Positions 1 through 63,092 of a DNA stretch of 63,092 nt are shown in pieces. The notes below the pieces were generated by a model, which worked only from the letters and a program-made list of their open reading frames with translations, searched no databases and was not told where the DNA came from. A program made the position numbers and the translations under genes. The stretch is from Actinomyces sp. ZJ308. Its GTDB lineage: Bacteria; Actinomycetota; Actinomycetes; Actinomycetales; Actinomycetaceae. Where the stretch lies: the NCBI RefSeq assembly GCF_011752065.1, contig NZ_JAAIJY010000019.1, positions 1 to 63,092 on the forward strand. Direction: 5' to 3'. Within the stretch, counting starts at the first letter, position 1. Each line of letters starts with the position of its first letter.

Positions 1-30
1 TGGGGGTCAGCGGTGCGTTAGCGTGGGTCA

Positions 31-87
31 TGAAGGCCTCCGGTCAGTGATGCGATGTGTCAACCCACATCCTGCCGGAGGCCTTCA
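31..87. repeat. 13-bp perfect inverted repeat at left edge
   Basis: TGAAGGCCTCCGG at 31-43 is repeated as its exact reverse complement at 75-87, with a 31-nt loop. It lies just beyond the point where the truncated winged-helix reading frame loses family similarity, so it may belong to the end or leader of a mobile element lying mostly left of the window. It could equally be a terminator or attenuator hairpin; no T-tract follows. Confidence 0.5.
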
Positions 88-94
88 CACAACC

Positions 95-313
95 TCAGCC
101 CTGTTCACAACCTCCCGAGGAAGTACAGCTAGGGGTGCGCGCGAGCAGGGCGTGCGGGACGGCGGAGACCTGCTGGCCCTGAATGGCGAGGCGGTGAGCC
201 ACCGCCTGGACGACGTCGGGCGCGGCGGTTGCCGTCACAAGGCCCTGGGAGATGATGCGGGCCAGGCTCACCTCGCGCGGCAGCGGCGGGGAGGACTCGC
301 GGGCGGCGGTCAT
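95..313 (-). pseudogene. Truncated AlkZ-like winged-helix DNA-binding protein (N-terminal remnant)
   Basis: This 72-codon frame starts at ATG 313, 12 nt after the nucS stop, behind a good GGGGAG ribosome site, so it appears to be the next gene of the nucS transcript. Residues about 16-62 (LARIISQGLV..., then VVQAVAHRLAIQGQQ, then ALLART) resemble the start of the winged-helix/AlkZ family (QGL, VV..L..QAQ, AL.ART). That family is normally about 350-400 residues. Similarity stops near residue 62, and the frame then runs through unrelated sequence to a stop close to the inverted repeat at 31-87. I read it as a gene cut by an insertion or rearrangement. The family assignment rests on a short stretch and could be wrong; a genuine small protein is the alternative. 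Confidence 0.45.
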
Positions 314-325
314 GGCTGTCTCCCC

Positions 326-1021
326 TTAGAACAGGCGGGAGGTGGGGTCGTCCATGCCGCGCATGGCGTCGTAGTCGAGGGTGACGCAGCGGATGCCGCG
401 GTCCTCGGCGAGCACGCGGGCCTGGGGCTTGATCGTCTGGGCGGCGAAGACGCCCTGGACGGGGGTCAGCAGCGGGTCGCGGTCGAGGAGCTCGAGGTAG
501 CGGGTGAGCTGCTCGACGCCGTCGATCCCGCCGACGCGCTTGATCTCCACGGCCACGGAGCGGCCCTCGGGGTCCTTGGCCATGATGTCGACCGGGCCGA
601 TGGCGGTGGGGAACTCGCGGCGCACCAGGCGGTAGCCGTCGCCCAGGACCTCGATCTGCTCGGCCAGGAGCTCCTGGAGGTGGGCCTCGACGCCATCCTT
701 GGTCAGGCCCGGGTCCACGCCGAGCTCATGGCTGACGTCGGAGATCGTCTCGAAGACGCGGATGACGAGGCGGTCGTCGGTCTTGGTGGCGCGCACCTCC
801 CAGACCTCGCGCACACCGTCGGCGGCGGCCTCCTCATCGGGCTCGGTGACGGCGAGGCGGGCCGGGGCGCTCATCCAGTTCAGGGGCTTGTAGGAGCCGC
901 CGTCGGAGTGGACGAGGACCGAGCCGTCGGCCTTGAGCATGAGGACGCGGGTGGCCCGGGGCAGGTGGGCATCCAGGCGGCCGGAGTAGTCGACGGAGCA
1001 GGAGGCAATGACGAGGCGCAC
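326..1021 (-). CDS. nucS: Mismatch-specific endonuclease NucS (EndoMS)
   Basis: 231 residues, full length for the family. NucS cuts both strands at mismatched base pairs and provides mismatch repair in actinobacteria that lack MutS/MutL. The N-terminal DNA-binding half carries the PLNWM motif (residues 46-50). The C-terminal PD-(D/E)xK nuclease core is visible as GPVDIMAKD (D145) and AVEIKR (E159, K161). The gene starts at ATG 1021, is co-directional with the ATP synthase operon but separated from it by about 490 bp, and is followed at 12 nt by a short winged-helix remnant. The location downstream of atpC/DUF2550 is typical of actinobacteria. Confidence 0.93.
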
Positions 1022-1512
1022 CCGCCCACCCTAGCCGGGACGCGGCCGAGGCGGCGCGACGCCGGGGCGGGCGCACCTGAGCATCGCGTCACCCGGGCGG
1101 GCCGCTCAGGTGTGCCGGAACGCCACTGCGCGAGGGCCGGGCTCTACTGCAAGGGTTGACCGCACTGCACGGGACCCCAACCCCGATGCAGCACACCCAC
1201 ACCTTCGCCCAGTAGGACCCAAGGCTCGTGGAGTGCAGGCGGCAGAGTCGTCCTCAGGCCAACGCATGGGTAGTCCACGGTCATGAGCCCCGTCGAGGAC
1301 GTACTTTTGCCGCGAGGACTGCCTCTTCTCGCAGATGACTGGGGTCTGGTCCCAGTGATCTGCGGGGGAACGCAGTCCTCGAGTGAAAGGTACGTCGCCG
1401 ATCCGGCACCGGGGTGGTCCAGCGCGCGGAAACGCCCCTGAGACAGGGTGAGCCAGACAGCGACCCGGCTCACGAGGGCCGGTGGAGGCCAACGGGCCTC
1501 ATCAGCCGGACC
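1022..1512. other. 490-bp intergenic region upstream of nucS
   Basis: No convincing gene is visible; the overlapping frames here lack recognisable domains and ribosome sites. The region contains the nested palindromic repeat at 1313-1381. It also has a weak hairpin at 1448-1473 (GTGAGCC / GGCTCAC, 12-nt loop) that could end the DUF2550 transcript. The nucS promoter must lie in its left part. Confidence 0.5.
1313..1381. repeat. Nested palindromic repeat, copy 1
   Basis: The outer arms CGAGGACTGC (1313-1322) and GCAGTCCTCG (1372-1381) are perfect inverted repeats. Inside them CGCAGATGACTGGG (1330-1343) pairs with CCCAGTGATCTGCG (1351-1364), one mismatch, around the 7-nt loop GTCTGGT. A second copy with the same loop and arms is at 52138-52225. 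This looks like a REP/MITE-like non-coding repeat able to fold as an extended hairpin. Confidence 0.75.
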
Positions 1513-1929
1513 TCAGTACAGGCTGGGCTGCTCGGGGGAGGCGGACTCCACCCAGGCGATGAGGGCCGAGTGCGACTCCTCCATCATGGCCAGGTCGAAG
1601 CCCTCGGGGCTAGCGGTGGCATCCACGCAGTGGACCTCGACGACGCGCCCCTGCTCGCGGCGCCGCCGGCCCGCGGAGAGCTCCAGGTCCAGGCGCCTCC
1701 ACACCCGTGAGGGCCGCGTGGACAGGGACATGAGCCGGTACCACTCCAGGGAGTCGAGCCGGAAGGAGGCCACCCCGCTCAGCCAGCGCTGCGCCCCGGG
1801 CGGGCGCATGGCGCACTCGAAGGAGCCGACCTGTCCGGCCAGGTAGCGCAGGCGCACCAGGAACCCGCCGGTCAGCAGCACGAGGACGATGGCGCCGATC
1901 GCCACGATCATCCATACGTGCTGCCCCAT
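1513..1929 (-). CDS. DUF2550 family membrane-anchored protein
   Basis: 138 residues with one N-terminal membrane segment (about residues 5-27, rich in I, V and L) followed by a soluble domain with the SFECAMR and SLEWYRL stretches characteristic of DUF2550. Function unknown. It starts 3 nt after atpC stops and is almost certainly the last gene of the ATP synthase transcript, a position conserved in many actinobacteria. The single N-terminal helix predicts most of the protein on one face of the membrane. Confidence 0.85.
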   Translation of the reverse strand: MGQHVWMIVAIGAIVLVLLTGGFLVRLRYLAGQVGSFECAMRPPGAQRWLSGVASFRLDSLEWYRLMSLSTRPSRVWRRLDLELSAGRRRREQGRVVEVHCVDATASPEGFDLAMMEESHSALIAWVESASPEQPSLY

Positions 1930-1932
1930 GCC

Positions 1933-2202
1933 TCAGACCTCCGCGTCCTGCTTCACATGGTCGGCGGCGATCGTGATGACGTCGTGGTCCACGGAGCAGA
2001 AGCCGCCGGACACCTCGATCCTGTGCGCCTCTCCGGCCACCGGGCTCAGGCGCACCGGCCCGGATCCGAGGACCGCCAGGAGGGGCTGACGGCCGGGCAG
2101 GATGCCCAGCTCCCCATCGACCAGAGGGACGGAAACCTGCGTCACCTCACCGGTCCAGGCCTCGCCCGCCGGCGAGACCACCTCAACGCTCAGGGCACTC
2201 AA
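1933..2202 (-). CDS. atpC: ATP synthase epsilon subunit (short form)
   Basis: 89 residues; begins MSALSVEVVSPAGEAW and contains the GELGILPGRQPLLAVL stretch of the epsilon beta-sandwich, which contacts the gamma subunit and the c-ring in the central stalk. Epsilon proteins of about 120-138 residues carry a C-terminal helical hairpin that can inhibit ATP hydrolysis. This one ends after the beta domain, so that brake is absent or strongly reduced, as in some other actinobacteria. It lies 53 bp downstream of atpD. Confidence 0.93.
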   Translation of the reverse strand: MSALSVEVVSPAGEAWTGEVTQVSVPLVDGELGILPGRQPLLAVLGSGPVRLSPVAGEAHRIEVSGGFCSVDHDVITIAADHVKQDAEV

Positions 2203-2255
2203 GCGCGTCTCCCCCTTTCCTGCTCCTGTACCGGGCCTGACCCGAATCCTACGTC

Positions 2256-4732
<2,477 letters not shown>

Positions 4733-4733
4733 G

Positions 4734-6365
<1,632 letters not shown>

Positions 6366-6495
6366 CTCGTCTCCTTGCTGGTTGCGTTCTGGGGGCCGGC
6401 GGCGCGAGGCGAGGGCGGCGTCGGCGCGGGGTGGGTGGTGAAGTTGTGGTCTCCGGTGCGTGACCGGTTCGCAGCGGGTGCGGCTGCGGTGGGAG

Positions 6496-7311
6496 CTATC
6501 CGGCCAGGCGGGTGCGCAGCTCGGCGACGGCGCCGCGCACGGTGTGGTCCAGGACGTGGTTGCGGATCATGACGCGCGCCCCGCCGATGACCTCGGGGTC
6601 GACCTCGCAGTTGAGGTCGATGCGGGTGCCCAGGCGGCGCTCCAGGATGGTGCGCAGACGCGCCTCCTGGGCCGTGGTCATGGGGATGGCCGTGACGACG
6701 TCGGCGATGGTGCGGTGACGCATGGCGGCGGCCAGCTCGACGACGCGGCGCAGGTTGCGCAGCGGCCCGCCCTCGGCGCGGTGGCGCACGCACCAGCGCA
6801 CCAGGCTCATGGCCGGGGCGCTGATGTGGGGGCCGAAGACGGACTCGGCCAGACGGACCCGGGCCTCGGTGCGGGTGCGCCGGGAGGGTGCCAGGGCCTC
6901 GCGCAGCTCGCGGTTGTCGGCGACCTGCTCGTGGACCTCGAAGAGCTGCTGCTCGATCTCGCCGGTGGTGCCGTCGACGTGGGCGCCGGCGAGGATCGCC
7001 TCGATGCCCAGGTCGTGGAGGGCGGAGATGAGGTCGACCGGCTTGGACCAGCGGCCGCGGACCATGGCGCTGAGCAGGTCGACGACGCGCTCATCCGCGC
7101 TCCCGGTGAAGAGCCGTCGGGCCAGGGCCGCCTTGTCCTCGGGCTCGCGGCCCGGGTCGGTCAGCGGCCCGGACAGCGAGTGGACCGCGACCTGGTGGGC
7201 CAGGGCGAGGATCTGGCGCCCGAGCTCCTGGCCCTCGACGCCCGCCGCCGTGAGTACCGGGCTCCAGGCCTGGCTCACGGTCTCGCGGGTGGCGGCGGTT
7301 CCGGTCCTCAC
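6496..7311 (-). CDS. atpH: ATP synthase delta subunit
   Basis: 271 residues, the long form usual in actinobacteria (about 180 in E. coli). Peripheral-stalk subunit joining F1 to the b subunit. The C-terminal part contains [39 protein letters not shown], the recognisable OSCP/delta signature. The start overlaps the end of atpF by 4 nt, so translation is probably coupled. The gene ends 130 bp before atpA. Confidence 0.95.
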
Positions 7312-7912
7312 TGCCTCTCCTCCGTGGTGGGCTCGGAGGCGGAACCGGCGGTCACGGACGCGTCAACGCCCTCGACGGGGGGCATGTCCTCGAGCTCGTC
7401 GAGGAAGCGGTCGATGACGCGCTCGGACAGGGCCGTGTCCTTGAGCTGCTCGCCGACGATGCGCTCGGCCAGGGTGGAGGCGAGCATGCCGACGTCGGTG
7501 CGCAGGGAGATCTGCGCGGCCTGCTTGTCCGCGAGGATCTGGCGCTGGGCGCCCTCCAGGACGCCGGCGGCCTCGGCCTGGGCGTCGGCGCGGGCCTGGG
7601 CGATGATGTCCTTGGCCTCGCTCTGGGCGTTGTCGCGGATGCGGGCGGCCTCGCGGCGGGCCTCGTCCACCAGCCGGGCGGCGCGCTTCTCGGCGTCGGC
7701 CTGGTCCTGCTCGGCCTTGTCGGCCAGGTCGAGGCCCTCCTGGATGCGCTTGGCGCGCTCGTCCAGGACGGCGTAGAGCCGGGGCAGGGCGTAGCGGCCC
7801 ACCACCAGGAGGATGAGCAGGAGGACGACCGCCGCCCAGAAGATCTCGTAGAGCGGGGGCAGGATGAAGGCCGTGCCTCCCCCCTGCCCGCCCTCGGCAG
7901 CCAGGGGAAGCA

Positions 7913-7913
<1 letters not shown>
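7308..7913 (-). CDS. atpF: ATP synthase Fo b subunit
   Basis: 201 residues from ATG 7913, which shares one base with the TGA stop of atpE. One N-terminal membrane helix (about residues 18-40, FILPPLYEIFWAAVVLLLILLVV region) is followed by a long charged helix rich in E, R, A and Q (about 45-165) that dimerises as the stator stalk. The reading frame stays open far upstream, but that part overlaps atpE and atpB and is not translated. The gene overlaps atpH by 4 nt. Confidence 0.95.
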
Positions 7914-8203
<290 letters not shown>

Positions 8204-9151
8204 CTAGTGGGCCTCGATGGAGAGCTTGATGTAGACGGCGCTGAGGATCGTGAAGATGTAGGCCTGCAGGACGGCGACGAAGACCTCGAACAGCGTCACC
8301 ACGATCATGGCGGCGCCGGTCAGGAGACTGATCGTCGAGGAGGCCTGCAGGTGCAGGAGCAGGCTGGTGGTGCCGAAGAAGGTCATACCGAGCAGCAGGT
8401 GCCCGGAGACCATGTTGCACAGCAGACGCAGGGTGAGCGTCACCGGCCGCACGATGAAGTTCGAGAGGAACTCGATGGGGGTGATGAGCAGGTACATCGC
8501 CTTGGGCAGACCGGGCGGGAAGAGCTGGGAGGCGAAGAAGTGCCCGGCCCCCTGCTCCTTGATGCCGGCTCCGATGAAGGTGATGTAGGTCAGGGCCGCG
8601 AACACCATGGGCACGGCCACCACGGAGGAGGCGGCGATATTGAGTCCCGGGATGATGCCGGAGAGGTTCATCGCCAGCACCCCCAGGAAGAGGGTGCCCA
8701 GCAGAGGCGCGAAGCGGCGTCCGTTCTTGTTGCCCAGGAGCATGAGGGCGACGTTGCTGCGCACGAAGTCGGCGATGATCTCCAGCGGCGCCTGGCCGCG
8801 TCCGGGGACCATCCGGAACCGGCGTGCGGCGGCGACCCCCAGGGTCAGGCACAGGAGGCCCCCCATGACGAGGCGCACGAAGGTGAGCCGGTTGAACTCC
8901 AGGAGGGTGCCCTGGCCGAAGATCGCCTCGGGGAAGAAGTCCTCGACGCTGGGCGAGTGAGGGTGCTGGGTGAAGGCGGGCACGGCGGTCGCCGCGATGA
9001 CCGCGACCAGGATGACCAGGAGCACCCAGTACCACAGCGGCTTGACGAACGGCTTGGCGTCAGCCGTCCGCGGCGCGGCAGCGTCGTCGACTGCTGCGCC
9101 GTTCTCGGTGACGGTGTTGGTGGACAGGAGATCCTCCCGAATGTCTCTCAC
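8204..9151 (-). CDS. atpB: ATP synthase Fo a subunit
   Basis: 315 residues with an N-terminal cytoplasmic extension of about 35 residues and then five or more membrane segments. The essential stator arginine is R242 in TLRLLCNMVSGHLL, and the C-terminal IYIKLS-type helix is present. It forms the proton half-channels against the c-ring. The N-terminal start is the least certain point, because several in-frame ATG/GTG codons could serve. It lies 81 bp before atpE. Confidence 0.95.
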   Translation of the reverse strand: MRDIREDLLSTNTVTENGAAVDDAAAPRTADAKPFVKPLWYWVLLVILVAVIAATAVPAFTQHPHSPSVEDFFPEAIFGQGTLLEFNRLTFVRLVMGGLLCLTLGVAAARRFRMVPGRGQAPLEIIADFVRSNVALMLLGNKNGRRFAPLLGTLFLGVLAMNLSGIIPGLNIAASSVVAVPMVFAALTYITFIGAGIKEQGAGHFFASQLFPPGLPKAMYLLITPIEFLSNFIVRPVTLTLRLLCNMVSGHLLLGMTFFGTTSLLLHLQASSTISLLTGAAMIVVTLFEVFVAVLQAYIFTILSAVYIKLSIEAH

Positions 9152-9286
9152 GCTTCGAGGTCTGTCCTCACAGGCCTGCTAACCACTGGCAATGCTAGCG
9201 CTTAGGGATGTTTCAACGAAGCGAACTGGCAGGCTTCCTGCTGGCCACCATGGCTGCCGCGTTCCGCGGAGGAACCTGCGCCTCGG

Positions 9287-9757
9287 TCAGGACCGGTCCG
9301 TCGAGTCTCCCCGCATCGGCTCCACGGCAAGGATTCGCGCCTGTGCCAGGACAGTCGCCTCGGCGAGCATGCCCACCAGGATCGCAGCGATGAGTGAGAG
9401 CCCAATCACTCTGATGTCGAGTCCCAGGGCCCGCCCTCCCAGGAGCGCCACGGCCAGGATTGCGACCTTTCCCAGGTACCCGCCCGCCATCCAGACCACG
9501 AGGACCCCCATGCCGGAGCGGACCATGCGGTCCAGGAACCACCAGGTCGCGGCCAGCAGCACCGTCGTCGAGCCCACGGCGGCCGGCAGCGTGCCCAGCG
9601 GGCGGGCCACGGCGCCGCGGGCACCGCCGATGAGGCACCACAGGGCCTCACCGACCACGAGGACCACGGCGGCCACGGTGAGGATCCGGCGCAGACGGGC
9701 GGAGGCCTCGCGCAGGGTGCGGGTGTTGGCGCTGCCCGACTCACTCACTCCACTCAC
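9287..9757 (-). CDS. atpI: AtpI-like ATP synthase assembly/accessory membrane protein
   Basis: 156 residues with four predicted membrane helices (about 26-45, 60-78, 84-105, 118-138) and charged ends. It occupies the atpI position directly before atpB and overlaps the upstream wecA-like gene by 4 nt. AtpI proteins assist c-ring assembly or cation supply. Sequence conservation in this family is weak, so the call rests on topology and position. Confidence 0.75.
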   Translation of the reverse strand: MSGVSESGSANTRTLREASARLRRILTVAAVVLVVGEALWCLIGGARGAVARPLGTLPAAVGSTTVLLAATWWFLDRMVRSGMGVLVVWMAGGYLGKVAILAVALLGGRALGLDIRVIGLSLIAAILVGMLAEATVLAQARILAVEPMRGDSTDRS

Positions 9758-11004
9758 CGGTGCGTCCCCTCAGCCGGTCCGGACGAGGCCGGCACAGCGG
9801 CCCCGTGCGGCGCCTGCCCCTCTGCCGGGCGCGTCACCTCACCGGTTCCCGACACGTTGCGGGAGATGACGATCCGCTGCTCCTGGCGGTCCTGACGGCG
9901 CCGCAGCGCCGAGCGCAGGCCGTGACGCACCCCGGGCATGAGGTCGACGGTGACGACGAAGGCGAACAGGACCGCGATGGCGGCTCCGACCATCACCCAG
10001 GGCAGGGGGAAGAAGGCCATCGCGGCCACGGGGAAGGAGGCGACGGCGGCCCACAGGTACATGACCAGAACGGCGCGGCGGTGGGAGTGCCCGGCCGCCA
10101 GGAGCCGGTGGTGCATGTGCATGCGGTCGGGATGGGTGGGGCTGAGCCCCTTGCGGGTGCGGCGAACGATCGCCATGAGCATGTCGGTCAGGGGCAGCAG
10201 GAGGATGGCCAGCGGCAGGAGGATCGGCATGAAGGCGGGCAGGGCGCGTGAGCCGTCGAAGCTGCCGGGGTCGATCTGCCCGGTGACGATGATGGTGGAG
10301 GCGGCCGAGACCAGGCCCAGCTGCATCGCCCCGGAGTCGCCCATGAAGATGGTGGCCGGGTTGAAGTTGTGGGGCAGGAAGCCCAGGCACACGCCGATGA
10401 GCGCGGCCACGATCGTGGCGGCCAGGGAGCTGTAGGAGCCCGGGCTCGTGGCGCGGGTGAGGACGTAGGTGTAGAGGAAGAAGGCGGTCGAGCCGATCCC
10501 GATGATGCCGGCGGCCAGCCCGTCGAGCCCGTCGACGAAGTTGACGGCGTTGATGGCGGCCACGACGACGATGACGGTGGAGATGAGGGACAGGCGCGAG
10601 GAGCCGATCGTCAGCCCCGCCACCGGGAAGGTGAGGAGCTGGACCCCCTGCCAGGCCATGACGCCGGCGGCCAGGATCTGGCCTGCGAGCTTGGTCATCC
10701 AGTCCAGCTCCCACAGGTCGTCGACGACGCCGAGCAGGCACACCAGCCCCGCCCCTAGGACCACGGCCCAGGCGCTGGAGTCGATGACGTCGGAGAGGTA
10801 GGGGATCTGGGAGGCCACGGAGATCGCTGAGAACAGGCCGAAGAACATGGCGACCCCGCCCAGGCGCGGGATGGGGGTGGAGTGGACGTCGCGGGCCCGC
10901 ACCGGGGTGAGCGCGTTGCCCACCAGGGCGACGTGCCGGACGATCGGCACGGCCACATAGGTGGTCACGGTGGCGATGGCCATGACCAGGAGGTAGACCC
11001 TCAC
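9754..11004 (-). CDS. wecA: Undecaprenyl-phosphate sugar-1-phosphate transferase (MraY/WecA family)
   Basis: 416 residues with about eleven membrane segments. Transfers a sugar-1-phosphate (usually GlcNAc-1-P) from UDP-sugar to undecaprenyl phosphate, the first step of a cell-envelope polysaccharide. Family signatures are LLGVVDD (D95, D96), NAVNFVDGLDG (152-162) and the cytosolic histidine cluster HMHHRLLAAGHSHRR. It overlaps tsaC upstream and atpI downstream by 4 nt each. The tsaC-wecA-atp order is conserved in actinobacteria. The symbol is by homology; the exact sugar donor is not proven. Confidence 0.9.
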   Translation of the reverse strand: MRVYLLVMAIATVTTYVAVPIVRHVALVGNALTPVRARDVHSTPIPRLGGVAMFFGLFSAISVASQIPYLSDVIDSSAWAVVLGAGLVCLLGVVDDLWELDWMTKLAGQILAAGVMAWQGVQLLTFPVAGLTIGSSRLSLISTVIVVVAAINAVNFVDGLDGLAAGIIGIGSTAFFLYTYVLTRATSPGSYSSLAATIVAALIGVCLGFLPHNFNPATIFMGDSGAMQLGLVSAASTIIVTGQIDPGSFDGSRALPAFMPILLPLAILLLPLTDMLMAIVRRTRKGLSPTHPDRMHMHHRLLAAGHSHRRAVLVMYLWAAVASFPVAAMAFFPLPWVMVGAAIAVLFAFVVTVDLMPGVRHGLRSALRRRQDRQEQRIVISRNVSGTGEVTRPAEGQAPHGAAVPASSGPAEGTHR

Positions 11005-11756
11005 GCGCCCACCTCCGTCCTGTCGTCCGCTGTGTCCGCTGTGTCCGCTGCGTCCGCCCGCCCGACCAGGTCGACGCCGGCTTTCCGCGCCAGGTCCGCG
11101 GGCGTCAGGACTCCCTGGCGCAGGACGCGGGGGGCGCGGGCGTGCACTCCGGCGAGGGTGACGATGGTGGAGGGGACCGGGCCGGGGGTGGCCCCGCCGT
11201 CGAGCAGGAGGATGTCCCCGCCCCCGGCGGCGCCGGCGGCACGGACCCGTCCGGGGAAGGCGGCACGGGCGGAGGCGGCGTCGGTGGCGGGCGGTGCGCC
11301 GGTGGGGTTGGCGGAGGTGACCGCGAGTGGTCCGCTGGCGCCCAGGAGCTCCAGGGCGAGCTCGTGGTCGGGCATGCGCACGGCGATGGTGCCGCCGGTC
11401 TCCCCCAGGTCCCAGGTCAGGGACTCATCGGCGGTAAGGATGAGGGTGAGCGGCCCGGGCCAGAAGACGTCCATGAGGGCGCGGGCGGCGTCGGGAACCT
11501 CGGAGACGACGCCGTCCAGGTCGGCGGGGTCGGCCACGAGCACCGGCGGTGGCATCCGGCGTCCGCGCCCCTTGGCGGCCAGCAGTCGCTCGACCGCCCC
11601 GGCGTCGGCGGCCTCGCATCCGATGCCGTAGACGGTGTCCGTGGGCAGGATGACGAGCCCGCCCGCGCGCAGGTGCTCGCAGGCCGGACCGATGGGGTCG
11701 GGGTGGGGATGAGCGGTGCTCGCGGAGGGCTGCGGGGGGTGGCTCACGTCCCGCAT
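11001..11756 (-). CDS. tsaC: L-threonylcarbamoyladenylate synthase (Sua5/YciO/YrdC)
   Basis: 251 residues. Makes threonylcarbamoyl-AMP from threonine, bicarbonate and ATP, the first step of the t6A37 modification of ANN-decoding tRNAs. The core shows LVILPTDTVYGIGCEA, the KGRGRRMPPPVLV stretch (a KxR nucleotide-binding region), and GPLAVTSANPTGAP. It has a short Pro/His-rich N-terminal lead, so the true start may be slightly downstream, and an Asp/Ala/Thr-rich C-terminal tail (DTADTADD). First gene of the minus-strand operon leading into the ATP synthase. Confidence 0.92.
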   Translation of the reverse strand: MRDVSHPPQPSASTAHPHPDPIGPACEHLRAGGLVILPTDTVYGIGCEAADAGAVERLLAAKGRGRRMPPPVLVADPADLDGVVSEVPDAARALMDVFWPGPLTLILTADESLTWDLGETGGTIAVRMPDHELALELLGASGPLAVTSANPTGAPPATDAASARAAFPGRVRAAGAAGGGDILLLDGGATPGPVPSTIVTLAGVHARAPRVLRQGVLTPADLARKAGVDLVGRADAADTADTADDRTEVGA

Positions 11757-11798
11757 CCTGCCACGGATCGGGCCGGTGGCGGGACAGTGCGACGGTGT

Positions 11799-11869
11799 GG
11801 GCCGGGCCGCGATGCCGGACCGTCACCTGACGCAACCGTCCATCACCTGCGAGTACCCCGGCCCGGCCC
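11799..11869. repeat. GC-rich inverted repeat between tsaC and the response regulator gene
   Basis: GGGCCGGGCC (11799-11808) and GGCCCGGCCC (11860-11869) are perfect reverse complements separated by 51 nt. It sits downstream of the minus-strand response regulator and upstream of tsaC, so it could help terminate the former. The long loop and absence of a T-tract make this weak. Confidence 0.35.
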
Positions 11870-11885
11870 GGTTGAGACGATGCGG

Positions 11886-12599
11886 CTAGACGATGCGGCG
11901 GGCCATGGCCCAGCGGGTGAGCTCGTTGCGGTTGGACAGCTGGAGCTTGCGCAGGACCGCGGAGACGTGGGTCTCGACGGTCTTGACCGAGATGAACAGC
12001 TCGGAGGCGCACTCCTTGTAGGTGTAGCCGCGGGCGATGAGTCGCATGACCTCCCGCTCGCGCGCCGAGAGACGGTCGAGCTCGGTGTCGGCCACGGCCA
12101 CCTCCCCCGCCCCGGCGCCGAAGGCGTCCAGGACGAAGCCGGCCAGGCGCGGGGAGAAGGCGGCGTCTCCCGCGGCCACGCGCCGCACGGCCTGGGCCAG
12201 GTCCTCCGTGGAGATGGCCTTGGTGACGTAGCCGCGGGCGCCGGCCCGGATGACGCCGACGACGTCGTCGCTGGCGTCGGAGACGCTCAGCGCCAGGAAG
12301 CGCGTCTCGGGCACGTCCTGGCAGGAGACGACGACCTCGGCCCCTCCCCCGCCGTTGCCTCCGGGCAGGTGGACGTCGAGCAGGACGACGTCGGGCCTCA
12401 GTGCGTGGACGGCGGCGACGGCGCCCTCGACGTCGTCGGCCTCGGCGATGACGTCCAGGTCGGGGGCGTGGGCCGTCAGCTCGGAGCGGACCCCGGAGCG
12501 GACCAGGGCGTGGTCGTCGACGACCAGGACGCGCAGGGGCGCGGTCGTCGCAGCGGTCGGGTGGTTGTCTGACGGGGTGCCGGCGGGTGTGTCAGCCAT
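11886..12599 (-). CDS. NarL/LuxR-type response regulator (partner of PspC-histidine kinase)
   Basis: 237 residues. Receiver domain with acidic pocket VVDDH near residue 27 and phosphoacceptor D75 (VVLLDVHLPGG), followed by a LuxR-type helix-turn-helix (LSAREREVMRLIARGYTYKE...SVKTVETHVSAVLRKL). A glycine run (GGNGGGG) in the receiver is unusual. It lies 84 bp downstream of the histidine kinase gene, on the same strand. Likely targets are the divergent PspC gene and its own operon, where a TCAGGGG dyad is present at 14101-14116. Confidence 0.92.
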   Translation of the reverse strand: MADTPAGTPSDNHPTAATTAPLRVLVVDDHALVRSGVRSELTAHAPDLDVIAEADDVEGAVAAVHALRPDVVLLDVHLPGGNGGGGAEVVVSCQDVPETRFLALSVSDASDDVVGVIRAGARGYVTKAISTEDLAQAVRRVAAGDAAFSPRLAGFVLDAFGAGAGEVAVADTELDRLSAREREVMRLIARGYTYKECASELFISVKTVETHVSAVLRKLQLSNRNELTRWAMARRIV

Positions 12600-12683
12600 G
12601 GGCCTTCCTGGTGGTGACGTCGGTGGGGTGTGACGGGGACAACGATAGGCGGGGACAGGCGGGGACAGGCGGGAGGGTGCGGC

Positions 12684-14027
12684 TCAGGCGGGCAGGGACA
12701 GGGCCACCTCCGTGCCGGTGGCCATGCGGCGCACCCTGGCGCTGCCGCCGTGGCGCTCCATGCGGGCGATGATGGACTCGCGCACGCCGTGGCGGTCCTC
12801 GGCGATGGCATCGAGGTCGAATCCGGGACCGTGGTCGCGCACGAACACCTCGAGGCGCTGGTCGCCGGCCTCGACGTAGAGGGAGACCGGCGCGGCGCCG
12901 TGGCGCACGGCGTTGGACAGGGCCTCGCGGGTGGCGGCGACGATGACCTCGGTGTCGCGGTCGGGGGTCCGGTCGCCGACGCACACGGTGTCGACGGCCA
13001 CGCCGTGGCGGTCCTCGATCTCGCCGGCCAGGTCGGTGAAGGCGTCGGCCGCGGAGGTGCCCGGCGCGGGGCGGTCGGTGTAGAGCCAGGCGCGCAGCTC
13101 GCGCTCCTGGGAGCGGGCCAGGCGGGCGACCGTCTCGGGCTCGTCGGCGCGCTTGCGGATGAGGGTGAGGGTCTGCAGGACCGAGTCGTGCAGGTGGGCG
13201 GCGATGTCGGCGCGCTCGGCCTCGCGGATCTCGGCGGCGCGGGTGTCGGCCAGGGCCCGGTTGGTCCGCAGCCACAGGGGCGCCAGGACCACGCCGATCC
13301 CGGCCACGAGCGCCCCTCCGGTGACGAGCCCGGAGATGAGCTTGTAGGGGGAGCTGTCCGCGGCCACCCATACCAGGATGCCGACGACGGCCAGGCACAC
13401 TCCGCCGGCGACCCGCACGACGGCACCCAGGTTGCGGTCCGGTCCCACGAGGTTGTCCATCTGGGACCAGGCCAGGGCCGCCCCCGCGATGATGACGATG
13501 ACGATTCCCACCGCGCCGACCCGGTCCAGCAGCCCGAAGCGCCAGGAGGCCAGGAAGAGTGCGGCCAGCAGGAGCGAGCCGCCGTCGATGACCGTCTGCG
13601 ACAGACCGGGAACGGAGCCGCCGTCTGCCCCGTGGCCTTCAGCGCCGACGCCGTCCGCGGCGCGGGTGGCCAGGCGGGCCCGGGAGACCTGCGAGGCCGA
13701 GCCGGATCCTGCCGGGGCGCTCTCTCCGGGCAGGGTCGCCCACAGCAGGGCGTAGAGGAAGGCGCCCGCACCGCCGCCGAGCGCGAGGACGGCCATGGCC
13801 GCACGGACGTAGCGCACGGGGATTCCCAGATGGAGGCTCAGCCCCGCGCAGACCCCGGCGATGCGGGCGGGCCTGCGCAGCCGGGCGGCCTCCTCGGGCA
13901 GGTCGGCCGGGGCCGGCCCCAGATGGTGGGGCAGGCGTCGCAGAGGGGGACGCTGCGGGGGCGGGGGCGGGCTCCACGGGCGTCCCGGCCCCGCAGGCTG
14001 CGCGCCCCACTGCTGAGCTGTCGTCAT
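12684..14027 (-). CDS. PspC-domain sensor histidine kinase
   Basis: 447 residues. A Pro-rich N-terminus is followed by a PspC domain (about 48-100: RPARIAGVCAGLSLHLGIP), several membrane helices (150-250), a HisKA_3 box with phosphoacceptor H280 (AAHLHDSVLQTL), and an ATPase domain with the N-box SNAVRHG and a GVRESIIARMERHGG segment in the G-box region. PspC-fused kinases of this type, paired with LuxR regulators, are typical of actinobacteria and probably sense envelope stress. Transcribed divergently from the PspC membrane protein across 125 bp. Confidence 0.93.
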   Translation of the reverse strand: MTTAQQWGAQPAGPGRPWSPPPPPQRPPLRRLPHHLGPAPADLPEEAARLRRPARIAGVCAGLSLHLGIPVRYVRAAMAVLALGGGAGAFLYALLWATLPGESAPAGSGSASQVSRARLATRAADGVGAEGHGADGGSVPGLSQTVIDGGSLLLAALFLASWRFGLLDRVGAVGIVIVIIAGAALAWSQMDNLVGPDRNLGAVVRVAGGVCLAVVGILVWVAADSSPYKLISGLVTGGALVAGIGVVLAPLWLRTNRALADTRAAEIREAERADIAAHLHDSVLQTLTLIRKRADEPETVARLARSQERELRAWLYTDRPAPGTSAADAFTDLAGEIEDRHGVAVDTVCVGDRTPDRDTEVIVAATREALSNAVRHGAAPVSLYVEAGDQRLEVFVRDHGPGFDLDAIAEDRHGVRESIIARMERHGGSARVRRMATGTEVALSLPA

Positions 14028-14044
14028 GGCACCATCGTGGCACG

Positions 14045-14116
14045 TCAGGGGTCCCGGTCCGGCCGTCCCCCGGGGGTTTCGGGGGACAATCGGGGATCAT
14101 TCAGGGGGTCCCCTGA
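14045..14116. promoter_or_regulatory. Candidate operator sites between PspC kinase and PspC protein
   Basis: A perfect dyad TCAGGGGGTCCCCTGA lies at 14101-14116, and a related TCAGGGGTCCC at 14045-14055, both inside the 125-bp divergent promoter region. Two similar sites between a two-component system and its divergent target are what a dimeric LuxR-type regulator would need. Function is inferred from position and symmetry only. Confidence 0.5.
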
Positions 14117-14152
14117 TCGTGGGGAGCGGCGTCGACACGAAGAATTGATGAC

Positions 14153-16243
14153 ATGAACGACATGCCCACTCCCCCGTCTGACGGCGACTCCGCCGCCGAC
14201 TCCTCATTCCCCGGCTTCTCCACCGGCAACGCAGGCAACAACGCCGGCGCCACCGGTCCTCAGCCCGGCCCCGCGCCCTCCTACCAGCAGTACGGGCCGT
14301 CTCAGTACGGTCCCGACGGCGCCGCGAGCCGCCGCTTCTTCGACTCACTGCGCGGCTCGGGCCTCATGCGCACCAACGACCGCTGGATCGCCGGGGTGGC
14401 CGGCGGCGTCGCCCACCGCTTCGGCCTGGACCCCATCCTGGTGCGCTGCGTGTGGGTGGTGCTCTCGATCTTCTCCGGCGTCGGACTGGTCCTCTACGGC
14501 GTGGCCTGGGCGCTCCTGCCCGAGGAGTCCGATGGGCGCATCCACCTGGAGGAGGCCCTCTCCGGCCGTTTCAACGCCGGTCTGGCGGGCGCCATCGGTG
14601 CCACGATCGTCGGCATGTCGACGATCGACAACGGCTTCATCCCCGGCTGGTACGTCAATCTGTGGGGCATTCCGGGCATCGCCGCTCCGGTGTGGTCGCT
14701 CTTCTGGTTGGGGCTGACGGTCCTGGCCGTCATCTTCGCCATCCGATTCGTCCAGAACCGTCGCGGCGGCAGGCGTGCGTCCCAGGACCCCCGGGGCCCC
14801 CAGGGAGCACAGGGACCGCAGGGACCGCAGCCCTGGCAGACCACCCGGAACAGCACCGCGCAGGCACCGGGGCCCCGCCCTGGCGCCCAGACGGGCCAGG
14901 CAGGGGCCGCCTCGGCGGCCTCGGACTCCGCCGTACCCTCCGGCTCCCCCGTCTTCACCGCTCCCGGCTCCGGGGCCTCGACCTTCAACGGCCCCGTCAA
15001 CGGTCCGGCCTGGCAGAACCGCTCCTACCGCCAGCACCAGCACTACCGGCCGGCTCCCATGCCGGTCCGTCCGCCGCGCCCGCGCCGTCCCGGCCCCGAT
15101 TCCTCGATCTCCCTGGCGGTACTGGGCCTGGGGCTCCTGACCGGAGCGGGCGTCTGGTACGGCACGGCGACCCACCGCCTTGGACTGCTCCAGGGCCAGT
15201 TCATCCTCATCGGCACCCTGGTCGCGCTCCTGGGCGCAGGCATCGTCATCAGTGGTCTGCGCCGTCGTGGCGGCGGCTGGATGACGGTACTGGGCTGGCC
15301 GGCCTTGTTCGTCATGGCGATCCCGGCTCTCGTGACCGCCTCGGTCGTGCCCACCAGCCTGGCCCGCATGCCCTTCGGAACCATCACCAACGAGGCCACC
15401 TACGACTCGAGCACGGTGACCTGGAAGGAGCTGACGTCATCGGCCAGCAGCGGCACCGTCACCCACAGCAAGGAGGTCGGCAACCTCACCCTGGACCTGC
15501 GCGACATGCCCGCCGATGAGGCCGGCAGGCTCTCCACGATCAACGCTCACCTCGACGTCGGACGCCTGATCATCAAGACCGACGGCAACCAGCGGGTGAC
15601 GGTCAAGACCGACATCGACATGGGCGCGATCGAGTCGCGGGTCTCCCGGGCCTGGAGCGTCGACGGAAGACAGATGGAGAAGGACGACGAGAGCCCGACC
15701 AGCTACGACGTGGGCGGTGCAACCGTTCCCGCCTACAGGAACTCCCAGGGTGGCCTGAACGTCACGTCCACCTTGACCTCCCCCGGCGGCGAGGACGGCC
15801 GGCCGGCGATCACGATCAACGCCTCGGTGGACACCGGGACGATCGAGGTCGAGGAGCACAGCGGCGCCGTCTCCTGGTACGGCAACATCGAGGAGTCCGT
15901 GTGGATCGTGAGCTTCTGGACTGACGAGAAAGGGGAGTCCCACCACGGCGCCCTCCCGGTTCCGGGCATGAGCCACCAGGCCGTCACGGCCGACGACGCC
16001 GAGGCCTGCATCCGCACGGCCCACGAGAGCGAGGACGAGGCCAACCGCAGCGAGGGCGTCACCTGGCGCAACCCGTCCGACCTCACCTCCAAGGAGCGCG
16101 CCTCCTACGACGCCTGCGTGCAGAAGGCCCTGTCCGAGCAGCCCACTGCGCAGCCGAGTGCTTCCGGGACGACCACACCAGCGCCGTCCCCGGCCCCGAC
16201 TGAGCAGCAGCCTCCCGCCGACGCCCCGGCGGACGCCGGCTGA
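14153..16243 (+). CDS. PspC-domain membrane protein with large extracellular region
   Basis: 696 residues. Disordered N-terminus; PspC domain at about 71-125 (RWIAGVAGGVAHRFGLDPILVR); several membrane helices between about 105 and 205; a Gln/Pro/Gly-rich linker (with a collagen-like GPQGAQGPQGPQP stretch); a further set of helices near 320-410; then an exported domain of about 220 residues ending in a Ser/Thr/Pro/Ala tail. The exported part (DLRDMPADEAGRLSTINAHLDVGRLIIKTD) resembles the beta-rich LiaF-like/DUF4097-type domains often paired with PspC. Divergent from the kinase, so a probable target or signalling partner. The start codon is only weakly supported, with no strong ribosome site. 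Confidence 0.85.
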   Translation: MNDMPTPPSDGDSAADSSFPGFSTGNAGNNAGATGPQPGPAPSYQQYGPSQYGPDGAASRRFFDSLRGSGLMRTNDRWIAGVAGGVAHRFGLDPILVRCVWVVLSIFSGVGLVLYGVAWALLPEESDGRIHLEEALSGRFNAGLAGAIGATIVGMSTIDNGFIPGWYVNLWGIPGIAAPVWSLFWLGLTVLAVIFAIRFVQNRRGGRRASQDPRGPQGAQGPQGPQPWQTTRNSTAQAPGPRPGAQTGQAGAASAASDSAVPSGSPVFTAPGSGASTFNGPVNGPAWQNRSYRQHQHYRPAPMPVRPPRPRRPGPDSSISLAVLGLGLLTGAGVWYGTATHRLGLLQGQFILIGTLVALLGAGIVISGLRRRGGGWMTVLGWPALFVMAIPALVTASVVPTSLARMPFGTITNEATYDSSTVTWKELTSSASSGTVTHSKEVGNLTLDLRDMPADEAGRLSTINAHLDVGRLIIKTDGNQRVTVKTDIDMGAIESRVSRAWSVDGRQMEKDDESPTSYDVGGATVPAYRNSQGGLNVTSTLTSPGGEDGRPAITINASVDTGTIEVEEHSGAVSWYGNIEESVWIVSFWTDEKGESHHGALPVPGMSHQAVTADDAEACIRTAHESEDEANRSEGVTWRNPSDLTSKERASYDACVQKALSEQPTAQPSASGTTTPAPSPAPTEQQPPADAPADAG

Positions 16244-16332
16244 TCGGCTCACCCGCCCACGCTCCGGCACTCGCTCCAGACACCCAGACCTCTTACTCGG
16301 GCACTGCCCGAACCTCACGCAAGGAGACCCCC

Positions 16333-17055
16333 ATGAGCAGCACCTCGTCCGCGACCTCGCCAGACGACACGAGCACAGACACCACCGAGAATCCCACCGA
16401 GAATCTCACTGAGAACCCCACTGAGGACACCTCTGAGAACCCCACGGCACCCCTCCCCGCCTCGGCAGACACCCAGCCCCTGACTCAGCCACCGACCCAG
16501 CCGCTGACTCAACCGCTGACTCAGCCACCGACCATGCCGCTTCCCGCCTCCGACGGCGTGGCCACCGACGTCCTGAGCACCGGGGAGGCACCGGACGACA
16601 GCGTCCCGGACGCTCCCTCGGCTGACGCCGAGACCACCGAGACCGAGGCGATGGCGGTCACTGACACCATCACCTCTCCGGCCTCGAGCTCGGCCTCGAA
16701 CCAGGACGGTTTCTCCACCGCCTTCGATGCCGCCCCCTTCGGTCAGGACGGCAGGAACGGCAGGAGCCGCAGCGCGTCAGCGGATTCGGCACCCGCGTCG
16801 TCGGCACCCGACTCGGTGTGGAGCGCCGGGACGGTGGCCGGCAAGGACCAGCAGCCGCAGGCTCCCAGCGACATCAGGGGATCCACGCTCCTGTGGGGGG
16901 CGTTCCTGCTCCTGGTGGGCGGGCTGCTCATCGCGGCGGGCCTGGGGCTGCGCTTCGACTTCACGACGACGGCCATCGTCTGCCTGGCGGGACTGGGAGC
17001 CCTGCTCGTCGTCGCCGCCCTCATTCCCAAACGGCGCCACAGCACCAAGGCCTGA
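16333..17055 (+). CDS. Repeat-rich membrane protein of unknown function
   Basis: 240 residues, ATG preceded by GCAAGGAGACC. The first 165 residues are low complexity: a Thr/Glu/Asn block (about 15-38, TENPTENLTENPTED) and a Pro/Gln/Leu/Thr block (about 50-70, QPLTQPPTQPLTQP), both encoded by degenerate short tandem DNA repeats. The C-terminus has two membrane helices (about 179-198 and 204-226) and a basic end (PKRRHSTKA). It lies 90 bp after the PspC gene and may be co-transcribed. No family recognised; the layout suggests a cytosolic disordered arm tethered to the membrane. Confidence 0.75.
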   Translation: MSSTSSATSPDDTSTDTTENPTENLTENPTEDTSENPTAPLPASADTQPLTQPPTQPLTQPLTQPPTMPLPASDGVATDVLSTGEAPDDSVPDAPSADAETTETEAMAVTDTITSPASSSASNQDGFSTAFDAAPFGQDGRNGRSRSASADSAPASSAPDSVWSAGTVAGKDQQPQAPSDIRGSTLLWGAFLLLVGGLLIAAGLGLRFDFTTTAIVCLAGLGALLVVAALIPKRRHSTKA

Positions 17056-17067
17056 TCCGACCGGACT

Positions 17068-17151
17068 TACGTCCGCGCGGACGCACCTGAGAATTCGCAA
17101 CCGTCCCGGCACGGTGGGCACGCGATCCCTCGGTGCGTCCGCGCGGACGTA
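17068..17151. promoter_or_regulatory. 20-bp inverted repeat, each arm itself palindromic, upstream of SdpI-like gene
   Basis: TACGTCCGCGCGGACGCACC at 17068-17087 recurs as its perfect reverse complement at 17132-17151, with 44 nt between. Each arm contains the 14-bp palindrome CGTCCGCGCGGACG. The pair sits between the repeat-rich protein and the SdpI-like gene, 75 bp before the latter. Two identical dyads suggest paired operator sites with possible looping; a terminator is less likely because no T-tract follows. Confidence 0.55.
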
Positions 17152-17225
17152 CCATGACAAAGAAGCGACAGACGGCTCACCGTCTCCACGATTCTTTGCC
17201 AGGCCGATGAGAGCGAGGGGTGCTG

Positions 17226-17600
17226 ATGGCTGAGACCGCGTTCTCCGTGCTCATGATCCTGCTCCTGGGCGCGGCGGGGATATTGCTCCTGGTCATGGGG
17301 TGCAGGATGTCTCAGCGCAGACTCCCGCCGAACTCGTGGGCCGGAGTGCGGTACGCGGTGGCCCTCCAGTCCGAGGAGAACTGGTACGAGATGCAGGCCC
17401 AGTGCGCGACGGCCACGGCAGGCCTGGGCGTCGTCCTCATCGACTCCGCCGTCCTGTTCGCCATTCAGGCGTTTCTCCGCGACACGATCTCAGTCGTGAT
17501 CCCCATGGTCGTCATGCTGATTCAGGTGGCTGCCGGCATCGCGCTGCTTCACGTGCGAGCCCGCAAGTACCGAACGCACCTTCTGAGAAATGCGAAGTGA
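17226..17600 (+). CDS. SdpI family membrane protein
   Basis: 124 residues from ATG 17226, chosen because GAGGGG at 17215-17220 gives proper spacing. Three membrane helices: about 5-24, 63-83 and 87-107. Between the first and second is the conserved cytosolic stretch RRLPPNSWAGVRYAVALQSEENWYEMQ, which matches the SdpI C-terminal-type domain (PPN...GIRT...SEEAW...N). In Bacillus, SdpI gives immunity to the SdpC toxin; stand-alone members elsewhere have no assigned role. No toxin gene is visible nearby. Confidence 0.8.
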   Translation: MAETAFSVLMILLLGAAGILLLVMGCRMSQRRLPPNSWAGVRYAVALQSEENWYEMQAQCATATAGLGVVLIDSAVLFAIQAFLRDTISVVIPMVVMLIQVAAGIALLHVRARKYRTHLLRNAK

Positions 17601-17976
17601 ACCCATCTAGACAACCGACGTCAGATAAATTCAAGAAGGACGCACCTCCGGGAGATCGTCAGCAACACCCCCTCATAAAAATCAAGAACTTAAGGGCGTA
17701 AGACACTTTATCCCGATCCTCGAACAATAATTCTTCCGTAAGTCACAGCACGTCCTGACCACGGATCCTCAACCATGGTGCGAATCCAGTCCGAATAATA
17801 GTCGCATATTTTTTATGCGGAAACGCTCTCCGGAGTATCTCGTGTCGGCCGCAACATCATTCTTAATGGTCCATATTTTGAGATCAACCTGACCGTCAAC
17901 CCAGGAGCGAGCTACCGTTCAGTTACTCCCATTTCGATTCATTTCGATTCCCTTCTACCGCACACAAGGAACCGCT
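17601..17976. other. AT-rich intergenic region
   Basis: No gene is seen. Base composition falls sharply relative to the surroundings (runs such as ATATTTTTTATG near 17808 and several ATT/TAA clusters). The last 60 bp hold a direct repeat of TTTCGATTC (about 17933 and 17943) and a good ribosome site (AAGGAACC) for the following lipoprotein. This is probably a long promoter region, possibly acquired together with that gene. Confidence 0.5.
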
Positions 17977-18702
17977 ATGCGCAAACTCGTTCGTCGCCAT
18001 CGCCTCACCACCATGCTGGGCGGAGCAGTGATCGCTGGATCATGCGCATTGGCAGGATGCTCTTCCGGAGGCAGTACGGCAGGGGCGCCCGCAAGCAGCT
18101 CCGCGACACAGTCGATCAGCGCTTCCCCAACTCCCACGGCCAAGAACGTGACAGTGTCACCCGAATCCGTCTCAGACACGGAACTGGGTTACATAGTCAC
18201 CGAAGTCACCCCCGAGATGACAGACGAGAAGCTTCCGGTCCTCAAGGCCTCCGTCGCCTACGACCAAGCACTCTGGCGCCTCAATATCACCGGAAAGTCC
18301 GCCGACAATCCCGACTCACTTGCGATCGACAAGGCCCGGGATGACCTCATCGAGAATCCAGAATTTCCGAGGAGAGTACACCGCACAGCACCCATCAAGG
18401 TGTCGATTGACATCGTGGACTTTGAAGCCAATAGACGCGACCTCGCCCAGGTGACCACCTGTCTCGATCTGAACGAGAGCAAGGCGGTCAACACCAAGGG
18501 TGAGGACGTCACCATGTCGACGGATATAGGAAAGTACAGAGTCGAAACGACGCTGGTTCTAAATGACGACAAAAAATGGGTGGTGAAGCAGCAACGTACC
18601 GCCGATGTGGGGACGTGCGGTAATGACACCTCCTCGGCCAGCCCCTCGACCGCGACCCAGCAGTCGACTGCTGGAGCCACCTCCAGTCACACAGGCGGCT
18701 GA
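17977..18702 (+). CDS. Predicted lipoprotein of unknown function
   Basis: 241 residues. Basic N-terminus, hydrophobic stretch and lipobox LAGC with the lipid-bearing cysteine at C28, followed by a Ser/Ala/Thr-rich linker to about residue 55. The mature domain (VTVSPESVSDTELGYIVTEV ... VVKQQRTADVGTCGN) contains two cysteines (in VTTCLDLNES and VGTCGND) that may form a disulfide. The C-terminus is Ser/Thr-rich. No family recognised. Codon use is less GC-biased than in the neighbours, and the gene stands alone behind an AT-rich region, which hints at transfer or a lineage-specific origin. Confidence 0.8.
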   Translation: MRKLVRRHRLTTMLGGAVIAGSCALAGCSSGGSTAGAPASSSATQSISASPTPTAKNVTVSPESVSDTELGYIVTEVTPEMTDEKLPVLKASVAYDQALWRLNITGKSADNPDSLAIDKARDDLIENPEFPRRVHRTAPIKVSIDIVDFEANRRDLAQVTTCLDLNESKAVNTKGEDVTMSTDIGKYRVETTLVLNDDKKWVVKQQRTADVGTCGNDTSSASPSTATQQSTAGATSSHTGG

Positions 18703-18773
18703 TGCCGCAGCATTGTCATCAGGCGAGGTGACCTGGGTCCGAGCTTGTTGCCGAAGCATGGCCCTCCCGCTCA

Positions 18774-19367
18774 TCAGCCCTGGTAGACGATCTTGGCCTT
18801 GACGTCGTCGACGGCCTCCTCGCCCAGGTAGTGGCGCACGATCTCCAGGCCGAAGTCGATGGCGGTGCCCATGCCGCGGGAGGTGATGACGGGGCCGTCG
18901 GTCACCACGGCGGCCTGACTGACCTGTGCTCCGTGGTCGGCCAGGACGCCGATGAAGCCGGGGTTCGACGTCGCCTGACGCCCCTCGAGCAGGCCCAGTT
19001 CGGCCAGGATCGAGGGGGCGGCGCAGATGGCGGCCACCGGTCGTCCGGCGCGGACCCGCTCGGTGACCTCGGCCATGAGCGGCTCGACGGCCTTGAGGTT
19101 GGGGGTGCCGGGGATGCCGCCGGGCAGGACGAGCATGTCGTAGTCGGCCAGGTCCGCCTCGGCCAGGGTGAGGTCGCAGGTGACCACGATGTTGTGGGAG
19201 GAGGTGACGGTCCGCTCGGGGGTCACGGAGATCATCGTCGTCGGGATGCCGGCGCGGAAGAGGACGTCCACGGTCGCCAGCGCCTCGACCTCCTCCAGTC
19301 CCGGCGCGATGAGGACGGCGACGGACTTGTCGGTCCTCTGGTCGGTGGGCGCGTGGAAAGCGGGCAT
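18774..19367 (-). CDS. DJ-1/PfpI family protein
   Basis: 197 residues. The class I glutamine amidotransferase-like fold is shown by LIAPGLEEVEA, the LVLPGGIPGTPNL segment and the nucleophile elbow VAAICAAPSIL with C115. This is the DJ-1/YajL/ThiJ subgroup, linked to protein or metabolite deglycase and redox-stress roles; the exact activity cannot be told from sequence. The start ATG lies behind GGAGGAGAC. Monocistronic, convergent with the lipoprotein gene and about 100 bp after the amylase. Confidence 0.9.
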   Translation of the reverse strand: MPAFHAPTDQRTDKSVAVLIAPGLEEVEALATVDVLFRAGIPTTMISVTPERTVTSSHNIVVTCDLTLAEADLADYDMLVLPGGIPGTPNLKAVEPLMAEVTERVRAGRPVAAICAAPSILAELGLLEGRQATSNPGFIGVLADHGAQVSQAAVVTDGPVITSRGMGTAIDFGLEIVRHYLGEEAVDDVKAKIVYQG

Positions 19368-19465
19368 GTCTCCTCCAGGAAGGTCGTCTCAGCGGTGTGC
19401 GGCTGCCGCCATCACCCTACGCGCCCACGGTGCCGGCCGGGAAGGCGACGGCTCGGGGCGCAGAA

Positions 19466-20998
19466 TCAGCGCTGGCGCAGGAGGTACTGCTCGGCGCGCT
19501 CCAGGATCGGACGGGCGGTCTCGGGCGCGTAGACGCTCAGGCCCCCGTCGGAGACGGGCAGCTCGACTCCGCCGTCGCCGCCGATGGTGACCGGCTCGTG
19601 CCCGCCCAGGACGCAGACCCACTGCTCGCCGGCGTGCCGGGCTCCGACGTGGAGTCGCTTGGCGCCTGCGCGGCGGTCGGACAGGACGACGGCGAGTCCG
19701 GAACCGGGGTGGGCGTCGTCGCCCTCGCGTGCGAAGCCGACGACGTCGGGCTCGTCGAGGGCGTCGTGCTGGGGACCGTGGGCCAGGGCGCGCCGCATGG
19801 TCATGAGCAGCGGCAGTTCGGTGACGGCCGGCAGGTCGCCGGTCTCGGGCGTGCCGAACAGGTCACCCCAGAAGACGCAGGGGGTTCCGGCCTCGCGCAG
19901 GAGGATGAGGGCGTAGGCCGACGGCTTGAACCACGACTCGATGGTGGAGGCCAGCGACTGGCCCGGCTGGGTGTCGTGGTTCTCCACGAAGGTGACGGCG
20001 CGCGCGGGGTCGGTGGCCACGAGGGTGCCCTCGAAGAGGCGGGACAGGTCGACGTCGCCGTTGGAGGTGGAGGCGGCGTGCAGGTGGAAGTGGAGGGGGA
20101 CGTCGAACAGGCTCGTGAAGGGGACGGCCTCCAGGTAGCCCTCCAGCTCGGCGACGTCGCGGGACCAGTACTCGCCCACGGCCGGCAGGGCGCGCCCGGT
20201 GGCGCGGCGCAGCTCGGGCAGCCAGCGGGCGAAGAAGTCGGCGCCGACGTGCTTGAGGGCGTCCAGGCGCAGGCCGTCGACGCCGGTGGTCTCCACGTAC
20301 CAGCGCCCCCAGCGGTCCATCTCGGCGCTGACGGCGGGGTCGGTGACGTGGACGTCGGAGCCCATGAGGTAGTCGTAGTTGCCGAGCTCGTCGGTGACGT
20401 TCTCGTTCCACTGCTTGCCCTCGAAGAGCCACACGCCCTTGAGCCGGCGGGCCTCGTCCCAGTCGGTGCCGTGGAAGCAGGTCCAGTCCCAGGTGAAGTC
20501 CGAGTAGGCGCCGGCGCGCCCCGGGAAGGTGTAGCGGGTCCAGGCCGTGATCTCCTCGGCCTCGCCGATGGGGCGAAGCCGGTCGTGAGGGTCGACCGGG
20601 GTGGCGCGCACGACCTCGGTGTCGTCGCCGCCCATGCGGTGGTTGAGGACGATGTCGGCCACGACGCTGACGCCCGCGGCGTGCAGGGCCTCGATGGCGG
20701 CCAGGTAGTCCTCCTTGGTTCCGTACTTGGTGGGGATGGTGCCCTTCTGGTCGAACTCGCCCAGGTCGTAGGTGTCGTAGACGCCGTAGCCGACGTCCTC
20801 CACGCCGGCCTGTCCCTTGTAGGCGGGCGGCAGCCAGGCCGAGCTGACCCCGCAGTCGGCCAGGAGGGCGGCGTTGTCGGCCAGGAGACGCCAGTGGCCG
20901 GCGTCGGCGGGCAGGTCCCAGGCGAAGGCCTGGAGCAGGAGGGGGTTGACGACGTCGTCCGTGTGGGCGGGGCGGGGCTGGGCGTGGTTCTCGGTCAC
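19466..20998 (-). CDS. GH13 alpha-amylase (cytoplasmic type)
   Basis: 510 residues from the proposed GTG at 20998; an in-frame ATG at 21064 would begin inside the 117-bp repeat and is less likely. No signal peptide. Catalytic residues of GH13 are visible: nucleophile D246 (GLRLDALKH), acid/base E276 (GEYWS) and D342 (VENHDTQPGQSL), with region I VVADIVLNH. The start LLLQAFAWDLP and overall layout match the intracellular amylase subfamily that degrades maltodextrin or stored glycogen. It stands alone, with no transporter nearby. Confidence 0.9.
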   Translation of the reverse strand: MTENHAQPRPAHTDDVVNPLLLQAFAWDLPADAGHWRLLADNAALLADCGVSSAWLPPAYKGQAGVEDVGYGVYDTYDLGEFDQKGTIPTKYGTKEDYLAAIEALHAAGVSVVADIVLNHRMGGDDTEVVRATPVDPHDRLRPIGEAEEITAWTRYTFPGRAGAYSDFTWDWTCFHGTDWDEARRLKGVWLFEGKQWNENVTDELGNYDYLMGSDVHVTDPAVSAEMDRWGRWYVETTGVDGLRLDALKHVGADFFARWLPELRRATGRALPAVGEYWSRDVAELEGYLEAVPFTSLFDVPLHFHLHAASTSNGDVDLSRLFEGTLVATDPARAVTFVENHDTQPGQSLASTIESWFKPSAYALILLREAGTPCVFWGDLFGTPETGDLPAVTELPLLMTMRRALAHGPQHDALDEPDVVGFAREGDDAHPGSGLAVVLSDRRAGAKRLHVGARHAGEQWVCVLGGHEPVTIGGDGGVELPVSDGGLSVYAPETARPILERAEQYLLRQR

Positions 20999-21053
20999 GG
21001 CACCGATGCTGCCAGTCCGCTCCCGACGGCGAAAGCCGAACGGGCAACCGAAG

Positions 21054-21170
21054 GGTGCGCTCACCTCTGGCCGGGGACATTCGGCGCCGTCGGGGACAGA
21101 ATTTCTGTCCCCGCACGTGCAAGATGTCCCCGGCCAGGAAAATGTGCACCCCTACGCGCAGGATGTCCCC
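21054..21170. repeat. 117-bp repeat, copy A (left flank of defence module)
   Basis: Aligns without gaps to 24556-24672 in the same orientation (about 15 mismatches by eye). It contains a perfect 14-bp inverted repeat CTGGCCGGGGACAT (21067-21080) / ATGTCCCCGGCCAG (21124-21137). Inside that loop is a tight hairpin, GGGGACAGAA (21091-21100) / TTCTGTCCCC. The motif TGTCCCC/GGGGACA occurs five times. It lies between the amylase start and the antitoxin promoter. Confidence 0.85.
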
Positions 21171-21197
21171 ACCAGCCGAGCCCGCACATCCCTCTGA

Positions 21198-21210
21198 TAC
21201 CACTTTGGTA
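21198..21210. promoter_or_regulatory. Candidate antitoxin operator
   Basis: TACCACTTTGGTA is a perfect 5-bp dyad around CTT, followed directly by GGTACC-type symmetry. It lies 21 bp before the antitoxin start, where ribbon-helix-helix antitoxins normally autorepress their operon. Inferred from position. Confidence 0.4.
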
Positions 21211-21230
21211 CCACCTGTTAGTCTTGGTGC

Positions 21231-21434
21231 GTGGCGATGACACTGCGCTTGAGCAAGGAGGATGAGCGCCTTCTGACACTCCTGGCACAGGAGGACGGGA
21301 TCAGCCGTCAGGAGGCGACGATCCGGGCGATCCACGAGGCGGCCGCGCGCCGCGGGCATGAGCAGCGGGTCAAGAAGGCTTCCGCCCGCGTCCGCAGCCG
21401 GTACGCCGATGTCCTGGAACGCCTCGGCCGCTGA
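21231..21434 (+). CDS. Ribbon-helix-helix antitoxin of a Doc-type module
   Basis: 67 residues from GTG 21231 (ATG 21237 is an equally possible start). The N-terminal beta strand MTLRLSKEDERLLTLLA followed by two helices (SRQEATIRAIHEAAARR) fits a CopG/MetJ-like ribbon-helix-helix fold. The basic C-terminus (RVKKASARVRSRYADVLERLGR) would wrap the toxin. It ends 21 nt before the Doc gene, on the same strand. The partner identity supports the antitoxin call; no homologue is named. Confidence 0.82.
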   Translation: MAMTLRLSKEDERLLTLLAQEDGISRQEATIRAIHEAAARRGHEQRVKKASARVRSRYADVLERLGR

Positions 21435-21455
21435 TCGGTCGCCGACCAACCGCAG

Positions 21456-21833
21456 ATGATCGAGTACCTGACACTCGAGGACGCCCTCTCACTCATCGAG
21501 GATCTCGCCGTGGGACCGGTCCGGGATCTCGGCCTGCTTGACTCGGCGCTGCACCGGCCTGCGGCCACTCTCTGGGGACGCGACGCCTACGCCACGATCG
21601 ACGAGAAGGCTGCGGCCCTGCTCGACTCCCTGGTCCTCAATCATCCGCTGGTAGACGGCAACAAGCGGTTGGGATGGTTGGCCACACTGGTCTTTCTCGA
21701 TGTCAACGGCCACTGGATCGAGGCTCCCGACGACGACGCCTACCAGCTGGTGATCGCTGTCGCGGCTGGAGAGCTGTCGCTGGAGGAGATCACCAAGGCT
21801 CTCGCACGATGGCATGGTCGCGGCCCGGAGTAG
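21456..21833 (+). CDS. doc: Doc family toxin (Fic-fold kinase)
   Basis: 125 residues. Doc toxins phosphorylate elongation factor EF-Tu and stop translation until neutralised. The Fic/Doc core motif is HPLVDGNKR at 63-71, close to the Doc consensus HxFx(D/N)(A/G)NKR with Leu in place of Phe. Upstream, the ALHRPAATLWGRDAYATIDEKAAALLDSLVLNH segment is typical of the family. It forms an operon with the antitoxin 21 nt upstream and is convergent with mcrC, whose stop is only 12 bp away. Confidence 0.92.
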   Translation: MIEYLTLEDALSLIEDLAVGPVRDLGLLDSALHRPAATLWGRDAYATIDEKAAALLDSLVLNHPLVDGNKRLGWLATLVFLDVNGHWIEAPDDDAYQLVIAVAAGELSLEEITKALARWHGRGPE

Positions 21834-21845
21834 ATCCGGAGTGGA

Positions 21846-22964
21846 TCAGGCAGGAGGGAGCAGGGCTGCGACGTCGTCGAGCTGGGCGGCGATCTCGGTG
21901 AAGTCCCGGTCCAGGTCGAGGGTGCGCACGTGGAAGCGGTGCCCGGTCTCCGTCCAGGTCTCGCGGATCGGCGGGTCGACGGTGGTCTGGGCATAGAGCA
22001 GCATGCCCTCGACCTCGCGCCCGCTCTGGCGGGGGTCGCTGGCCTCGTGCATGACGTAGCTGTAGATCTGGTTGCGGTTGGCCGGGGACAGGATCTGCCT
22101 GTCGAAACGGGACCCGAGGATCCGTCCGTAGCACTTGGTGTCGATGATGAGGGTGCGCGCCGCCCCGGTCAGGACGATGTCCGTGTGCAGTCCCGGCAGG
22201 AAGACCGGGGCGTCCTCGATGCCGCCGCTCACCCACGGGGCCCCGGCACGCAGGTGGGGATGATGGCGCCGGAAGTAGGCCAGGACGAAGCGCTCGTAGA
22301 GGGCGCTCAGCTCCTGAGGGTCGAGGAGGTCCGCGAGGGCGACTGCGCCGTCGGCACTGCTGAGCAGCCGCTGGTCCAGGACGAGCCGGCACACCCCCAT
22401 GAGCAGCCGGTAGGAGCGGTTGCCGCGGTGGAAGCGCAGCGTCTCCCAGCGAAGGCATCCGAGCTCGCTCGCGCTCATCAGCTCGACGCCGCCCATGACG
22501 AGCAGCGTGGACTTCAGCCTGGTCCTGCGAGCCGAGGTGATGTCGCCGTGCAGGATCAGGCGCAGGGCGGCGGTCTTGAGGAGCCGGTTCATGAGGGTGT
22601 TCTCGGTACGTTCGTCGTAGCCGCAGCGCATGAGCCCCTTGCGGCGGGCCTGCAGCCGCAAGGTGGCGGCGGGGTCGATGCGTCCCCGCACGAGCGCCAG
22701 GTCCTCGGTGAAGGACTCGTAGTCCCGCTCGAAGCCGCGTCGACGCTGGTTGTCGAGTCCCTCGGCGAGGACGGCGGCGAGCAGGTCGTGGGCATGATCG
22801 AAGTCCTCAGCAGCCAGGCGCCGGTGCTCACCGGTCTCCAACGCGGTGAAGGCGTAGGCGAGCATGTAGTAGACGTTCTTGAGCAGCACGGTGCTGGGGC
22901 CCTCGGGGTGGGGCCGGCCGGGCTCCCCGTTGGCTACCCGGCCGGGGGATGCGGTGGCCGTCAC
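21846..22964 (-). CDS. mcrC: McrC-like nuclease subunit of a type IV restriction system
   Basis: 372 residues. McrC supplies the DNA-cutting subunit of McrBC, which restricts DNA with modified bases. N-terminal LLKNVYYMLAYAF is typical of McrBC subunit C proteins. The C-terminal PD-(D/E)xK nuclease is seen as LHTDIVL (D262), LIIDTKCY (D275, K277) and NRNQIYSYV (297-305). GTG/ATG overlap: its start lies inside the end of mcrB (4-nt overlap), so the two are co-translated. It converges on the Doc gene. Confidence 0.92.
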   Translation of the reverse strand: MTATASPGRVANGEPGRPHPEGPSTVLLKNVYYMLAYAFTALETGEHRRLAAEDFDHAHDLLAAVLAEGLDNQRRRGFERDYESFTEDLALVRGRIDPAATLRLQARRKGLMRCGYDERTENTLMNRLLKTAALRLILHGDITSARRTRLKSTLLVMGGVELMSASELGCLRWETLRFHRGNRSYRLLMGVCRLVLDQRLLSSADGAVALADLLDPQELSALYERFVLAYFRRHHPHLRAGAPWVSGGIEDAPVFLPGLHTDIVLTGAARTLIIDTKCYGRILGSRFDRQILSPANRNQIYSYVMHEASDPRQSGREVEGMLLYAQTTVDPPIRETWTETGHRFHVRTLDLDRDFTEIAAQLDDVAALLPPA

Positions 22965-24430
22965 AGCAGGACGCTCTCCAGCTGGTGAATGCTCTCCTCC
23001 ATGGCGGCCCGGTTATCGAACCAGTACTCGCGCACCAGCGGTTCGAGCTCGTAGCGCACCACCGAGGCGACGTCCGCGTCTGCAGCGCCCTCTGCGCTCC
23101 CGGAGCCCCTGGGCGGCAGGCACAGGTAGGAGTGGCCGATCTGGAACCCGGGCCCGAGGGTCTCGTCCTCGATGATCCGCTGGTTGAGGCGACGTACAAC
23201 GTCGACCAGAGCCTCCAGCCTCGGGCTGCCCACGGCCGCGACGTGCCGGAGGAAGCCGGGGTGGTCGAGGGCCGGTTTCATCTCGAAGAAGGCGAAGCGG
23301 CGCCGCAGCGCGTAGTCGATGAGAGCCAGGCCCCGGTCGGCCGTATTCATCATGCCGATGAGGTGGAGCCGCTCCGGGACGGCCAGCAGCTCCCCGGAGA
23401 CCGGCAGGCGCAGTGCATCCCCGCGGTGCTCGGCCTCGATGAGCATGAGCAGCTCGCCGAAGGCCTTGGAGATGTTGGCGCGGTTGATCTCGTCGATGAT
23501 GAACACGTAGTCCCGACCCGGCTCCGCGGCGGCACGCCGGCAGAACCTGGCGAACACGCCCTCGACGGCCGCGAACCCGCCCTCGCTCGTGGGCCGCAGC
23601 CCGACGACGACGTCCTCGTAGGCGGTCGACTGGTGGAACTGCACCATCTCCACCCGCGAGTCGTCCACCTGCCCCATGAGCGCATAGGCCAGGCGCTTGG
23701 CCGCGAAGGTCTTGCCCGCCCCGGGAGCGCCCTGAAGGATGAGGTTCTTCTTGCGTCGCAGCAGCCCGAGCATCTGCTCCAGGTCCTCGGGATCGAGAAA
23801 GACCTCCTCCAGGAAATTCTCTCGCGTGTAGAGGTCGACGACGTCACCGCTGACCCGATCGGCGTCCTCAGCGCCCGGGGCCTGGATGGAGTCCGGGGAC
23901 GGCGCCAGTTCCTCGCGCTCCCTGAACAGCGACTCGAGCTGGGCCGGGTTGTAGCTCGTGTTCTCCGTGACACGTTGCAGGGTCACGGCGCCGACCCGAC
24001 GGTCGAGCGTCCAGGAGCCGATATGCGTCCACTCGACGTCGCGCACACAGCGGTAGGAGGACCGGACGTCGTCGTAGCGGAACCCTGAGCGGACGATGCC
24101 GCGTCCGATGATCTCGGTCGGAGTGCGCCGGGCGTAGACGACGTCGCCGGGGCGGATGGTGTGGGCGAAGTCCCGGATCATTCTCGCCGCGCCCCTCGGG
24201 CGCCCTCCCCAGTCCCCATAGCTGGACTCCAGTGCCTCGATGATCGCCTCCTCGTTCGGGTAGCGCGTGGGGTCACCGATCCGGTCCCAGTTGAGGGCCA
24301 TGATCCCGGCCGTCTGAAACTCCTCCCACTTCCCGGCGCCCTCGCCGGGGACGTAGAGCCAGTACCGGCGCTCCTGCTCCTCAGCCGTCTCAGGCGTGTC
24401 CTCGGCCGACGTCGTCACCGACTCGCTCAT
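22961..24430 (-). CDS. mcrB: McrB-like GTPase with N-terminal EVE/PUA-like domain
   Basis: 489 residues. The N-terminal part (about 22-155: YWLYVPGEGAGKWEEF..., RPGDVVYARRTPTEIIGRG) resembles EVE/PUA-like modified-base readers. A linker with LYTRENFLEEVFLDPEDLEQM leads to an AAA+ domain with Walker A GAPGAGKT (234-241), Walker B VFIIDEIN (309-316) and MNTADR (361-366), the motif that marks McrB-type GTP-dependent motors. It loads McrC onto modified DNA. The start ATG at 24430 follows GAGGAACC. The EVE assignment is from pattern, not a domain search. Confidence 0.9.
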   Translation of the reverse strand: MSESVTTSAEDTPETAEEQERRYWLYVPGEGAGKWEEFQTAGIMALNWDRIGDPTRYPNEEAIIEALESSYGDWGGRPRGAARMIRDFAHTIRPGDVVYARRTPTEIIGRGIVRSGFRYDDVRSSYRCVRDVEWTHIGSWTLDRRVGAVTLQRVTENTSYNPAQLESLFREREELAPSPDSIQAPGAEDADRVSGDVVDLYTRENFLEEVFLDPEDLEQMLGLLRRKKNLILQGAPGAGKTFAAKRLAYALMGQVDDSRVEMVQFHQSTAYEDVVVGLRPTSEGGFAAVEGVFARFCRRAAAEPGRDYVFIIDEINRANISKAFGELLMLIEAEHRGDALRLPVSGELLAVPERLHLIGMMNTADRGLALIDYALRRRFAFFEMKPALDHPGFLRHVAAVGSPRLEALVDVVRRLNQRIIEDETLGPGFQIGHSYLCLPPRGSGSAEGAADADVASVVRYELEPLVREYWFDNRAAMEESIHQLESVLL

Positions 24431-24516
24431 GGTTCCTCCTCATCACCCGTGCTCGCGGCGCTGCGAGCACGTCCAGGGAGAATAGTAGTGCCACCGTCGG
24501 CCATCAGTACCAGCCG

Positions 24517-24672
24517 GGTGCGGCCACCTCCGGCCGGGGGCATTCCACGCGGCCAGGTGCGCTCACCTCCGGGCGGGGACATTCGACGCCGTCGGGGACA
24601 GAAATCCTGCACCCGTACGCGTGGCATGTCCCCGGCCAGAAGAATGTGCACCCCTACGCGCAGGATGTCCCC
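24517..24672. repeat. 117-bp repeat, copy B with adjacent partial copy (right flank of defence module)
   Basis: The full copy is 24556-24672, aligned without gaps to 21054-21170. A 34-bp partial copy of its left end precedes it at 24517-24550 (GGTGCGGCCACCTCCGG...). The hairpin arms seen in copy A are partly degraded here. It lies between the mcrB start and the 3' end of the methyltransferase gene. Confidence 0.82.
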
Positions 24673-24686
24673 GCCGGAAGACGTCC

Positions 24687-25514
24687 TCAGGCCGGTGCGC
24701 GCAGTACCACGATGCGCTCGGAGAGCGGCCCCACCAGCGGCAACCGCACCAGGGGCGCGAGCACGGGGTTGTAGCGCGCAATGGTGTCGGTGAAGGGGAC
24801 GTCGTGGAGCAGCGTGAAGCCGGGCGCGACCGTGCGGCGGAACTCGGCGGCGCTGGAGCAGCCGTAGGTGTATCGCGCCCCCGCATCCTCCACCGAGCGC
24901 TCCCTGCCGTACTTCTGGAACAGGCGGGCCATGACCTCGATGAGAACCGTCGCGCCGGGCAGCCGCGCAGCGATGATGTCCAACAGGGAGCGCACCTCGT
25001 CCTGCTCGAGGTACATGCTCAGTCCCTCAATGATGACGAGCATGTCACCGCTCCCCTCACCGCTAGCCCTGTCCTCTTCCAACCGGTCGGGCCAGGCGGG
25101 GTCGAGGGCGGAGGCGGCGATCGTGCGGTGGCGCTCGCCGTCCTCGAGCAGCCGGCGTCGCAGCTCGATGACGTCGGGCAGATCGAGGTCGTACCAGGTG
25201 ACGCGCCCGTCGTCGAGGCGCTGGAAGCGGGTATCGAGCCCGCAGGCGATGTTGACCACCGTGCAGCCGGGGTGGGTGGCGAGGTAGCCGGCGACGAGCG
25301 GGTCGAGGGTGAGGGTGCGCAGCACGACGCCGTCGGCCATGAGCCGGTCCTGACTCGCCATGGTGAAGTCGTAGTCGAGCCGGGAGACGAGCTCGACGGC
25401 GGCGGGGTCGGTGAAGCGGGGCCGCTCGGAGAGCGTGTGCTGCGCCCGGGCGTAGAGGGTCAGCAGCATCGTCTTGCTGACCCCGGTCAGGTCTGCTGTC
25501 TCGTATGCGCTCAT
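24687..25514 (-). CDS. SAM-dependent O-methyltransferase of the LCMT/PpmS-like family
   Basis: 275 residues from ATG 25514; the frame is open further upstream but overlaps the MerR gene. The SAM-binding motif is VVNIACGLDTRFQRL (87-101), followed by VTWYDLDLPDVIELRRRLL and LVIIEGLSMYLEQDEVRSLL, the pattern of leucine carboxyl methyltransferase-like proteins and polyketide O-methyltransferases. Substrate unknown. No biosynthetic cluster surrounds it. It ends 15 bp from repeat copy B. Confidence 0.88.
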   Translation of the reverse strand: MSAYETADLTGVSKTMLLTLYARAQHTLSERPRFTDPAAVELVSRLDYDFTMASQDRLMADGVVLRTLTLDPLVAGYLATHPGCTVVNIACGLDTRFQRLDDGRVTWYDLDLPDVIELRRRLLEDGERHRTIAASALDPAWPDRLEEDRASGEGSGDMLVIIEGLSMYLEQDEVRSLLDIIAARLPGATVLIEVMARLFQKYGRERSVEDAGARYTYGCSSAAEFRRTVAPGFTLLHDVPFTDTIARYNPVLAPLVRLPLVGPLSERIVVLRAPA

Positions 25515-25606
25515 GCGGTCAATTCTGCGACTCCGATGCCGCAGGCCGCTACCGCCGTCACGACATCTCCCGGCGTCCCTCGATGCCCGACATCGACCTG
25601 CGCAGC

Positions 25607-26089
25607 TCAGTAGCGGTGGATGCCGCAGGCCTCCTTGATACGGCGGATCCTGGGAGGCAGCTCCTCGGGCGCCATGGTGCGCGGAACGTCGCAGGAGCCC
25701 GCCTGGGTCGCCACCTCGTAGAACCAGCACTTGTAGTCGATGAAGTCGAGGGTGGTCTCCAGGTCCCTGATCTGGCGGAGAACCTCCTCGCGCCGAGCCT
25801 CCACGATCCGGCGCCTGGCCGCGATGGTCGAGTCGCCCTCGACGTAGAGGCGCACGTACTCCTTGATCTCCCTGATCGGCATGCCGGACTTCTGGAGCCT
25901 CTCGATGTAGCGGATCCACTCCAGGTCGTCCTCGGTGAAGCGGCGGGTACCTCCCTCGGTGCGAACCACCTGGGGCAGCAGGCCCTCGCGGTCGTAGAAG
26001 CGCAGGGCCGACGTCGTCAGTCCCGTGGCCCGCGAGGCCTCGCCAATGCCGTAGGTGCGTTCCTGGTCGGCGGTCACCGGCATCGTCAT
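25607..26089 (-). CDS. MerR family regulator
   Basis: 160 residues from ATG 26089, preceded by GGAGAAG at good spacing. N-terminal MerR winged helix (TYGIGEASRATGLTTSALRFYDREGLL, residues 12-38) and a dimerisation coiled coil (about 85-125). C-terminal cysteines C121, C133 and C155 could be sensor residues, though no known metal-binding pattern is evident. It is divergent from an aldo-keto reductase, the common MerR-AKR arrangement for electrophile or redox stress, with a 22-bp dyad between the two genes. Confidence 0.9.
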   Translation of the reverse strand: MTMPVTADQERTYGIGEASRATGLTTSALRFYDREGLLPQVVRTEGGTRRFTEDDLEWIRYIERLQKSGMPIREIKEYVRLYVEGDSTIAARRRIVEARREEVLRQIRDLETTLDFIDYKCWFYEVATQAGSCDVPRTMAPEELPPRIRRIKEACGIHRY

Positions 26090-26152
26090 GGTGTCTTCTC
26101 CTTCCTGACCTCGGTGAGCAGGCACGTGCAGCACCTCACTCACCCGGCGCTT

Positions 26153-26174
26153 GATCTGAAGTGCACTTCATATC
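26153..26174. promoter_or_regulatory. Candidate MerR operator
   Basis: A dyad centred on TGAAGTGCACTTCA (26157-26170, perfect 14 bp) extends to 22 bp with one mismatched pair. It sits in the divergent region between the MerR gene and the aldo-keto reductase, where MerR proteins bind within a long promoter spacer. A TTGATC at 26151-26156 could be the -35 element of the reductase promoter. Confidence 0.6.
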
Positions 26175-26273
26175 CGAGAGTAGTGACAACGGCCCGCGGG
26201 GAGGAACCCACCGCCGGTATCCACCCCACCGCCCGCCTCGCCGTCTGCTCACCACCTACCTCAGGAGATCATC

Positions 26274-27251
26274 GTGTCCGCCTCTTCCACCTCACCCGCC
26301 ACGCCGAACGCTCCCCTGCCCCGCATCGCTCTGGGAACCTGGTCCTGGGGGTCGGGCGCCGCCGGAGGCGACCAGGTCTTCGGCAACCACCTCACGGATG
26401 ACGACCTCAAGCAGGTGTTCGACGCCGCCATGAGCCAGGGCCTGCGCCTGTGGGACACGGCGCTCGTCTACGGCATGGGCGCCTCCGAGCGCGCGCTCGG
26501 CGCCCTGATCGCCGACGTCCCGCGCCAGGACGTCATCATCTCCACCAAGTTCACTCCGCAGATCGCCGGAGACGGGACCGACCCGGTCGCCGACGAGCTG
26601 GCGCAGTCCGAGCAGAACCTCGGCACCAGCGACATCGACCTCTACTGGATCCACAACCCCGGTGACGTCGAGCGGTGGACCCCGCTGGTGGCCCAGCTGG
26701 CCGCGGAGGGCAAGGTCGGGCGCGTGGGCGTCTCGAACCACAACCTCGCCCAGATCAAGCGGGTTGAGGAGATCCTGTCCACCAGGGGCGTCCACCTCTC
26801 CGCCATCCAGAACCACTACTCGCTCCTGTACCGCTCGAGCGAGGACGCGGGCCTTCTGGACTACTGCCGCGACAACGGCATCGACTTCTTCGCCTACATG
26901 ACCCTGGAGCAGGGCGCCCTGTCCGGCAAGTACGACGCCGACCACCTCATGCCGGCCGACTCCCAGCGCGGCCGCACCTACAACCCGCTGCTGCCCAGGC
27001 TCGGGGCCCTGCTGGAGACGCTGCGCGCCATCGCGGCGGCCCACGACGTCGCCCCCGCTCAGGTCAGCGTCGCCTGGGCCATCGCCAAGGGCACCATCCC
27101 GATCATCGGGGTCACCACGCCCGCCCAGGTCGACGACGCGGCCAAGGCCGTCAGCCTGACGCTGAGCGCGGACGAGGTCGCCAGGTTGGAGGAGGCCGCG
27201 CAGGCCTCCGGCGTCGACACCCGGGGCTCGTGGGAGAGCCCGATGTCCTGA
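26274..27251 (+). CDS. Aldo-keto reductase (NADPH-dependent)
   Basis: 325 residues from GTG 26274, supported by CAGGAGATCATC. TIM-barrel reductase with catalytic Asp and Tyr in LWDTALVYGMGASE, Lys in VIISTKFTP, and His in LYWIHNPG. The C-terminal cofactor region GTIPIIGVTTPAQVDDAAKA is intact. Likely reduces reactive carbonyls or quinones. Divergent from the MerR gene and followed at 81 bp by a YciI-like gene in the same direction. Confidence 0.92.
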   Translation: MSASSTSPATPNAPLPRIALGTWSWGSGAAGGDQVFGNHLTDDDLKQVFDAAMSQGLRLWDTALVYGMGASERALGALIADVPRQDVIISTKFTPQIAGDGTDPVADELAQSEQNLGTSDIDLYWIHNPGDVERWTPLVAQLAAEGKVGRVGVSNHNLAQIKRVEEILSTRGVHLSAIQNHYSLLYRSSEDAGLLDYCRDNGIDFFAYMTLEQGALSGKYDADHLMPADSQRGRTYNPLLPRLGALLETLRAIAAAHDVAPAQVSVAWAIAKGTIPIIGVTTPAQVDDAAKAVSLTLSADEVARLEEAAQASGVDTRGSWESPMS

Positions 27252-27332
27252 GGGGCTGCACGCCAACCTGCACGCCAACCTGCACGGCCACCTCCCGCAG
27301 CCACCACCACCCACCTACTTGAAGGAACAGAC

Positions 27333-27626
27333 ATGTTCATCATTGACCTGACCATCACCGAGACCGTTGACGAGCAGAGCGCTGCGGAGCACCTGGCCGC
27401 GCACCGAGCCTGGTTCTCCGCGCACGTCGAGTCCGGAGACTTCATCCTCCTGGGACCGCGCCTGGACCGTGAGAAGGCCGGCATCATCGTCGCCCGGGCG
27501 GCGTCGCGCGAGGACCTGGAGAAGATCCTGTCCCAGGACGTCTACTACCCCGACGGCGCCACCTACGAGGTTGCCGAGTTCAAGGCGGCCTCCGGCGTGC
27601 CCGAGGTCGCCGGTCTTCTGGAGTAG
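27333..27626 (+). CDS. YciI-like protein
   Basis: 97 residues, ferredoxin-like fold. The H-containing motif HLAAHRAWFSAHVESGDFILLGP matches the YciI/YCII family, whose His/Asp pair is thought to act in dehalogenation or isomerisation of small aromatic or lactone compounds. ATG 27333 is preceded by GAAGGAAC. Probably in an operon with the aldo-keto reductase. Confidence 0.88.
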   Translation: MFIIDLTITETVDEQSAAEHLAAHRAWFSAHVESGDFILLGPRLDREKAGIIVARAASREDLEKILSQDVYYPDGATYEVAEFKAASGVPEVAGLLE

Positions 27627-27743
27627 GAGCGGTGGCCCCGCCTTCTAACGGCGCGGCACCGGGCTCGGCCGGTTGCCCCCTCAGCCTCCGGGTGGCGACC
27701 GGCCGGCGACGTCTGCACCGCTGTGCGCGACCGGCCGTGCGGC

Positions 27744-28526
27744 TCAGTCCTCCTCCAGGACGCCGTTCCACGCCAGGAAGTCGGCGGTGCGGCGCATGGC
27801 CTCCTCCCAGTTGGCGTCCCCGAAGCCGTGGGCGGCGCCGGGGATGGTGACGAGCTCGGCGTCGGGAAGGGATCGTGCGGCGGCCCGGGAGACCTCGATG
27901 GGCACGGCGCGGTCCTGCTCCCCGTGGACGATGAGGACGGGACGGCGGTAGGTGGCCAGCTCGGCCCCGACCTCCAGGTTCCAGCCGTCGACGGCGTAAG
28001 CGCGCCCCAGGCGGCTGCCCGCCCAGTCGAACTCCTCGGGCACGGCCGCCAGGGTGCGGAAGGCGGCGCGCAGGTTCTCCCCCAGCCGCAGGGCCGGGTA
28101 CCACAGGGCCAGGGCGGCGATCCGCTGCGGGTGCCGGGCGGCCGCGAGCGCAGCGACCGCTCCTCCCAGGCTCAGCCCGAACAGGGCGACCCGGGAGGCG
28201 TCCGCCTCCGGCCAGGCGCAGGCGGCGGTGAGCACGGCCTCCAGGTCCGCCAGCTCGGTGAGGGCCGACATCGCGGTGGTCTCGCCCTGGCTGGCACTGC
28301 CGCCGCCCCCGCGGAAGTCGAAGCAGACGGCCACGGCACCGGCCGCGGCAAAGCGTCGCGCCATGGGGGCGACGCGGGTGTGGGATCCCTCCATGCCGTG
28401 GCCGCAGATGACCAGGGGCGCGGGGGCCGACGACGCCGCGCGCGGGATGTAGGCCAGTCCCCCGATCCTCTGCCCCTGGGCGGTGAAGGTGACCTGCCGT
28501 GAGAGGTAGGGCTGCGTCGTCGTCAC
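27744..28526 (-). CDS. Alpha/beta hydrolase (dienelactone hydrolase-like)
   Basis: 260 residues from GTG 28526, preceded by AAGGAGC; the open frame continues upstream but through another gene's region. Nucleophile elbow LFGLSLGGAVAAL, oxyanion region CGHGMEGS, acid in VLIVHGEQDRAVP and histidine in GAAHGFGD complete the catalytic triad. No signal peptide. Substrate unknown; it converges on the aldo-keto reductase/YciI pair. Confidence 0.88.
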   Translation of the reverse strand: MTTTQPYLSRQVTFTAQGQRIGGLAYIPRAASSAPAPLVICGHGMEGSHTRVAPMARRFAAAGAVAVCFDFRGGGGSASQGETTAMSALTELADLEAVLTAACAWPEADASRVALFGLSLGGAVAALAAARHPQRIAALALWYPALRLGENLRAAFRTLAAVPEEFDWAGSRLGRAYAVDGWNLEVGAELATYRRPVLIVHGEQDRAVPIEVSRAAARSLPDAELVTIPGAAHGFGDANWEEAMRRTADFLAWNGVLEED

Positions 28527-28635
28527 ATGTGCTCCTTGCCGTCCGGGCCAGGCGGAAGGCGCCCGGCCCGGCAGCCATGGTAGAGCCACGGTAGACGCCC
28601 CGCCGGACAGCCCCGCCGCGCTCCGGTCCTGCGCC

Positions 28636-29514
28636 TCAGTCGTCGAGGTGCGCCAGCAGCGTCGGAATGAACTCCTCATGGTGCTGGAAGACGCCGCCGT
28701 GCCCGGACCCTGGGTAGATGACCAGCGCACTGCCGGGGATGCGTTGGTGCAGGTCCTGGGACAGCGGGGTCGGGACCATACGGTCGTGGTCACCGTTGGC
28801 GATGAGGGTGGGGGCCGTGATCCGGGACAGGTCCTGCGGCTGCTGGCGTCCCCAGGCCTTGATGGCGGCGATCTGGGTGCGGAAGGCCTTGAGGGTGATC
28901 GGTGTGTCCCGGTCCATGACTCGTTCGCGGATCCGGGCGAGGTAGTCGCGGGCCGCCGCCTTGCCGGTGGGCGTGCGCGGGAAGAAGAGGAACTCCTTGG
29001 CGTCGGTGCGAGCCAGCGCCCCGCGCAGCATGTCGAGGTAGACGTAGGCCGCCCCGGTGGGCCGGTTGATCCCTTCGCCTCCGGCAGGGCCTGTTCCAGC
29101 CAGGACGAGCCGTCGCACCAGGTTCGGGGCGTCGAGGGCGACCTGCTGGGCGACGAATCCTCCCAGCGAGAAGCCCATGAGGTCGATCCGACTGAGGCCG
29201 AGCGCTGCGATGAAGGCCCGTACGGCGCCGGCCATGCCCTTGATGGTCGGTGGCACGCTCCCGGCGGAGGAGCCGATGCCGGGCAGGTCGAGCGCGATGA
29301 CGCGGCGACCGGCCGCCAGGGCGTCGACGACGCGGGGATCCCACTCGTCGAGGGTGGCACCGAGGTGGGTGAGCAGGACGATGGGCATGGCGCCGTCGGC
29401 CCCAAGATCCCGGTAGGCGAGGGACTCGTTCCTGACCCGCAGGTGCCGGGTGGGAGCGGAGGTCCATCGAGTCGCGCGCCCACCGTTCAGTGTGGTGCCG
29501 CCTGTCTCAGGCAT
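28636..29514 (-). CDS. Alpha/beta hydrolase
   Basis: 292 residues from ATG 29514. Motifs: THLGATLDEWDPR (oxyanion region), LMGFSLGGFVAQQVAL (nucleophile Ser), NGDHDRMVP (Asp) and GSGHGGVFQ (His). It resembles proline iminopeptidase/haloperoxidase-type hydrolases. Its start overlaps the stop of the upstream quinone oxidoreductase by 8 nt, so the two are one translation-coupled unit, presumably controlled by the divergent HxlR regulator. Confidence 0.9.
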   Translation of the reverse strand: MPETGGTTLNGGRATRWTSAPTRHLRVRNESLAYRDLGADGAMPIVLLTHLGATLDEWDPRVVDALAAGRRVIALDLPGIGSSAGSVPPTIKGMAGAVRAFIAALGLSRIDLMGFSLGGFVAQQVALDAPNLVRRLVLAGTGPAGGEGINRPTGAAYVYLDMLRGALARTDAKEFLFFPRTPTGKAAARDYLARIRERVMDRDTPITLKAFRTQIAAIKAWGRQQPQDLSRITAPTLIANGDHDRMVPTPLSQDLHQRIPGSALVIYPGSGHGGVFQHHEEFIPTLLAHLDD

Positions 29515-30532
29515 GGGTGGTGACCTCCTTGGAGTCGATGGTGACCAGGACCTTGCCCCGGGTGCCGCCGGCCAGCAGCTGGTCGAGCGCGGCGGGGGTG
29601 TCGTCGAAGGGCAGGACCCGGTCGACGACGGGTTTGAGGACACCGTCGTCGACGAGTCCGGCGACGGCTCGCAGCGCCTCGCCGTCGGGCTCGATGAACA
29701 GGAACCGGTAGCGCACGCCGAGCCTGCTGGCCCGGCGGCGCAGCCTGAGGCTGAGGGCGGACAGGGCGAGCTTGACGACGGGGCCGGCTCCGGCCTGGTC
29801 GGCCAGCGCGGGGTCGGGCGTGCCGGCGATACCGACCACGATGCCTCCCGGGCGCAGCACCTCGAGCGACCGGGAGGTGACCTCGCCGGCCTGGGTGTCG
29901 ATGACGATGTCGACGGGGGTACCGGCCAGACGCTCGACGAAGTCCTCGTTGCGGTAGTCGATGATGACGTCGGCACCAAGATCGCGGACGACCTCAGCGC
30001 TGGATGCGGAGGCCGTGGTGGCCACGGTGGCGCCCAGGTGCTTGGCGAGCTGGATGGCTGCCGCGCCGACGCCGCCGGCCCCGCCGTGGACGAGGACCGT
30101 CTGACCCGCCTCGAGCCGACCGATCGTCACGAGCGCCTGCCATGCGGTCAGTGCGACGACGGGCAGCGCGGCGGCCTGGACCAGTGGGATGCTGCGCGGG
30201 GCGGGGGCCAGGGAGTCGGCATCGACCGCGACGATCTCCGCCCAGGTCCCCATGGCGACCACGCCGGTGTAGCCGTAGACCAGGTCGCCGACGGCGAGCC
30301 CCGTGACCTGGCTGCCAACGGCGATCACCTCGCCGGAGAGCTCTCCTCCCATGACCTTGGGCAGGTCGAGACGGAAGACGGCCTTGAACTCCCCGGTGCG
30401 GGTGCGCTCGTCGGCATGGTTGACGCCGGAGGCGATCATCCTGACGAGCACCTGGTGCGGACCGGGCTCGGGAACGGGCATGTCCACGGGGCGCAGGGGC
30501 CGGCCGTACTTCTCCAGGACGAAAGCCTTCAT
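29507..30532 (-). CDS. NADP-dependent quinone oxidoreductase (MDR superfamily, zinc-free)
   Basis: 341 residues from ATG 30532, preceded by GGAAGGACACG. GroES-like N-terminal half, then the Rossmann motif VLVHGGAGGVGAAAIQLAKHLG. No structural zinc cysteines are visible, placing it with quinone or enone reductases. It is divergent from an HxlR regulator, and a long inverted repeat lies in between. Likely role: two-electron reduction of quinones or reactive enones. Confidence 0.92.
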   Translation of the reverse strand: MKAFVLEKYGRPLRPVDMPVPEPGPHQVLVRMIASGVNHADERTRTGEFKAVFRLDLPKVMGGELSGEVIAVGSQVTGLAVGDLVYGYTGVVAMGTWAEIVAVDADSLAPAPRSIPLVQAAALPVVALTAWQALVTIGRLEAGQTVLVHGGAGGVGAAAIQLAKHLGATVATTASASSAEVVRDLGADVIIDYRNEDFVERLAGTPVDIVIDTQAGEVTSRSLEVLRPGGIVVGIAGTPDPALADQAGAGPVVKLALSALSLRLRRRASRLGVRYRFLFIEPDGEALRAVAGLVDDGVLKPVVDRVLPFDDTPAALDQLLAGGTRGKVLVTIDSKEVTTHA

Positions 30533-30565
30533 CGTGTCCTTCCTGTGATGCAGGATCACTGCATC

Positions 30566-30626
30566 TAGTTGCATTGTGTTACCACTTGGAGGAGACGTTA
30601 TGCTATCCAGTAACAGAATGCAACTA
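30566..30626. promoter_or_regulatory. 17-bp inverted operator pair for HxlR
   Basis: TAGTTGCATTGTGTTAC (30566-30582) and GTAACAGAATGCAACTA (30610-30626) are inverted repeats with one mismatch, separated by 27 bp. They occupy the divergent promoter between the quinone oxidoreductase (start 34 bp away) and the HxlR gene (start 16 bp away). Two such sites fit a dimeric regulator controlling both genes. Confidence 0.65.
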
Positions 30627-30641
30627 CCTCCAGGAGCGCGC

Positions 30642-31043
30642 ATGATCCCCCACCCCCGCTCTGACTGCCCGATCAACCGCAGCCTCGAGCTTCTCGGCGA
30701 CCGGTGGAGCCTGCTGATTCTGCGCGACATCGTCCTGCATGACAGACGTTCCTTCCGCGAGCTGCTCACCGGCAGCCAGGAGGGCATCAGCGCCCCGGTG
30801 CTGTCCCGCCGACTGGCCGACCTGGTCGAGACGGGCTTCCTGACCAAGAACGAGGTCACTCGCGGCAGGCAGGGCCGCTACTCACTGACCGAGCAGGGTC
30901 TGGCCGTCGTGCCGCTGCTCATCGAGCTCGGCCGGCTCGGCGCACGCATCGACCCGACGACGACGCACAACGCCCCCGACCTCGACGAGGCCGGCCTGAC
31001 CGAGCGCATGTCCGCCCTGCGCAGGGCCCACATGGAGTCATGA
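30642..31043 (+). CDS. HxlR family transcriptional regulator
   Basis: 133 residues from ATG 30642, preceded by CAGGAGCG. The conserved start CPINRSLELLGDRWSLLILRDI is a textbook HxlR signature, including the N-terminal Cys that serves as redox or electrophile sensor in QorR/YodB-type members. Winged helix follows (GISAPVLSRRLADLVETGFL). Given the divergent quinone oxidoreductase, a QorR-like quinone or diamide sensor is the best reading. Confidence 0.92.
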   Translation: MIPHPRSDCPINRSLELLGDRWSLLILRDIVLHDRRSFRELLTGSQEGISAPVLSRRLADLVETGFLTKNEVTRGRQGRYSLTEQGLAVVPLLIELGRLGARIDPTTTHNAPDLDEAGLTERMSALRRAHMES

Positions 31044-31145
31044 CGCGATCTCGGTCAGGGAGCAGGACCCCAGAACCGCCTGCGGGAGCACGCCGGAGAC
31101 CGGCGCACCCCCGCAAGGACACGACACGACAGGACCCCGGAGATA

Positions 31146-31928
<783 letters not shown>

Positions 31929-31987
31929 CTCTCTTCCTTGAGTCATTCTTGAGTCGTTCCCGGGCCGGTTGGCCGAGAGGTTTTTGG

Positions 31988-32010
31988 CGTCAGGGTTGAG
32001 CACCCTGACG
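31988..32010. promoter_or_regulatory. 9-bp inverted repeat upstream of SDR gene
   Basis: CGTCAGGGT (31988-31996) and ACCCTGACG (32002-32010) are perfect reverse complements with a 5-nt spacer. The pair sits 60 bp upstream of the SDR start, in the leader on the minus strand. It is sized like a TetR-type operator, and a TetR gene lies 0.7 kb away on the same strand; an RNA hairpin in the leader is the alternative. Confidence 0.45.
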
Positions 32011-32128
32011 AACAAGAACCTATGAGGAAAAGAGTTGTTAGTACATATGATGAATCAGTTGTTGACCTGGGGTAAATGACGTCAAGTCGAGAAATCGCCG
32101 CCCATCACACATTGTCATCTCGACAGCG

Positions 32129-32159
32129 AGGGGCGTCCCCGAAACTCGGGAACGCCCCT
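32129..32159 (-). terminator. Hairpin downstream of NTF2-like gene
   Basis: AGGGGCGT (32129-32136) pairs with ACGCCCCT (32152-32159), continued inward by CCCGA / TCGGG after one mismatch, with a 3-nt loop. It lies 63 bp past the stop of the minus-strand NTF2-like gene. There is no T-tract, so termination would be imperfect or factor-assisted. Confidence 0.5.
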
Positions 32160-32221
32160 TGGACGGCGGCGGATGGTCTACAGGATCGTAGGCGACTCCG
32201 CTCAGCCCATCAGCGGGACTC

Positions 32222-32701
32222 CTACTGAGCGTCACTGTCGCGCGTCTCGCTCCAGTCGACGACGAGGGTCCGCTCGGCGAAGTACCAGACGTCGTCGCGC
32301 TTGACGAAGACGTCCAGGTAGCGCAGGGAGGCGATCATGACCTTGCGCGTCCCGCCCTCGTTGTAGAAGTGGTAGGCGATGGTGTAACTCTCGCCCGTGG
32401 CACGGTCGCCGTCGAGCTGCACCGTGCTCTGACCGTTGAAGTGGGTGGTGACGTCATAACGGTTGAGGTCGGCGAAGACCGGGGTGAGGGCCTCACGCCC
32501 CTCGAGCACGTAGCTGGGCTCGCTTCCCGCCCCGTCCATGTGGACGGAGAAACGGGCGTCCTCGGTGAACAGGGCCTTCTGGCCCTCCAGGTCCCGCCGG
32601 TCGGCGCAGTGGGCGTAGGCGTCGAAGAGCTCGCGGATCGCGATTCGGTCTGCAACCTGCTCGAGGCTGACGGTGCGGTCGAGGTTGCGCGAGTCGGTCA
32701 T
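32222..32701 (-). CDS. NTF2-like/SnoaL-fold protein
   Basis: 159 residues from ATG 32701. The cone-shaped NTF2 fold is indicated by DRIAIRELFDAYAHCADRRDLEGQKALFTEDARFSV at the N-terminus and the strand-rich C-terminus (ATGESYTIAYHFYNEGG, VWYFAERTLVVDW). Members act as isomerases, cyclases or binding proteins for small molecules; the substrate cannot be told. It follows the TetR gene at 25 bp on the same strand and is probably under its control. Confidence 0.85.
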   Translation of the reverse strand: MTDSRNLDRTVSLEQVADRIAIRELFDAYAHCADRRDLEGQKALFTEDARFSVHMDGAGSEPSYVLEGREALTPVFADLNRYDVTTHFNGQSTVQLDGDRATGESYTIAYHFYNEGGTRKVMIASLRYLDVFVKRDDVWYFAERTLVVDWSETRDSDAQ

Positions 32702-32726
32702 GACTGTCTCGTTTCTGTGGATGATG

Positions 32727-33464
32727 TCAGGTGGCTGGGCCCGCCGTCCTTGCCTCGGCCGGGCCGGCGCGCCGGACACAGGCGCGTCCGGGCGCGAGGT
32801 AACCGGTCATGAGGCCGGTCAGTATGTCGGCGAGCTGCCCCTCGACGTCGACGACGGCGCAGCGCAGCTCGGGGTCGCTCTCGTAGAGGTCCCGCAGTGG
32901 GGTGTCCAGGGCCGCCATCTGCCACAGGGCGCCGGCCATGCTGGTGGCGGTGGCGACGACGTTGAGGGCTTGTGCCTCATCCAGCGGCAGCAGCCGGCGG
33001 ATCAGGTCGCTGATACGCTGAACCTGTCCCACCATCTCCCGCTTGGAGGTGCGCAGGGAGTCCAGGGACACGTTGCGCTCCAGGTTGAGGGGAGCCTGCG
33101 CGAGCAGGTCGCACAGGACAGGACGCTCTCGCAGCGTATGGGCCATGACGCGCGCGATGGCCGCGGCACACTCGGCGTCAGTCTCCCGCGCTGGGCGGGG
33201 TTCGAGCTGCTCGTGCAGGACGTCCGCCCACTCCTGCCACCCCTCGCCGGTCAGGATGAGGAAGATCTGCTCGCGTGTCTCGAAGTAGCGCAGCATCGCC
33301 GACTTGTGCATCCCGACGGCGTCGGCGATGTCGGTCAGGGTGACGACCCGCACTCCACGCCGGCGAGCCAGCTGGGCCGCCGCGTCGAGGATCACTCGTC
33401 GCCTGTGCTGCTTGGCCTCGGGGCCACGGGCTCGCTGGAACTGCTGTGGGGGCGGTGAGGGCAT
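32727..33464 (-). CDS. TetR family transcriptional regulator
   Basis: 245 residues. N-terminal TetR helix-turn-helix (GVRVVTLTDIADAVGMHKSAMLRYFETREQIFL), then an all-helical ligand-binding domain without recognisable ligand specificity. It lies 49 bp after the SDR at 33514 and 25 bp before the NTF2-like gene, all on the minus strand, so SDR-tetR-NTF2-like may form one unit. Confidence 0.9.
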   Translation of the reverse strand: MPSPPPQQFQRARGPEAKQHRRRVILDAAAQLARRRGVRVVTLTDIADAVGMHKSAMLRYFETREQIFLILTGEGWQEWADVLHEQLEPRPARETDAECAAAIARVMAHTLRERPVLCDLLAQAPLNLERNVSLDSLRTSKREMVGQVQRISDLIRRLLPLDEAQALNVVATATSMAGALWQMAALDTPLRDLYESDPELRCAVVDVEGQLADILTGLMTGYLAPGRACVRRAGPAEARTAGPAT

Positions 33465-33513
33465 AGCCCTATGGTTTCATGCCGCTCCTCCGGGGCAGCC
33501 CGGCGGGCCCGCC

Positions 33514-34380
33514 TCACACGTCGTTGGGAAGCTCCACCGGGTAGGGGCGCTCGAAGTCCAGGGAGACACTGACCGGCAGCCAGGTCGTGGCCTCGGCGAT
33601 CTGTGAGAGCGAGTAGTCGATGGCGGTCTGCGCGGCTCGAGCACCGAAGAGGATGTGCCCGGGCAGGTTGTCACGCTTGAGGATACGCACCAGGGTCTGG
33701 CCGGCGCGCACGGGGTCGCCTTCGGAGGCGATGCCGGTGCTCATGAGGTTGGCCATGGCTCCAACCGTGTCCCGGTAGCCCTCATCGATATCCAGGATCT
33801 CCATGGAGGGTCCGGCCCAGTCGGTGGCGAACCCGCCGGGCTCGACGACCAGGCAACGGACCCCGAAGGGGGCGAGCTCGGTGGCCAGGACGCGGGTGAA
33901 ACCGTCGACAGCGAACTTGGCGGCCTGATAGGCGCCCAGGCCCGCGTGTCCGCCCACTCGTCCACCCAGGGAGGAGAACTGCACGATCACTCCGCTTCCC
34001 TGACGCCTCAGGATCGGAATGAAGGCCGTGGAGACGTTGTAGACGCCCCAGAAGTTGGTGTCGAACTGACGGCGGAAGTCCTCCTCCGGAGCGGTCTCGA
34101 TGGGGGCGATGTTGGCGTAGCCGGCATTGTTGACCACGACGTCGATCTGACCGAAGTGCTCGACGGCGCTCTGGGCCGCTACGCGAGCCTGCTCCGCGCT
34201 CGTGACGTCGAGGGCCACGGGCAGCACTCTGCTCTCTCCGTAGCGCTCAACGAGATCGGCCAGCTGCTCGGGTTTGCGGGCGGTGGCGACAAGCCGGTCT
34301 CCCGCCTCGAGCACCGCCTCGGCCAGGGCGCGACCGAAGCCGCGCGAGGATCCTGTGATGAACCATGTCTGAGTTGCCAT
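33514..34380 (-). CDS. Short-chain dehydrogenase/reductase
   Basis: 288 residues. Cofactor motif ITGSSRGFG, NNAG (in VVVNNAGYAN), catalytic Ser in VIVQFSSLGG and Y-x3-K in YQAAK. ATARKPEQL after strand 2 favours NADP(H). This is the longer SDR subgroup often annotated as oxidoreductase of retinol-dehydrogenase type. It starts 197 bp after the carboxymuconolactone decarboxylase-like gene; an intrinsic terminator separates the two. Confidence 0.9.
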   Translation of the reverse strand: MATQTWFITGSSRGFGRALAEAVLEAGDRLVATARKPEQLADLVERYGESRVLPVALDVTSAEQARVAAQSAVEHFGQIDVVVNNAGYANIAPIETAPEEDFRRQFDTNFWGVYNVSTAFIPILRRQGSGVIVQFSSLGGRVGGHAGLGAYQAAKFAVDGFTRVLATELAPFGVRCLVVEPGGFATDWAGPSMEILDIDEGYRDTVGAMANLMSTGIASEGDPVRAGQTLVRILKRDNLPGHILFGARAAQTAIDYSLSQIAEATTWLPVSVSLDFERPYPVELPNDV

Positions 34381-34426
34381 GCGTTCAGCCTGTCAGGCCG
34401 ACTACGTTTACGCAACCGCGTTTCGT

Positions 34427-34441
34427 TATGCCGTCGGCATA
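34427..34441. promoter_or_regulatory. 15-bp palindrome upstream of SDR gene
   Basis: TATGCCGTCGGCATA is a perfect 7-1-7 dyad 47 bp upstream of the SDR start codon at 34380. Size and place suit a regulator site, possibly for the adjacent TetR protein. No further copy was noticed nearby. Confidence 0.4.
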
Positions 34442-34495
34442 CGCCTTCGTGTCGAACCCCGGCATGAATCGAATGGAAGCAGCGAGGCGAGAAGA

Positions 34496-34543
34496 AACCG
34501 GGGTGGGGATCCGGCACCTCAGTGCCGGCTCCCCACCCCGGTT
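34496..34543 (-). terminator. Intrinsic terminator of the CMD-like gene
   Basis: A 22-bp stem with one mismatch: AACCGGGGTGGGG begins the left arm at 34496 and CCCCACCCCGGTT closes at 34543, loop CTCA. Read on the minus strand it is followed by TTTCTTCTC. It lies 35 bp beyond the stop of the CMD-like gene. Confidence 0.85.
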
Positions 34544-34577
34544 CTCGAGAGTTCCCGGGAGTCCCTAACGGCCTCGC

Positions 34578-35357
34578 CTAGCGGTAGGCCTCCGAGGAGG
34601 CGTTCTCGTCGTACCTGGCCACCAGGACGAGGCCGGACAGGGCGTAGGGGCCGCCGATGTAGGGCATGACCTGGACCAGGGCGGCCGCCACCTTCTGGCG
34701 GGAGGACCCGGCCTTGATGGCCCCGGCCACGTGCGGACGCAGCTGGGTGGCTGCGCCGATGGCGGCGATGGCCACAAGGCTGACGAGCTCGCGCTGGGCG
34801 ACGTCGAGCCCGCCGCGGGTGGCGAAGTCGCCGAAGGCCCAGGAGGTCAGCAGGTGGGGCACGAACTCATCGAAGGGCTCGGGCAGGGCGGAGAAGACCT
34901 CCCTGACCTCGTTGCCGTACAGCGGGGTCTGGATGGCGGCTCCCTCCTCCTCCCGGGCGCTGGGGTCGGTGGCGTCAACGGTGCCGGCGTTCTCCAGGGG
35001 CAGGGAGATGCCGTGCGCCTCGAAGACCTCGTTGGCCACACCGATGGCGTTGAGGGTCTTGGGGAATCCGATGTAGGGGGCGCACTGGTAGATGACCTCG
35101 CGCAGCTGCAGGGGCGTGGCGCCGATGTTGAGGGCGGCGCCCACGTGGGCCTTGAGCTGCGGGAGGGTCTGCATAGCGGCCAGGACGGTGACGGTGAGCA
35201 GCTCGCGCTCGACGTCGGTGAGGACACCCGTGGAGAAGGCCTCGTCGAAGATCCCGTTCTGGAGGATGTCGAACAGCTCGGGGTCCGTGGGGTGCGGTTG
35301 GGGCTCCACCCCGAACAGCCTGGTGAAGGTCTCGCGTGCCTGGGGTGTCAGCGCCAT
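34578..35357 (-). CDS. Carboxymuconolactone decarboxylase family protein (two CMD repeats)
   Basis: 259 residues with two tandem CMD domains, about 45-125 (LPQLKAHVGAALNIGATPLQLREVIYQCAPYIGFP) and 165-245 (ATQLRPHVAGAIKAGSSRQKVAAALVQVMPYIGGP). No AhpD-type CxxC pair is present, so thiol peroxidase activity is unlikely; a non-redox gamma-carboxymuconolactone decarboxylase-like or unknown role remains. The start ATG follows GGAGCCC. Such proteins commonly accompany aldo-keto reductases and flavodoxins in stress loci. Confidence 0.9.
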   Translation of the reverse strand: MALTPQARETFTRLFGVEPQPHPTDPELFDILQNGIFDEAFSTGVLTDVERELLTVTVLAAMQTLPQLKAHVGAALNIGATPLQLREVIYQCAPYIGFPKTLNAIGVANEVFEAHGISLPLENAGTVDATDPSAREEEGAAIQTPLYGNEVREVFSALPEPFDEFVPHLLTSWAFGDFATRGGLDVAQRELVSLVAIAAIGAATQLRPHVAGAIKAGSSRQKVAAALVQVMPYIGGPYALSGLVLVARYDENASSEAYR

Positions 35358-35429
35358 GGAGGGCTCCTTACGATGTGCGGGCGGCTTGTCCTGAGCATGT
35401 CATGTCTACCGCCCGGGCGACAGGTTCTT

Positions 35430-37931
35430 TCACACCCCGGCTGCGGCAAGCCTCCAGGCCATGCGGATGACGCGGGCTGCCTGCGTCTCGAGCTCGGCGC
35501 GCGTCAGGCTCACCGCGCCGTCGGCCTGCTCGGGCCGGCCGGCCGCCCCGAGGTCCTCACTCCCCCGTCCCAGGGCGGCCAGGAGGTCCTGCCGGTCCGG
35601 CTCGCCGCCGGGCATGAAGAGCTCGTTGCCGGCCTTGACGGTGGCGGCGGCGGTGGCACGCGGGTGCCTCATGTCGCTGCGGGCCATGCCGTCAACGACC
35701 CAGTCGGTCATGACCAGTCCGTCGAAGCCCCACTCCCGGCGCAGGATGACCTCGAGCAGCTGGGCCGACTCGGAGGTGTGGACGCCGTTGATGAGGTTGT
35801 AGGAGGTCATGACGGCGGCCGGCCGGGCCCGGCGCACACAGATCTCGAAGGCGCGCAGGTAGAGGTCCCGCAGGGCGCGCGGGCCGACCCGGCTGTTGGA
35901 GTTGAGGCGGTTGGTCTCCTGGTTGTTGCAGGCCAGGTGCTTGATGGTCACGCCCCGCCCGGGGTGGGACTGGACGCCGCGGGTGATGGCGGCGGCGATG
36001 ATCCCGGCCAGGAGCGGGTCCTCGGAGAGGTACTCGAAGTTACGTCCGCACAGGACGGACCGGTGCAGGTTGAAGGCCGGGGCGAGCCAGAGGTGGACGC
36101 CGAAGCGCTCCATCTCAGCCCCGACGACGTCGCCGAGCCGCTCAGCCAGCGCCGGGTTCCAGGACTGGGCCAGCGCGGTGCCGATGGGGATGGCCGTGGC
36201 GTACTGCTCGCGGATCTCTACGGGCTCGCGGGGCTCGGGCTCGCCTGCGATGCCCAGGGCCTCGCGTCCGGCGTCGTCCATGAGCTCGAGGAAAGTGGGA
36301 GGCAGGCTGGAGTCGCCCAGGGAGAAGGGGCCCTCGGCGTCGACGCCGTAGGTGGGGGCCAGGCGCAGGCCGGCGGGCCCGTCGGCCATGATGATGCTGG
36401 GCACCCCGGCGATGCGGGTGGTGGACTGGCCCGCCGCGCCGACGACGGTTGTGGAGGCCGCCCCGATGATGGACCCGGACTCCTTACCGCTGCGGTAGTC
36501 GCCCAGAACGGTGTGGATGAGCTCGTCGTCGGACAGGGTCCGAGCCAGGGCGAGCGCCTCGCCGAGGTCTGCGGCGCCTGCGGGCTCATCCCGGTCGGGG
36601 AGGTGCAGACGGGCCGGGTCGACGGCGAGCAGTGGCAGGTCGGCCGGGATGTCGAGGACTACCGGGGACTCGGGCCTCCAGTCGGTGAATCCGGGGTCGC
36701 CCAGGTCTCCGGTCAGGCGACGCACGATCGTATCCTCGCCGAGGCCGATGACGGCGACGGGGCTCAGGTGCCGGCTGGAGGTTCCCACCCGCAGCAGGTA
36801 GCGGCCGGCCTCCAGGACGGTGGCGTGGGCGGCCGCGTCGTAGGAGGCCAGGTCGGTCAGGTCGACGTCGACGGTGACGCGCGTCGTCTCCCCGGGGGCG
36901 ATCTGTCCGGTCTTGGTGAAGCCGACCAGCGCCTGGAGCGGCTGGTCGAGGCGGCCGGACGGAACAGCGGCATAGACCTGGACGGTCTCCTTGCCGGGGT
37001 GGGAGCCGGTGTTGGTGACGTCGACGTCGATGCTCACGCGCGCGCCGTCGAGGCTCACCTGGCGGGTGCAAAGGTCGAAGGTCGCGTAGCCCAGACCGAA
37101 TCCGAAGGGGAAAAGGGGCTCCTTGCCGATCGAGTCGTAGAAGCGGTAGCCGACGTAGACGCCCTCGCGGTAGCGGGTGTCGTCGGGGTCGCCGAAGTCG
37201 CCGATCTGGTCGGTCTCGTCCCAGGCGGCCCATGTGGTGGTGAGCTTGCCGGAGGGCTGGGCCCGCCCCAGGAGGACGTCGGCGAAGGCGTCGCCGATGG
37301 TCGCGCCGAGCTGGGAGAGCAGGAGGATGTTGGTGACGTTCTCGATCGGGCTGAGGTCGACGACACCGCCCACGTTGAGGACGAGCAGGAAGCGTTCGAA
37401 GCGCTCACTCAGCGCGCGGATGTCACGGATCTCGGAGGCGGTGAGCCTGAGGTCACCGGCATCGGGGGTGCGGTCGCTGCCCTCCCCGCAGGTGCGGGCC
37501 AGGACGTAGACGGCCACTTGAGGGTCGGTGTCGGTCTCGACGTCGAGGGGGATCGCGTGCTCGGGCTCGGGCATGACCGAGCCCATGCCGATCATGATGG
37601 CGGGGACGCCGCGCTTCGCGGCCTCGGCCCTGATGCCGGCGATGAAGTCCTGGTGGGCCTGCTCGTGGACGCGGTCGTAGGCGTCCAGCCAGGGCTTGGT
37701 GACGACGGTGAAGCCGGCCGCCTCCAGGCCCTCCTCGATGGTGGCGACGTGGCGGGAGTTGACGTCGCCGCTGCCGGTGCCGCCTTTGATGGTGCGGCGG
37801 GCGCCGGAGCCGAACAGGGCGATCTCGCCCGGTTCCGCCAGGGGGAAGGCGCCGTCGGAGCGCAGCAGCACCATGCACTCGGGCGCCAGGTCGCGGACGG
37901 TATCGAGGTGGTCGGTCTCGTAGGTTTCCAT
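35430..37931 (-). CDS. Glycoside hydrolase family 3 beta-glucosidase with inverted domain order
   Basis: 833 residues from ATG 37931 (GTG 37937 is in frame but badly spaced from GGAG). The N-terminal half carries the GH3 C-domain (VLLRSDGAFPLAEPGEIALFGSGA...) and a fibronectin-III-like part, and the (beta/alpha)8 catalytic domain comes last. The nucleophile is the Asp of GLVMTDWVVDG at about residue 743. KHLACNNQETNR and GRNFEYLSEDP, the sugar-binding loops, are intact. This reversed layout is known in some bacterial GH3 enzymes. No signal peptide, so it probably cleaves imported oligosaccharides. No transporter is adjacent. Confidence 0.92.
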   Translation of the reverse strand: METYETDHLDTVRDLAPECMVLLRSDGAFPLAEPGEIALFGSGARRTIKGGTGSGDVNSRHVATIEEGLEAAGFTVVTKPWLDAYDRVHEQAHQDFIAGIRAEAAKRGVPAIMIGMGSVMPEPEHAIPLDVETDTDPQVAVYVLARTCGEGSDRTPDAGDLRLTASEIRDIRALSERFERFLLVLNVGGVVDLSPIENVTNILLLSQLGATIGDAFADVLLGRAQPSGKLTTTWAAWDETDQIGDFGDPDDTRYREGVYVGYRFYDSIGKEPLFPFGFGLGYATFDLCTRQVSLDGARVSIDVDVTNTGSHPGKETVQVYAAVPSGRLDQPLQALVGFTKTGQIAPGETTRVTVDVDLTDLASYDAAAHATVLEAGRYLLRVGTSSRHLSPVAVIGLGEDTIVRRLTGDLGDPGFTDWRPESPVVLDIPADLPLLAVDPARLHLPDRDEPAGAADLGEALALARTLSDDELIHTVLGDYRSGKESGSIIGAASTTVVGAAGQSTTRIAGVPSIIMADGPAGLRLAPTYGVDAEGPFSLGDSSLPPTFLELMDDAGREALGIAGEPEPREPVEIREQYATAIPIGTALAQSWNPALAERLGDVVGAEMERFGVHLWLAPAFNLHRSVLCGRNFEYLSEDPLLAGIIAAAITRGVQSHPGRGVTIKHLACNNQETNRLNSNSRVGPRALRDLYLRAFEICVRRARPAAVMTSYNLINGVHTSESAQLLEVILRREWGFDGLVMTDWVVDGMARSDMRHPRATAAATVKAGNELFMPGGEPDRQDLLAALGRGSEDLGAAGRPEQADGAVSLTRAELETQAARVIRMAWRLAAAGV

Positions 37932-37978
37932 ATGCACTTACTCCACGGTTCCAGGTGTCAGGACATCTTCAGGCGACA

Positions 37979-38998
37979 TCATGAGCCGGGAGCAATCCAG
38001 GGGACGAGCGCACGACGATCGATCTCAGCATCGGTTGCAGGATCATTCCAGGTGTCCTCAAACTCAGTTCGACGACTGGCATGGAAGATCGTGGGACTAT
38101 ACTCTCCTTTATTCAGGCCGTAACTGCGCCGATATGGGGGATTCAGCTCAGTGCTTGTCGGAGTCGCCAGCGGATGATAATCCGGTGACTGGTAGGCCTG
38201 AGCCGCCTGGATCAACTCCTCACTAAGAGGAATGGCCACAAAAGCCCCCTCCACCGGCTGCCCGCAACGACTAAGGTCAGAAATCCCATAGACCGAGAGC
38301 GAGATGCTGTTCTGCCTGTCTGAAAGGGAGGCATTCACCGACGTGATGGCGCAGACGGCCCGACCGAGCTGCACCACGATATAGACCCCCTCCCCCAGCA
38401 CACCGGCGCCCGCGCCTTCGGTCGTGGCCTGCGATGGATCCAGGGTCGCCAGAGCCACCTTGGAGTCGACGACTGTGGCGGAGGCGAATGCTGCGGGCTG
38501 GTCACTCGAGGTCCACGGGTAGTAGATGGGTTTCACCGCGACCTCCGTCGAGGAGTCGGACCGACCGTGCTCGGAGAGCCCCTCAACGACCGGGGTGAAG
38601 AGGGTGACAGGCGCACCGTTGGCGACCGGGCTCGCAGACGCCGAGGAGAAGGGATCAACCGTCCGCCCGGGGACCGTGTAATCAGCCAAACCGTCGTCGT
38701 ACCCCCCGTAATAGCTGGACAGTGGAAGCGCTGCAGGATTCGTTGATCGAGAATCAGAAGAATCCAATTTCCCTACCTGGGCGGCATAGCCGACCAAAAC
38801 TGCCGCCATGATGATGGAGAAGAACCCCCCGAGACTCCGCAAGCCATAAGAGGCTTCCGACGGTTCGTTAGCCTCAGGATTCTTATACTTCCATCCCTCA
38901 GTGGCCCTCCACGAACCTTTTGGATTGACCATCTGCCACAACCCCAACAGACCCCAAATAATGGCAGCAATTATAAGGAGCGCCTGCAATCCCCGCAC
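37979..38998 (-). CDS. Membrane-anchored protein with DUF6199-like N-terminus
   Basis: 339 residues. Membrane helix at about 3-22, then NPKGSWRATEGWKYKNPEANEPSEASYGLRSLGG, which matches the pattern of DUF6199 proteins (WK...GWKYKN.EPS), and a second helix at about 58-76. The remaining 260 residues are probably extracytoplasmic, Ser/Thr/Pro-rich, with two cysteines (AVCAITS and SRCGQP) that may pair. Function unknown. GC content is visibly lower than in neighbouring genes. It lies 47 bp upstream of the GH3 start on the same strand. Confidence 0.75.
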   Translation of the reverse strand: MRGLQALLIIAAIIWGLLGLWQMVNPKGSWRATEGWKYKNPEANEPSEASYGLRSLGGFFSIIMAAVLVGYAAQVGKLDSSDSRSTNPAALPLSSYYGGYDDGLADYTVPGRTVDPFSSASASPVANGAPVTLFTPVVEGLSEHGRSDSSTEVAVKPIYYPWTSSDQPAAFASATVVDSKVALATLDPSQATTEGAGAGVLGEGVYIVVQLGRAVCAITSVNASLSDRQNSISLSVYGISDLSRCGQPVEGAFVAIPLSEELIQAAQAYQSPDYHPLATPTSTELNPPYRRSYGLNKGEYSPTIFHASRRTEFEDTWNDPATDAEIDRRALVPWIAPGS

Positions 38999-39353
38999 AA
39001 CTAAACACCTTTCAGAGATTCAGCCCATGACACGCCTTGCACCTCGCGCTCATCCAGATACTGATCCCACCTCGCGGAGCAGTGGGATGACGGATCAGTC
39101 AGACCAGCGCTTGAGCAGCACCACTGTATTGCAATCGAGCCATCCGAGTGCCTGTATTTCCGATCCTGATCGTCGTCGTCCTACGCCGTACACCGGAACC
39201 GACCACAATGGCCCGTCACTACTCAGCACTGCGCGGAAGGTCGGGGTCTGCCCCGTCATCGCAGGGCTCCACGACCTACGATAGACGTGAGGGTGCCGGA
39301 TCCGGAGGCGTTTTCATGCGACATCCGGCGCCCGGTGATGTGGAGGAATGATG
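38999..39353. other. Intergenic region between divergent genes
   Basis: About 355 bp with no supported gene; frames here lack ribosome sites and recognisable domains. It is moderately AT-richer than average and must hold the promoters of the DUF6199-like gene (minus) and the hydrolase at 39354 (plus). CCTACGATAGACG near 39277 could be a -10 region for the latter. Confidence 0.4.
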
Positions 39354-40370
39354 ATGAGCCGGAAGTCCCGGAAGGCCGCTCGGAGCACGACCCTGAAGAC
39401 CGCCCTCGGCATCGCGGGTACGAGCCTGGCGCTGGGAGCCTTCAGCGCCTACTCGCGCAGGCGCTACCGGCGCTCGGCCGCGGCGACCCTCGCGGAGTAC
39501 GGCACCCGGCCGGTCAAGGTGCTGGGCGCCCGCATGTCGACCACCAAGAGGATCGCTCATCTGGCCGGCCGCCCCGAACCTCGCCGCGCCGTCGCCTTCC
39601 CGGTCTGGGCGCGTCTCTTCTACGAGCTGGAGAGGCGCGAGGACGAGGGGATGCCCGTCTACTACGTCCGTGGGCGCACGCCGTCGAACACGATCGTCGT
39701 CTACCTCCACGGCGGCACCTACATCTCGACGGCGGCCTCGGCGCACGCCTGGCTGGTGGACCACCTCGCCCGCAGGACGGGGGCGGAGTTCATCATGCCG
39801 CTCTACCCGCTGACGCCCCACCACACGTGGGAGGAGGCGCACCGCCTGGTGCTGGACCTCTACCGGCGCACGGTCGCCGAGAACCCGGGCAAGCGGATCA
39901 TCCTCATGGGTGACAGCGCCGGCGGGGGCCTGGCGGTGGTCATCGCCCTGTCCCTGGCCGAGGAGGGCGCAGCCCAGCCCGACGAGCTCGCCCTCATCTC
40001 CCCCTGGGTCGACATCACCCACGTGAACCCGGATATCGCCGACTACGTCGACGCCGACCCACTCATGGCGCCCGAGCCCCTCACCGAGATCGGCCGGTCC
40101 TGGGCGGGCGAGACCCCGTTGACCGACTGGCACCTCTCCCCCATCTACGGTGAGCTGTCGGGCCTGCGGAAGGTGACCACCTTCGTGGGGACCCGGGAGA
40201 TCTTCCTGCCGGATAACGCGCTCTTCCACGCCAAGCTCCTGGAGGCCGGGGTCGACTCGACGCTGCACGTCGGCGAGAGCCTCAACCACGTCTACCCGAT
40301 GTTCCCCACCCCCGAGGGTCACCGGGCGCGCCGCGACCTGGCCCGTCTCATCACCGGGGAGCTGGCCTGA
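39354..40370 (+). CDS. Alpha/beta hydrolase of the hormone-sensitive lipase family
   Basis: 338 residues from the third of three consecutive ATG codons (39348, 39351, 39354), chosen for spacing from GGAGGA at 39342. A basic N-terminus is followed by a hydrophobic stretch (about 13-32), so it may be membrane-tethered. HSL-type motifs: YLHGGTYIS (oxyanion HGG), LMGDSAGGGLAVV (nucleophile), and a C-terminal histidine in SLNHVYPMF. Typical of short-chain esterases. Confidence 0.88.
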   Translation: MSRKSRKAARSTTLKTALGIAGTSLALGAFSAYSRRRYRRSAAATLAEYGTRPVKVLGARMSTTKRIAHLAGRPEPRRAVAFPVWARLFYELERREDEGMPVYYVRGRTPSNTIVVYLHGGTYISTAASAHAWLVDHLARRTGAEFIMPLYPLTPHHTWEEAHRLVLDLYRRTVAENPGKRIILMGDSAGGGLAVVIALSLAEEGAAQPDELALISPWVDITHVNPDIADYVDADPLMAPEPLTEIGRSWAGETPLTDWHLSPIYGELSGLRKVTTFVGTREIFLPDNALFHAKLLEAGVDSTLHVGESLNHVYPMFPTPEGHRARRDLARLITGELA

Positions 40371-40378
40371 CCGCGCTC

Positions 40379-40414
40379 GATTACCGCCACTGGCGGTAAA
40401 GTGTGGCGGTAATC
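40379..40414. promoter_or_regulatory. Three-half-site operator upstream of fic
   Basis: TTACCGCCACTGGCGGTAA (40381-40399) is a perfect 9-1-9 palindrome. A third half-site, GTGGCGGTAATC at 40403-40414, is the exact reverse complement of GATTACCGCCAC at 40379-40390. The cluster ends 59 bp before the Fic start codon. The Fic protein carries its own winged helix, so autoregulation is the natural hypothesis. Confidence 0.6.
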
Positions 40415-40473
40415 GCCGTCACACGGGACGTGCGACGATGTCAGATGGGCCGAGCACGCATAAGGGAGACCAG

Positions 40474-41442
40474 ATGGCCTACGAGCCACCGCTGAACCGC
40501 ACAGCCGAGATCGACGAGCTCTGCATGGAGATCGCCGAGCTCGTCGGCGCTCTCGGAACAGCATCCCCTCTCAGTACGAGTCCCGTCCTTCACCGCGAGC
40601 TGCGCATCACCACCATCCACTCCTCCCTCATGATCGAGGGGAACACGCTCTCACGTGAGATGGTCACGGCAATCCTCGACGGCAAGCGGGTTCTCGGTCC
40701 CGCCGAGCAGATTCTCGAGGTGGACAACGCGCGTCTCGCGTATCAGCTCATGAATGACCTCAACCCTCATTCCGCCAATGACCTGCTGCGAGCCCATGGT
40801 GTCATGATGCAAGGGCTCATCGACGACGCTGGACAGTATCGCTCCGGGAACGCCGGCGTCTTCAGGGGGGACAGGCTCATCCACGCGGGGACGCCGGCTC
40901 AGTACGTTCCCGAGGTCATGGCCGACCTGTTCGACTGGATGTCCTCGACCGACCTTCACCCTCTGCTGGTCTCGTGTGTCTTCCACTACGAGTTCGAGTT
41001 CATACACCCCTTTGCGGACGGCAATGGCCGCACCGGGCGCCTATGGCACACGCTACTGCTGTCGCACTGGCGATCGCCACTGGCCTGGCTGCCGATTGAG
41101 AGTGTGATCCGAGATCGCCAGGCCGGGTACTACGCGGCAATCGCCGGCTCGAACACAGCGGGGTCGAGCGAGTCCTTTGCCACCTTCATGCTTACGGTTA
41201 TCCGAGACGCGCTACTCCCCTACGCATCAGGCTCGTCGGTGCCGGACCGCCAGGCGCGGACACTCTTGTTCCTGGGTGCCAACCCGAGTGCAACGATCGC
41301 CGATCTGGCGGGGCACCTGGCGTGCTCACGTAGAACGGCGGAGCGCATCGTCTCCGAGCTGCGTCGCTCAGGACGCCTGAGGAGGAAGGGAAGTGCCCGA
41401 GCAGGAGCCTGGCAAGTGGTCGACGACGACGGCTCTGCATAA
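40474..41442 (+). CDS. Fic family protein with C-terminal winged helix
   Basis: 322 residues from ATG 40474, preceded by AAGGGAGACC (an ATG at 40438 is in frame but unsupported). The Fic motif is HPFADGNGRTGR at 178-189, the full AMP-transferase consensus. The auto-inhibitory motif SSLMIEGN (50-57, E55) lies N-terminal, making this a class II, self-inhibited Fic enzyme. The C-terminus (about 250-318: TLLFLGANPSATIADLAGHLACSRRTAERIVSELRRSGRL) is a winged helix. No antitoxin gene accompanies it. Likely AMPylates or deAMPylates an unknown target and may regulate its own promoter. Confidence 0.92.
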   Translation: MAYEPPLNRTAEIDELCMEIAELVGALGTASPLSTSPVLHRELRITTIHSSLMIEGNTLSREMVTAILDGKRVLGPAEQILEVDNARLAYQLMNDLNPHSANDLLRAHGVMMQGLIDDAGQYRSGNAGVFRGDRLIHAGTPAQYVPEVMADLFDWMSSTDLHPLLVSCVFHYEFEFIHPFADGNGRTGRLWHTLLLSHWRSPLAWLPIESVIRDRQAGYYAAIAGSNTAGSSESFATFMLTVIRDALLPYASGSSVPDRQARTLLFLGANPSATIADLAGHLACSRRTAERIVSELRRSGRLRRKGSARAGAWQVVDDDGSA

Positions 41443-41490
41443 TCTCCGACTGCGAGGGTCACAGGGGCCGCTGCAACCTGGCCCGTCCCG

Positions 41491-41943
41491 TCACCGGGGA
41501 GCCCACCGCTTGAGGGTTGGCAGGACGACAGCCAGGTAGGAGACCGCCTCGTCCCGAGAGATGCCGACTCCCTCAGCCACATAAGGGGCATTGTGCTCAA
41601 TGAAGGCATCGAGCGACTCCTCTCCGTCGAAGGACCCGTCCGGATAGCACCAGACGCAGTACTCCTCCGACTTCGTTCCGTCGGACTCGGCGCCGTAGTC
41701 CGCCTCCTTACCCAAGGGGAGAGCGCAGCTCTGACAGCACGGCTCCGGAGGCATCTCCAGAAGCCGTGTGACCGGAACATCGAGCGCACCAGCAAGAAGC
41801 TTGCACATGTCGACGCCCGGAGTCGTGACTCCGGTTTCCCACCTCGAGACGGCTTGGCGGGTGACAAGCACCTTGCCCGCCAGGTCGCTCTGAGTCATCC
41901 CCTGAGCCTCCCGGGCCGCACCGATGACTTCTCCGATACTCAT
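41491..41943 (-). CDS. XRE-type regulator with C-terminal zinc ribbon
   Basis: 150 residues from ATG 41943, preceded by AAAGGGATC. N-terminal helix-turn-helix (IGEVIGAAREAQGMTQSDLAGKVLVTRQAVSRWETG, residues 3-38). The C-terminal domain has a cysteine pattern CC-x2-C (69, 70, 73) and C-x2-C (96, 99) that forms the zinc-ribbon seen in HTH/zinc-ribbon regulators. Convergent with fic. Targets unknown. Confidence 0.88.
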   Translation of the reverse strand: MSIGEVIGAAREAQGMTQSDLAGKVLVTRQAVSRWETGVTTPGVDMCKLLAGALDVPVTRLLEMPPEPCCQSCALPLGKEADYGAESDGTKSEEYCVWCYPDGSFDGEESLDAFIEHNAPYVAEGVGISRDEAVSYLAVVLPTLKRWAPR

Positions 41944-42099
41944 GTTGATCCCTTTCTTTATCGCGACCCTCTGCACAGCCACCTTCATCAGGAAACCACG
42001 GCCCGACCCCGGCGTCGAGCAACATGTTGTTGCGCCGATATCACTGGGCCTCAACGCTCGCCGCCCAAAAGCAGATCGGCAGCGGCCACCATCCTCGAT

Positions 42100-42135
42100 C
42101 CGGCAGTTGGCGCCGTTTCGACCCGGCAGTTGGCG
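42100..42135. repeat. Direct repeat in the XRE/LysR intergenic region
   Basis: CCGGCAGTTGGCG occurs at 42100-42112 and again at 42123-42135, a 23-bp period (about two helical turns). The 286-bp region 41944-42229 otherwise contains no gene; it also has the palindrome CAACATGTTG near 42022. Position is 157-192 bp upstream of the XRE start, so these may be regulator sites. Confidence 0.4.
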
Positions 42136-42229
42136 TTTTTCAACCATGTGGTCACACACTGCGCGCACCGGTCCGCGGGCCGACGACGACGCACCACTAC
42201 CCAGGACTGCCTCCGGGCAGCCCCACCAC

Positions 42230-43081
42230 TCACCGGCCACTCGCCCAGTCGAAGAGATCGATGGCCTCCTGCCGGCCTCCGGAGCGCACCAGCAGGTAGA
42301 AGGTCACGTGCGCCACGGTGTCGCGGATCGGCACAACCGCCCGGTCCGACAACGACGACGAGAAGTCGGCGAAGGAGGGTGCGTCTGTGACGAAGTAGGA
42401 CAGCGATGAGCTGCGCGTCAGCTCCTTGAAGACTCCCGGATCCTCCTGCACCACGAGCTCCGAGTGCGGGAAGCACCGGTCGCACACCTGCCGCCAGAAG
42501 CCGATGTCCTTCAGGATCAGGAAGGTCTCGCCGTCGAGCTCGGCGGCGTTCAGGCTCTGCCGCCCCGCGAGCGCGTGCCCGGACGGCAGCACCACGGAGA
42601 GGTTCTCCACCATGAGCCGGCTCGAACGCACCATCGGCAGCGCGAGCGGCCGCAGGCTGATACCCAGGTCGAGATCGCCGTTGACGACCCCGGTCTCCAC
42701 CTCGGAGTCAGCAAGCATCTGAGAGGTCAACACCTGTCCGGGAAACCGCTCCGTCATGAGGGCGGTCAGGCGCCACAGCGGCGCCGGGGCGACAGTGCCC
42801 ACGCGCAGGGCACGGGTTCGGCGGGCGACGTCGCCCAGTGCCTCACGCATGGCCCTCTCGGTCCGGAGAATCTGATGGACGTGCTCCAGCGCCACGCGAC
42901 CGGCCTCGTTGAGGACGAGGCGGCGCCCCATCCGGTCGAAGAGCGGCTGGCCGAGCTCGCTCTCCAGCCTTCCCAGTGAGCGGGAAAGGGCCGGCTGAGA
43001 GAGGTGCAGCTCCCTGGCCGCGGCGCTCATGGTTCCCTCACGCTCGATCGCTTCGAGCTGTCTGAGCTGCTCCAGCTCCAC
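42230..43081 (-). CDS. LysR family transcriptional regulator
   Basis: 283 residues. N-terminal LysR winged helix (MELEQLRQLEAIEREGTMSAAARELHLSQPALSRSLGRLESELGQPLFDR) and a periplasmic-binding-like co-inducer domain. Divergent from an aldo-keto reductase; the 124-bp spacer contains GTGCATCAGT/ACTGATGCAC sites. It is therefore the probable activator of the reductase and perhaps of the long cluster behind it, in the way YqhC controls YqhD/DkgA in E. coli. Confidence 0.93.
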   Translation of the reverse strand: MELEQLRQLEAIEREGTMSAAARELHLSQPALSRSLGRLESELGQPLFDRMGRRLVLNEAGRVALEHVHQILRTERAMREALGDVARRTRALRVGTVAPAPLWRLTALMTERFPGQVLTSQMLADSEVETGVVNGDLDLGISLRPLALPMVRSSRLMVENLSVVLPSGHALAGRQSLNAAELDGETFLILKDIGFWRQVCDRCFPHSELVVQEDPGVFKELTRSSSLSYFVTDAPSFADFSSSLSDRAVVPIRDTVAHVTFYLLVRSGGRQEAIDLFDWASGR

Positions 43082-43093
43082 ATTCCCTCCCCT

Positions 43094-43167
43094 TGATGCG
43101 CCTAGTGCATCAGTAGTTCCGACATCTGCATTTTACAGACATGGAAACACGGTGAAGACTGATGCAC
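43094..43167. promoter_or_regulatory. Candidate LysR binding sites
   Basis: TGATGC (43094-43099) and GCATCA (43107-43112) form an interrupted dyad. GTGCATCAGT (43105-43114) recurs as the exact reverse complement ACTGATGCAC at 43158-43167. The two positions, about 53 bp apart in the lysR/AKR promoter region, resemble the recognition and activation sites of LysR-type regulators. Confidence 0.5.
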
Positions 43168-43205
43168 AAGACAGCACACGACAGAAGAGACCGGGAGGAA
43201 GCCCC

Positions 43206-44084
43206 ATGCTCTACCAGACCCTCAACAACGGCGTCGAGATGCCGATGCTCGGATACGGCGTCTTTCAGACCCCGCCCGATGAGACCGAGCGCTGCGTGAC
43301 CCAGGCCCTCGAGGTCGGCTACCGACTCATCGACACCGCCCAGGCCTACGGCAACGAGGAGGGCGTCGGCGCCGGGGTGCGCGCCAGCGGCCTGCCGCGC
43401 GAGGACGTCTTCATCACCTCCAAGATCTGGGTGGCCAGCATGAGCTACGAGCGGGCCACCGCCTCCATCGACGAGTCGCTGCGCAAGCTGGGCACCGACT
43501 ACATCGACCTCATGCTCCTGCACCAGGCCATGGGCGACTACCCCGGCGCCTACCGCGCCATGGAGGAGGCCTACCGGGCCGGCAAGCTGCGCGCCATCGG
43601 GGTGTCCAACTTCTACCCCGAGCGTCTCATCGACGTCGCCCTGCTCGCCGAGGTGCCGCCGGCGGTCAACCAGATCGAGACGCACCCCTTCCGTCAGCAG
43701 GACGCCGCCCACGAGGTGATGGCCGAGCTCGGCGTCGTCCACGAGGCCTGGGCGCCCTTCGCCGAGGGGCAGAACAACATCTTCGCCAACCCGGTCCTGA
43801 CCGAGATCGGCGAGAAGTACGGCAAGAAGCCCGGACAGGTGATCCTGCGGGCGCTGATGCAGAAGGGCGTCGTGGTCATCCCCAAGTCGGTGCGCCGCGA
43901 GCGCATGGAGGAGAACTTCGACGTCTTCGACTTCGAGCTGAGCGCGCAGGACCTGGCCACCTTCACCGCCCTCGACGACGGCAGCCTGCCGCGCATCTTC
44001 GACCACTACGACCCCAAGACCGTCATGTGGCTGCTGCGCGACTACGTCAAGAACGCCCAGCTGAACGGCGGAACCCTGTACTGA
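43206..44084 (+). CDS. Aldo-keto reductase (2,5-diketo-D-gluconate reductase type)
   Basis: 292 residues from ATG 43206, preceded by GGGAGGAAG. Catalytic Asp/Tyr in LIDTAQAYGNEE, Lys in VFITSKIW, His in LMLLHQAMG; cofactor end VVVIPKSVRRERMEENFDVF. Close to the DkgA/YqhE-type enzymes that reduce methylglyoxal and other reactive carbonyls with NADPH. First gene of the LysR-linked cluster. Confidence 0.93.
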   Translation: MLYQTLNNGVEMPMLGYGVFQTPPDETERCVTQALEVGYRLIDTAQAYGNEEGVGAGVRASGLPREDVFITSKIWVASMSYERATASIDESLRKLGTDYIDLMLLHQAMGDYPGAYRAMEEAYRAGKLRAIGVSNFYPERLIDVALLAEVPPAVNQIETHPFRQQDAAHEVMAELGVVHEAWAPFAEGQNNIFANPVLTEIGEKYGKKPGQVILRALMQKGVVVIPKSVRRERMEENFDVFDFELSAQDLATFTALDDGSLPRIFDHYDPKTVMWLLRDYVKNAQLNGGTLY

Positions 44085-44220
44085 GCGGCCAGGCCCTCAT
44101 CGCCGAGTGGCGCCGTACGAGTCGGTGTCCGACGACGAGTAACCGGGCGGTAACAGGGCACCACGCCCTGACCGCGACCGGCCGGCACCTCCATCCCCTG
44201 ACACTGAGAGGAACATACGC

Positions 44221-45369
44221 ATGAGTCCTATGACGCGACGCGCACTCGGACAGGGTCTTGGGGCCCTCGCCGCAGTGCAGGCCCTGGGCATGAGCACCGC
44301 CTCCGCCGCCCAGAGCTCCCCCTCGGCCAACCCGTCCAACTCGAAGACCGGTTCCCCGAACGGCGCCAAGCCCATCTGCATCAGCCGGCAGGGCACCTTC
44401 CAGGCCGGCGGCACCGTCCAGACGGCCCCGGGCACCTTCGACCCCGTTCGCGGGCAGATGGCCGAGGCCGGGCAGACCCGCCACTCGGACCACGCCCACG
44501 TCTTCTACCAGCTGCCCCAGGAGGCCAACAAGCACAACGTGGTCTTCCTGCACGGCTACGGCCAGTCCTTCGCCGGCTGGCAGTCCACCCCCGACGGGCG
44601 CGAGGGCTGGTCGGACTTCTTTCTGCGCCGCGGCTACGGCGTCTACCTGGTTGACCAGCCGCGCCGCGGGCAGGCCGGCCAGTCCTCCGTGCCGGCGCAG
44701 ATCTCGGCGACGCCCGACGATCTCAACTGGTTCACCCAGTTCCGCATGGGGCGCTGGCCCGAGTTCAACGAGGGCGTCCAGATCCCCACCGACGAGGCCT
44801 CGATGGATCAGTTCTTCCGTCAGATGACGCCGGACACGGGCGAGTTCGACGTCGAGGTCATCACCGCTGCGCTCGTCGCCGTCATGGAGAAGGCCGGCCC
44901 CTCCACCCTCGTCACCCACTCGCAGGGCGGCATCCCCGGCTGGTACATCGCCGCCCGGAGCACGAACACCGAGTCGGTGGTCGCGATCGAACCCGGCAGC
45001 TTCCTCTTCCCCGAGGGCGAGAACCCCGAGCCCATCGTGACCGACTACCCGGGTCCTGCGGGAGGCACCGCCGTACCGCTCGAGCAGTTCGAGGCCCTCA
45101 CCACGTTCCCGATCCGCATCTACTACGGGGACTTCATCCCCGCCGAGGGCGCGGCCGAGGACCTGCCCGCCAACCAGTTCTGGCGCGCCAACCTCAAGAT
45201 CGCCCGCGAGTTCGAGCGCGTCGTCAACGCCCACGGGGGCGACTGCGAGGTCATCGTCCTGCCGGAGGCGGGCATCCACGGCAACGACCACTTCATGTTC
45301 CAGGACCGCAACTCCGACGAGGTGGCCGAGCACATCCACTCCTGGCTCAAGACGAAGGGCCTGTCCTGA
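44221..45369 (+). CDS. Exported alpha/beta hydrolase (Tat signal)
   Basis: 382 residues. Twin-arginine type leader (MTRRALGQGLGALAAVQAL, RR at 6-7) ending near SASAA, so the enzyme acts outside the cell. Catalytic features: VFLHGYGQSFAGWQ (oxyanion), TLVTHSQGGIPGW (nucleophile Ser) and GIHGNDHFMF (His). It resembles secreted esterases described as alpha/beta hydrolases of the esterase-lipase group. The leader is closely similar in DNA and protein to that of the hydrolase at 46434, pointing to duplication. Confidence 0.88.
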   Translation: MSPMTRRALGQGLGALAAVQALGMSTASAAQSSPSANPSNSKTGSPNGAKPICISRQGTFQAGGTVQTAPGTFDPVRGQMAEAGQTRHSDHAHVFYQLPQEANKHNVVFLHGYGQSFAGWQSTPDGREGWSDFFLRRGYGVYLVDQPRRGQAGQSSVPAQISATPDDLNWFTQFRMGRWPEFNEGVQIPTDEASMDQFFRQMTPDTGEFDVEVITAALVAVMEKAGPSTLVTHSQGGIPGWYIAARSTNTESVVAIEPGSFLFPEGENPEPIVTDYPGPAGGTAVPLEQFEALTTFPIRIYYGDFIPAEGAAEDLPANQFWRANLKIAREFERVVNAHGGDCEVIVLPEAGIHGNDHFMFQDRNSDEVAEHIHSWLKTKGLS

Positions 45370-45371
45370 GG

Positions 45372-46421
45372 ATGCTGAGCAGGCGAGGCCTGTGCGTCGC
45401 GGCGGGCGCCGCTGTGGCGAGCGCCGGGGCGGCACTGGCCTCGGGCTGCTCGCCGGCGCCCGGCCGGCGGACCAGGAACGAACCAGGCTCACGATCCCCA
45501 GGAGGTGAAGCAGCAGTGGACGGCAGCACCCTCATCGCCGACGTCGTCGACGATCCTCTTCTGGAGGACTACGGCCGCTTCCTGTTCCCCATCACCCACC
45601 GCCCGCCCGGGCGGGGAGACACGCTGGCCGACGCCGGAAAGCTGCTCACGTGGTACTCCCACGTGGACGTCGGGGCCACGGTCGACGTCGTGAACGACGT
45701 GCTCTCGCGCCGTCGAGCCGGCAAGACGGTCTTCCACGACATCTACACCGAGGCGGAAAAGGCCGCCGACCCCACCCTGAGGGACACCGGGCTGTTCGTC
45801 TTCCCGGCTCAGGGCCTCGCCGACGGCCGGCTCCCCCGCGTCGCGGTGTGCTGCGCGGGCGGCGGCTTCGCCTACGTGGGCTCCATCCACGACTCGATGC
45901 CGCACGCCCTGTGGCTGGCCCGTCACGGGTACACGGCCTTCACGTTGCAGTACCGCCCCGACTTCCGGCTCGGCTGCCAGGACCTGGCTCGCGCCGTCTC
46001 CTTCATCCACTCCCGCGCCGCCGAGCTCGGCGTGGACCCGACCGGCTACTCGCTGTGGGGAGGATCAGCGGGAGCGCGCCTGGCCGCTGCCCTCGGCTCC
46101 TACGGCCCCACCCGGTTCGGGGGCGACGACGTGCCCCGCGCGGGCGCCGTCGTCATGCAGTACACGGGTCTGAGCGAGGTCACCGGGAGTGAGCCGCCCA
46201 CCTACGCCTGCGTGGGCACGGCCGACACGATCGCGCCCTGGCGCACCATGCAGGCGCGCACCGACGCCATCGCGGCCGCGGGGACGGCGTCGGAGTTCCA
46301 CTCCTACGAGGGCCTTCCCCACGGTTTCGGGCTCGGTACCGGGACGGTCTCCGAGGGGTGGATCGAGGGCGCCGCCGCCTTCTGGCGCGCGCAGGTCGAG
46401 GCCCGCACACCCGCGGGCTGA
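45372..46421 (+). CDS. Lipoprotein alpha/beta hydrolase
   Basis: 349 residues; starts 2 nt after the previous stop, so probably coupled. Signal with RR at 4-5 and lipobox ASGC (C26), making it an anchored surface enzyme. Hydrolase motifs: VAVCCAGGGFAYVG (oxyanion region), YSLWGGSAGARLAAAL (nucleophile), ACVGTADTIAPW (Asp) and LPHGFGLG (His). Similar in plan to acetyl-xylan esterase or BD-FAE-type hydrolases. Substrate unknown. Confidence 0.88.
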   Translation: MLSRRGLCVAAGAAVASAGAALASGCSPAPGRRTRNEPGSRSPGGEAAVDGSTLIADVVDDPLLEDYGRFLFPITHRPPGRGDTLADAGKLLTWYSHVDVGATVDVVNDVLSRRRAGKTVFHDIYTEAEKAADPTLRDTGLFVFPAQGLADGRLPRVAVCCAGGGFAYVGSIHDSMPHALWLARHGYTAFTLQYRPDFRLGCQDLARAVSFIHSRAAELGVDPTGYSLWGGSAGARLAAALGSYGPTRFGGDDVPRAGAVVMQYTGLSEVTGSEPPTYACVGTADTIAPWRTMQARTDAIAAAGTASEFHSYEGLPHGFGLGTGTVSEGWIEGAAAFWRAQVEARTPAG

Positions 46422-46433
46422 GAGGAAGGACGG

Positions 46434-47447
46434 ATGAGAACAATGACGCGACGAGCACTCGGCCGGGGACTGACCGCCCTGGCCGCGGCCCAGGTCCTGA
46501 GCTCCTGCGGGCGCGCAGGCACCAGGGCCGCCGGCTCCTCCGCCAGCGCGGACCTGGGCGGGGTACGCGACTACGTCAGGGGGAACCCCACCCCCGGCTT
46601 CAGCGGAGTCGACCTGGGCCACGTGAGCCCGAATCCGGCCACGGCGGAGGGCACGGTCCTCACCGCGAAGGTTGATCCCGGCCGCAGGCAGTGCCTCTTC
46701 CTGTGGGAGGACGGCAGGGTCCCGGCCACCACGGCTCCCAGCGGCAGCGGCTACGACCCGGCCGGCTTCCGCCCCACGGTCACCAGCGTCCCCGCCACAG
46801 GGGGCAACGCCGTCAAGGGCGCCGTGCTGCTGTGCGCGGGCGGGGCCTTCGCCCTGCGCGGGGACAACTCCGACTGCTACCCGACGGCGGAGCAGCTGAC
46901 CGCCCGCGGCTACCACTGCTTCGTCGTCGACTACCGGGTGCGGCCCTCCACGCAGGCCGAGGCCGGGTGCGACCTGGCCCGGGCGATCCGCTTCGTGCGC
47001 GCTCACGCGGCCGACTACGGTCTTCCCAGCCAGGACGCCATCGCGCTGGGCGGCTACTCCGCCGGCGGGATCCTGTGCGGCGAGACGATCCTCAACTGGT
47101 CTGGCACCGTCTCACCCTCCGTCCTCGACGCCGGCTACGTGCCCGACGAGCTCGACGCGACCAGTGCCGACGCCGCCGCGACGGCGATGATCTACTCCTT
47201 CTACGGTCGCCTGTCCGTGGCGGAGCTCAACCCGGACCGCCTGACCGGAGTCGTGCCGACCTACTACTGCTACGGCACGAAGGACCCCTTCTACGACCAG
47301 TTCGAGGCGCAGGTCGAGCTCCTGGCGGGCCGCGGCGACACCCTGCGCGCCCGGGTGCTCGACGGCTGGCCGCACGGATTCGGCGCCGAGGGAGGCTGGA
47401 TCGAGGAGTACGACGCGTTCATGCAGGAGGTCCTCGCGACCACCTGA
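46434..47447 (+). CDS. Lipoprotein alpha/beta hydrolase
   Basis: 337 residues, 12 nt after the previous gene. Twin-arginine leader MTRRALGRGLTALAAAQVL and lipobox LSSC (C25). Motifs: LLCAGGAFALRG (oxyanion), IALGGYSAGGILCGE (nucleophile), CYGTKDPFYDQ (Asp) and WPHGFGAEGG (His). It shares the overall plan of the preceding hydrolase (AGGG-like oxyanion loop and PHGFG end), so the three hydrolases look like a paralogous set specialised for extracellular substrates. Confidence 0.88.
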   Translation: MRTMTRRALGRGLTALAAAQVLSSCGRAGTRAAGSSASADLGGVRDYVRGNPTPGFSGVDLGHVSPNPATAEGTVLTAKVDPGRRQCLFLWEDGRVPATTAPSGSGYDPAGFRPTVTSVPATGGNAVKGAVLLCAGGAFALRGDNSDCYPTAEQLTARGYHCFVVDYRVRPSTQAEAGCDLARAIRFVRAHAADYGLPSQDAIALGGYSAGGILCGETILNWSGTVSPSVLDAGYVPDELDATSADAAATAMIYSFYGRLSVAELNPDRLTGVVPTYYCYGTKDPFYDQFEAQVELLAGRGDTLRARVLDGWPHGFGAEGGWIEEYDAFMQEVLATT

Positions 47448-47503
47448 CCACCGACCGCCCCAAACCCCGCAGCAGGTCCACACAACTCACGAGAGGAAAC
47501 CCC

Positions 47504-48247
47504 ATGTCCAAGCCCCGCACCGCCCTCGTCATCGGTGCCACCGGCCAGGTCGGCCGCGTCGTCGTCGAGGAGGCCCTGGCCCGCGGCCTGAGCGTCCGCG
47601 CCCAGTCCCGCAACGCCTCCCGCGCCGCAGCCGTGCTGCCCGCCGGCACGGAGGTCGTCGAGGCCTCCCCCACCGACGCCGCCTCCCTGGCCAGGGCGGT
47701 GGAGGGCGTCGACGCCGTTATCTTCACTGGAGGAGGCGACGACGATCTGGAGAACAACTTCTACGCCGTCGTCCCTGCCCTGCTGGAGGCGCTGGAGGGC
47801 CGGCCGGAGGTTCACATCAGCTTCATGACCTCCATGTACATCTCGCGCCCGTCGGGTGAGTCCTGGGACTGGAAGCGCCGCGCCGAGCGCCTGGTGCGCG
47901 CCGGCGGCCACCCCTACACGATCGTGCGTCCCGGCTGGTTCGACTACCAGGGGCCGCAGGACACCCAAATCGATCTGCGTCAGGGCGACCTCGTCGAGGG
48001 CAGGCCCGGCGTGGACCGGCGCCACATCGCCCAGGTGCTCATCGAGGGAGCGCTCAACCCCTCGGGCGAGCACCGCACCGTCGAGGTCTTCTCGCGCGCC
48101 GGTGAACCGGTCACGGACTTCGAGGCGCTCCTCGCCGGCACCCGACCGGACACCGAGACCGGCCGCGGCGCCCTCGACCGGGTCCTCGTCCCCCTCACCG
48201 ACGAGCCGGCGCGGGTTCAAAGCGATATCGCCCGCTTCGGCGCCTGA
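47504..48247 (+). CDS. NAD(P)-binding atypical SDR (NmrA/YwnB-like)
   Basis: 247 residues from ATG 47504, preceded by GAGAGGAAAC. Rossmann motif ALVIGATGQVGR near the N-terminus and YTIVRPGWF in place of the classical YxxxK strand, characteristic of atypical SDRs related to SDR_a5/NmrA proteins, often flavin or quinone reductases or redox sensors. Cytosolic. Fifth gene of the co-directional cluster. Confidence 0.88.
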   Translation: MSKPRTALVIGATGQVGRVVVEEALARGLSVRAQSRNASRAAAVLPAGTEVVEASPTDAASLARAVEGVDAVIFTGGGDDDLENNFYAVVPALLEALEGRPEVHISFMTSMYISRPSGESWDWKRRAERLVRAGGHPYTIVRPGWFDYQGPQDTQIDLRQGDLVEGRPGVDRRHIAQVLIEGALNPSGEHRTVEVFSRAGEPVTDFEALLAGTRPDTETGRGALDRVLVPLTDEPARVQSDIARFGA

Positions 48248-48283
48248 CCACCACAATTGAGAAACACGATTGAGAAAGCAGTC

Positions 48284-48979
48284 ATGACAACAGCACACAC
48301 GCCCCGCGCCGTCGGCGCCTCCGCAAGCCGCAGAACCTTCCTGACCGGAGCCGGGGTGCTGGCCACCGCGGCGTCAGGAGCCCTGCTCGCCGCCTGCGGA
48401 CGCTCATCCTCGTCCTCCGCCGGCTCAAGTGCCGCCAGTGGCTCGGCGCCAGCAGCCTCGTCGTCGAGCAGCGCCTCGCCCCTGCCCTCGGGGAGCAGCG
48501 TCCTGGTCGCCTACTACTCGGCGCAGGGACACACGAAGACCGTCGCCGAGACCATCGCCGGCGAGCTCGGCGCCAGCACCTTCGTGATCGAGCCGGCCAA
48601 CCCCTTCAGCCAGGACGACCTCAACTGGAGGGACAGCTCGAGTCGCGTCGTCACCGAGTACGAGAATCCCGACCAGCGCTCCACCCAGCTCGCGTCCAAC
48701 GCACCGGCCGACTTCTCGAGCTACGACACGGTGTTCGTCGGTTACCCCATCTGGTGGCAGAGCGCCTCCTGGGCGATGACGGACTTCGCCCGCCAGAACG
48801 ACTTCACCGGAAAGACCGTCATTCCTTTCTGCACGTCGCTGTCCTCGCCGCTCAGCAGCAGCGGCACCGAGCTGGCTGAGATGGCCGGCGGCTCCGGAAC
48901 GTGGCAGGAGGGCATACGTTTCGAGGAGAACGTGAGCACTGAGGAGGTCGCCCAGTGGGCGAGGCAGTTTCGCCCCTGA
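48284..48979 (+). CDS. Exported lipoprotein flavodoxin
   Basis: 231 residues from ATG 48284. Tat leader SRRTFLTGAGVLATAAS (RR at 16-17) with lipobox LLAAC (C38), then a Ser/Ala-rich linker of about 40 residues and a flavodoxin domain. The FMN phosphate loop is VLVAYYSAQGHTKTVAETIA, and YPIWWQSASWAM is the loop beside the isoalloxazine ring. Tat export fits a protein that must fold around FMN before translocation. It would act as a membrane-anchored extracytoplasmic electron carrier or quinone reductase; its electron donor is not evident. Confidence 0.9.
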   Translation: MTTAHTPRAVGASASRRTFLTGAGVLATAASGALLAACGRSSSSSAGSSAASGSAPAASSSSSASPLPSGSSVLVAYYSAQGHTKTVAETIAGELGASTFVIEPANPFSQDDLNWRDSSSRVVTEYENPDQRSTQLASNAPADFSSYDTVFVGYPIWWQSASWAMTDFARQNDFTGKTVIPFCTSLSSPLSSSGTELAEMAGGSGTWQEGIRFEENVSTEEVAQWARQFRP

Positions 48980-48992
48980 CTCCCAGGACACG

Positions 48993-49718
48993 GTGACTCA
49001 GGGGACGCAGACCTACCGCGGGTTCACGATGGACAACGTGCTGCACTCCTCGGCACACGGAGACATCCACTTCCACCTGAGCGTTCCGTCCGGCTACGAC
49101 GCGTCCAGACCTCACGCGCTGTTCGTCACCCTGCCCGGGTGGCAGGGGCTCTACTTCCAGGGCGTGGGCGTCAACCTGCAGACCGAGGACTTCGCCTTCG
49201 AGGCTCCGGCGTACCGCGACGACATGATCATCGTGGCGCCGCAGCTCAGCGACTGGGGACAGACCTCGGCGGACCAGACCATCGCGCTCGTCGAGTACCT
49301 GCTGGGGGCGTACTCGATCGACCGCACCCACGTGTTCCTCGAGGGGTACTCAGGGGGCGGCGAGACGGCCTCACTCGCGGCGGCCACGCGACCCGACCTG
49401 TTCTGCGCGGTGCTGCACTGCGCCTCCCGGTGGGACGGCGACCTGGCGGCCGTGGCCGATGCGCGGCTGCCCGTGCGCCTCGTGGTGGGAGAGAACGACG
49501 AGTACTACGGCGCCGAGCCCGACCGGGCCAGCCACCGCCAGCTGGTCTCGCTCTATGAGGCACGGGGTGTCAGTACGGATGAGACGGCGCGGCTGGCGGT
49601 GCTCGACGTCAAGCCGGGCTCCTACTTCTCCCAGCGCGGCGCCTCCGACCAGCACGGCGCCGGCAACACCCTGTTCGCCCGGGACCGGGAGGTCATGGCC
49701 TGGCTCTTCAACCGCTGA
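48993..49718 (+). CDS. Esterase of the alpha/beta hydrolase fold
   Basis: 241 residues from GTG 48993, 13 nt after the flavodoxin. No signal peptide. LFVTLPGWQGLYFQGV, the elbow VFLEGYSGGGETASLAA, VVGENDEYYG (Asp) and QHGAGNTL (His) indicate a prolyl-oligopeptidase/feruloyl-esterase-like hydrolase. Last gene of the tightly packed run that starts at 43206. Confidence 0.82.
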   Translation: MTQGTQTYRGFTMDNVLHSSAHGDIHFHLSVPSGYDASRPHALFVTLPGWQGLYFQGVGVNLQTEDFAFEAPAYRDDMIIVAPQLSDWGQTSADQTIALVEYLLGAYSIDRTHVFLEGYSGGGETASLAAATRPDLFCAVLHCASRWDGDLAAVADARLPVRLVVGENDEYYGAEPDRASHRQLVSLYEARGVSTDETARLAVLDVKPGSYFSQRGASDQHGAGNTLFARDREVMAWLFNR

Positions 49719-49817
49719 CCGTGCTCATGGAGACCGCGTCCCAGACACGAGCAGCGGCCGAACTCGTTGACCGGGGCAGGCGGCTACTCTTGGGCCGGCC
49801 ACGTTGAAAGGACTGAC

Positions 49818-50288
49818 ATGCTGCTGTTCGTCAACGCCTCCTCCAAGCGCGACGGCAACACGACCGCCATGGCGGAGAGGCTGCTTGAAGGCACCGGTTA
49901 CGAGACGCTCCACCTCATCGACTACGCCATCCACGCTCGCGGCTCATCGCTGCCCGGGGACCAGTGGCCCCGGGTCTGGGAGCGCATGTGCGCGGCGGAC
50001 GTGCTCGTATGGGGCACCCCCGTCTACTGGCACGGCATGACCGGCACCCTCAAGACCCTCATCGAGCGGATGAACGACGAGCCCGCCGAGCGGATCGCCG
50101 GCACTCCCCTGGCCTTCTTCTTCCAGGGCTCAGGGCCCGGAAGGGCCGTCACCGAGGTCATGCACACGACGATCGAGCGACTCACTGACCTGTACCGGAT
50201 GCCGCTGCTCGGCATCGCCGACGGCGCCCGCGGCATCCCGGCCCTGCGCCAGCGAATCGTCGGGCCCTTCTTCGCCGAGAACCTGTGA
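49818..50288 (+). CDS. Flavodoxin-like NAD(P)H reductase
   Basis: 156 residues from ATG 49818, preceded by GAAAGGACTG. The phosphate loop FVNASSKRDGNTTAMAERLL and VLVWGTPVYWHGMTGTLKTLIERM match the NADPH-dependent FMN reductase/WrbA-like family. Cytosolic. Its last eight residues, GPFFAENL, and the DNA from there to 34 bp past the stop are nearly identical to the 3' end of the hydrolase gene at 51170, so the 3' end of this gene may have been replaced or duplicated. Confidence 0.88.
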   Translation: MLLFVNASSKRDGNTTAMAERLLEGTGYETLHLIDYAIHARGSSLPGDQWPRVWERMCAADVLVWGTPVYWHGMTGTLKTLIERMNDEPAERIAGTPLAFFFQGSGPGRAVTEVMHTTIERLTDLYRMPLLGIADGARGIPALRQRIVGPFFAENL

Positions 50289-50322
50289 CGATCGCGGGCT
50301 GCCCTACAAGGTCCGCCGTCGG
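50260..50322. repeat. 63-bp direct repeat, left copy
   Basis: Covers the last 29 bp of the flavin reductase gene and 34 bp beyond its stop. It matches 52014-52076 in the same orientation with five substitutions and no gaps. Both copies place the stop codon at the same point and encode the same C-terminus. Confidence 0.88.
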
Positions 50323-50328
50323 CACCGG

Positions 50329-50607
50329 TCACAGTCGAAGATCGAAATGACTTCCGGTCTCCACCAGGAGCAGCACGAGCTCTGCCTCTCGAACCTCGTA
50401 GATCAGCACCCAGTCGGGCCGGATATGGCAGTCCCTCAATCCGATCCGATCCGCCGTGAGCGCATGGTCACGGTAGCGGGCGGGCAACGTCTCCTGGCGC
50501 TGGAGCATCTCAACGACGGCGAAGAACTCATTCAGGTCAAGACCACGCTTCTTCGCTCGCTTAAGGTCCTTCTTGCACTTGTTCGAGAGGACGATCTCGA
50601 GCATCAC
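50329..50607 (-). CDS. yafQ: YafQ-type mRNA interferase toxin
   Basis: 92 residues, full length. RelE/ParE-superfamily toxin that cuts mRNA on the ribosome. The family pattern LPARYRDHALTADRIGLRDCHIRPDWVLIYEV and the terminal TGSHFDLRL, containing the conserved His/Phe catalytic region, are all present, so the toxin looks intact. It overlaps the antitoxin by 4 nt, antitoxin first. Confidence 0.92.
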   Translation of the reverse strand: MMLEIVLSNKCKKDLKRAKKRGLDLNEFFAVVEMLQRQETLPARYRDHALTADRIGLRDCHIRPDWVLIYEVREAELVLLLVETGSHFDLRL

Positions 50608-50885
50608 AGATCCAGGTCTTTGCGCAGGTCAGCAACACTGCGATAGCGCTTGGCGGTACCTGCGGCGATAGCCGCGTCAGCCTCCTCGTAGGCACGGCGC
50701 GCCTCAGCACTCATGCCGTAAGGGCGAGAGGTGTCGAAGGGGAAGCCCTGGAAGTCATTGAACGCACGCACGAACATACGTACGGCGTTGGAGGGGGTCG
50801 TCCCCATCCGATGAGCGAGCTCAACGAACAGACGCTTGTCCTCGGCGTCGATCTTGACGTTGAGATTCTCCATAGCAGTCGACAT
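50604..50885 (-). CDS. dinJ: RelB/DinJ family antitoxin
   Basis: 93 residues from ATG 50885, supported by GGGAGGAGG. The N-terminal ribbon-helix-helix (NLNVKIDAEDKRLFVELAHRMGTTPSNAVRMFVRAF) binds DNA; the C-terminal SAEARRAYEEADAAIAAGT helix binds the toxin. Overlaps yafQ by 4 nt, the standard autoregulated pair. It faces away from the flavin reductase and hydrolase genes around it. Confidence 0.92.
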   Translation of the reverse strand: MSTAMENLNVKIDAEDKRLFVELAHRMGTTPSNAVRMFVRAFNDFQGFPFDTSRPYGMSAEARRAYEEADAAIAAGTAKRYRSVADLRKDLDL

Positions 50886-51169
50886 CGTGTCCTCCTCCCT
50901 CCACGGCGAGGGTAACACGAAGTATCACACTGAGACACAACTCGGCGGCGGATAGGCGCCGCGGGAAGCGCCGAGCGACGCCGGTCAGGTACGTCTCAAC
51001 GAACTCCACGAGCTCTCCTGTCAACCCTCTTGGGCAGGGGAATGCCAGCAACCTCGGGGCACAGGTAGCCGTGGTTCTGTTCCGTCACGTAATTTCAACT
51101 CATCAACAAGTGACGGATCGTCATTTGATTGACTGTAACCCCGAGGAAACGGAGACCAGGGAGACCAGC
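50886..51169. other. Intergenic region upstream of dinJ and the hydrolase gene
   Basis: 284 bp with no supported gene. It holds the divergent promoters of the toxin-antitoxin pair and of the hydrolase at 51170. TTTGATTGACTGTAACC near 51124 could include promoter elements for the latter. No clear dyad operator was seen for DinJ. Confidence 0.35.
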
Positions 51170-52042
51170 ATGGACACTCAGAAGGTCGTTTTCACCAACA
51201 AGGACCTGGACCTGCGCCTGGCGGGGCTGCTCCGCCTGCCCAGCGACTTCGACCTCAGCCGGAACTACCCGGCCGTCGTCGTCACCGGGCCGATGCTCTC
51301 GGTCAAGGAGCAGGCGCAGAGCATCTACGCCGAGCGCCTGACCGAGCTCGGCTACGTGACCCTCGTCTTCGACGGTTCCTACTTCGGCCAGAGCGAGGGC
51401 ACGCCGCGTCAGCTGGAGCTGCCCGACGTCAAGGAGACCGACATCGAGGGAGCAGTCGACTTCCTCCAGTCCCTTCCCTTCGTCGACGACGAGCGCATCG
51501 GCGGCCTGGGCATCTGCGGCTCCGGCTCCTACATGTCCGTCGCGGGCGTCAAGGAGCCGCGACTGAAGGCGATCACCGCGATCGTTCCCGCGATCTCCGA
51601 CATCTCGACCTCGGCGATGGCCGGCTTCTTCAGGCCCGAGGAGGAGGTGCGGGCCGCCAAGACCGCCTACGAGAAGGGCGAGGGCGAGCTGGAGCACCTC
51701 AACTTCATGCCGCGCGCCTTCGAGGAGGGCGCCGCCTACTACTACTCCACCCGCGGCACCCACCCTCGCTGGAGCAACGACGTCGTCGCCTGGAGCCAAC
51801 TCGAACTGGTCTCCTACAACGTCCCCGAGATCATGAAGGGCATGACCAAGCCCTACCTCGTCGTCACCGGCGAGAACGCCTGGAACCGTGAGGCCTCCAC
51901 TGAGGTCTTCGAGGCCGTACCGGGGCAGAACAAGCAGATGCACGTCATCGGCGAGGCGGGCCACTTCGACATGTACGACCTGGCCCCTTACGTCTCCAAG
52001 GCCTTCGAGGTCATCGGCCCCTTCTTCGCCGAGAACCTGTGA
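51170..52042 (+). CDS. Dienelactone hydrolase-like alpha/beta hydrolase
   Basis: 290 residues from ATG 51170, preceded by CAGGGAGACC. VVVTGPMLSVKEQAQSIYAERL, the elbow GLGICGSGSY with Cys116 at the nucleophile position (as in dienelactone hydrolases), and VIGEAGHFDMYD (His) define the fold. The family also includes proteins found beside aldo-keto reductases and flavodoxins. Ends in GPFFAENL, shared with the flavin reductase at 49818 through the 63-bp repeat. Confidence 0.88.
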   Translation: MDTQKVVFTNKDLDLRLAGLLRLPSDFDLSRNYPAVVVTGPMLSVKEQAQSIYAERLTELGYVTLVFDGSYFGQSEGTPRQLELPDVKETDIEGAVDFLQSLPFVDDERIGGLGICGSGSYMSVAGVKEPRLKAITAIVPAISDISTSAMAGFFRPEEEVRAAKTAYEKGEGELEHLNFMPRAFEEGAAYYYSTRGTHPRWSNDVVAWSQLELVSYNVPEIMKGMTKPYLVVTGENAWNREASTEVFEAVPGQNKQMHVIGEAGHFDMYDLAPYVSKAFEVIGPFFAENL

Positions 52043-52076
52043 CGATCACGGACTGTCCTACAAGGTCCGTCGTCGG
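52014..52076. repeat. 63-bp direct repeat, right copy
   Basis: Covers the last 29 bp of the hydrolase gene plus 34 bp downstream. Pair of 50260-50322. Together the copies bracket the toxin-antitoxin pair and the hydrolase gene (about 1.7 kb). Confidence 0.88.
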
Positions 52077-52137
52077 GTCCTAAGAAGTCACGTCAACTCG
52101 GGGCTGCCACGCGCATATCGGGGACTGCGACCTTCTC

Positions 52138-52225
52138 CGAGGACTGCGTTTTCCCGCAGATGACTGGGGTCTGGTCCCAGTCATCTGCGAGAGAAGTACG
52201 TCCCGGACGGATAACGCAGTCCTCG
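52138..52225. repeat. Nested palindromic repeat, copy 2
   Basis: Outer arms CGAGGACTGCGTT (52138-52150) and AACGCAGTCCTCG (52213-52225) are perfect. The inner stem CGCAGATGACTGGG (52155-52168) / CCCAGTCATCTGCG (52176-52189) is a perfect 14 bp around GTCTGGT. A partial extra arm, GGGGACTGCGACCTTCTC, precedes it at 52120. It lies between the hydrolase and the two-component genes (convergent), so it may also work as a bidirectional terminator. Pair of 1313-1381. Confidence 0.82.
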
Positions 52226-52246
52226 ATAGGCGCAGCCGGCCCCTCT

Positions 52247-52921
52247 CTACCCGGTCTGGGCGGAGCGGTAGTACATGACCGCGACCTGGGTGCGGTTGCG
52301 CAGGCCCAGCTTGGCCAGGATCGAGCTGATGTGGTTGCGCACCGTGCCCTCGCTCATGAACAGCCGCGCCGCCGCCTCGGCGTTGTCCAGGCCCTCGGCC
52401 ACGGCCTCGACCACCTCGTACTCACGGTCGGTCAGGGCCGCGAAGACCGTGCCCCGCAGGTCCTCGCGGCTCCCGCCCGGCTGCGCCTGACTCTGCTGAC
52501 CCGACCGCGCACTCAGCCCCATGGTGGCGCTGCGCTCAAGCACCTCCCCCTCCAGCACGCACACCCCGGCCATGACCGAGCGCAACGCCGGGGCCACCTG
52601 GGCGACGTCCTGCTTGATGAGGTAGCCGCGCGACCCCATCTTGAGGGCGCGCACGATGTACTCGTCGTCGGAGAAGGTGGTGAGGAAGACGATGCGCGCT
52701 CCTGCGTCCTCGGCCAGGATCCGCTCGGCCGCGCTGAGCCCGTCGCCGCCGGGCATTTGGATGTCCATGAGGAGGATGTCGGGGGCCAGCTCCCGGTACC
52801 GCTCGACGGCCTCCGGCCCCGATCCTCCCAGGCCGACGACGTCGACGTCGTCCTCGACCGACAGGATCGTGGACAGGGACTGGGCGACGAGGGCGTCGTC
52901 GTCGACGATGAGGACCTTCAT
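52247..52921 (-). CDS. NarL/LuxR-type response regulator
   Basis: 224 residues. Receiver with VDDDA acidic pocket and phosphoacceptor D53 (ILLMDIQMPGGD); LuxR helix-turn-helix at the C-terminus (LTDREYEVVEAVAEGLDNAEAAARLFMSEGTVRNHISSILAKLGL). Overlaps the end of the sensor kinase gene by 4 nt. Likely activates the divergent ABC exporter, whose promoter region contains TCATGAC dyads. Confidence 0.93.
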   Translation of the reverse strand: MKVLIVDDDALVAQSLSTILSVEDDVDVVGLGGSGPEAVERYRELAPDILLMDIQMPGGDGLSAAERILAEDAGARIVFLTTFSDDEYIVRALKMGSRGYLIKQDVAQVAPALRSVMAGVCVLEGEVLERSATMGLSARSGQQSQAQPGGSREDLRGTVFAALTDREYEVVEAVAEGLDNAEAAARLFMSEGTVRNHISSILAKLGLRNRTQVAVMYYRSAQTG

Positions 52922-54054
52922 GATGTTCCTTCCCTGTCTGCCTGGTTCCTGGGGATCGTGGCGAAGACCGTGAACCGTGGCCGCGGGGTGATCCGGACCC
53001 GGCCGCCCAGCGCCTCGACCCGCTCGGTCATGGAGCGCAGGCCCAGGCCCGAGCTCCCACCACCATCGACGGCCGGCTCGCCCTCGGCGGGGACGATGCC
53101 GTCATTGTCGACCGCGACCTGCCAGAACGCAGGGTAGTCGGTGACCGCCACGCGGGCCGAGTGGGCCCCGCCGTGGCGGGCGGCGTTGGTGAGGGCCTCG
53201 CGCACCACGGCGACGACGCAGCGAGCCACCGCCGGCGGCGGCTCGACGTCGGTGGAGCACTCGACGCTCACGGCGGCGATACCGCAGCGCGAGCCCAGCA
53301 GGTTGAGGGAGGTGGCCAGCTCCTCGCCCTCATCGGACAGGGCGTGGACGGATCGGCGCATGGAGTCCAGGGCCTCGTCGAGCCCCTCATCGAGAACAGC
53401 CAGGTCGTCGACGACGCCCGGCTCGCCCCGGTGGGTGACCTGCAGGGCCTTGACCTGCAGCAGGAGGCGGGTGAGCAGGTGCCCGACGCCGTCGTGGATC
53501 TCCCGGGCGATCCTGGTGCGCTCGGACAGGGCGGCGGCGCGCAGCTCGTGGTCCTGGGCCTGGAGCAGCCGGGCGTTCGTGTCCTGCAGGGTCAGGACCT
53601 TCTCACGCAGGTCGTCTCGCACGGTGTGCAGGCTCCTGCGCGTCTCCTCCTCCTGGGTGGTGCGCAGCGCCAGGAGAACCGCGAGCGCGCAGACGACCAG
53701 GGCGAGGGCCAACACGGGAGTGCCCGGAACCTGCCGGGCCACGACAACCACGAACGGGAGGCAGCCGATGGCCGCCACCATCCGTTCTCTCCGGGACCCG
53801 ACGACGGCGAGGCGGGACAGGTCGTAGGCGACCAATGGCGCCCCGGGCACGGAGGCCGTCGTGAGGATGCCCAGCAGGAGGTAGGCGGCCGGGACGGCGA
53901 CGACCCAGCGGTGCTGATCGGCGAGCGTACTCAGCCCGCCGGCGGTCACGGCCGCGAGCAGCCAGACCACGCCGGCCGCGTCCGCCTCCCCGATGAGCAG
54001 GGCCAGCAGGAGGCAGCCGCACAGGATCACGCCTTTGTCGACCAGGACCTTCAC
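52918..54054 (-). CDS. Sensor histidine kinase (HisKA_3 type)
   Basis: 378 residues from GTG 54054, a tentative start (the frame is open to 54309 but the extra part has no kinase or membrane features). Four to five membrane helices in residues 8-132 with very short loops, typical of sensors that detect signals within the membrane. A coiled coil leads to phosphoacceptor H187 (IAREIHDGVGHLL), then N-box TNAARHGGAHS and G-boxes VDNDG and GSSGLGLRSMTERV. Pairs with the downstream regulator. Confidence 0.9.
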   Translation of the reverse strand: MKVLVDKGVILCGCLLLALLIGEADAAGVVWLLAAVTAGGLSTLADQHRWVVAVPAAYLLLGILTTASVPGAPLVAYDLSRLAVVGSRRERMVAAIGCLPFVVVVARQVPGTPVLALALVVCALAVLLALRTTQEEETRRSLHTVRDDLREKVLTLQDTNARLLQAQDHELRAAALSERTRIAREIHDGVGHLLTRLLLQVKALQVTHRGEPGVVDDLAVLDEGLDEALDSMRRSVHALSDEGEELATSLNLLGSRCGIAAVSVECSTDVEPPPAVARCVVAVVREALTNAARHGGAHSARVAVTDYPAFWQVAVDNDGIVPAEGEPAVDGGGSSGLGLRSMTERVEALGGRVRITPRPRFTVFATIPRNQADREGTS

Positions 54055-54125
54055 ACCTCGATTATCGACGATCGCCGCAGCGCATGGAGCCGGCAAGCAG
54101 CTTCGGTGACCCCGCTCGCGAATCT

Positions 54126-54162
54126 CATGACAGAAGTCATGGCTGCCCGCCCAGGTCATGAC
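54126..54162. promoter_or_regulatory. Candidate response-regulator sites before the ABC exporter
   Basis: CATGACAGAAGTCATG (54126-54141) is a perfect 6-4-6 dyad, and GTCATGAC (54155-54162) an 8-bp palindrome with the same half-site; a weaker GTCATGAG follows at 54205. They lie 72-122 bp before the divergent kinase start and 86-122 bp before the transporter start. The arrangement resembles DesR-like sites. Confidence 0.5.
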
Positions 54163-54247
54163 AGCGGGCACTTCTGAGCCGGCTGCTCCCGCAGGAGCAT
54201 GGGAGTCATGAGCCGGCAGACACCGGTGGAGGAGAAGAGGAGCCGAG

Positions 54248-55231
54248 ATGGAAGTCAAGGACAAGGACGGGGACACCGGCCAGGCCGTCGAGGTCGAGTC
54301 CCTGGTCAAGCGCTACGGGGAGCTGGTCGCGGTCGACGGCCTGTCCCTGAGGATCCCGCGCGGGCAGGTGCTGGGGCTGCTCGGCCCCAACGGCTCGGGC
54401 AAGACGACGACGATCAGCTGCATCCTCCAGCTGCTCACCTATGACAAGGGCTCGATCCGCGTCTTCGGTGAGCCGATGACGCCCACCGCCTACGGGCTCA
54501 AGCGCCGCATCGGCGTGGTACCCCAGGACGTGGCCGTCTTCGATGAGCTGACCGTGGCGGAGAACGTCAACGCCTTCTGCGCCCTCTATGTGCGTGACCG
54601 CGCCGAGCGGCGTCGCCTGGTGGCCGAGGCGATCGCCTTCGTGGGCCTGGAGAAATTCGTGAGGTTCAAGCCAAAAAAGCTCTCCGGAGGCCTGCTGCGC
54701 CGCCTCAACATCGCCTGCGGGATCGCCCACGGCCCTGACCTCATCATCCTGGACGAGCCCACGGTCGCCGTCGACCCGCAGAGCCGGAGCGCCATCCTCG
54801 ACGGCATCAAGCGCCTCAACGAGCGGGGCGCCACCGTCATCTACACGAGCCACTACATGGAGGAGGTGGAGCAGCTGTGCGACCGGATCGTCATCATGGA
54901 CTCCGGCCGGCAGGTCGCCTCCGGCACCTCCGATGAGCTCAAGGCCATGATCGGAACCGGTGAGCGCATCCGGGTCGGGATCGTCGACCCCGTCCCCCTG
55001 GGAGAGGAGGCGCTGGAGACGCTGCGGCGCCTGGAGCACGTGCGCACGGCGACCTATCGGGAGGGAGAGGTCACCGTCGAGTGCTCCTCCGGCTCGCACA
55101 ACCTCTCCGACGTCATGCGGGCGCTGGACGAGGCGGGGGCGACCTGCGGCCGGGTGACCTCAGAGCCCCCGACCCTCAACGACGTCTTCCTGGAGATCAC
55201 CGGGCGGGCCCTGCGCGACGAGGCGGCCTGA
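54248..55231 (+). CDS. ABC-2 exporter ATP-binding protein
   Basis: 327 residues. Walker A GPNGSGKTT (46-54), Q-loop VVPQDVAVFDE, signature KLSGGLLRRLNIACG, Walker B LIILDEPTVAVD and the switch SHYMEEVEQL. The C-terminal 90 residues form the domain found in NatA/CcmA-like drug and lipid exporters. ATG 54248 follows GGAGGAGAAGAGGAG. It precedes two permease genes (1-nt gap, then overlap) and is divergent from a two-component system. Confidence 0.93.
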   Translation: MEVKDKDGDTGQAVEVESLVKRYGELVAVDGLSLRIPRGQVLGLLGPNGSGKTTTISCILQLLTYDKGSIRVFGEPMTPTAYGLKRRIGVVPQDVAVFDELTVAENVNAFCALYVRDRAERRRLVAEAIAFVGLEKFVRFKPKKLSGGLLRRLNIACGIAHGPDLIILDEPTVAVDPQSRSAILDGIKRLNERGATVIYTSHYMEEVEQLCDRIVIMDSGRQVASGTSDELKAMIGTGERIRVGIVDPVPLGEEALETLRRLEHVRTATYREGEVTVECSSGSHNLSDVMRALDEAGATCGRVTSEPPTLNDVFLEITGRALRDEAA

Positions 55232-55232
55232 G

Positions 55233-56375
55233 ATGCTGACCGTCTTCTCCTACCAGGTGCTCAGGCTCCTGCGCGACCGGGTCCTGCTCGTGTGGACCCT
55301 CGGCTTCCCGGTCGTCCTGTCCCTCATCTTCATGGCGATGTTCTCCAACCTGGACAAGGCCTACGAGGCCACCCCCATGAGCTTCGGCATCGTCCAGGAC
55401 GAGGCCTACCGGACGGCACCCGGGCTGGACGCCGTCGTCGAGCAGATCTCCGCCGACGACGCCGATCCCCACCTCATCACCAAGGTCACCCACCCCACCG
55501 CCTCCGAGGCCGCGGCCGCCGCGAAGCGGGGAGACACCAACGGCTACCTGGCCGTCGAGGACGGCGAGCCCGTCCTGCACGTGACCCAGAAGGGCAACGA
55601 GGCCGAGACGACCCGGGTCCTGCGGGTGGTCATGGACTCCTACACCCAGGCCCGGGCCGAGCACGAGGCGATCCTCGAGGCCGGGACGCCGCCGGAGCAG
55701 GTGGCCGCACTCCAGGCCGACCGCTCCTTCACCCGCTCGATCTCAGTGACGCCGACCCCGGTCAAGCCCGAGACGCAGTACTACTTCTCGCTGCTGGCCT
55801 TCGCCTGCGGCATGGGGACGACCGTCGCGCTGGTCGCCGTGCAGGGCATCATGGCCACCTCGCACCTGGGGGCGCGCCAGACCATGGCCGGCCTGCCGCG
55901 GTGGAAGGTCCTCACAGCCACGCTCGCGGCCTCCTGGGTGAGTGTCCTGGGTTGCCTGCTCGTCGCCTTCGTCTTCATGGCCACGGTGGTGGGCGTGGAC
56001 TTCGGCCCTCACGTACTCCTGTGCCTGGTGGCGATCGGGGTGTGCAGCCTCATGTCCAGCGCCGCAGGCGCCGCACTGGGGACCCTCGGGAGAGTGAACG
56101 TCGGGATGGTCTCGGGGATCACCTCCCTGCTGTCACTGTTCACCGGCCTGTACGGGCCCGCGGCCCAGTCGCTGGCCACCAGTGTGGAGCACAACGTCCC
56201 GCTGCTGGCGCAGGCCAACCCCCTGTGGCAGGCGGCCCGCTGCTTCTACGGGCTGCTCTACTACGACTCCCTGACCCCCTTCGCCCGCAGCTGCGCGGCC
56301 CTGCTGGGCATGACCTGCCTGTTCCTGACCATTGCCCTGATCCGTGCCCGGAGGATGAACCATGAGCACCTTTAA
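55233..56375 (+). CDS. ABC-2 type permease
   Basis: 380 residues. N-terminal helix (about 18-38), a long exported loop (about 40-190) and five further helices, the standard ABC-2 topology (YhgE/NatB-like). Starts 1 nt after the ATPase stop. Overlaps the second permease by 14 nt, so the pair is probably assembled as a heterodimer. Confidence 0.9.
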   Translation: MLTVFSYQVLRLLRDRVLLVWTLGFPVVLSLIFMAMFSNLDKAYEATPMSFGIVQDEAYRTAPGLDAVVEQISADDADPHLITKVTHPTASEAAAAAKRGDTNGYLAVEDGEPVLHVTQKGNEAETTRVLRVVMDSYTQARAEHEAILEAGTPPEQVAALQADRSFTRSISVTPTPVKPETQYYFSLLAFACGMGTTVALVAVQGIMATSHLGARQTMAGLPRWKVLTATLAASWVSVLGCLLVAFVFMATVVGVDFGPHVLLCLVAIGVCSLMSSAAGAALGTLGRVNVGMVSGITSLLSLFTGLYGPAAQSLATSVEHNVPLLAQANPLWQAARCFYGLLYYDSLTPFARSCAALLGMTCLFLTIALIRARRMNHEHL

Positions 56376-57546
56376 GACGTGTCTGAGAATCGTGGCCGCC
56401 CACCGGGCCTACGTCCTCATCTACCTGGTGGTGATGTCCCTGTTCGGTCTGCTGACCGGGGTGGCCCGCTCCGAGGACTACTCCGGCCAGGTCACGAGGG
56501 CCACGGCCAGCGTGGCCGTCATCGACCGCGACGACTCCGCGGTCTCCCACGGAATCCGGGACTACGTCGAGTCCGTCGGCAAGGTTCAGCCGCTTGAGGA
56601 CTCCAGGCAGGCCATTCAGGACGCCACCGCGCAGAACCGCATCAACTACGTCCTCATCATTCCCTCCGGCTACGGGCAGGACCTTCAGCAGGCCGCACGT
56701 CAGGGCACCGAGCCTCCCCGGATGGACACGGTCATCAGCTACGAGTCGGCCTCGGGGGCGCTGATGGACGTGCGCACCAGCTCCTACACGGGGCAGGTGG
56801 CCGACTACCTGTCGACACTCACAGACGACCCGGCGCGCGCCGTCGCCCTGGCCAAGGACACGATGGACCACTCCACCGCGGCCGAGCGGATCGCCCAGGA
56901 CACGACTCCCCTGCCGCACCGCCTCGTCGTCTACGCCAGGTTCTCCTTCTACCCGCTCCTGGCCTTCGCGGTCGTGACCATCTCGACGCTCATGACGTCG
57001 CTGGGGCGCCGCGCGGTCCGCTCCCGCCTCGACGCCGCCCCGGTCAGTGGCCGGACCCGGAACCTCGGGCTGCTGGGCGCGTGCCTCATCGTCGGCGCCG
57101 TCGGGTGGCTGTGGATCCTCGGTCTGGGGGTCGCGGCCTTCGGGGCCGACGCCGTGGCGACCTCGGCCCCGCTCCTGGGGGTGGTCGGGGCGGCCCTGGG
57201 CGCCTACATGCTCGTGGCGGTCTCGGTGGGATTCCTCATGGGGCAGATCGGCCTGGGCCAGCACGCGGCCAACGCCATCGCCAATATCGGCGGCATGGCG
57301 CTGTCCTTCCTGGCCGGAGCCTGGGTCCCCACCGAGTGGCTGCCCGACGCCGTCGCCCAGGTCGCCAGGCTCACGCCCGGGTACTGGGCGGACCAGGCGA
57401 TCTCCGGGGCCTACACCGCCACCTCGATGTCCGCCGACGTCATCGGCCCCCTGCTCGTCAACTGCGGGATCTGCGCCCTGTTCGCCGTCGCGATCTTCGC
57501 CATCGCCATGGCCGTGGGCCGCACCCGGGCGCGGTCATCGCTGTGA
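56362..57546 (+). CDS. ABC-2 type permease
   Basis: 394 residues with the same layout as the preceding permease: first helix about 16-35, exported loop, then five helices from about residue 195, ending RTRARSSL. The three exporter genes form one unit. The 3' end overlaps the convergent aldo-keto reductase gene by 12 bp. Substrate unknown; regulation by a LuxR-type two-component system suggests response to a membrane-active compound. Confidence 0.9.
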   Translation: MSTFKTCLRIVAAHRAYVLIYLVVMSLFGLLTGVARSEDYSGQVTRATASVAVIDRDDSAVSHGIRDYVESVGKVQPLEDSRQAIQDATAQNRINYVLIIPSGYGQDLQQAARQGTEPPRMDTVISYESASGALMDVRTSSYTGQVADYLSTLTDDPARAVALAKDTMDHSTAAERIAQDTTPLPHRLVVYARFSFYPLLAFAVVTISTLMTSLGRRAVRSRLDAAPVSGRTRNLGLLGACLIVGAVGWLWILGLGVAAFGADAVATSAPLLGVVGAALGAYMLVAVSVGFLMGQIGLGQHAANAIANIGGMALSFLAGAWVPTEWLPDAVAQVARLTPGYWADQAISGAYTATSMSADVIGPLLVNCGICALFAVAIFAIAMAVGRTRARSSL

Positions 57547-58581
57547 GGCGTCCTGCCCGGCCGACGTCACCCGATCGGTCGTCGAGCCGGGCAGCGCCCC
57601 CTCACCGGGGCGGGCCAGCGGGCCCACGAGCTCATGGGCCCGGTAAGGCTCCTCGAGGAAGGCGACCTCCTCCTCGGTGAGTCTCAGGTCAAGGGCCCGC
57701 ACGGCGTCGTCGACTCGGCTCGGACGTGAGCAGCCGACGATGGGGGCGGCCACGCCCTTGGCCCACAGCCAGGCCAGGGCGACGTCGGACATGGCCACCC
57801 CGTGGCGCTCGGCGAGAGAGGCGACACGCTCGATGATGGGCATGTCGGTCTCCCGCTCACGGTCGTACTTGCCACGCATGGTGGCGTCGGTGGTGGAGCG
57901 CACCGAGTCGGAGTCCCAGGTGGGGCGCGTCAGGTGCCCGGAGGCCAGCGGGCTGTAGGGGGTCAGTGACATGCCGTACTGGCGGCACACGGGGATCATC
58001 TCCCGCTCGTCCTCGCGGTAGAGCAGGTTGTAGTGGTTCTGCATGGAGGCGAACCGGGTCCAGCCGTGGGCGTCGGCCACCGCCTGCATGTTGTGCAGCT
58101 GATAGGCGTACATGGCCGATGCCCCCAGGGCCCGCACCTTCCCGGAGCGCACGAGGGAGTCGAGGGCCTCCATGGTCTCCTCGACGGGGGTGTCGTAGTC
58201 GAAGCGGTGGATGATGTAGAGGTCGAGGTAGTCGGTACCCAGGCGCTTGAGGGTCCCGTCGATCTCACGCTCGATGGCCGCGCGCGACAGGTGCCCCTCG
58301 TTGAAGTAGACCTTGGAGGCCAGCACCACGTCCTCGCGCCTGACACCGAGGTTCTTCAACGAGGTCCCGATGAACTCCTCGCTCGTGCCGTAGGCGTAGA
58401 CGTTGGCGGTGTCGATGAAGTTGACGCCCAGCTCCAGGGCACGGGCGATGACGGCCTGGGTGGTCTCCTGGTCGATGACCCACTGGTGGAAGTCCGGGAA
58501 GACCTTCCCGAAGCTCATCCCTCCGATGCACAGCCGGGGGATGGTGATGTCCGTGGTGCCGAGCTGGGTGTACTGCATCAT
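57535..58581 (-). CDS. Aldo-keto reductase
   Basis: 348 residues. Catalytic Asp/Tyr in FIDTANVYAYGTSEEF, Lys in VVLASKVYF, His in LYIIHRFDYD; C-terminal cofactor site VAAPIVGCSRPSRVDDAVRAL. It fits the YajO/AKR11-13-like group that reduces aldehydes with NADPH. The start ATG at 58581 is preceded by GAAAGGAC. Monocistronic and convergent with the exporter, overlapping its last gene by 12 bp. Confidence 0.92.
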   Translation of the reverse strand: MMQYTQLGTTDITIPRLCIGGMSFGKVFPDFHQWVIDQETTQAVIARALELGVNFIDTANVYAYGTSEEFIGTSLKNLGVRREDVVLASKVYFNEGHLSRAAIEREIDGTLKRLGTDYLDLYIIHRFDYDTPVEETMEALDSLVRSGKVRALGASAMYAYQLHNMQAVADAHGWTRFASMQNHYNLLYREDEREMIPVCRQYGMSLTPYSPLASGHLTRPTWDSDSVRSTTDATMRGKYDRERETDMPIIERVASLAERHGVAMSDVALAWLWAKGVAAPIVGCSRPSRVDDAVRALDLRLTEEEVAFLEEPYRAHELVGPLARPGEGALPGSTTDRVTSAGQDASQR

Positions 58582-58795
58582 CTGTCCTTTCAGGATCGAG
58601 CGGCTCCCTACTGCCGACGGCGACGACAGTCCTGTGTCCGCGCCTCGTGGAGGCCCGTGGAAGACGATAGAAGCGGATCGGTCTCACCGGGCGCTCGTTT
58701 TCGACGCTACCACGGCCTGCTCCGCACGATCCCGGCCCTGGGTGGTTCTGCCAGGCCCCGGCAGGTCCCGCGAGGGCCCTGATCCGGGAGACGGT

Positions 58796-60643
58796 TCACG
58801 CGAGCTCGGCGGCCAGGAGGTCCAGGCCCACGCTGCCCAGGCCGATGCCGCGGTTGTGGAAGGCCCGCAGGTCGAGCTCCTCCCCCGCCGCCCGGGCCCG
58901 ACGCCGGGCCCGGACCCGCCCCTCCAGCCAGACCCGCTCGCCGAGCACGTAGGACAGGCCCTGAGCCGGCCAGCCCAGCTGCTTGTCCACCTCGAACCGG
59001 ATGAAGCCCTCCCCCAGGACGGTGTGGGCGCGCAGCGCCGCCTCGACCGTGGTCCGGTCCCACTGCGCGCTGCCGCCGGCACCGGGCAGGGAGGCTATCT
59101 CATCCGGTACCGGAAGCCAGGAGTGGACGCCGAGGTCGACCAGGATCCTCACGATCCGCCAGCGCCTCGCCGCGAGCCAGCCGAAGCGGTCGGCCGGCCC
59201 GCTCAGCAGCCCGGTCTCGAGCGCGAGCCTCTCCGCGTACAGGGCCCAGCCCTCGTTGCATCCGGGGACCTTCCCCAGGTGCCGCTGCCACAGGCTCAGG
59301 GAGGCATCGAGGCTCTGCGCGCCGGAGTGGGCGTGATGCCCGGGAACCGACTCGTGCAGGACCGTGGTGCGCTCCGCCCAGGGCCAGACCGTCTCGTCTC
59401 CGACGGCGAAGGAGCGCAGGACCCTGCCGGGAAGGCCGCGGCCGGGGTCGGGCTCCTCGTAGTGGACGCCGCCGCCGGGAGCATCGAGCAGGACCTCCGG
59501 GCGCCCCAGGGCATCGGGCACGTCGAGCAGGCGCCCGACGACGGCGTCCCACGCCTCGTCAGCCACGTCCTTGGCCCAGCGCGGGAAGTCCTCGGGGCTC
59601 ATCCCGGTGGTGGGATCGGTGCGCAGGTGGGCGTCGAGGTCGGCGGCCCGGGCGCCGGGACCCAGGACCTCGGTGGCCAGGGCGTCCTGGGCGGCGACGA
59701 CGTCGGCCAGCTCCTGGCGCGCCCACTGGTAGACCTCGGCGGCGTCGAAGGAGGTGCCGAGCATACGGCGCACCCAGCGGGCGTGGCGCTGCGGCCCCAC
59801 GCCCTCGCGCGGTGAGGTGAGCCGGGCCAGCTCACCGCGCAGGTAGACACCCAGGTCGGCTGCCGCCCGGGCGGCGTCGTCGGCGGCGACCTGGAGGTCT
59901 CGTGCCAGGGCGCCCTCCGGCGCAGCGAGATCGCCGCCCAGGTCGCCGCGGGCTCGGGAGGTCATGAGGCGCGCCAGCTCGTCGGTCTGCCGGGCGACGG
60001 CCTCGACCTGGCCGCGGGGAGGCGTGACGCCCCGGGCGGCACTGGCCGCCAGGGAGTCGCGAATGCCCGCAAGGGCTCGGGGCGCGGCGCGGTACCTGGC
60101 GGCCAGGCCCGCCCAGTCCGGCCTGGCCGAGCCGGGGCCGGGAGGCTCGGTGGGCAGGGCGGCGAGCAGGCGACGCACGCGCTGGAGGGGCGAGGTGAGG
60201 ATGTTGAGCTCGGCGCCCTGGTCACCGGAGTCGATGAGCTCGATGGAGGTCTCCAGGCGGTCGAGCAGGTGGGCGCGCAGGACCCGCACCGCCCGGGGCG
60301 CTGTGGCCCACGGATCACCATCCCGAGAGCCGCTGGTCCGGGGAGCAGCGTTGCCCTCGTCATCGTCTCCGACGTCGTCGCCCCTGGCTCCGGGTGCACT
60401 CGCAGGCCCGGGCGGCTCGACGTCGTGGACGAGGCGGCGCAGCCTGCGCTCGACGATGCTGCGCTCGGCCAGCGCCTCGGGGCCGGTCTCTGACAGGAGC
60501 ACGCGGCTGGGCAGGCCGGTGGCCTCCGCTGCGACGGGATCCTGCGCGGCCAGGAGCCGGGCGTAGTCATCGGCCAGGTCGATCAGTCGGGTGCGCACCG
60601 GCCCCCAGGCGTCCCCGATTTCCCGGATCTCCCGGGCGTGCAC
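58796..60643 (-). CDS. DUF885 family metallopeptidase-like protein
   Basis: 615 residues from GTG 60643, six bases after GGAGGT; GTG 60649 overlaps the upstream stop but has no spacing. DUF885 proteins resemble gluzincin peptidases: HESVPGHH (430-437) carries the two histidines and glutamate of the metal site, and NEGWALYAERLALETG the third-ligand helix. No signal peptide. It overlaps the 3' end of the amidohydrolase region on the same strand, suggesting joint breakdown of peptides or amides. Confidence 0.88.
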   Translation of the reverse strand: MHAREIREIGDAWGPVRTRLIDLADDYARLLAAQDPVAAEATGLPSRVLLSETGPEALAERSIVERRLRRLVHDVEPPGPASAPGARGDDVGDDDEGNAAPRTSGSRDGDPWATAPRAVRVLRAHLLDRLETSIELIDSGDQGAELNILTSPLQRVRRLLAALPTEPPGPGSARPDWAGLAARYRAAPRALAGIRDSLAASAARGVTPPRGQVEAVARQTDELARLMTSRARGDLGGDLAAPEGALARDLQVAADDAARAAADLGVYLRGELARLTSPREGVGPQRHARWVRRMLGTSFDAAEVYQWARQELADVVAAQDALATEVLGPGARAADLDAHLRTDPTTGMSPEDFPRWAKDVADEAWDAVVGRLLDVPDALGRPEVLLDAPGGGVHYEEPDPGRGLPGRVLRSFAVGDETVWPWAERTTVLHESVPGHHAHSGAQSLDASLSLWQRHLGKVPGCNEGWALYAERLALETGLLSGPADRFGWLAARRWRIVRILVDLGVHSWLPVPDEIASLPGAGGSAQWDRTTVEAALRAHTVLGEGFIRFEVDKQLGWPAQGLSYVLGERVWLEGRVRARRRARAAGEELDLRAFHNRGIGLGSVGLDLLAAELA

Positions 60644-60645
60644 GC

Positions 60646-62160
60646 TCACACCTCCGGGTGGCGGGCGGCCCGGGCGCTGCGCTCGCGCCACTCGGCCAGG
60701 GTCGCGGCGGGCCCGGCCTCCTCGGCGGGTGGCTCGGAGGCGGCCAGGCCCTCGACCCGGTCGGGGCGGAACTCGCGGCCGCGGGCGACCACCAGGCGCA
60801 GGTCGTGCAGGACAGTCAGGTCCTCGCGCGGGTCCCCGGCGACGGCAATGAGGTCGGCCTCGAAGCCGGGGGCCAGCACCCCGGTGACGCCGGCACGTCC
60901 GATGGCGGCGGCGGCCCGGGAGGTGGCGGCCAGCAGCACCTCGGTGCGGGGCAGTCCCACGGCCTCCAGGGCCCTCAGCCCACCGACGTAGGCGCGCTGC
61001 GGGGAGGCGGGGATGCCGGCGTCGTGGCCGGCGACGATCCGCACCCCGTGCTCCCACAGCCGGCGGGCGGGCGGGGCGAAGGCGGGGTCGGCCGCGATGA
61101 TGCCGGGCAGGCCGGCGACGATCGTGCAGTCGACGTAGACGCCTGCACGCGCCATCTCGTCGGCCAAGTGGGGGTCGAACTCGGTGCGCCCGGCCGCCGA
61201 GACGAAGGAGGCGTGAGCGATGTAGTCCACCCCGGCACGCACGGCCCGCTCGATGCCCTGGGTGCCGTGGGCGTGAGCAGCCGTCCACCTGCCCAGACGG
61301 TGGGCCTCGTCGAACAGGACCCGCAGCTCCTCGGTGGTGAACTGGGCGAACCAGGGCGCGGAGCCTCCGGTCATGAAACCGCCGGTGGCCATCACCTTGA
61401 TCGTGTCGGCCCCCATGAGGTGGTGGTGGCGAACCTGGTGGCGGATCTCGTCCAGGGAGTCGGCGGCCCCGCCGGCGTGGTGGGCGTGCCCACCGGTGGT
61501 GGTGATCTGCGGCCCGGAGGCGATGATCCGTGGCCCGCGCAGCTCTCCGGCGTCGACGGCGTCGCGCAGGGCGACGTCGACGTAGTGGCGCGCCCCGAGG
61601 GACTGGACGCCGGTGACGCCCTCGCTGAGCAGCTCGCGCGCGGCACGAGCGGCGTTGAGGGTCAGGCGGGCGACCTCGTGCGGCCCGTAGTCGGGGTACT
61701 CGACGTCGGTGTCGGAGGTGGGCAGGTGGTCATGGGTCTCGATGAGCCCGGGCATGAGGGTGGTCCCCGGCAGGTCCACTCGCCTGATCTCTCGGGGGTC
61801 GACGTCGGGGAGGAGCTCGCCCAGGCGCCCTTCGAGCTCGACCGAGGTTCCGACGGCCAGGATGTCCCGTCCTCGCAGGAGAACGGCCCCGCCCCGGCCG
61901 GCCGCACGCGCCTCGGCCGCCTCCGCCTCGCTGTGGATGTCGGACTGGATGCCGGACTGGATGCCGATGGTCTCAAGACTGCCCTCGGCCTGGCCGCGCC
62001 GGCCGGTGAGGACCCGGTCGGCACTCACCAGGGCGGCCGAGCACCCGTCGAGGCGCTCACCGCCGTCGGTAGGAGGGGTGGTCCAGCCTGCGGCGCCCCC
62101 GGCCCGGGTGGACACGGTGGGCGAATCGGGCGCAGTGGGTTCAGCGGGCTGATCGGTCAT
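60646..62160 (-). CDS. Amidohydrolase (imidazolonepropionase-like)
   Basis: 504 residues. Metal-binding HxH in LIETHDHLPTSD (H143, H145), further histidines in AAHAHGTQGIE and YIAHASFV, and the C-terminal ATSRAAAAIGRAGVTGVLAPGFEADLIAV that closes the amidohydrolase composite domain. An Ala/Gly-rich N-terminal extension of about 40 residues is unusual, so the true start might be later. Resembles Xaa-Pro dipeptidase-type amidohydrolases. Translationally linked to the DUF885 gene. Confidence 0.9.
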   Translation of the reverse strand: MTDQPAEPTAPDSPTVSTRAGGAAGWTTPPTDGGERLDGCSAALVSADRVLTGRRGQAEGSLETIGIQSGIQSDIHSEAEAAEARAAGRGGAVLLRGRDILAVGTSVELEGRLGELLPDVDPREIRRVDLPGTTLMPGLIETHDHLPTSDTDVEYPDYGPHEVARLTLNAARAARELLSEGVTGVQSLGARHYVDVALRDAVDAGELRGPRIIASGPQITTTGGHAHHAGGAADSLDEIRHQVRHHHLMGADTIKVMATGGFMTGGSAPWFAQFTTEELRVLFDEAHRLGRWTAAHAHGTQGIERAVRAGVDYIAHASFVSAAGRTEFDPHLADEMARAGVYVDCTIVAGLPGIIAADPAFAPPARRLWEHGVRIVAGHDAGIPASPQRAYVGGLRALEAVGLPRTEVLLAATSRAAAAIGRAGVTGVLAPGFEADLIAVAGDPREDLTVLHDLRLVVARGREFRPDRVEGLAASEPPAEEAGPAATLAEWRERSARAARHPEV

Positions 62161-62317
62161 GGCGGGTCCTTGGTCGGCGGTCGGGATGCGGCGGGCTCGG
62201 CCGGGCGGGCGGTTCCCGTATCTCGGGCGGTGTCTCAGACAACGCTGTCACAGGTTGCCACAGATACTGTCCCAGATCCTCGCCCGTCCTCTCTCGGGAC
62301 GAGTGGCCCGAAGGACC

Positions 62318-62974
62318 TCAGAGCCCACTGAGCCGGCCGGCTCGTCGGGCCTCGGTCCAGCCGCGCAGCTGCTCCCAGCTGCCGGCTCCACCGGGCCCGG
62401 AGAACAGGGGCGAGCCACCCAGGTGCTCGCGGTTCGCGGGCGCGTTCCAGCGCTCGGTGGGATTGCCGTCGACCGGTTTGCCGTCCCCGGGCTCACCGAA
62501 GGCGCTGCGCCAGGTGCCGTCCTTGCGCGGCAGGATCCCGTTGGCGCGGTCCTCGCGTTCGGTGGCGAATCCGGGGGTGGCGTGCAGGTCGCGGGCGTAG
62601 GCCCACAGATTCGGGAAGTCAGTGATCCGCGCCGCCGCACCCAGCTCAGCCGGGAACGACGGACGATAACCCTGATCGAACGACGCCAACGTGACGAACA
62701 ACCGCACATCGGAGTCCGTCAACCGCTCCCCGAACAGATACCGACGAGAAGCCAACCGGAAGTCCAGCTCCGCAAGCCTGGCCTCCCACACCCCCTTCGC
62801 CACCCGGGCAGCCCCCAGAGAACCAGCGAACAACACCTTGTACGGACCATTATTCACATCATCGAACAACTGCTGATTCAACGCATCAATCTCATCACGC
62901 AGACCCACCGGATACAGATCCGGGGCCCCCACCCCATGCAACGACCGCCACGCCGTAGCCCACTCATAGGACAA
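62318..62974 (-). pseudogene. Glutathionyl-hydroquinone reductase, C-terminal remnant
   Basis: 218 codons corresponding to the C-terminal GST-like helical domain: DEIDALNQQLFDDVNNGPYKV, RRYLFGERLTDSDVRLF, and DFPNLWAYARDLHATPGF are hallmarks of the ECM4/YqjG family. Family members have about 330-360 residues and use an N-terminal CPW cysteine, which is missing here. Similarity begins immediately at the junction with the IS3-type element near 62975, so the gene was most likely split by its insertion. The remnant opens with TTG and lacks any ribosome site. Codon choice differs between its first and last parts. Confidence 0.85.
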
Positions 62975-63092
62975 CTGGAGTGCGTGGTGTTTCTCGGACA
63001 GGGGGAGTTTTTCTTCCCGTGAGTCGATAGGATGGAGACCATGCCAGCAGCGAAATACTCAGAGGAGTTCAAGGCCCAGGTCGTGCGTGAGG
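62975..63092 (+). mobile_element. Left end of an IS3-type insertion sequence (runs off the window)
   Basis: The boundary is set where reductase similarity stops, at about 62975, followed by TGGAGTGCGTGGTG and 66 nt of leader before a transposase gene. The start with TG fits IS3-family termini, but the terminal inverted repeat and target duplication cannot be confirmed because the other end is outside the window. Confidence 0.7.
63041..63092 (+). CDS. IS3-family transposase OrfA, N-terminal fragment
   Basis: Only 17 codons are in the window: MPAAKYSEEFKAQVVRE, the typical start of the IS3/IS911 helix-turn-helix OrfA (xKYSxEFKxxVV). ATG 63041 is preceded by GATGGAGACC. The gene continues beyond the right edge; it is not truncated within what can be seen. 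Confidence 0.8.
   Translation, partial: MPAAKYSEEFKAQVVRE

Follow-up and report, generated by a model that had tools for sequence, protein, structure and literature searches.

In Actinomyces sp. ZJ308, a toxin-antitoxin pair and an McrBC pair lie between direct copies of a dispersed repeat, which we call R, and related genomes hold these modules in differing combinations and orders between the same two flanking genes. We assign a probability of about 0.7 to the reading that this interval (locus 1) is a site where modules with R borders are gained, lost and re-ordered through homologous recombination between direct R copies; the copies look like chromosomal swap points. The reference window comprised a whole stretch of 63,092 nt, and all coordinates refer to it.

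Two gene pairs lie between direct copies of R

The left copy of R (21054..21173, + strand) contains three units (21073-21097 forward, 21107-21131 and 21146-21170 reverse), its outer left unit being absent or decayed, and the right copy (24536..24675, +) contains four, at 24536 and 24575 (forward) and at 24609 and 24648 (reverse). The first-pass annotation had described two gapless 117-bp direct repeats, and 21054-21170 indeed aligned with 24556-24672 without gaps at 15 mismatches of 117; over 120 nt there were 16, and a separate comparison gave 87% identity. The further partial copy reported at the right is present, but it belongs to the right R itself, as that copy's outer unit (24536-24560). 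Hairpin z-scores were -7.65 for the left copy (21066-21173) and -7.37 for the right (24532-24675), and positions 17000-29000 contained no second repeat family of such length and identity. The described arrangement of RHH-Doc and McrC-McrB bracketed by direct repeats was confirmed, between genes for a GH13 amylase (19466..21064, -) and an LCM-family methyltransferase (24687..25514, -). The annotated GTG start of the amylase falls within R, and its true start likely lies further inside the gene.

A 67-aa ORF (21231..21434, +) was classed as a ribbon-helix-helix (RHH)-like putative antitoxin from weak Pfam matches (DUF6290, 0.0078; HicB, 0.017; PSK_trans_fac, 0.083) and its place before Doc. The Fic-fold toxin Doc (21456..21833, +) exceeded the cut-offs of PF02661 and TIGR01550, retained an intact Fic motif (HPLVDGNKR) and matched Doc structures in the PDB (best E 1.2e-9). 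The RHH-like ORF adjoins Doc in 11/11 Doc-bearing clade genomes (10/11 relatives of the reference) and is shortened in G060. This order, with a short gene of DNA-binding type ahead of a Doc gene whose Fic motif is intact, resembles a type II toxin-antitoxin system; Doc of P1 pairs with the antitoxin Phd, whereas the putative antitoxin here is RHH-like.

Both genes of the "convergent mcrB-mcrC pair" were found, but they run in the same direction with a 4-nt overlap; it is the McrCB pair as a whole that is convergent to RHH-Doc, with stop codons 13 bp apart. The nuclease subunit McrC (21846..22964, -) matched PF10117 (E 4.6e-21) and the E. coli McrC structure (E 8e-31), with D262-(12)-D275-T-K277 as a candidate active site of the PD-(D/E)xK type. 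The AAA+ subunit McrB (22961..24430, -; AAA_5) carries the Walker A motif GAPGAGKT and MNTADR, and matched the E. coli McrB structure (E 4.4e-70) and PRK11331 (E 1e-70, yet under the model's cut-off); neither subunit attained the NCBIfam equivalog cut-offs. A motif-bearing AAA+ McrB beside an McrC with a PD-(D/E)xK-type nuclease, both in open frames, is the make-up of a type IV McrBC system.

The N-terminal specificity domain of McrB (23861..24430, -) matched no Pfam family, and AlphaFold2 combined with Foldseek predicted an EVE/YTH-like fold: the best model reached a pLDDT of 80.8 (the remaining four, 51.8-72.1) and matched EVE and YTH domains at E 7e-5 to 1e-3 with a TM of ~0.4 (query). McrBC would most likely restrict modified foreign DNA, recognising the mark through the EVE-like domain. 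EVE-McrB type IV restriction systems are described in PMC7641849 and PMC11090510 as McrC together with an AAA+ McrB that bears a domain of the EVE superfamily; the present pair would have the same make-up if the predicted EVE-like fold is correct. McrB in the relatives G069 and G010 departs from the make-up described in these two papers, carrying two N-terminal domains of different type in tandem. A frameshift suspected in these two genes from split tblastn matches was rejected, each having one open frame of ~660 aa.

R is a dispersed, near-palindromic intergenic repeat

The R family consists of near-palindromes of up to four 25-bp units in the layout >39>34<39<. The reference genome yielded 58 + 56 = 114 exact unit matches, against 0 for a reversed-pattern control, and R was nearly restricted to the A. 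oris/naeslundii/johnsonii clade. Inner spacing was 34 in 52/54 unit pairs, and outer spacing was 39-40 in 43/44 pairs on the left and 29/33 on the right. We considered whether the variable inner cores are kept complementary and rejected this, since the two cores of an element mismatched more than after shuffling of partners (mean 4.6 mismatches of 11 versus 4.1).

Across three large regions, 51/61 R clusters fell where neighbouring called ORFs are 100 bp or more apart. By gap type, R occurred in 6/42 convergent, 5/85 co-directional and 1/47 divergent gaps of G069, a tendency towards convergent ones; G010 showed no preference, and the R copies of G026 were too few to judge. Adjacent copies (<8 kb) were more alike than distant ones in 3/3 genomes permuted (p 0.0008, <0.0002 and 0.003) and mostly direct (37 direct and 10 inverted in four genomes).

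At 120-140 bp, R is too short to hold a transposase gene, which sets the locus apart from an IS-bracketed island or composite transposon. Five alignments, one with R in both genomes, offered no clean case of a MITE-type target-site duplication. A known RNA family was rejected as an identity for R, positions 19000-27000 yielding no Rfam hit at E values up to 1. In named collections (E limit 1e-5), R was found in no phage record and in one plasmid record.

The modules at locus 1 vary separately

We compared the amylase-methyltransferase interval in 12 clade genomes and the outgroups G061 and G027, denoting RHH-Doc as D, McrCB as M and a small-ORF cassette as P. The arrangement R-D-M-R was found in G000 and G069, in G025 with each R decayed, and in G060 with the left border deleted. 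G011 carries R-D-M-R-P-R with a partial left R, G007 and G010 carry R-P-R-M-R-D-R, G006 and G003 R-P-R-M-D, G026 R-P-D-R and G065 R-D-R. A single R joins the flanks in G001, and both outgroups have D without M and no R match at locus 1.

Such variation among Actinomyces, including one R copy joining the two flanking genes, had been put forward as the sign of a swappable cassette, and G001 provides that case. Different defence content between the same flanks was also observed, M being absent from G026 and G065 and lying on the opposite side of D in 4/12 genomes. The proposed "whole block" fared less well: the interval varies, but module by module rather than as one unit. Doc and McrBC as a single mobile unit was rejected on the same comparison (D alone in 2/12 genomes, the order M-D in 4/12, neither in 1/12). 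The suggestion that the toxin-antitoxin pair would penalise loss of the block found no support: G026 and G065 keep Doc without McrBC, G001 lacks both, the outgroups have Doc without McrBC, and in A. johnsonii Doc stands beside a shortened antitoxin gene. RHH-Doc is most likely an older resident toxin-antitoxin pair at locus 1 rather than a guardian of McrBC; to judge from this locus, a defence module is not necessarily stabilised by having a toxin-antitoxin pair next to it.

Some junctions at locus 1 carry no R (M-D in G006 and G003; D-M in G000), and the P-D junction of G026 has an IS-like end instead. If an abundant repeat happened by chance to flank a variable defence locus that insertion sequences had rearranged, both the abundance of R in the genome and the IS-like ends within or next to R in G060, G003 and G026 would be explained. 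We give this account, already weakened, hardly any credence: inspection without IS profiles showed no such element at the M-D swap itself, and orientation-keeping swaps at two further loci, described below, had all their broken adjacencies at R.

The order of M and D tracks species in trees and may therefore reflect one old event. The flank trees conflict for G065, in which the amylase groups with A. naeslundii and the methyltransferase with A. oris; therefore, exchange took place inside the interval.

Blocks bordered by R change places at two further loci

Loci 2 and 3 were picked for being R-dense. Locus 2 is arranged as g17-R-[g18-20]-R-[g21-25] in G000, G069 and others, with the blocks swapped in G026 and G010, and its adjacencies were broken in 6/42 cases with R and 0/116 without. 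Locus 3 is arranged as R-[malic enzyme + SIS]-R-[Fic]-R, with the blocks swapped in G026 and G065 (broken adjacencies, 6/39 with R and 0/158 without). Pooled, 12/81 adjacencies with R and 0/274 without R were broken, in related genomes that are not independent; the breaks represent three distinct adjacencies per locus, common to related genomes. The swaps kept block orientation, and 12/12 broken adjacencies carried R. In a scripted map of ~400 kb of G069 against G010/G026, the R-bracketed trio of locus 2 was the sole move of at least three genes, the remaining mismatches involving one or two.

Bracketing by R is widespread: stretches of 0.6-10 kb flanked by R copies make up 69/400 kb in G010, 53/400 kb in G069 and 11/360 kb in G026. 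Tested against random gene runs, R-bracketed intervals that were either wholly absent or moved numbered, in two counts each, 6/14 (p 0.003) and 5/14 (p 0.034) from G010, 1/10 (p 0.90) and 3/10 (p 0.27) from G069, and 1/3 (p 0.41) and 2/3 (p 0.05) from G026, so that excess variability is clear only from G010. Most R-bracketed intervals examined retain some or all of their genes. Bracketed blocks elsewhere hold a Fic protein and, in a variable block, a type I restriction system, but malic enzyme and transporters too. The first-pass annotation had cautioned that the repeat might be so abundant that any gene pair would be bracketed; this applies in part, as R brackets many ordinary genes.

In minimal mobile elements, one pair of conserved genes can enclose any of several cassettes, restriction genes being typical contents, and locus 1 likewise shows alternative content within constant flanks. 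Transformation with homologous recombination in the conserved flanks, R being a passenger of tolerant intergenic spaces, would accommodate the conflicting G065 trees, the occurrence of R between conserved gene pairs as well, and the majority of variable blocks that R does not bracket: between G010 and G026, 30/34 variable blocks lacked R at one or both of their ends, and blocks with R at one end or more were not enriched (9 versus 7.1 expected, p 0.20). Alone, however, it leaves unexplained both the orientation-keeping swaps with breaks in R gaps and the local likeness of neighbouring copies, and we consider it unlikely.

Recombination between direct copies as a proposed route of exchange

Under recombination between direct R copies, R would supply the homology; a crossover could delete a module together with one R, an excised module might re-enter as a circle at a neighbouring R, and modules may also be imported on transforming DNA. 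Recombination between direct copies would therefore change module order without inversion. No crossover was resolved within R, and we infer a homologous rather than site-specific process, comparable to that at intergenic repeats of Neisseria, with circle intermediates and natural import.

Were R instead the site of a dedicated recombinase, with modules acting chromosome-wide as integron-like cassettes, its strict unit spacing, strong hairpin and direct orientation and the varied module orders would be expected. Our survey covered integron integrase, Y1 (RAYT) transposase and the tyrosine recombinases of PF00589. Neither the integrase of an integron cassette array (0/49 genomes over the cut-off; 0/14 controls too, hence no positive control) nor the Y1 transposase of a REP/RAYT system (0/49 genomes; 5/14 controls positive) was found, and 5/12 clade genomes, all R-bearing, had only two PF00589 matches, probably XerC/D. 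Given these counts and the genes partly or wholly kept in most R-bracketed intervals, a site-specific system seems very improbable to us.

R could have a wider role as a chromosome-wide cassette border in the A. oris/naeslundii group, in which any block between direct copies, defence and toxin modules among them, would be excised, moved to a different R or traded between strains, possibly with a dedicated binding protein for the four-unit palindrome; this extension we regard as quite doubtful.

Relation to known repeats and cassettes

R has the structure of REP/BIME-type repeats, being made of dispersed intergenic palindromic units in arrays. Passages of PMC3733652 describe REP/BIME as extragenic palindromic units in arrays that are IS insertion targets in Pseudomonas, with a REP length of 20-40 bp; R shares the palindromic extragenic units, but reaches ~140 bp and occurs without the Y1 transposase in the genomes surveyed. 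Neisserial dRS3/NIME are presented in PMC9778887 as short repeats dispersed between genes, containing inverted units and bordering rearranged blocks. R shares these features, a copy number in the tens to hundreds for each genome included; it differs in sequence, in its architecture of one to four units of 25 bp at 39/34/39 spacing, and in being found almost solely in one Actinomyces clade. The locus 1 modules also resemble the horizontally exchanged gene cassettes that PMC2649163 reports as minimal mobile elements of Neisseria, except that they have repeat borders of their own and change order. Among the matches listed for Actinomyces repeats and locus 1 in the open-licence literature, titles and abstract openings did not describe R, and a term search of PMC9964710 returned no passage on DNA repeats.

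The association links the turnover of defence genes in Actinomyces, a genus of dental plaque, with one particular repeat that can be located in any strain. Exact predictions follow, both of the blocks open to loss or swapping and of the expected position of the crossover. To a phenomenon known mainly from Neisseria, a case from a high-GC Gram-positive genus would be added. In these mouth bacteria, dispersed repeat copies border a phage-defence pair and a toxin-antitoxin pair.

Defence genes vary in content and order between copies of a dispersed repeat

The two 117-bp repeats that the first-pass annotation placed around the defence block are real, aligning without gaps at 15 mismatches in 117 positions (87% identity over 120 nt), and are copies of R, a dispersed near-palindromic repeat. 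They bracket both RHH-Doc and mcrC-mcrB as described, but the latter are not a convergent pair: the two genes are co-directional with a 4-nt overlap on the minus strand, convergent to Doc, with RHH-Doc on the plus strand. Doc, McrC and McrB can be assigned to their families with confidence, whereas the assignment of the RHH antitoxin is weak.

Across 49 genomes of the genus, the flanking amylase was found in 28 (E <= 1e-80), McrB in 10 (1e-20) and the flanking methyltransferase in 16 (1e-40). Among the 12 genomes of the A. oris/naeslundii/johnsonii clade, RHH-Doc was present in 11 and McrCB in 9, and none carried McrCB without RHH-Doc. Comparison of the interval across relatives supports the proposed swappable cassette in G001, where a single R joins the flanking genes: the matching stretches of amylase and methyltransferase lie ~170 bp apart, and the gap consists of one R with flank sequence similar to that in relatives on both sides of it. 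A small-ORF cassette, P, is present at this locus in G010 and partially in G003. Because the outgroups G061 (A. massiliensis) and G027 have RHH-Doc without McrCB or an R match, RHH-Doc is probably the older resident. In Doc and methyltransferase trees, genomes with McrCB-Doc, Doc only or an empty locus form a clade separate from Doc-McrCB genomes, the empty genome, which has no Doc, being placed in the methyltransferase tree only; in the amylase tree, G065 shifts to A. naeslundii (G025).

P (G007, L075:4680-5080) comprises a basic ORF of 47-50 codons and, by eye, a terminator-like inverted repeat; a search of 14 genomes gave 1-5 matches in each of 13, and it sits between R copies at the A. oris amylase locus and on another contig of the window's genome (C23:67515). 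In A. johnsonii CCUG 34287 (G060, L067:4665-5136), the Doc match spans all 125 residues, only residues 40-67 of the adjoining antitoxin gene match, and the left R is also gone.

Gene blocks change order at two further R-dense loci

Two other loci were picked by R density in the window's genome (G000). At locus 2 (C2:50000-89382; anchor gene in 9 of 12 genomes), genes g18-20 and g21-25 trade places in G026 and G010 with orientation unchanged. Gene adjacencies carrying R were broken in 6 of 42 cases versus 0 of 116 without R; two of the six come from one small gene (g26) in G065. At locus 3 (C23:38000-77999; 11 of 12 genomes, G001 being omitted for a contig end), a malic-enzyme/SIS block and a Fic gene matching the PADLOC SoFic model trade places in G026 and G065. 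Fic occurs without the malic-enzyme block in G007, G006, G003, G010 and G060, the block without Fic in G025, and neither in G069 and G011; broken adjacencies numbered 6 of 39 with R versus 0 of 158 without. Only three distinct adjacencies are broken at each locus, and because an event recurs in genomes that are related, few of the events are independent.

A wider comparison speaks against R-bracketing as a general rule for variability: G010 and G026 are almost colinear over 360-400 kb. R-bracketed intervals of G010 were enriched among those wholly absent or moved (6/14, p 0.003; 5/14, p 0.034), those of G069 were not (1/10; 3/10), and G026 offered only three. Of 34 variable blocks between G010 and G026, four were R-bracketed on both sides versus 0.33 expected under a control that ignores R clustering; the other 30 were not. 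One G010 interval (L217:2615-9397) holds HsdM and HsdR of a type I restriction system between two R copies and has no counterpart in the regions of G026 and G069 used for comparison. Other R-bracketed G010 proteins include, by Pfam, an AraC-type regulator, an ABC transporter, a histidine kinase, a prephenate dehydratase and a DUF817 protein; two had no hit.

Architecture and distribution of R, and putative exchange between its copies

The R unit is 25 bp (consensus GGGGACATtcnaCGCggnCGGGgaC, from 250 units), arranged as >39>34<39< (arrowheads, unit orientation) or shortened versions. An exact-type pattern search of the window, 19 G000 stretches and 1.16 Mb of G010, G026 and G069 gave 119 clusters: 14 full (>><<), 38 two- or three-unit forms including the centre (>><, ><<, ><), two longer, 16 with >> or << alone and 49 single units, showing that decayed or partial copies are common. 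Inner spacing was 34 in 52 of 54 unit pairs, and RNA folding of three copies gave z-scores of -7.4 to -7.9. Separately, GGGGACA recurs three times in tandem at window 12635-12670 (spacing 16 and 10), an arrangement differing from that of R.

Exact unit matches numbered 58 + 56 in the window's genome, 5 to 84 in each of the 11 clade relatives and 1 to 3 in each of five more of the 49 genomes searched, versus 0 to 2 per genome for a reversed-pattern control. By blastn, 11 of 59 genomes in a wider set matched, including the window's own, all Actinomyces; a phage collection gave no match. R also lies at 15 places in NZ_CP116225.1 (L084; A. oris WVU627 'plasmid unnamed1', 415 kb), which, labelled a plasmid, also carries housekeeping-type genes and may be a piece of chromosome.

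R copies resemble their neighbours more than they resemble distant copies, and neighbours mostly lie in the same orientation (37 direct, 10 inverted), a pattern consistent with local duplication or conversion of R. Direct copies would be predicted to yield deletions and orientation-keeping moves, and moves at all three loci preserve orientation. Neither an integron integrase over the cut-off nor a Y1 transposase was found in the 49 genomes, nor an extra tyrosine recombinase common to the whole clade. Together, these observations favour ordinary homologous recombination for the putative R-R exchange.

IS-like ends lie in or beside R in G060 (L067, L068; a contig break within R), G003 (L072:4320-4971; a ~650-bp insert with 9-bp inverted ends) and G026 (L073:5515, adjoining the site where McrBC is missing).

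The McrB N-terminal domain (window 23861-24430) has an EVE/YTH-like predicted fold and occurs as two types across the nine McrB-bearing clade genomes: B in G025 (L044), both types side by side within a single ~660-aa frame in G069 (L043/L047) and G010 (L045/L048), and A in the remaining six. These differences suggest that McrB specificity changes independently of R-bounded moves.
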